Positions 1-17,757 of a stretch of 17,757 bases of DNA are shown one piece after another. Within the stretch, counting starts at the first letter, position 1. Each line of letters begins with the position of its first letter. Below the pieces are notes generated by a model, which saw nothing but the letters and a program-made list of their open reading frames with translations, searched no databases and had not been told where the DNA came from. The stretch comes from Nitrospira defluvii (GTDB lineage: Bacteria; Nitrospirota; Nitrospiria; Nitrospirales; Nitrospiraceae), in the NCBI GenBank assembly GCA_016199015.1, contig JACQHN010000029.1:1-17757 (forward strand). Direction: 5' to 3'. The position numbers and the translations under genes are program-made.

Positions 1-20
1 CCACTCATAACCAATGCAGA

Positions 21-653
21 TCAGAAATGCAGACCGACTCCGAACAGTCCGTAATGCGCGCGAAAATCTACCGCCAAGCCTTCCCAGTGATAGTTCGCGG
101 AAAAGTATCGATACTCTCCGAAGATAAACACCTTCGGGCTGACCATGGCCCGCACTCCCGCCAGGTATTGGTGTCCAAACGCGCGGGCGGAGTCGAAATC
201 CTTGTCGGCCCGTCCCTGAATATTCGGATTCAACAATATGCCGTGAGACCAACCGGCCCCGATCCCGACATAGGGCATCACGACCTCGCCAGGGTAGCGC
301 AAGACCAGGTTGAACATCGTGTTGAGCACCAGCATATCCGAGCGGCCGATTCCGCTATTGTGCCCGTTCGGATTGTTCAGAAACGAAAGCGCCCCACCGT
401 GACCGAACGAATCGAGTTCAATCCCGACGACTCTCTTGGTGAAATACGGGAAAAGTCCTATTTTTATCCCAGCCCCAACCCCCTGTTGGATCGAAGCCGG
501 CACCGTCGTTCCCTGGTTGTACAAATTCTGATCATGGGGCCAACTCCCCAGCATGTAGACACTCACGTCGATATCGCCGAATTCAGCGCTTCGTCCTGAA
601 AGTGGGGTCCACAGTGGAACCAGGAGCATGATCACGAAGACGAGGAGCCGCAT
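21..653 (-). CDS. Small outer-membrane beta-barrel protein
   Basis: Codes for 210 residues, probably an outer-membrane protein of the OmpA/OmpW-like eight-stranded barrel type. The first 20 or so residues (MRLLVFVIMLLVPLWTPLSG) form a signal peptide, with likely cleavage just after GRSA. The rest alternates polar and hydrophobic residues with many Gly and aromatic residues. It includes the stretches MPYVGIGAGW and FGEYRYF, typical of barrel strands, and ends in a C-terminal Phe (GVGLHF), the usual barrel-assembly signal. The start codon has only a weak ribosome site (GACGAG). It begins just after the terminator of the lipoprotein gene upstream, so it needs read-through or a promoter I could not identify. 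The specific cargo or function is unknown. The barrel assignment is an inference from composition and the C-terminal residue. Confidence 0.8.
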   Translation of the reverse strand: MRLLVFVIMLLVPLWTPLSGRSAEFGDIDVSVYMLGSWPHDQNLYNQGTTVPASIQQGVGAGIKIGLFPYFTKRVVGIELDSFGHGGALSFLNNPNGHNSGIGRSDMLVLNTMFNLVLRYPGEVVMPYVGIGAGWSHGILLNPNIQGRADKDFDSARAFGHQYLAGVRAMVSPKVFIFGEYRYFSANYHWEGLAVDFRAHYGLFGVGLHF

Positions 654-690
654 ACTCGTCGTACCGTAGCATGTAGGAGGCGGGTGGATG

Positions 691-735
691 AAGAAAGAAA
701 AAAGGGTCTTCGGGATGATATCCCGAAGACCCTTT
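691..735 (-). terminator. Intrinsic terminator of the TRL lipoprotein gene
   Basis: A perfect 16-bp inverted repeat (701-716 paired with 720-735, loop of 3 bases) is followed on the minus strand by a T-rich tract, TTTCTTTCTT, at 700-691. It lies 22 bp after the stop codon of the lipoprotein gene and before the beta-barrel gene. This is a textbook rho-independent terminator for leftward transcription. Confidence 0.9.
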
Positions 736-757
736 CTCAGAGAGACAACACGAAAGA

Positions 758-1084
758 TCAGCTGCCCTTAACGATCGTGCACCATTCGCCGAAAATTCCG
801 AGGATGTTCTTGGCAGAGTGGTCAACCGAAGCCACCGTGGTGATCCCGCCGGCCGCTTTCGCCGCCGAGACGCTGGCATCACCCGTCGCTACCAAACCCA
901 AGATGGAGGTACCGCAGGCCTTGCCTTCCTTCGTCGCGCTGGTGTGGGTCGTCGCCACATCACCATACTTCGTTTCATTGTAGAGTCCGCCCGCCATTGG
1001 GGACGCCACGATCTGACAGCCGGTGAGGCTGAGATACGCTGCGCTGATCAGGCTCAGAGAAAACAAGACGGTCACCTTCTTCAT
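758..1084 (-). CDS. TRL-family lipoprotein
   Basis: Codes for 108 residues. MKKVTVLFSLSLISAAYLSLTGC is a lipoprotein signal peptide with lipobox LTGC and lipidated Cys23. The mature part matches what I know of the TRL-like family (small lipoproteins first noted at tRNA-associated loci): it has GLY near the start, then KEGKACGTSILGLVATGDAS, AAKAAGGIT, VDHSAKNILGIFG and a final TIVKG. The start chosen is the ATG at 1084. It has a strong ribosome site (AGGGAGG, 6 bases upstream), and the signal peptide starts exactly there; the longer open frame to 1189 adds unconvincing residues and would run over the promoter. It has its own promoter and terminator, so it is monocistronic. Its role is unknown. 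The family name is confident, the function is not. Confidence 0.85.
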   Translation of the reverse strand: MKKVTVLFSLSLISAAYLSLTGCQIVASPMAGGLYNETKYGDVATTHTSATKEGKACGTSILGLVATGDASVSAAKAAGGITTVASVDHSAKNILGIFGEWCTIVKGS

Positions 1085-1160
1085 AAGGCCTCCCTCTCGA
1101 GGTTTATGGTTAATGGCACGCCCAACCATTCTCACTTTGTTGAGCGTTCTACTGGCGCGA

Positions 1161-1189
1161 AGTATAAGTAAGGCTCCTAATCTTGTCAA
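1161..1189 (-). promoter_or_regulatory. Sigma-70 promoter of the TRL lipoprotein gene
   Basis: On the minus strand there is TTGACA (1189-1184), a 17-bp spacer and TATACT (1166-1161). The -35 box is perfect, the -10 box matches 5 of 6, and the spacing is ideal. The predicted start of transcription near 1154 leaves a leader of about 70 bases before the ATG at 1084. Confidence 0.85.
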
Positions 1190-1273
1190 TCTGAAACAAG
1201 GAGGGATCCTGGCAGAAACGGTCTACACACCGCATCTGCATATCGAGGGTGATATCAACGCCCTGCAGACGTC

Positions 1274-3229
1274 CTAGAAAAACGCCTGTACGGTGAACAA
1301 CACGTCGTTGTCATGATCGCGGTGATTGTATTCCAGCCGCAATGCCCAATTTTGAGCGACCGTGTAGCGTTGCGCTACCGACCACCTGAAGTCGTCTGAC
1401 GTCTCGCCCAAGGCATACCGCAAATAGGTCGTCGCGGCTAACATCCGCCACCGTTCAGCGAGATCGGCATAGAAGCCCGCCGATGCGCCACCGCCAACGC
1501 GATGACGCTCCTCGTAGGCCCGGCTATAGTTCCCCTCCACCTCGGCAAACGCAAAGAACACTTCACGACGAAACACATGCGTTTCAGTCGCCGCGCCGAT
1601 GCCACCGCTGACATTCCAATTGCTGCACAGCTCGCAGGCTCCCTGCCTGACGGTCTGCATCCCCAGATTCAACTTCCACGAGGGGGCATGGAACAGCGAA
1701 TCCATGGGCGAGATCGACATGACATTGGCCAACGTCACCCGTTCAACTCGCGTCTGATCGGCTCGGTTATAGTGGCGCAGGCTAATCGAGCCGAGTTCAA
1801 TCTGTGCGTCCGGCGTGTATCCCGGCTCAGGGTCGAGCACATCATGGTAAGCCGTCCGCATAGCCACTTCTTCGAACGTGTCGTTATTGCGCCAGCCGCC
1901 GCCTACACTCACACGGGATGTCTTGTGGCCCAATTCCGGCTGCATCGCGAAGGGGGGAATCGCGAGATCTTCAGACGGAATCCGCAACAGACTCCGAGCT
2001 GTCAAAATCTGCCTGTTACGGTCTCTTGAAACGGCAGCCAGGTCCTCGTCACGCTCGCCTGTATAACGCACAAAGTCGGAGGCCACATCCAAGACGAATG
2101 CTTGGCGAGACAGCGGCAGAGCACGGACCTCCTCCGACTGACTGGCCGATGCGTCTCGCACCACCCGTTTCACCAACGCATGTTCCGGTTGGGATAAGTG
2201 TTCGCGCTTGCGGCGAATGAGCGTCACCCGAGACGGACGGAATGCGATATCGCTCACCAATCCTGGCTGGGCCGCGAGCAGACGGACCGTGTCGGCAGGA
2301 ACGGTCCAGAACAGAAATTGGTCGGTCAGGTGCAGTGAGGGATCCGCATATTCCAACAACGACAACAAGTGGTACGAGCAATTTTCTTTGAAGAAGAAAT
2401 AATCAAACGAGGCGTTCCCAAGTTCCCAGGCATGCATGAGGAGCCGACGAATCTGGTCCCCACTAAAATTCAGCCGATACTCCCAGATGTCACGGTTCTC
2501 GATGTCCCGATACTCCTGCACCTTGAGATAATAGGGAATAGTTGAGAAGTATCCACGGTAGCCGCCGAAAATGCCGCGTATGGGGTAATCCAGATTCGAG
2601 CCTGCCGGGACATCGGCTGCAAAATTTATAGTGTAGGCAAGCAGACGGGTTTGCGCCGTCTGCCCCCGTTGGTCGATCCGAAGAAAGGTATGTCCAAACA
2701 TCGACGCCGGATTGTTCATGAACGCAGAGGGGAAAATGAGTGAGATCGATTGAGCTTCGAATCCGGCAAACCATTGCTCAAACCGGTCACATTTCATCGG
2801 CGTGAGACGACTTTCGTCAAAGGAAAGCTGCTCCGTCAACCACGCGTACCGTGCGACGAATGCACATTGAGTCGGCTGCTGTGAACGACCGACGAGGTCA
2901 GGCGAAAAAAATTGTGTGAGTGTGGCGGCAAGCTCCGCGTCGGGATCGGTCTTCCCATCTGGAGACATGAAGAAACCGGGATCGTCCTGCTCACTGGTGT
3001 AGCCGCCAAATACGTTGGCTCGATAGTGGAGCAGGAGATGCCACTCGCGCTGATCCGCCAATCGAGCCTGGTGGGCCCGCTGAATAAGATCCTGCAGATA
3101 GGGCGTGATGGATTCTCCCGCCTCGACAGAGGTCGTGAGGAGAAGAACGGCCAGAAGGGCAAACCAGATATGCACGATCGAACGCCGAGAAAAAAACAGG
3201 GCTCCGATCAGTGACCGGAGCCCTATCAT
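1274..3229 (-). CDS. DUF4105 / Lnb-type periplasmic protein with C-terminal barrel-like region
   Basis: Codes for 651 residues from the ATG at 3229. Residues 1-37 form a long signal peptide with an RR pair, then IWFALLAVLLLTT, cleaved after VEA. The DUF4105 domain (about residues 60-310) is clear: PASMFGHTFLRID (His180), LLAYTINFAA, the Gly-rich IFGGYRGYFS, IWEYRLNFSG and FFFKENCSYHLLSLLEYADP (Cys284, His287). The His-then-NC order resembles the permuted NlpC/P60 fold of LRAT-type acyltransferases. DUF4105 members include Lnb, reported as a lipoprotein N-acyltransferase in Bacteroides, so an acyl-transfer role is possible but inferred. From about residue 420 the sequence alternates like a beta-barrel and ends in VQAFF. 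Other possible starts are a TTG at 3268 and a GTG at 3175; the GTG would lie just beyond the terminator embedded at 3190-3224. No good ribosome site is visible at any of them. Confidence 0.85.
   Translation of the reverse strand: MIGLRSLIGALFFSRRSIVHIWFALLAVLLLTTSVEAGESITPYLQDLIQRAHQARLADQREWHLLLHYRANVFGGYTSEQDDPGFFMSPDGKTDPDAELAATLTQFFSPDLVGRSQQPTQCAFVARYAWLTEQLSFDESRLTPMKCDRFEQWFAGFEAQSISLIFPSAFMNNPASMFGHTFLRIDQRGQTAQTRLLAYTINFAADVPAGSNLDYPIRGIFGGYRGYFSTIPYYLKVQEYRDIENRDIWEYRLNFSGDQIRRLLMHAWELGNASFDYFFFKENCSYHLLSLLEYADPSLHLTDQFLFWTVPADTVRLLAAQPGLVSDIAFRPSRVTLIRRKREHLSQPEHALVKRVVRDASASQSEEVRALPLSRQAFVLDVASDFVRYTGERDEDLAAVSRDRNRQILTARSLLRIPSEDLAIPPFAMQPELGHKTSRVSVGGGWRNNDTFEEVAMRTAYHDVLDPEPGYTPDAQIELGSISLRHYNRADQTRVERVTLANVMSISPMDSLFHAPSWKLNLGMQTVRQGACELCSNWNVSGGIGAATETHVFRREVFFAFAEVEGNYSRAYEERHRVGGGASAGFYADLAERWRMLAATTYLRYALGETSDDFRWSVAQRYTVAQNWALRLEYNHRDHDNDVLFTVQAFF
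3190..3224 (-). terminator. Intrinsic terminator of the DUF3015 gene, inside the DUF4105 reading frame
   Basis: A perfect 9-bp GC-rich inverted repeat (3198-3206 with 3216-3224, AGGGCTCCG/CGGAGCCCT, 9-base loop) is followed on the minus strand by G and seven T residues (3196-3190). It sits 22 bp after the DUF3015 stop codon. It also falls within codons 2-14 of the DUF4105 gene if that gene starts at the ATG at 3229. Confidence 0.85.
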
Positions 3230-3245
3230 GAGTGTGAACAAAAAC

Positions 3246-3755
3246 TTAGCGGCTGACGGCCTGCGCAAGGACAGGACTCTTGCCGACCGCGTCGTTCAAG
3301 GCCTTCACTAATGCGACCGAGGAGGTTTCACCCGCCTCGACCAGGGCCGTATAGCGCTCTTGGGTCAATGCAAAGAACGCAGCATGCTGTTCCGCGGGAA
3401 TCCCCATGAGGGTGGCCAATGAAGCCAAATGCTCGCCCTTGCCCTGAGCCATTTCTTGGGACAAATTGTCAAAGTTCAAATGGGCAAACATATTCGTTTT
3501 CTGATCTGCCATCACCTGTCCGTCATTCGTGCAACCCGATGTTCCGGAGCTGATGCCGAATGTGCCGCTCCCGAAGGTCCCGTTGGTGGTGGCCATCATG
3601 ACTTGCGGCGCGATGTTCTTCTGGTTCTTATAATCCGCCCAAGCCAACTTCCCAAGACCACAGCCTGGTCCCGTATCGGGATTCGCTGCCATGGCCAATC
3701 CGGCTTGTGACACCACCGCGACGGCGCCCAACACGACGAATAGTTTTCTTAGCAT
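3246..3755 (-). CDS. DUF3015 family secreted protein
   Basis: Codes for 169 residues. MLRKLFVVLGAVAVVSQAGLAMA is a signal peptide cleaved after about residue 23. The mature protein shows the DUF3015 signature: PGCGLGKLAW, VMMATTNGTFGSGTFGISSGTSGC with a second Cys, then a helical second half with QMAQGKGEHLASLA and a run of conserved-looking Ala/Gln residues. The two Cys (in GPGCGLG and TSGC) could form a disulfide in the periplasm. The start at 3755 is fixed by a very strong ribosome site, GGAGGAGG, 4 bases upstream and by the signal peptide; the open frame continuing upstream to 4073 is not coding. It has its own promoter and terminator. The family's function is unknown to me. Confidence 0.9.
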   Translation of the reverse strand: MLRKLFVVLGAVAVVSQAGLAMAANPDTGPGCGLGKLAWADYKNQKNIAPQVMMATTNGTFGSGTFGISSGTSGCTNDGQVMADQKTNMFAHLNFDNLSQEMAQGKGEHLASLATLMGIPAEQHAAFFALTQERYTALVEAGETSSVALVKALNDAVGKSPVLAQAVSR

Positions 3756-3795
3756 AAGTCCTCCTCCTTGAGACAAGTGAATGACTCCTCCTAAA

Positions 3796-3817
3796 CAGGC
3801 TACATGCCTGTAGCCTG
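3796..3817. promoter_or_regulatory. Inverted repeat in the DUF3015 promoter / leader
   Basis: CAGGCTACA (3796-3804) and TGTAGCCTG (3809-3817) form a perfect 9-bp inverted repeat with a 4-base gap. It lies immediately downstream of the -10 box, around the expected transcription start. It could be an operator for a dimeric regulator or a stem-loop at the 5' end of the mRNA; the sequence cannot tell which. Confidence 0.55.
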
Positions 3818-3821
3818 CGGC

Positions 3822-3850
3822 ATTATAACGAAACCCTTTATTCATGTAGA
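3822..3850 (-). promoter_or_regulatory. Sigma-70 promoter of the DUF3015 gene
   Basis: On the minus strand there is TCTACA (3850-3845; 4 of 6 match to TTGACA), a 17-bp spacer and a perfect TATAAT (3827-3822). Transcription should begin near 3815, leaving about 60 bases of leader before the ATG at 3755. Confidence 0.75.
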
Positions 3851-3897
3851 GAAAAAAGTTCCTCGTGGGTTTCCAGTACTTAGTGGGTGAGGGCCGC

Positions 3898-4383
3898 TCA
3901 CTCCGCTCGATCGGCCAATGTGATGTGCTGCGGCTCGATCGTCTCATTCTGGAACAGGAGAAGTCCGATGACGCGCGGCAGGTAAAACCGTTTCGGTCCG
4001 GCAGAACCAGGATTGAACAGCAGCACGCCTTCGCGCCATTCTGCCCTCGGCTGATGAGTATGCCCATACACACAGATGGCCGGAGTCGTTCGCTTCAAGA
4101 AGTGGGCGCCATCACGCGTCAATTTTCCTTTTTCGTAGAGCCGGTGATAGAGGGCAATCCGGCATCCCGCCAATTCGATCACCTGCTCCATAGGGAACCC
4201 GCTCACCTCGAATCCATCTACGTTGCCGGACACGGCCGTCACGGGAGCAATCTGCGCAAGCTGCTCGATGACCTCTCGCCGGCCGATGTCTCCGGCGTGC
4301 AGGATATGATCGACTCCGGCAAAGTGGCGGGCAATCGCTCGATCGAATAACCCATGCGTATCCGATACCACCCCGATACGCAT
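3898..4383 (-). CDS. YfcE/MJ0936-type metallophosphoesterase
   Basis: Codes for 161 residues, the usual size for this compact calcineurin-like phosphoesterase family, which hydrolyses phosphodiesters with two bound metal ions. Motifs in order are SDTHG (Asp8, His10), HAGDIG (Asp32), SGNVD (Asn54), YGHTHQP (His108, His110) and NPGS near the end. The block that normally carries the further His of an HGH-type motif reads ALYHRLY (His80), so only part of it is kept. The gene is cytoplasmic, with no signal peptide. It lies 16 bp downstream of the M48 peptidase stop codon on the same strand, so the two are probably cotranscribed. The natural substrate is unknown. Confidence 0.9.
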   Translation of the reverse strand: MRIGVVSDTHGLFDRAIARHFAGVDHILHAGDIGRREVIEQLAQIAPVTAVSGNVDGFEVSGFPMEQVIELAGCRIALYHRLYEKGKLTRDGAHFLKRTTPAICVYGHTHQPRAEWREGVLLFNPGSAGPKRFYLPRVIGLLLFQNETIEPQHITLADRAE

Positions 4384-4399
4384 CCTCGTGAACCTCGCA

Positions 4400-5533
4400 T
4401 CATTTGTTGAGCTCAGACTTGGCCAGCGATTCCTGTATGCTCTTCCACTCGAAGGTGAACGGCTCGGGACTTCGCTTGGGCAACTCCGCCAGTTCTGCCC
4501 TCAGCCGTTCCGCACGAGCCGCGCTCATGGGATGGGTGGAGAAAAGCTCCACGCGCTCCTTATCTTTCTCTGAGAGGCGTTCAAAAAATCCGATCATTCC
4601 CTCCGGCGCGATGCGCGCGGCAGACAAGAGACGAATGCCGGTGACATCCGCCTCAGTCTCCTGTTCGCGACCGAACTTCAACGTCACCAGGTTCAGCCCA
4701 AGCTCCCTAGCCAGCCCGATCAGGCCCTGCTGGTCTCCCACGACAATACTGACCACCGCCGCTAACCCCAGCATTTTGACCATACGCTCCAGACCGTGCC
4801 GCTGCAGCACGTGGTTCAACTCATGACTCAATACGCCGGCCACCTCCTCACCGCTTTCTGCCTTCTTCATCAAGCCGGTAAACACCACGACATAGCCTCC
4901 CGGCAGCGCGAACGCGTTCACGACGGGACTCTGCACCACGGAGACCTGGAACTTGTAGGGGTTGTGAAGAATCTTGTCGGTCAGACGCTGAGTCATTTCC
5001 TGCACGGCACTGACTGCAGGCCCCTCCTTCAGCACCGTTTCCTTGGACAAAGCATCTTGATAGACCGCTTCACCGAGTTTCTGTTCCCACTCGATGGGGA
5101 TCCTGGCGACCGTCCACTCGACGATCAGATCGGAGCCGAACCAGAGCAACAGACCGAGACCGACCACAATCCCCACGGCACTGCCCCCAAATAGGCGATG
5201 GCTGTGCCGGACACGCCGGACATGTTCGGCTGCACGCTCCAGAGGCGCCGTCAATTCGGGTGGCGCCATGCGACGAAATGCGACGATCAGCGTTGGGTCT
5301 TTCAGGTACAGCGTACGGGCCGAGGCGCCGGTCATCCACGACAAGACCAGCTGATCGTGATCCAACCCGCCGGCCGCAACCGACAGGGCCGCGAACGCCA
5401 CGGACTCCTCGATGAGAGGGGAACCTTCGGACGGAATGAGGCGCAGCCCATCCACCGACAGCGTGACACGACAGGGCGCACCGGTCGCCGGCAAGTCATC
5501 ACCGAAACACAGAGCGTTGGGAGTAAGGTTCAT
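4400..5533 (-). CDS. M48 family zinc metallopeptidase, membrane-anchored
   Basis: Codes for 377 residues. Residues 1-110 form an N-terminal beta-rich domain of the kind often fused to M48 peptidases. Residues 115-134 are a single transmembrane helix (GIVVGLGLLLWF in its middle). Residues 145-350 are the Oma1/BepA-like protease domain. The catalytic HExxH is HELNH (237-241), and the third zinc ligand lies in REQETEADVTGI (Glu294, in the family's E-A-D pattern). The conserved block VNAFALPGGYVVVFTGL precedes it, and FSTHPMSAAR follows. It likely degrades misfolded membrane or envelope proteins, as the family does. The catalytic part probably faces outside the cytoplasm; this is inferred, because the polarity of the single helix is not decisive. 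Nothing essential is missing. Confidence 0.9.
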   Translation of the reverse strand: MNLTPNALCFGDDLPATGAPCRVTLSVDGLRLIPSEGSPLIEESVAFAALSVAAGGLDHDQLVLSWMTGASARTLYLKDPTLIVAFRRMAPPELTAPLERAAEHVRRVRHSHRLFGGSAVGIVVGLGLLLWFGSDLIVEWTVARIPIEWEQKLGEAVYQDALSKETVLKEGPAVSAVQEMTQRLTDKILHNPYKFQVSVVQSPVVNAFALPGGYVVVFTGLMKKAESGEEVAGVLSHELNHVLQRHGLERMVKMLGLAAVVSIVVGDQQGLIGLARELGLNLVTLKFGREQETEADVTGIRLLSAARIAPEGMIGFFERLSEKDKERVELFSTHPMSAARAERLRAELAELPKRSPEPFTFEWKSIQESLAKSELNK

Positions 5534-5547
5534 CGGATGCGATCTTG

Positions 5548-5670
5548 CGGCTGATCAAAATGGTTGTGAACGAGGCCGCAGGTGAACGCAAACCGGAGGC
5601 GTACCCTCAGGGGTACGTTGAGGATTTGTCGTGAGCCGAGAACGAAGTGCACGAGCATTTTCACCAGCCG
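5548..5670. repeat. 123-bp inverted-repeat element (MITE/REP-like)
   Basis: The ends 5548-5568 and 5650-5670 are imperfect inverted repeats, 21 bases each, with about 16 matching positions; the left begins CGGCTGATCAAAATGG and the right ends CATTTTCACCAGCCG. A smaller palindrome, GTACCC-TCAG-GGGTAC, sits near the centre at 5601-5616. The element fills the gap between the M48 gene and the AIM24 gene and directly abuts the AIM24 stop codon. It encodes nothing. Its ends share GGnTGnTCAAAAnGG with the element at 10694-10913, which suggests one family of non-autonomous elements. In the transcript it would fold into a long hairpin and could act in termination. Confidence 0.65.
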
Positions 5671-6354
5671 CTATTCCGAAACGGGGATGAATTGCCGTAT
5701 CCAGTTCCCAAAACTACCGGGATTGCGGCTCTGAATGTACACGACGCCGGGACCGCGGAAGCGGCAAACCAGCCCTTCACCCGACGTGAGGCTGGCGATC
5801 CAGCCGGAGGAGGCCTTCTCGATATTGTAGGTAGTCGTGGAGGTCCAGGCGACCAGATGACTGTTATCGACGATGTATTCTTCGTTCGGCTTGAGCTCGA
5901 TTTTATGAATCGCGCCGAAGCTGTTGAGCATGAGCTGCCCGGTCCCGCTGATCTTCAGAATGAAAAATCCTTCCCCGCCCAGCAACCCGCGCGTGAGGCT
6001 TTGCATCTTACTCTCAATCTTCACGCCTTCCGCTCCGGCCAGGAATCCGTCTTTCTGCACCATATATTCATTCACGCCATCGAGGTCCATCACGACGATT
6101 TCGCCGGGCACCGTCGGCGCCAACAAGACTTCTCCTGCTCCGCGACTGGCCCGGAGCGTTTGAAAGAAAAACTTTTCACCGCTGAGCATCTTGCGCGACA
6201 AGGCGCCCAGGAAGCCGCCCTCCATTTTACTTTCGATGTCGATCGTCGGCGACGCGGCCACCATGGCGCCGGATTCGGCCTTCACCGTTTCACCGTCAGC
6301 CAAGTACACCCGCACCATCGGAAACGCGCCCGGATACAGAATCTCGCTCTTCAT
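5671..6354 (-). CDS. AIM24 / TIGR00266 family protein
   Basis: Codes for 227 residues from the ATG at 6354, chosen because GGAG lies 6 bases upstream; the frame open to 6411 adds residues overlapping the remnant gene. The features I associate with this family are present: YPGAFPMVRVYLADGETVKAESGAMVAAS, then the Gly-rich GGFLGALSRKMLSGEKFF, AGEVLLAPTVPGEIVVMDL, LLGGEGFFILKISGTGQLML and a final NPGSFGNWIRQFIP. No signal peptide or membrane helix is visible, so it is cytoplasmic. The family has a beta-sandwich fold. Its bacterial role is not established; the yeast namesake is linked to mitochondrial biogenesis. Confidence 0.9.
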   Translation of the reverse strand: MKSEILYPGAFPMVRVYLADGETVKAESGAMVAASPTIDIESKMEGGFLGALSRKMLSGEKFFFQTLRASRGAGEVLLAPTVPGEIVVMDLDGVNEYMVQKDGFLAGAEGVKIESKMQSLTRGLLGGEGFFILKISGTGQLMLNSFGAIHKIELKPNEEYIVDNSHLVAWTSTTTYNIEKASSGWIASLTSGEGLVCRFRGPGVVYIQSRNPGSFGNWIRQFIPVSE

Positions 6355-6364
6355 TCCATTCTCC

Positions 6365-6499
6365 TTTTTGTGACTCTCTCGCTGTCCCTTCAGCAATGTT
6401 GCTGGGAACACTGAGCGCCGCCCGGCGGATCTGATCAGTCAGGCTAACGCGTTCCTCCCTCAGGAGGCTCTCGGTCTCTTGATACATGGCGACAGCTAA
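6365..6499 (-). pseudogene. Remnant of a four-helix-bundle (S23 / bAvd-like) protein gene
   Basis: A short frame reads LAVAMYQETESLLREER, then SLTDQIRRAALSVPSNIAEGTARES. This is the hallmark core of the small four-helix-bundle proteins found in 23S rRNA intervening sequences and with diversity-generating retroelements. Intact members are about 115-130 residues. Here the frame is closed by a TGA two codons before the Leu, at 6505-6503, so the N-terminal helix is lost. After ARESQK the sequence diverges and runs into the ribosome site of the AIM24 gene, so the last two helices are gone as well. About 45 residues survive. The ATG at 6487 could still be translated, but the product could not form the bundle. 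Confidence 0.65.
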
Positions 6500-6564
6500 C
6501 CTTCATCCGAAAATAATTTTTGCTGAGGAGGCTACACTCCCGGCGTCAACCCCGCTTCCTCGTC

Positions 6565-6650
6565 CTCCAAGGGAGGGAGAGGAGAAAGGTGAGGGTGGGC
6601 TCATGGGGATTTGCCCCTCACCCACCCCTCTCCCCAGATGGGGCGAGGGG
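6565..6650. repeat. Palindromic C/T-rich intergenic repeat
   Basis: The segment GGGAGGGAGAGGAGAAAGG-TGAGGG-TGGGC (6571-6600) is roughly the reverse complement of GCCCCTCACCCACCCCTCTCCCC (6613-6635), and CCCC-AGAT-GGGG (6633-6644) forms a second small palindrome. Such CCCTCACCC-type palindromes recur between genes in many bacterial genomes. It lies downstream of the amidohydrolase gene, where the folded RNA could slow or end transcription. The adjoining 6685-6715 carries several copies of TAACGC. No gene is present. Confidence 0.5.
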
Positions 6651-6716
6651 AATCCTGACTTTCACGAATCTGATCATCTATTCACCTAACGCCTAACGCT
6701 TCACACTTAACGCGAC

Positions 6717-8198
6717 TTACCCCGCCACCCATCCATACAATCGATGACTCGGCTCAGGGCCTTCCTCCAGGTAACTCATCCGCATACGGCCCACGTAATC
6801 AGACGGCACCTGCTTGCGTGTGGCGGCGACATCGACGCCGAATAGTTTCGCAGCGTTCAGGCCAAAAATCTGTGTCTTGACCTCACGCGTCAGGGGCACG
6901 TACCCATGCTGTTCAATCAACTGATCCGGGATCTGAAACCGCCGAAAGGCCTCGATTTGCCACTGCGGGGTCCCCGACCAAATCGAGTCCGTTCCCCACA
7001 ACACATGCTCCACCCCAAAGGCGCCTGTGATCTGCCCAAGCAGATGGGCGCAGACCGCCGGATGTGCGGTCACCAGCTGCCCAAATGTTGAGCCGAGTTC
7101 CATATAGATATTCTGAATAGCCGGCTCGGCCTGTTTCATCCGACAGAACTCCGTCGTCCAGGGAATGGCCCCAGTCTTCGCGAAGGTGTCATCGATTGAG
7201 GCCGACGTCAGCAGGCCGGAGTGATACACGAGGAACTGCAGATCGGGAAAATCCTTGGCCGCCCTGATGAGATCGCGGGGGTGGTTGTACTCGGGCACCG
7301 GACCAAGCGGAAGGCCCTTATGAACACAGATGCGCGGGATTTTCAGTTTCCGCGCCTGCTCCAGCATGGGGTACGCGATCTTCTCGTCATCCATCCACCA
7401 ACCCTGCTCGAATCCAACCGGGCAGGACCCCGTGTAGCATTTCCAGGCCTCCACCTTGAGAGTCTCGGCCTGCATCGCCATAAAGTCCAAATCTTTGAGG
7501 CCCAATTGCGGCGTGGCCAACCCATGCGCCAGCATGCGCTGCGAACCGGCCAAGCGGTTGATCTCGTCCCGGATGTGCGCCATTTCTTTCGGAGGCACGA
7601 CAGCGTCCTGAGGATAGGGTCCCGGCGGGGTGCTGATCAACCCGATGGAGGTCTCACTGTCCAGAAATATTTCTTTGATGAAGTTCTGCCAGGAGAGATC
7701 GTCGATGGTGCCACGATCCGCGGAGAGCTTCGGATTCAGTCCCGCCTCTCGTGTCCGTCGGCGCAACGACAAGAGGGCCTGCTTGGTGACCGCCCCTTTG
7801 CGACCAGCCTCGGCGCCGGCCGGATCGTAGTGGCTCCCGACATAATGGGTTTGCACATCGAAGATAAAATAGGGCTCGCCGGTACGCTCCGCGAATGCCG
7901 CTGCTTCGACCGCTTCGACATCCAACACGTCGAAGAATTTGCCGAACACAGTATTCATGGCCAAGAGCGCCACTGCCATTCCACCTGTCGTGCGCAGCAA
8001 GTCGCGCCGCGTGAGGCCTAAGGATGCGGCTGCGTAATCGGCAGCTGCAGTGACCAGATGGTCGACGCGGGCCTGAGCAGCGGTTTGTGGGTGCGGGGCA
8101 AACTCCTCATTGGACACCACGTGAGTCGGAATAGGCGATGCCGACAATGCCCCTCGCCTGAGGCCCTTCTCACCACCCATGCCTGTTGATCGACTCAT
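6717..8198 (-). CDS. Tat-targeted amidohydrolase (Amidohydro_2 family)
   Basis: Codes for 493 residues, a metal-dependent hydrolase of the amidohydrolase-2/ACMSD-like superfamily. An N-terminal stretch of about 60 residues precedes a twin-arginine motif LTRRDLL (residues 62-68) and a hydrophobic stretch, GMAVALLAMN, so export by Tat is likely despite the long leader. Barrel landmarks follow: FDVQTHYV (Gln116, His118) at the first strand, ICVHKG (His293), FLVYHSG (His326), WGTDSIW (Asp404) and a final GLNAAKLFGVD. The usual HxH of the first strand is QxH here. The start at 8198 has AGGAG 11 bases upstream; a GTG at 8210 sits directly on that site and is less likely. The substrate is unknown. 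The gene is monocistronic, and the signalling operon diverges from it across 263 bp. Confidence 0.85.
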   Translation of the reverse strand: MSRSTGMGGEKGLRRGALSASPIPTHVVSNEEFAPHPQTAAQARVDHLVTAAADYAAASLGLTRRDLLRTTGGMAVALLAMNTVFGKFFDVLDVEAVEAAAFAERTGEPYFIFDVQTHYVGSHYDPAGAEAGRKGAVTKQALLSLRRRTREAGLNPKLSADRGTIDDLSWQNFIKEIFLDSETSIGLISTPPGPYPQDAVVPPKEMAHIRDEINRLAGSQRMLAHGLATPQLGLKDLDFMAMQAETLKVEAWKCYTGSCPVGFEQGWWMDDEKIAYPMLEQARKLKIPRICVHKGLPLGPVPEYNHPRDLIRAAKDFPDLQFLVYHSGLLTSASIDDTFAKTGAIPWTTEFCRMKQAEPAIQNIYMELGSTFGQLVTAHPAVCAHLLGQITGAFGVEHVLWGTDSIWSGTPQWQIEAFRRFQIPDQLIEQHGYVPLTREVKTQIFGLNAAKLFGVDVAATRKQVPSDYVGRMRMSYLEEGPEPSHRLYGWVAG

Positions 8199-8461
8199 CG
8201 ACTCACACACTCCTGATGATTCGCCCGATTCTGTGGAATGTCCCCAGTTCTGTCAAGTCACGCCCAGCGTTCGGTCATCCAGGGAAGCCACTTCATGTCA
8301 CACGTTTTATGCTCCGCGCCTCAAGATCGTCCGCCTTTCAGCCGATATAGTCCAACTGGACGCCCTCATTTTCTCATGGGCGGGCCCCAACTCCGTGGGT
8401 GGCCATCGTATCGATCAGTGGCCTCCCGAGCGAACGCACCGAACATGCACGAGAGCCCCCC

Positions 8462-8797
8462 ATGCGACGAGTCGTGATTGAAGAACTCACGCCGGGCATG
8501 ATCTTAGCCAAACCCGTCACGAACGCAGCCGGGCTCGTGGTGCTTCCCTCCGGCGCCGAACTGGATGAGGCAACCCTCCCCCGCTTGCAGCGCCTGGGCC
8601 TGGCCTCCGTGTTTATCGAGGGGGAGGCAGGCGACGCCGGTGGCAAAACCCTCGCCGAACTGGAAGCCGAACTCGAACACCGCTTCCGACTTGTCAGCAA
8701 CGACCCGCTTCAACGCCAACTTCTGGAGGCGATCCGGCTCCACCTTCGCACCACGCATGGGGTCAGCGAGAGTCCGGGCCCGACGCCGATATCATGA
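8462..8797 (+). CDS. Stand-alone HD-GYP-type N-terminal (DUF3391-like) domain protein
   Basis: Codes for 111 residues. The sequence VVIEELTPGMILAKPV, GLVVLPSGAELDEATLPRL and GLASVFIEGE is the pattern seen at the N terminus of many HD-GYP phosphodiesterases and of related c-di-GMP signalling proteins. Here it exists as a separate small protein. Residues 62-98 (GKTLAELEAELEHRF onward) form a likely helical or coiled-coil tail. The start is the ATG at 8462, where the family pattern begins; the frame open to 8399 adds nothing. The ribosome site is weak. The stop codon overlaps the HDOD gene start by four bases (ATGA), so translation of the two is coupled. It probably works as a partner or sensor of the HDOD protein; that is an inference from context. 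Confidence 0.75.
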   Translation: MRRVVIEELTPGMILAKPVTNAAGLVVLPSGAELDEATLPRLQRLGLASVFIEGEAGDAGGKTLAELEAELEHRFRLVSNDPLQRQLLEAIRLHLRTTHGVSESPGPTPIS

Positions 8798-9630
8798 GTC
8801 CTTCAGCTAAGGTTGATCTCCATCGACGGATCGAGCAAGTCGGCGAGTTGCCGACCCTGCCCCATGTCGTTCAAAAGCTCGCTTCAATGATCGGCCGCAC
8901 CAACGTCTCGGCGGAAGAAATCGGCACCCTGATCGAGAAGGATCAAGTGCTGTCCGCCAAAGTCTTGCGGCTGGCTAATTCGCCGTTTTACGGATTCCCC
9001 TCGCGCATCGCCTCGGTCGCCCATGCCGTGGTAGTGCTGGGGTTGAACGTGGTCAAGGGCCTCACATTATGCGCGACCGCGTTCGACATGATGAAAAACG
9101 CCGGCATGAACGAGCTCTGGCGTCACTCACTGGGCGTCGCCATCACCGCACATATCCTCGGCACGAAAGCCGCGCTGAAGAATCCAGAAGAAGTCTTTGT
9201 CGCCGGCCTCCTGCATGACATCGGCAAAGTGGTGCTCTATGTCAAATGGCCCGATGTCGGCCGGCAGATTACGGCAGCTACTCGCAAGACCTCCCGTTCT
9301 TTGATAGAAAACGAACAAGAGCTGTTCGAAGTGACCCATGCCGATGTGGGGGGATGGCTCGCAACCGCCTGGCATCTTCCGACCAGTCTGCGCGAACCTA
9401 TTCTCTATCATCACAACCCGACTGCCGCCCTGGACGCGCCGCTCCAAGCCGCGATCGTGCATGTGGCCGATGTGCTGGTCAAGGGCCTGGCCTGTGGCAA
9501 CCCCGGCGACGATCTGGTACCGCCGCTTTCCCGTCAGGCCTGGGATCTGGTGGGCCTGGACGCGCAGAGTCTCGCCCAGTGCCTCGCCAAGGCCGAGGAA
9601 GAATTCCAGACCATCGATGACTACCTATGA
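8794..9630 (+). CDS. HDOD domain signalling protein
   Basis: Codes for 278 residues, cytoplasmic. The HDOD region starts at residue 17: ELPTLPHVVQKLASMI, then EKDQVLSAKVLRLANSPFYGFPSRIASVAHAVVVLGLNVVKGL, a classic HDOD signature. Unlike many HDOD proteins, it keeps residues that look like HD-superfamily metal ligands: His111 (WRHS), HDIGK (His141, Asp142), His182 (THADVGG), His206-His207 (ILYHHNP) and Asp226. Enzymatic activity is therefore not excluded, although HDOD proteins are generally regarded as non-catalytic regulators of motility, virulence and stress signalling. The gene sits between the isolated N-terminal domain and the diguanylate cyclase, overlapping each by four bases, so the three products probably form one signalling unit. 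Confidence 0.9.
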   Translation: MSPSAKVDLHRRIEQVGELPTLPHVVQKLASMIGRTNVSAEEIGTLIEKDQVLSAKVLRLANSPFYGFPSRIASVAHAVVVLGLNVVKGLTLCATAFDMMKNAGMNELWRHSLGVAITAHILGTKAALKNPEEVFVAGLLHDIGKVVLYVKWPDVGRQITAATRKTSRSLIENEQELFEVTHADVGGWLATAWHLPTSLREPILYHHNPTAALDAPLQAAIVHVADVLVKGLACGNPGDDLVPPLSRQAWDLVGLDAQSLAQCLAKAEEEFQTIDDYL

Positions 9631-10604
9631 GCGGCCTTCCTTCCAACCGACGCATCCTATTGCTGCACAACGACCCAACCGAAATCGAGCGGCTGACCGC
9701 TGGACTGAGTCGATCTGGATTCACTGTCGTTGCGGCAGATGCCGGCCGCCTGGCGATGCACGAACTGGTGCATGATCCGCCCTGTTTGGTATTGGCCGCA
9801 GAGGGTACGAACGGACGTTCGGCAGACACCCTCGCCCGAGAGTTGCGCGCCGATCCCTTCCTGGGACGGCTCCCGCTGATCATCCTGGTTCGGGATATCC
9901 GGATCAACGATTTGGATTGGGCGACGCTCGGCGTGGATGACTATATCGCCGTCCCCTACCGACCTGACGAAGTCCCGCAACGGGTGCGCCTCTGCCTCAG
10001 CCGGCTTGAACGCTCGTTGGACGCCAATCCCTTGACCAGGCTCCCAGGCAACAGCACGATTCTTCATGAAACGACCACGCGTATCGACAGCCGAGCGCCC
10101 TTTGCCTTAGCCTACCTGGATCTCGACAACTTCAAGTCCTTCAACGACCGTTACGGCTATGCCCGCGGCGATGAGGTGCTGGTGGTTACGTGCCGGATCC
10201 TGACGACCGTCGTCAGCGAACTGGCCGGCACCGATGGGTTTGTCGGCCATGTGGGCGGAGACGATTTTGTATTCATGAGCACGCCCGCCACCATTGAGGC
10301 CATCTGCCAAACCCTCATCAAGCGTTTTGATTTGGTGATCCCGGACTTTTACGATCCGGAAGATCGCCAGAAGGGGTTCATCGATTCCGTCGACCGGCGG
10401 GGCAATCACGAGCGGTTTCCCATCATGAGCCTGTCCATCGCCGTGGTGACCAACGAACATCGCACCATTTCTCACCCCGGCGATGTCAGCAAGATTGCTT
10501 CCGAACTGAAGAAGGTCGCCAAGAGCCGGCCCGGCAGCGTCTACGTGAAAGATCACCGGGGGACGGATACACCAGAGTCAGCATTCGAAATCAGTAAGAT
10601 CTAA
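9627..10604 (+). CDS. Diguanylate cyclase with degenerate receiver domain
   Basis: Codes for 325 residues. Residues 8-125 have the receiver fold pattern (RRILLLHNDP, LPLIILVRD, VDDYIAVPYRPDEV). The phosphorylation residues are gone: the acidic pair is His14-Asn15, the acceptor Asp position is Ala58 (LVLAAEG) and the switch Lys is Val109, so it cannot be a normal phospho-receiver. Residues 135-310 are a GGDEF domain: DANPLTRLPG, LAYLDLDNFKSFND (metal-binding Asp), YARGDEVL and the active-site GGDDF (210-214). The catalytic motif looks functional. The product-inhibition RxxD site, expected at residues 201-204, is absent (GTDG). An insertion of about 20 residues (YDPEDRQKGF) precedes the last strands. 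The gene starts in an ATGA overlap with the HDOD gene and is the last of the operon. Confidence 0.9.
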   Translation: MSGLPSNRRILLLHNDPTEIERLTAGLSRSGFTVVAADAGRLAMHELVHDPPCLVLAAEGTNGRSADTLARELRADPFLGRLPLIILVRDIRINDLDWATLGVDDYIAVPYRPDEVPQRVRLCLSRLERSLDANPLTRLPGNSTILHETTTRIDSRAPFALAYLDLDNFKSFNDRYGYARGDEVLVVTCRILTTVVSELAGTDGFVGHVGGDDFVFMSTPATIEAICQTLIKRFDLVIPDFYDPEDRQKGFIDSVDRRGNHERFPIMSLSIAVVTNEHRTISHPGDVSKIASELKKVAKSRPGSVYVKDHRGTDTPESAFEISKI

Positions 10605-10952
10605 CCCATCGATTAGCAGGCTGTGAAAACACTACTTCCGCATGCTAGAACTCCGATGATCTGCACGTATCTGCGATAAGAGAGCACTCCCGGAGGATGC
10701 TCAAAAAGGCGGCCTCTCCACTCGTCGTCGTTCGTCTCTCGGCGCGAAGCGGGGGAGCAAATGGCGTATAGCGCATGGCCTGAAACAGAGTCAGACCCCG
10801 GTGTTCTGACCTTTTAGCTATAAGCCATTGGCCATAAGCTCTGCTCCCTGACGAGATACGCCTCACTCTTCACGGGTGTCGAGAATGCTGCTGGCGGACT
10901 TTTTCAGTATCCTGTTGGGGTGATGTCCGAGTGTGGGAGGGGAAACGTTACT
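10605..10952. other. Intergenic region without a gene
   Basis: 348 bp between convergent genes. It holds the inverted-repeat element at 10694-10913 and, just after the cyclase gene, a second fragment AGGCTGTGAAAAC (10618-10630) resembling one end of that element. A small palindrome GTCAGA-(9)-TCTGAC at 10790-10810 is followed by CTTTT on the plus strand and could be a weak terminator for the signalling operon. No open frame looks coding. Confidence 0.6.
10694..10913. repeat. 220-bp inverted-repeat element (MITE/REP-like)
   Basis: The ends 10694-10714 (AGGATGCTCAAAAAGGC...) and 10893-10913 (...ACTTTTTCAGTATCCT) are 21-base inverted repeats with 17 matching positions. The interior has no coding frame and carries smaller repeats, including GTCAGA/TCTGAC and a stretch with AGCTATAAGCCATTGGCC and ATAAGCT. 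The ends resemble those of the element at 5548-5670 (shared GGnTGnTCAAAAnGG), so both probably belong to one genome-wide family. It stands between two convergent operons. Confidence 0.65.
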
Positions 10953-11471
10953 CTACTCCGACCGTAGTTCAGGAGAGGACGCGCCGGGTGCCTGTCCGCC
11001 GCCATTCCCGCCATACTGACGGCGAAGCTCTCGCCGATACGCGCGGCGCTCTTCGGGCGACATACTCTTAAATTTTTCCCGCAACGCCTGACGCTGTTCG
11101 GGGGGCAGGGACCTGAACCACCGTCTGGCATCGCGCACAGACTCGCGTTGTTCAGGCGGAAGCTGACGAAATTGCTGAAACCGTTCGCGCAGTTGCTGCT
11201 GTTGCTCCGGCGGAAGTGTCCGCCATTGTTTGAACCGCTGCTTTGCCTCTTGACGCTCCTCAGGCGTCATCGTCCCCCATTGCTGGGCCCCGTTGCGTAA
11301 TCGCTCCTGTTTGCGCGGCGGCAACTGATCCCAGGTGTCGCTGAAACGCTGCAACAGTTGTTGTTCGCCGGGACTCAATTGGCTCCATGGCACCCCTGTT
11401 GGCTCGCCTTGGGCCCAGGCCGACGCCACCCCACATGCCAGCACGATCATGCAAATACGTAACGCTCTCAT
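10953..11471 (-). CDS. DUF3106 family secreted protein with 18-residue repeats
   Basis: Codes for 172 residues. MRALRICMIVLACGVASAWA is a signal peptide. The rest is built from seven units of 18 residues, starting at about residue 29 and ending near 152, each with the shape W/F-x2-L-P-P-E-x-R-x2-L-R-x-R-F-x2: WSQLSPGEQQLLQRFSDT, WDQLPPRKQERLRNGAQQ, WRTLPPEQQQQLRERFQQ, FRSLPPEQRQALREKFKS and so on. This is the DUF3106 pattern and predicts a helical, strongly basic rod in the periplasm. Its start overlaps the stop of the preceding gene by four bases (ATGA), and it is the last gene of the sigma-factor operon. DUF3106 genes near ECF sigma factors are known in other bacteria. The mechanism is unknown. 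Confidence 0.85.
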   Translation of the reverse strand: MRALRICMIVLACGVASAWAQGEPTGVPWSQLSPGEQQLLQRFSDTWDQLPPRKQERLRNGAQQWGTMTPEERQEAKQRFKQWRTLPPEQQQQLRERFQQFRQLPPEQRESVRDARRWFRSLPPEQRQALREKFKSMSPEERRAYRRELRRQYGGNGGGQAPGASSPELRSE

Positions 11472-11809
11472 GGACCGGTCTGCATCCTCATCCGCTCGCG
11501 TGGTGTGTCCGGACTCTGACTCGGCTCGACGCTCTTCGGCTGCCTGCGGGCGCGTACCCCAGAGTCTACCTTTTCGGCTTTCGACCCTGGCGAATTTCTC
11601 GAAAGAAGATCATCAGACGTTTCGAATGGATCCACCCAGCGTCCATCCTCATTGTGCCAGGAACCCAAAAATTCCAGAAAATCCGTCTCCGCTTCATCTG
11701 CTCGCGGCAACGACTCCGGGGCGGCCTGTGCCAGCGTGGCACACAGCCAGACGCCGAGCAGCAACAGTCGCCTAGCCGGTCGTAGCGGGACCATCGGCCA
11801 GCCAGTCAT
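11468..11809 (-). CDS. Small secreted protein of the sigma-factor operon, unknown function
   Basis: Codes for 113 residues from 11809, or 108 from the ATG at 11794; neither has a clear ribosome site. An N-terminal RPARRLLLLGVWLCATLAQA is a signal peptide with cleavage after AQA. The mature N terminus contains DFLEFLGSWHNEDGRWVDPF, an acidic and aromatic motif. The tail is rich in Ser, Pro and Arg and looks disordered. The gene overlaps the anti-sigma-like gene upstream by 38 bp (from 11809) and the DUF3106 gene downstream by four, so it must be translated with them. I do not recognise it beyond the FLEFLG-type motif, which I believe recurs in equivalent positions of related operons. Confidence 0.7.
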   Translation of the reverse strand: MTGWPMVPLRPARRLLLLGVWLCATLAQAAPESLPRADEAETDFLEFLGSWHNEDGRWVDPFETSDDLLSRNSPGSKAEKVDSGVRARRQPKSVEPSQSPDTPRERMRMQTGP

Positions 11810-12131
11810 AGAATTCGAGGTCTTCCGAGAGTTCGATGTTCTCGGATGATTGCATCAATTCAAGATCTTCGAGCAGCGGGAGGTGGGAATGGTTTCCCCC
11901 GATGGATGGCCATATCCATAGCGTGAGAGCCAATGCGACCACCGAGGCCAGGGCCGCTCCACCGGCCCACCTGAGCCAGGGCCGCCGGGGTGATGCATGG
12001 TCCAATACATTCAGCCGCGCGCGCTGCACCAGCAAGATGGTCTTTTGATCAAGATCGTGCACACTCTGATCCAGAAGACGCTTCGCTGCCGCCGCTAACG
12101 GGTCCGATTGTGGGTTCGACCATTCACTCAT
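11772..12131 (-). CDS. Anti-sigma-like membrane protein (DUF3619-like)
   Basis: Codes for 119 residues from the ATG at 12131, which overlaps the sigma-factor stop by four bases (ATGA) and has AGGAG 10 bases upstream. A cytoplasmic N-terminal half (LAAAAKRLLDQSVHDLDQKTILLVQRARLNVL) is followed by one transmembrane helix (WAGGAALASVVALALTLWIW) and an acidic tail ending LELSEDLEFYDWL-like (in full ENIELSEDLEFYDWLADGP). The layout, a short helical domain, one membrane span and an acidic extracytoplasmic tail placed directly after an ECF sigma gene, fits an anti-sigma or sigma-modulating protein. It lacks the ZAS zinc motif (HxxxCxxC). The DUF3619 link is from memory of similar operons and is tentative. 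Confidence 0.75.
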   Translation of the reverse strand: MSEWSNPQSDPLAAAAKRLLDQSVHDLDQKTILLVQRARLNVLDHASPRRPWLRWAGGAALASVVALALTLWIWPSIGGNHSHLPLLEDLELMQSSENIELSEDLEFYDWLADGPATTG

Positions 12132-12745
12132 GGCCAATGCTCTCCTAATCGTTTTCTCAAAACCTGTAACGCACGAAAGAGATGCGTCTTGACGCTGCCC
12201 TCCGAGCAGCCCATCGCGTGCGCTGTTTGCGCCACGCCCAGCTCTTCCCAGATGCGCAGGAGAAACGCCTGCTGTTGCCGCAACGGGAGGGCGCGCAATG
12301 CGACATCGAGTGCCGCACAGGCGCGCTTGCGCTTCAGGTCTTCATCGGGCGCCACGGCGACTCGGTTGGGAACTTGCTCCAGCGGATCTTCTCGTTCTTC
12401 TTCATCCTGCGGGCTATGGAAAAATTCTCGCAGACGGTTCCGCACCTTCGTCCGGCGGTACCAATCGCGAATACGACTCTGCAGAATACAGTGAAAAAGC
12501 GGTCCCCACTCCCCTTCAGTCCGATCGCCATAATTCTGTACGAGCTTCAACATGGCATCCTGCACGAGATCGAGCGCCTCGTCCTCATTCCCCGTGGCAA
12601 TCTGTGCCATGCGGAATGCCCGCCGCTCAATCCCTGCTAAGAACCGATCCAATGCCTGGGTTCGATCCAGAGATCCCACCCTCTCACCCAGGCAAAGGCT
12701 GCCGGGTTGCCCATCTACACCGATAGGAGAATGCCAGCCGTTCAT
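12128..12745 (-). CDS. ECF-type sigma-70 factor
   Basis: Codes for 205 residues. Sigma region 2 spans about residues 28-110: LDRFLAGIERRAFRMAQIA, then EDEALDLVQDAMLKLVQNY and RIRDWYRRTKVRNRLREFF. An acidic linker follows (DEEEREDPLEQ). Region 4 covers about 145-200: ALRALPLRQQQAFLLRIWEE, LGVAQTAHAMGCSEGSVKTHLFRALQVLRKRL, a canonical helix-turn-helix. It would direct RNA polymerase to an ECF-type regulon. It heads a four-gene operon with ATGA overlaps at two of the three junctions. The start at 12745 has only a modest site (TAGGCGG). The first 25 residues are not conserved-looking, so the true start could be internal, although no better start codon was found. Confidence 0.9.
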   Translation of the reverse strand: MNGWHSPIGVDGQPGSLCLGERVGSLDRTQALDRFLAGIERRAFRMAQIATGNEDEALDLVQDAMLKLVQNYGDRTEGEWGPLFHCILQSRIRDWYRRTKVRNRLREFFHSPQDEEEREDPLEQVPNRVAVAPDEDLKRKRACAALDVALRALPLRQQQAFLLRIWEELGVAQTAHAMGCSEGSVKTHLFRALQVLRKRLGEHWP

Positions 12746-13197
12746 GGCCGCCTACCGCACCAGCATCCGATAGACGGGTAGAATACGATCTAATATGTGG
12801 GCTGGACAATGGCTCCCCTCCTGCCGCCACGGCCCGACCTGATCACCCTCACGATCGCGAGTGCGAGGGGTCTCGTGGTCACTGAGATCCGTCCGATTCT
12901 CGATCCGAGCAGCCACAAAATCAAGAGATTGCCCGCGCCACCCCCTCGCCTGAACAGACGTCCTCGCGCTCCCCAGCGTTCCCTGACGATGGACACTCAT
13001 GCCCTCTTTGCTCTTCCGAAGCACCATCGATCCACCCCCCTGTGCAGGGAAAACGCACCGACGGTGCATCGGTTGACCGCGTCGCCCAGGACGCGAGCAT
13101 GGAGTCAACGGCTACGGAAACCGGCTCTGTCGGGAGAACAACTGCTGGATCCAGGTGGAATCTGCGATAGGGCGCGGAGAGTGGTATTCAGACAGAA
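12746..13197. other. Intergenic region, no convincing gene
   Basis: About 450 bp between the giant gene and the sigma-factor operon, both on the minus strand. Short minus-strand frames exist, such as one ending at 12752 (from MSVHRQGTLG at 13000) and one at 12790-12996, but their composition is not protein-like and they have no homology I recognise. A small palindrome GCACCGACGGTGC lies at 13054-13066. The possible sigma-operon promoter at 12780-12809 is listed separately. Confidence 0.5.
12780..12809 (-). promoter_or_regulatory. Possible promoter of the ECF sigma operon
   Basis: On the minus strand there is TTGTCC (12809-12804), an 18-bp spacer and TATTCT (12785-12780), each matching the sigma-70 boxes at 4 of 6. 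ECF operons are often self-controlled, so this may not be the true promoter. Confidence 0.3.
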
Positions 13198-16100
13198 TTA
13201 CTTGCTGTCAGTCAAATCGGCCGTCCGTTTGCCGCCGGCCCATGCGGTCGGGGGAATCTGCACGACCACGTCGAATCGGTCCTGCGCTTCATTGTCCTTC
13301 AGGTCCCGCCCCACACTATAGAAGACACCTTTCTTCATGTTGACCAGCATCGGAAAACCTGTGAAGGGGTCATAGAGCCCTTGCCCAGCCTTGGCTACTC
13401 TGGTGAGCAGATCTTGCTCAGGTGGAGCCCGGCGCAGCCAGGCTTGCAGGGACACCAGACGCAGGCGCGCATCGGTTTCCAAAACTCGACCGGCATACGT
13501 CTCCCAAGTCGGGAGCGGGTCGATCCCGACGAGGCTCTCGATAGGATTCATCAACAGGTCCGTCAGACCATACGGAGGCGTGCGCACAAACTGGGACTGT
13601 TTCGGCAAGTCGGCATACCGGCCTTCCGCCGCCGCCTTGCCCACGGCTTCATAGTATTGTGCATAGGCATTGAATCGACGCTGCTTCGGCAACGGCAGGG
13701 CGGCGGCGACCGAGCCATAGAACGGACGGGCATCGGCCGTGTCATGGTTCACCGTCTCCTCCAGCGTCTTCGTGGCTAACACGAATTGGCTCTGCATCGG
13801 CCAACGAACCGATTGCTCAGCTTGGTCGAGCGGCCGTGCAAGCTTGGCGAGCCGACTGATCAGTCGGTCATCGAGGTCCGTCCGTAGCAACAGCCCGCTT
13901 ACCACTGCGATGTCGTCATTGAGGGCGTCACTGGCCAGCATTTTTACCGGCATGGTCTTGGCCTGCCCGAATACTGTCCGCCAGGCGGTGAGATCGGTTT
14001 CGAGCCGCGCGACCCCCGCATCCACATCCTGCGCAAATCCCTCCGCGACATACAAGCGATGAGCATAGAGAATCACGCCACAGTTCGGACTGACCGGCTG
14101 CCCAAACCCCCAATCTTCGAAGGGTTTGGTGAGCCACTGCCGGTACCGGCCCATGGCGACCCCAGCCTGGGAGGCCCAGGACTTCACCCCGGCCGCCTCG
14201 ATCCGCATCTGCGCCGCAGGATCGACCCTCTTCAGCCACTTGCCCGTCACCTCAGCCGACGCACCCTGTTGAGTGCCTGAGCCATTGCCTTCTCCCGTCA
14301 GACAGGTGAGGGTGACTGCACGATCGGCCTCCTCGGCTCGTCGGTCGATCCCAGCCTGCACAGGATCCTGTGTCGGTGCGGCACTGAAGCCAAGCAGGAG
14401 GAAATACCCGTTTTTCTGAGAATCCTGGAGCGTGTGTTGTGGCACCGAGGTCATAGTTCGATAGGCTGGAGTGGGTTGTTCTTCAAGGATCAGCCAGGTC
14501 AATGCGATTGCACCCACGGAGCCGGCGAGGATCGCTAATGTGAGCCCGATCAGCGCCACCACCAGGACAATCAGCGATCGCGTCGTCGAGACCCCCGCGC
14601 CGATGAGGGAGGTCACGGTCCGACCGATGCGATGCCACGCCTGCCCGACTGCCGGCTTGCTCGGTTTTGAACGAGGGGCAGGCTGCTCCCCATGCAGGGG
14701 CGTGGAGTCGTCCGATCGACCAACAGGGCGGTCCGTCACAAGAGGGGTCGCTTCTGGTCGCTCACCCACCGGCGGAGCGACAGGAGGCACAGGCTCATCA
14801 GGGATCGTCGTCGGATGACTGGCCCCAACGGAAGCGACATCTGCGGGCCTTTTCAGCCAGCGTGTCAGCATGTTCCCCGTAGAAGCGCTCGGGGTCGGCT
14901 TCGACGAGGAGTCATCCCACAGAATTCGAAGGCCACCGTCTACGGAAGCCTCGGGGGCTGCCGCCACCGCTGGTGCGGCCGCTTGTACGTCAGCAGTAGG
15001 CTCCGCTAATACCTCCGAAACCTCTGCTGGCACAACCACTTCAGCGACCTGCACGGATTCAACCGAAGCCAGGTTCGTTTCGTCCGAGCGAACAGCGACA
15101 GGCGCCCCCGTGGATTGAGCCTGAATGCCTTCCGACACCGGTAATGCCGGTTCATTCGAAATTTCCTCACCTGGAACAGCCGATTCGCGCAACTGGGGTG
15201 CTCCGGCATCACAGCCAGCGACATCAGGCATCGATGCGTGACCTTGCGACAACAACGGCGACCTCTCAGGCTCCGACACCGGTGCAACCTCTTCCTCCAC
15301 ACGAACGATTTCGGAAAGCAGTGCAGTCGGTTCAGCCTGCACGACCGGCTGATCGGCGATGACAGAAGGCACAACCGAAGGAACCGCCGCTTCGACGACC
15401 GTTTCGGGAGTAGTGAGTATTGTTGGCTCCTGACCAGCAACTTGAGCGACCGGCTGTTCCACCAGAGATGGTGGATTCGAAGGGAACGCCTCTGCCGATT
15501 CAGAGACAGGGGCCTGGATATCCTCGACAACGTCCTGTTCGAGAGTCAACGGCGGCATCTCTAGAGATGCCCCTACGACCGCTTCCGTCAACGATTCGGC
15601 AGGCACTGCGCGAGGCTCGTCCGGTTCTGGTGCCGCAATCGCCTCACTCCCAGCCAACCACAACGGGCGCTCTATCGGCAGGTCGATCGTTGATTCAGCT
15701 GGTGGTTCGGGCTCGAATACTGCAGCCAGTTCCGGCGCTTCAACCGGTTCGACCGGAGCATCCTGAGAAAGAATACGGAACCCCGGCATCGAAAGTGATT
15801 CAACGTGACCGAGACTGTCGCCGACCGTCTCGTCTGCGAGGGCCCCGGTAGTGGGCACCGAGTCATGCATTTCCTCCGCAACAGGCATGACCACAGTGGA
15901 ATCTTGAGCTCCCCCCACAACATCGGCAGAGACTGGTCCGAATTCAGGCTCAGGGTCTTGTCGAGGAATCGCCACGTCCTCGACTTCGATCTGTTCCCAA
16001 GGCATGGGTGCCGAAAGCGGTGGCGAATCACTGACGAGGCCCGCGAAAGAATCCGACGCCGGAGCCGCGAACGACAGCCACTCTGTCTCTGAGGGATCAG

Positions 16101-17757
16101 CAGGTGGCGTGACCGTCGTCGCCGTCTCTTCAGGCACAGCGATATCGTTGGCGGCTTCGCTTTCTGCCCTCGGCATGGTCTGCGCGGGAGCAGGAGCGGC
16201 TTGCATCGCGGTGACCGCCGCGAGAATATCCTCCCAAGAGAGCCCTGATGAGGAGATAAAGGAGGGGACGGGTGGAATGGGCGGATCCGCCGCTGTCCCT
16301 GCATCGAGCACGTGATCCGTCACGGAGACTTCCTGTCCCTTCTCCGCTTCCGCTACTTCAGGCTCAATCTTTACCTCGGCCTGTGAAAAGACTGCACCGG
16401 GCGTCTCTTCAACCTGGTCCCAGGGCATTGGGGCCGGGCTCATCGGCGCTTCTGCAATCGGGTGGGCGCTGGCGTTCCGAAGCACTTCAATCGTTGGAGA
16501 CGCCGCCTCAAGGACAGGTGGCGGTGGTAGCTCAGCCTCCCCGGATAGCGCAGAAACCACCTCGGCCCCCGTCGACCCGTCACTGTCTGTCACCGGCGAG
16601 CTGGCGGGGGCAACGTCGTCGATCTGCTCCAAAGGCATAGAAGCCGGACCTGCCATACTCTCTGCAATTGGGTGGAGGCTAGGTTCTGGCGGCACCTCGA
16701 TGGTGGATTCCGGGACCTCGGCGATCGGCGGGGCGGGAAGCTCGGCTTCCACGGACAGCGTTGAGGCCACCTCAGAGGATGTTGGAACCTCACTGGCCGC
16801 TACCGGTGAAATCGCAGGGGCAGCGTCTTCGATCTGATCCCAGGGCATGGGAGCTGGGCTCATCGGTGCTTCTGCAATCGGATGGCTGCTACCCTGTGCC
16901 AGCACTTCGATTGTGGGCTGCGGGTCCTCGGCGACCGGCATGGCAGGAAGCGCTGAATCGGCGACCCTCGGCTCACTCTGACCTGATACCTGGACTGGTT
17001 CTGTCGTTGACGCCACTGACAACGTCGAGGGCTCATGGTGAAGCTGGAGCTCCGACGCCGTGGGTAAATCAGGCACCTGCGCGGCCGGCGTCCGATCAGA
17101 AGTGTCGTCCTGTCGTAACGCCTCTGTGACCGACTCCACCGAAGCGAGTGGAGCAACCGAGGCCATCGTTTCGATCGAGTCTCCGGCTGTTGGGGCTTGT
17201 GCCTCTGCTGAGATCGCCGCATCAGTCGGCGTTGACTCTATTTGCTCCCATGGCATGGCAACCGCGGCAGCAGAGTCGGCAGGCGACTCTGCAATCGGTG
17301 AGGGATAAGGAGGCTCGCTCCCCGAATCGCCCACTGCGGGCTGAGGAGTCGCCTGCAACATCTGCCCCGTGACGGTATCGAACATGGCCGCAAAGCGGAA
17401 GGCGACCGGACTTCCGGGAGCAAGGGAGCGAATTTTGCCAAAGAGCTCGCTGGCTCGGTTCGGATGGTCGGTGTCCGGATCTTCCAATAACACCTCAACC
17501 GCCTTGCCGTACTCTGCCACCGCCGCCATGACGTCGCCCTTTTCCTCGTACACATGCCCCAGCATTTCCAAAAATGGCACACAGCGTGGTCCTGCCGTCA
17601 GATATTCCCGCAAGAGCGATTCCGCCAGCCAATAGTCCTGCCGCTCCATCGCCTCGCGAGCCAGGGATTCGAACGCTGTTCTCGCACTCATCAGACTTCC
17701 GAGTCGCAGGTGGAGGGTGGCGAAGAGGCGCCGGGCTTCGGCATTGAGCGGATCGAG
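13198..17757 (-). CDS. Giant TPR / disordered repeat / single-span membrane protein (5' end outside window)
   Basis: At least 1519 residues. The frame is open to the right edge: the 22 codons before the Met at 17691 read LDPLNAEARRLFATLHLRLG, itself a TPR helix, so the gene starts beyond the window. Numbering from that Met, residues 5-110 are TPR-like helices (WLAESLLREYL, MLGHVYEEKGDVMAAVAEYGKAV). Residues 115-1010 are a low-complexity Pro/Ala/Glu/Ser/Val linker. It carries the motif MPW-[ED]-Q-[IV]-E at 146, 282, 422 and 563, a variant MPLEQID at 352, and a 70-residue tandem repeat (259-328, 329-398, partial 399-435). Residues 1038-1067 are one transmembrane helix, with basic residues before it, so the N-terminal side is cytoplasmic. 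Residues 1075-1497 are an extracytoplasmic alpha-helical domain (YFLLLGFSAAPTQDP, WGFGQPVSPNCG) that I cannot assign. FimV-like scaffolds share the outline, without visible homology. Confidence 0.85.
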   Translation of the reverse strand, partial: LDPLNAEARRLFATLHLRLGSLMSARTAFESLAREAMERQDYWLAESLLREYLTAGPRCVPFLEMLGHVYEEKGDVMAAVAEYGKAVEVLLEDPDTDHPNRASELFGKIRSLAPGSPVAFRFAAMFDTVTGQMLQATPQPAVGDSGSEPPYPSPIAESPADSAAAVAMPWEQIESTPTDAAISAEAQAPTAGDSIETMASVAPLASVESVTEALRQDDTSDRTPAAQVPDLPTASELQLHHEPSTLSVASTTEPVQVSGQSEPRVADSALPAMPVAEDPQPTIEVLAQGSSHPIAEAPMSPAPMPWDQIEDAAPAISPVAASEVPTSSEVASTLSVEAELPAPPIAEVPESTIEVPPEPSLHPIAESMAGPASMPLEQIDDVAPASSPVTDSDGSTGAEVVSALSGEAELPPPPVLEAASPTIEVLRNASAHPIAEAPMSPAPMPWDQVEETPGAVFSQAEVKIEPEVAEAEKGQEVSVTDHVLDAGTAADPPIPPVPSFISSSGLSWEDILAAVTAMQAAPAPAQTMPRAESEAANDIAVPEETATTVTPPADPSETEWLSFAAPASDSFAGLVSDSPPLSAPMPWEQIEVEDVAIPRQDPEPEFGPVSADVVGGAQDSTVVMPVAEEMHDSVPTTGALADETVGDSLGHVESLSMPGFRILSQDAPVEPVEAPELAAVFEPEPPAESTIDLPIERPLWLAGSEAIAAPEPDEPRAVPAESLTEAVVGASLEMPPLTLEQDVVEDIQAPVSESAEAFPSNPPSLVEQPVAQVAGQEPTILTTPETVVEAAVPSVVPSVIADQPVVQAEPTALLSEIVRVEEEVAPVSEPERSPLLSQGHASMPDVAGCDAGAPQLRESAVPGEEISNEPALPVSEGIQAQSTGAPVAVRSDETNLASVESVQVAEVVVPAEVSEVLAEPTADVQAAAPAVAAAPEASVDGGLRILWDDSSSKPTPSASTGNMLTRWLKRPADVASVGASHPTTIPDEPVPPVAPPVGERPEATPLVTDRPVGRSDDSTPLHGEQPAPRSKPSKPAVGQAWHRIGRTVTSLIGAGVSTTRSLIVLVVALIGLTLAILAGSVGAIALTWLILEEQPTPAYRTMTSVPQHTLQDSQKNGYFLLLGFSAAPTQDPVQAGIDRRAEEADRAVTLTCLTGEGNGSGTQQGASAEVTGKWLKRVDPAAQMRIEAAGVKSWASQAGVAMGRYRQWLTKPFEDWGFGQPVSPNCGVILYAHRLYVAEGFAQDVDAGVARLETDLTAWRTVFGQAKTMPVKMLASDALNDDIAVVSGLLLRTDLDDRLISRLAKLARPLDQAEQSVRWPMQSQFVLATKTLEETVNHDTADARPFYGSVAAALPLPKQRRFNAYAQYYEAVGKAAAEGRYADLPKQSQFVRTPPYGLTDLLMNPIESLVGIDPLPTWETYAGRVLETDARLRLVSLQAWLRRAPPEQDLLTRVAKAGQGLYDPFTGFPMLVNMKKGVFYSVGRDLKDNEAQDRFDVVVQIPPTAWAGGKRTADLTDSK
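16390..16917. repeat. 210-bp tandem repeat inside the giant gene
   Basis: Two complete in-frame units of 210 bp (16917-16708 and 16707-16498) and a partial third (16497 to about 16390) encode 70-residue blocks beginning [PS]TIEV, followed by HPIAE, PMPW-[ED]-Q and, in the complete units, EAELP. The nucleotide copies are diverged but clearly aligned, for example CATCGGNGCTTCTGCAATCG at 16861 and 16441. This is a protein-coding duplication, not a mobile element. Confidence 0.8.

Follow-up and report, generated by a model that had tools for sequence, protein, structure and literature searches.

The 17,757-nucleotide stretch of Nitrospira defluvii DNA analysed here (the window) ends in a gene for a giant protein that is, on balance, probably a tethered single-pass scaffold, with short motifs in its long linker that would dock a soluble partner. 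The original prediction, made from the window alone, read the protein as TPR helices, a linker of roughly 900 residues, one membrane helix and a domain of about 420 residues outside, and translation, structure model and hydropathy agree on this order. Within the genus the linker motifs are held under strong purifying selection in a chain that otherwise drifts rapidly, and the C-terminal domain is modelled confidently as a fold without a match in the PDB.

Nitrospira are major nitrite oxidisers, and to our knowledge little is known of their cell biology. Here, we describe the parts of the giant protein, the conservation of its motifs, its likeness to known bacterial scaffolds and its probable origin, and we weigh the proposed role against other readings.

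Results

The giant ORF

The window spans an entire contig (G000:C43), and the source genome is 67% complete. The reading frame of the giant is uninterrupted and open at the contig end (Table 1). L039, the nearest relative, shares 84% identity with it, and the open frame of L039 extends 61 residues beyond the window's first residue on the N-terminal side; by this comparison the contig end cuts off about 61 N-terminal residues. In most orthologues a GTG codon lies three codons past an upstream stop and is followed by a basic tail (RSDKK...), and the start codon is probably the GTG of 'GYT-VRSDKK' in L039. A chance ORF is ruled out by the orthologues, the close relative L039 and the pattern of selection.

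Table 1. Features of the giant protein; positions are those of the window, residues those of the fragment encoded in it.
Feature	Position	Strand	Evidence
Whole ORF, 1519 aa and stop codon, 5' end cut by contig end	13198..17757	-	ORF translation, orthologues
TPR head, residues 1-139 of fragment, first helices off contig	17341..17757	-	profile and PDB matches, model, pN/pS
Acidic Pro/Ala/Glu/Val linker, predicted disordered, about residues 140-1040	14638..17340	-	composition, pN/pS, model
Motif A copy 1, MPWEQIE, residues 168-174	17236..17256	-	sequence, DNA pattern, copy count
Motif A copy 2, MPWDQIE, residues 304-310	16828..16848	-	sequence, DNA pattern, copy count
Motif A copy 3, decayed variant MPLEQID, residues 374-380; MPWDQVD in L039	16618..16638	-	sequence, copy count
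Motif A copy 4, MPWDQVE, residues 444-450	16408..16428	-	sequence, DNA pattern, pN/pS, copy count
Motif A copy 5, MPWEQIE, residues 585-591	15985..16005	-	sequence, DNA pattern, pN/pS, copy count
Motif C, SSGLSWEDILAAVTAMQ, residues 503-519, predicted short helix	16201..16251	-	pN/pS 0.133 over 503-521; pLDDT 76 in L039 model
Motif B copy, GFRILSQD, residues 659-666, same type as FRLVD of TPR paralogue	15760..15783	-	sequence, alignment
Motif B copy GLRILWDD, then basic/aromatic GNMLTRWLKRP, residues 942-971	14845..14934	-	sequence, alignment
Single membrane helix, about residues 1061-1091	14485..14577	-	hydropathy; helix 2-42 of structure model
Exported C-terminal domain (predicted), residues 1092-1519, mostly alpha-helical, C-terminal beta hairpin	13201..14484	-	searches, model
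Cys1152, partner of Cys1226 in proposed disulfide	14302..14304	-	cysteine counts
Cys1226, partner of Cys1152 in proposed disulfide	14080..14082	-	cysteine counts

The TPR head

The Pfam model TPR_16 scores 21 bits on the fragment of the head in the window, below its cut-off of 32.7. When the L039 head, which is complete, is compared with the PDB, TPR chains of both designed and natural origin are found (best E 4.5e-13); NCBIfam TPR models also match the head, and structure prediction bears out the TPR reading, with about 165 residues of L039 modelled as TPR helix pairs at pLDDT 92-97. Judged by these matches and the model, the head is a member of the TPR superfamily. Over residues 1-130 its pN/pS is 0.060 (24 genus rows), and the basic N-tail that precedes it carries a charge of +9 and has no signal peptide.

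Motif A is conserved within a drifting linker

The linker consists of about 900 residues rich in A, P, E and V, has a net charge of -126 over 835 residues in L039, and lies mostly below pLDDT 50 in the model of that protein, where blocks of higher confidence (50, 50, 56 and 44-53) coincide with copies 1, 2, 4 and 5 of motif A, MPW[ED]Q[IV]E, and no peak (39) is seen at copy 3. All the copies that had been read from the window, four MPW-[ED]-Q-[IV]-E motifs (at 168, 304, 444 and 585) and the variant MPLEQID (at 374), are present. The core M-P-W-[ED]-Q-[IVM], a pattern set post hoc, has a chance expectation of about 3e-5 in a linker of such composition.

Selection was assessed pairwise in an alignment of the window's protein with 23 full-length genus orthologues; it leaves out L063 (1240 aa), L064-L067 and the genes that are split in G010 and G017. 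The five MPW motifs have a pN/pS of 0.097 versus 0.711 for the rest of the linker and 0.22 for the C-terminal domain, ratios that are rough because pS is high (0.56-0.77). Synonymous codons differ within the MPW motifs among the genus rows. The MPW motifs had been named before this test; the remaining conserved islands were chosen by looking at this alignment, which biases their pN/pS values downwards.

At the DNA level, a pattern for MPW[ED]Q[VIM][ED] has 99 matches in the 29 genus genomes, all 99 of them inside the giant gene when compared by eye with gene coordinates, and the reversed control pattern has none in these genomes. By regular expression, 24 of the 25 full-length genus proteins contain 4-5 copies and L063 contains one. 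The ORF varies from 1497 to 1643 aa among the 24 full-length genus members other than L063. Motifs 2-4 sit in duplicated modules of ~70 residues, recognisable by TIEV at 282, 352 and 422 and by PIAE at 293, 363 and 433, and in most genus proteins these middle copies are 68-74 residues apart, with spacings of 132-158 on either side. Outside the motifs the modules have diverged throughout, and no DNA-level tandem repeats are left in the gene. The regular spacing described in the original prediction comes, for motifs 2-4, from the duplicated modules and does not extend into a linker-wide array.

Motif A is kept less uniformly beyond the genus. Head and C-terminal domain are in frame in 43 proteins of the wider family (L107 was excluded because its TPR is out of frame with its C-terminal part); 14 are of the window's-genus type and all have 4-5 copies, and of the other 29 there are 22 with 1-4 copies and seven with none. 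The loose pattern used for this count also matches a TPR helix (VPFLEML type), and such matches were subtracted by hand. Of 60 family genomes, 26 contain the exact DNA pattern; at least one of the matches, in G278, falls outside the gene, and the control pattern matches once among the 60, in G326. The outcome named in the original prediction as refuting it, motifs lost from a linker that drifts in length, is not seen inside the genus, whereas other genera have 0-4 copies. On these comparisons, motif A is a conserved short linear motif under purifying selection within a fast-drifting linker; it is gene-specific within the genus, where it is strongly kept, and more loosely kept in the family.

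Motifs B and C and a soluble TPR paralogue

Four further hydrophobic peptides had been singled out in the linker, LSWEDIL, EWLSFAA, GFRILSQD and GLRILWDD, which start at residues 506, 559, 659 and 942 of the fragment. LSWEDIL and GLRILWDD are conserved. The first belongs to the predicted SWEDIL helix of motif C, SSGLSWEDILAAVTAMQ, to which FSWNTVFDG or a like peptide corresponds in many members from other genera; the second opens the island GLRILWDD...RWLKRP, with a pN/pS of 0.296 (24 genus rows). Letter-for-letter conservation of GFRILSQ is moderate (0.60). EWLSFAA was dropped as a motif, its conservation being middling: mean identity is 0.38, a value equalled or exceeded by 41% of linker 7-mers.

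GFRILSQD and GLRILWDD are both copies of motif B, [FL][RK][IL] followed by a hydrophobic and usually an acidic residue, a pattern written after the sequences had been seen. Of 28 giant linkers, 23 could be delimited by the script; 18 of these contain it once or twice, versus 0.01-0.07 expected by shuffling, and it is absent from the other five.

Motif B is shared with a soluble TPR paralogue of about 640 residues, which has a Pro/Ala-rich linker with a single FRLVD motif and a TPR region that aligns with the head of the giant at 36-46% identity in most genus genomes. Sixteen of 18 paralogues match motif B, 15 at the aligned site and one (L073) inside the TPR, and shuffles of those 15 linkers yielded it in 0-2 of 500 each. 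MPW is found in none of the 18 proteins. The first repeats of the paralogue match the NCBIfam SgmX model NF052243 (E 5.8e-38; 130.8 bits versus a cut-off of 1800), a model that is not among the NCBIfam matches of the giant's own head. In the source genome the paralogue (L059) lies on another contig, C75, and at one locus (L078) it adjoins an lptF/lptG pair.

The C-terminal domain and membrane topology

The C-terminal domain comprises 424-428 residues, according to the boundary chosen. A 470-residue piece that includes the membrane helix was modelled by AlphaFold2 with a mean pLDDT of 84.8 and a pTM of 0.84 as a largely helical fold that has a short beta hairpin close to its C-terminus. The family had been called unassigned, and a profile search of the domain leaves it so: no Pfam or NCBIfam model matches, the best PDB sequence has an E of 0.41, and Foldseek searches with the model gave best E values of 0.12 in the PDB and 0.41 in BFVD, none at 0.001 or better. 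As modelled, the domain is a confident fold without a PDB match. Pfam, NCBIfam, PDB sequence and fold searches likewise returned no enzyme family that would explain the whole protein.

The same domain also occurs in single-domain relatives, where it follows a basic N-end and one hydrophobic helix. Cys1152 and Cys1226 occur together in all 77 giant rows and in three of four contig-cut rows; among 24 single-domain rows, 23 have neither, one has the first only and none has both. Counted over 91 distinct sequences, both cysteines are found in 66, neither in 24 and the first only in one. Sequences shorter than 350 residues were excluded from these counts, and the rows are kin, with the giants in one clade, so the counts represent few events. 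The pair marks the giant clade, in which neither cysteine is missing singly, and the simplest reading is a Cys1152-Cys1226 disulfide in the periplasm, which we propose. The signal-anchored single-domain relatives, the cysteine pair of the giant clade and the basic N-tail without a signal peptide support, albeit indirectly, a topology with the N-terminus in and the C-terminus out.

Discussion

Likeness to known scaffolds

HubP and FimV have a periplasmic LysM domain, one membrane helix, a long acidic cytoplasmic region and a client-binding TPR domain (PMC12918733). The giant shares with them a periplasmic domain, a single membrane helix, a long, acidic, unstructured cytoplasmic region (which carries repeats in HubP) and a TPR domain, but its order is reversed, the TPR being N-terminal and the exported domain C-terminal, and in its linker a tryptophan motif takes the place of acidic repeats. 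Pfam and NCBIfam scans found no LysM in the giant or its C-terminal domain, and NCBIfam scans found no FimV model in it, its C-terminus being the exported domain and not the FimV TPR domain. FimV_core (TIGR03505) is found in none of 60 family genomes, but also in none of 14 control genomes.

PodJ of Caulobacter combines cytoplasmic coiled coils and a disordered region with a membrane anchor and periplasmic domains; it is cut, and its disordered region serves to recruit a client (PMC8980812). Both proteins have an N-terminal cytoplasmic part with a disordered region, a membrane anchor and a C-terminal periplasmic part. They differ in that PodJ has its coiled coils inside and TPR and peptidoglycan-binding domains outside, whereas the TPR of the giant would lie inside; Pfam scans of the giant found no peptidoglycan-binding model. 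SgmX, a type IV pilus regulator of Myxococcus, is cytoplasmic and without a membrane helix (PMC7519303), unlike the giant, and the likeness lies in the soluble paralogue, which matches the SgmX model over its first repeats, far below the cut-off. The scaffold domain of RNase E is a disordered chain with short linear motifs whose copy number has been changed by duplication (PMC11964227), as in the linker of the giant, but it has no TPR head, no exported domain, a membrane-targeting sequence only, and other motifs.

By the tests made, the giant is a family relative of neither HubP/FimV nor PodJ. The original description of a new type of transmembrane organiser is nevertheless too strong, because HubP/FimV and PodJ, in the texts cited, already have that layout. 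Literature searches with the strings MPWEQ, MPWDQ or SWEDIL returned only old texts that matched part of another word, and the giant is not described among the matches listed for Nitrospira TPR scaffolds. Among the matches listed, it is undescribed in the literature searched, and it is better regarded as a new arrangement of a known scaffold layout.

Proposed role and alternatives

We favour a reading in which the giant would be a Nitrospiraceae scaffold that crosses the inner membrane once, its N-terminus inside and its C-terminus outside, with its TPR head and unstructured linker in the cytoplasm. A soluble partner would dock on the linker, which offers a few kinds of putative docking peptide and chiefly MPW[ED]Q[IV]E in 4-5 copies, and a second partner would be bound by the head. 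The exported domain would have been acquired once, from signal-anchored envelope proteins of one family, and would fix or position this assembly in the envelope. Partner binding by the motifs, the identity of that partner and whatever the exported domain attaches to are points that we infer. A bolder version, which we consider unlikely, makes the giant a Nitrospiraceae-specific organiser that arose by fusion of a TPR-and-linker module to an exported domain of new fold, with 4-5 identical sites for a single cytosolic partner and a second docking peptide (FRIL/FRLVD) in common with the soluble TPR protein. If true, giant and soluble protein would make up a single scaffold network that spans the inner membrane in these nitrite oxidisers.

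The main rival, which we judge unlikely, is self-docking: the receptor of the motifs would be the TPR head of the same molecule, of neighbouring copies or of the paralogue, giving a fold-back or a membrane-bound cluster. It would fit the occurrence of motif B both in the giant and in a soluble protein whose TPR is homologous to the giant's head, and the finding that constraint is strongest on the head and the motifs; the absence of motif A from the paralogue speaks against it, as does, more weakly, a single-chain model of head and linker, in which the motifs adopt no confident fold beyond local peaks of 44-56.

Less probable still is a linker that serves mainly as a spacer, its conserved peptides serving protein handling, such as chaperone or protease recognition or timed cleavage. 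The drift in length and the changes in copy number would suit a spacer, and PodJ, in the text cited above, is a precedent for the cutting of a scaffold; near-invariant MPW[ED]Q[IV] in 4-5 copies, together with two more types of motif, exceeds what a cleavage tag would need. The periplasm, too, has proteins with long low-complexity linkers, and head and linker could in principle lie outside with the C-terminal domain in the cytoplasm, but the three observations that point to N-in/C-out make this reverse topology highly improbable. Finally, that the motifs are neutral residues of repeated low-complexity sequence, a notion to which the position of copies 2-4 within duplicated modules lends something, is ruled out in the genus, or close to it, by modules that have diverged except at the motifs and by the gap between motif and linker pN/pS given above.

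Distribution, origin and gene neighbourhood

An orthologue of the giant is present in 27 of 29 genus genomes, and this retention of a scaffold gene with a private putative docking motif makes the peptide usable as bait. The two exceptions, G002 and G025, have no giant gene, no match to motif A, no close copy of the ECF sigma factor and no AIM24; since these neighbours are also missing, the locus is probably missing from the assemblies. Two small-genome relatives, G034 and G159 (loci L204 and L203), retain AIM24 and M48 without the giant gene, which was lost or never there, so the gene is dispensable in some lineages.

A contig scan of the genome collection gave 92 relatives, of which 80 (79 loci) were kept; every named one is recorded as Nitrospira, Nitrospiraceae or Nitrospirae/Nitrospirota, and Nitrospira moscoviensis and N. 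defluvii are among them. In a sample of the phylum the C-terminal domain occurs in 77 of 295 genomes, 75 of them in the window's family, and the two genomes of another family hold a very distant single domain (E 1.7e-11 and 1.5e-7). A plasmid collection searched with the distant relative L178 gave no match. In a tree of C-terminal domains of at least 330 residues, 50 giants and three contig-cut rows form one clade (100/100) and all 24 single-domain rows fall outside it. Formally the label requires three changes on the tree because of the contig-cut rows; the tree is consistent with an origin of the giant by one fusion, and the family would then illustrate how a new envelope-spanning scaffold arises through such an event.

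In 24 of 24 genus loci (L039-L058, L060-L063) an ECF sigma factor gene lies 3' of the giant on the same strand and a HAD-type phosphatase gene lies upstream on the other. Outside the genus the giant is often followed instead by amidohydrolase, AIM24 and M48 genes. The neighbourhood looks like inherited order and not a functional operon. In the window the sigma factor gene (12128-12745, minus strand; NCBIfam PRK09047 above cut-off) has a DUF3106 gene just downstream (10953-11471, minus strand), and this pair is conserved after the giant gene in the genus. At the three single-domain loci examined (L068, L070 and L072) the copy lies in a locus with TonB-receptor-like genes, and two of these loci also contain ABC transporter genes. 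Elsewhere in the window, positions 8794-10604 (plus strand) encode an HDOD protein and then a GGDEF protein with a weak receiver match, likely a signalling pair, and positions 1274-3268 (minus strand) encode a membrane-type protein that matches Lnb_N, DUF7840 and DUF7843, all three above their Pfam cut-offs.
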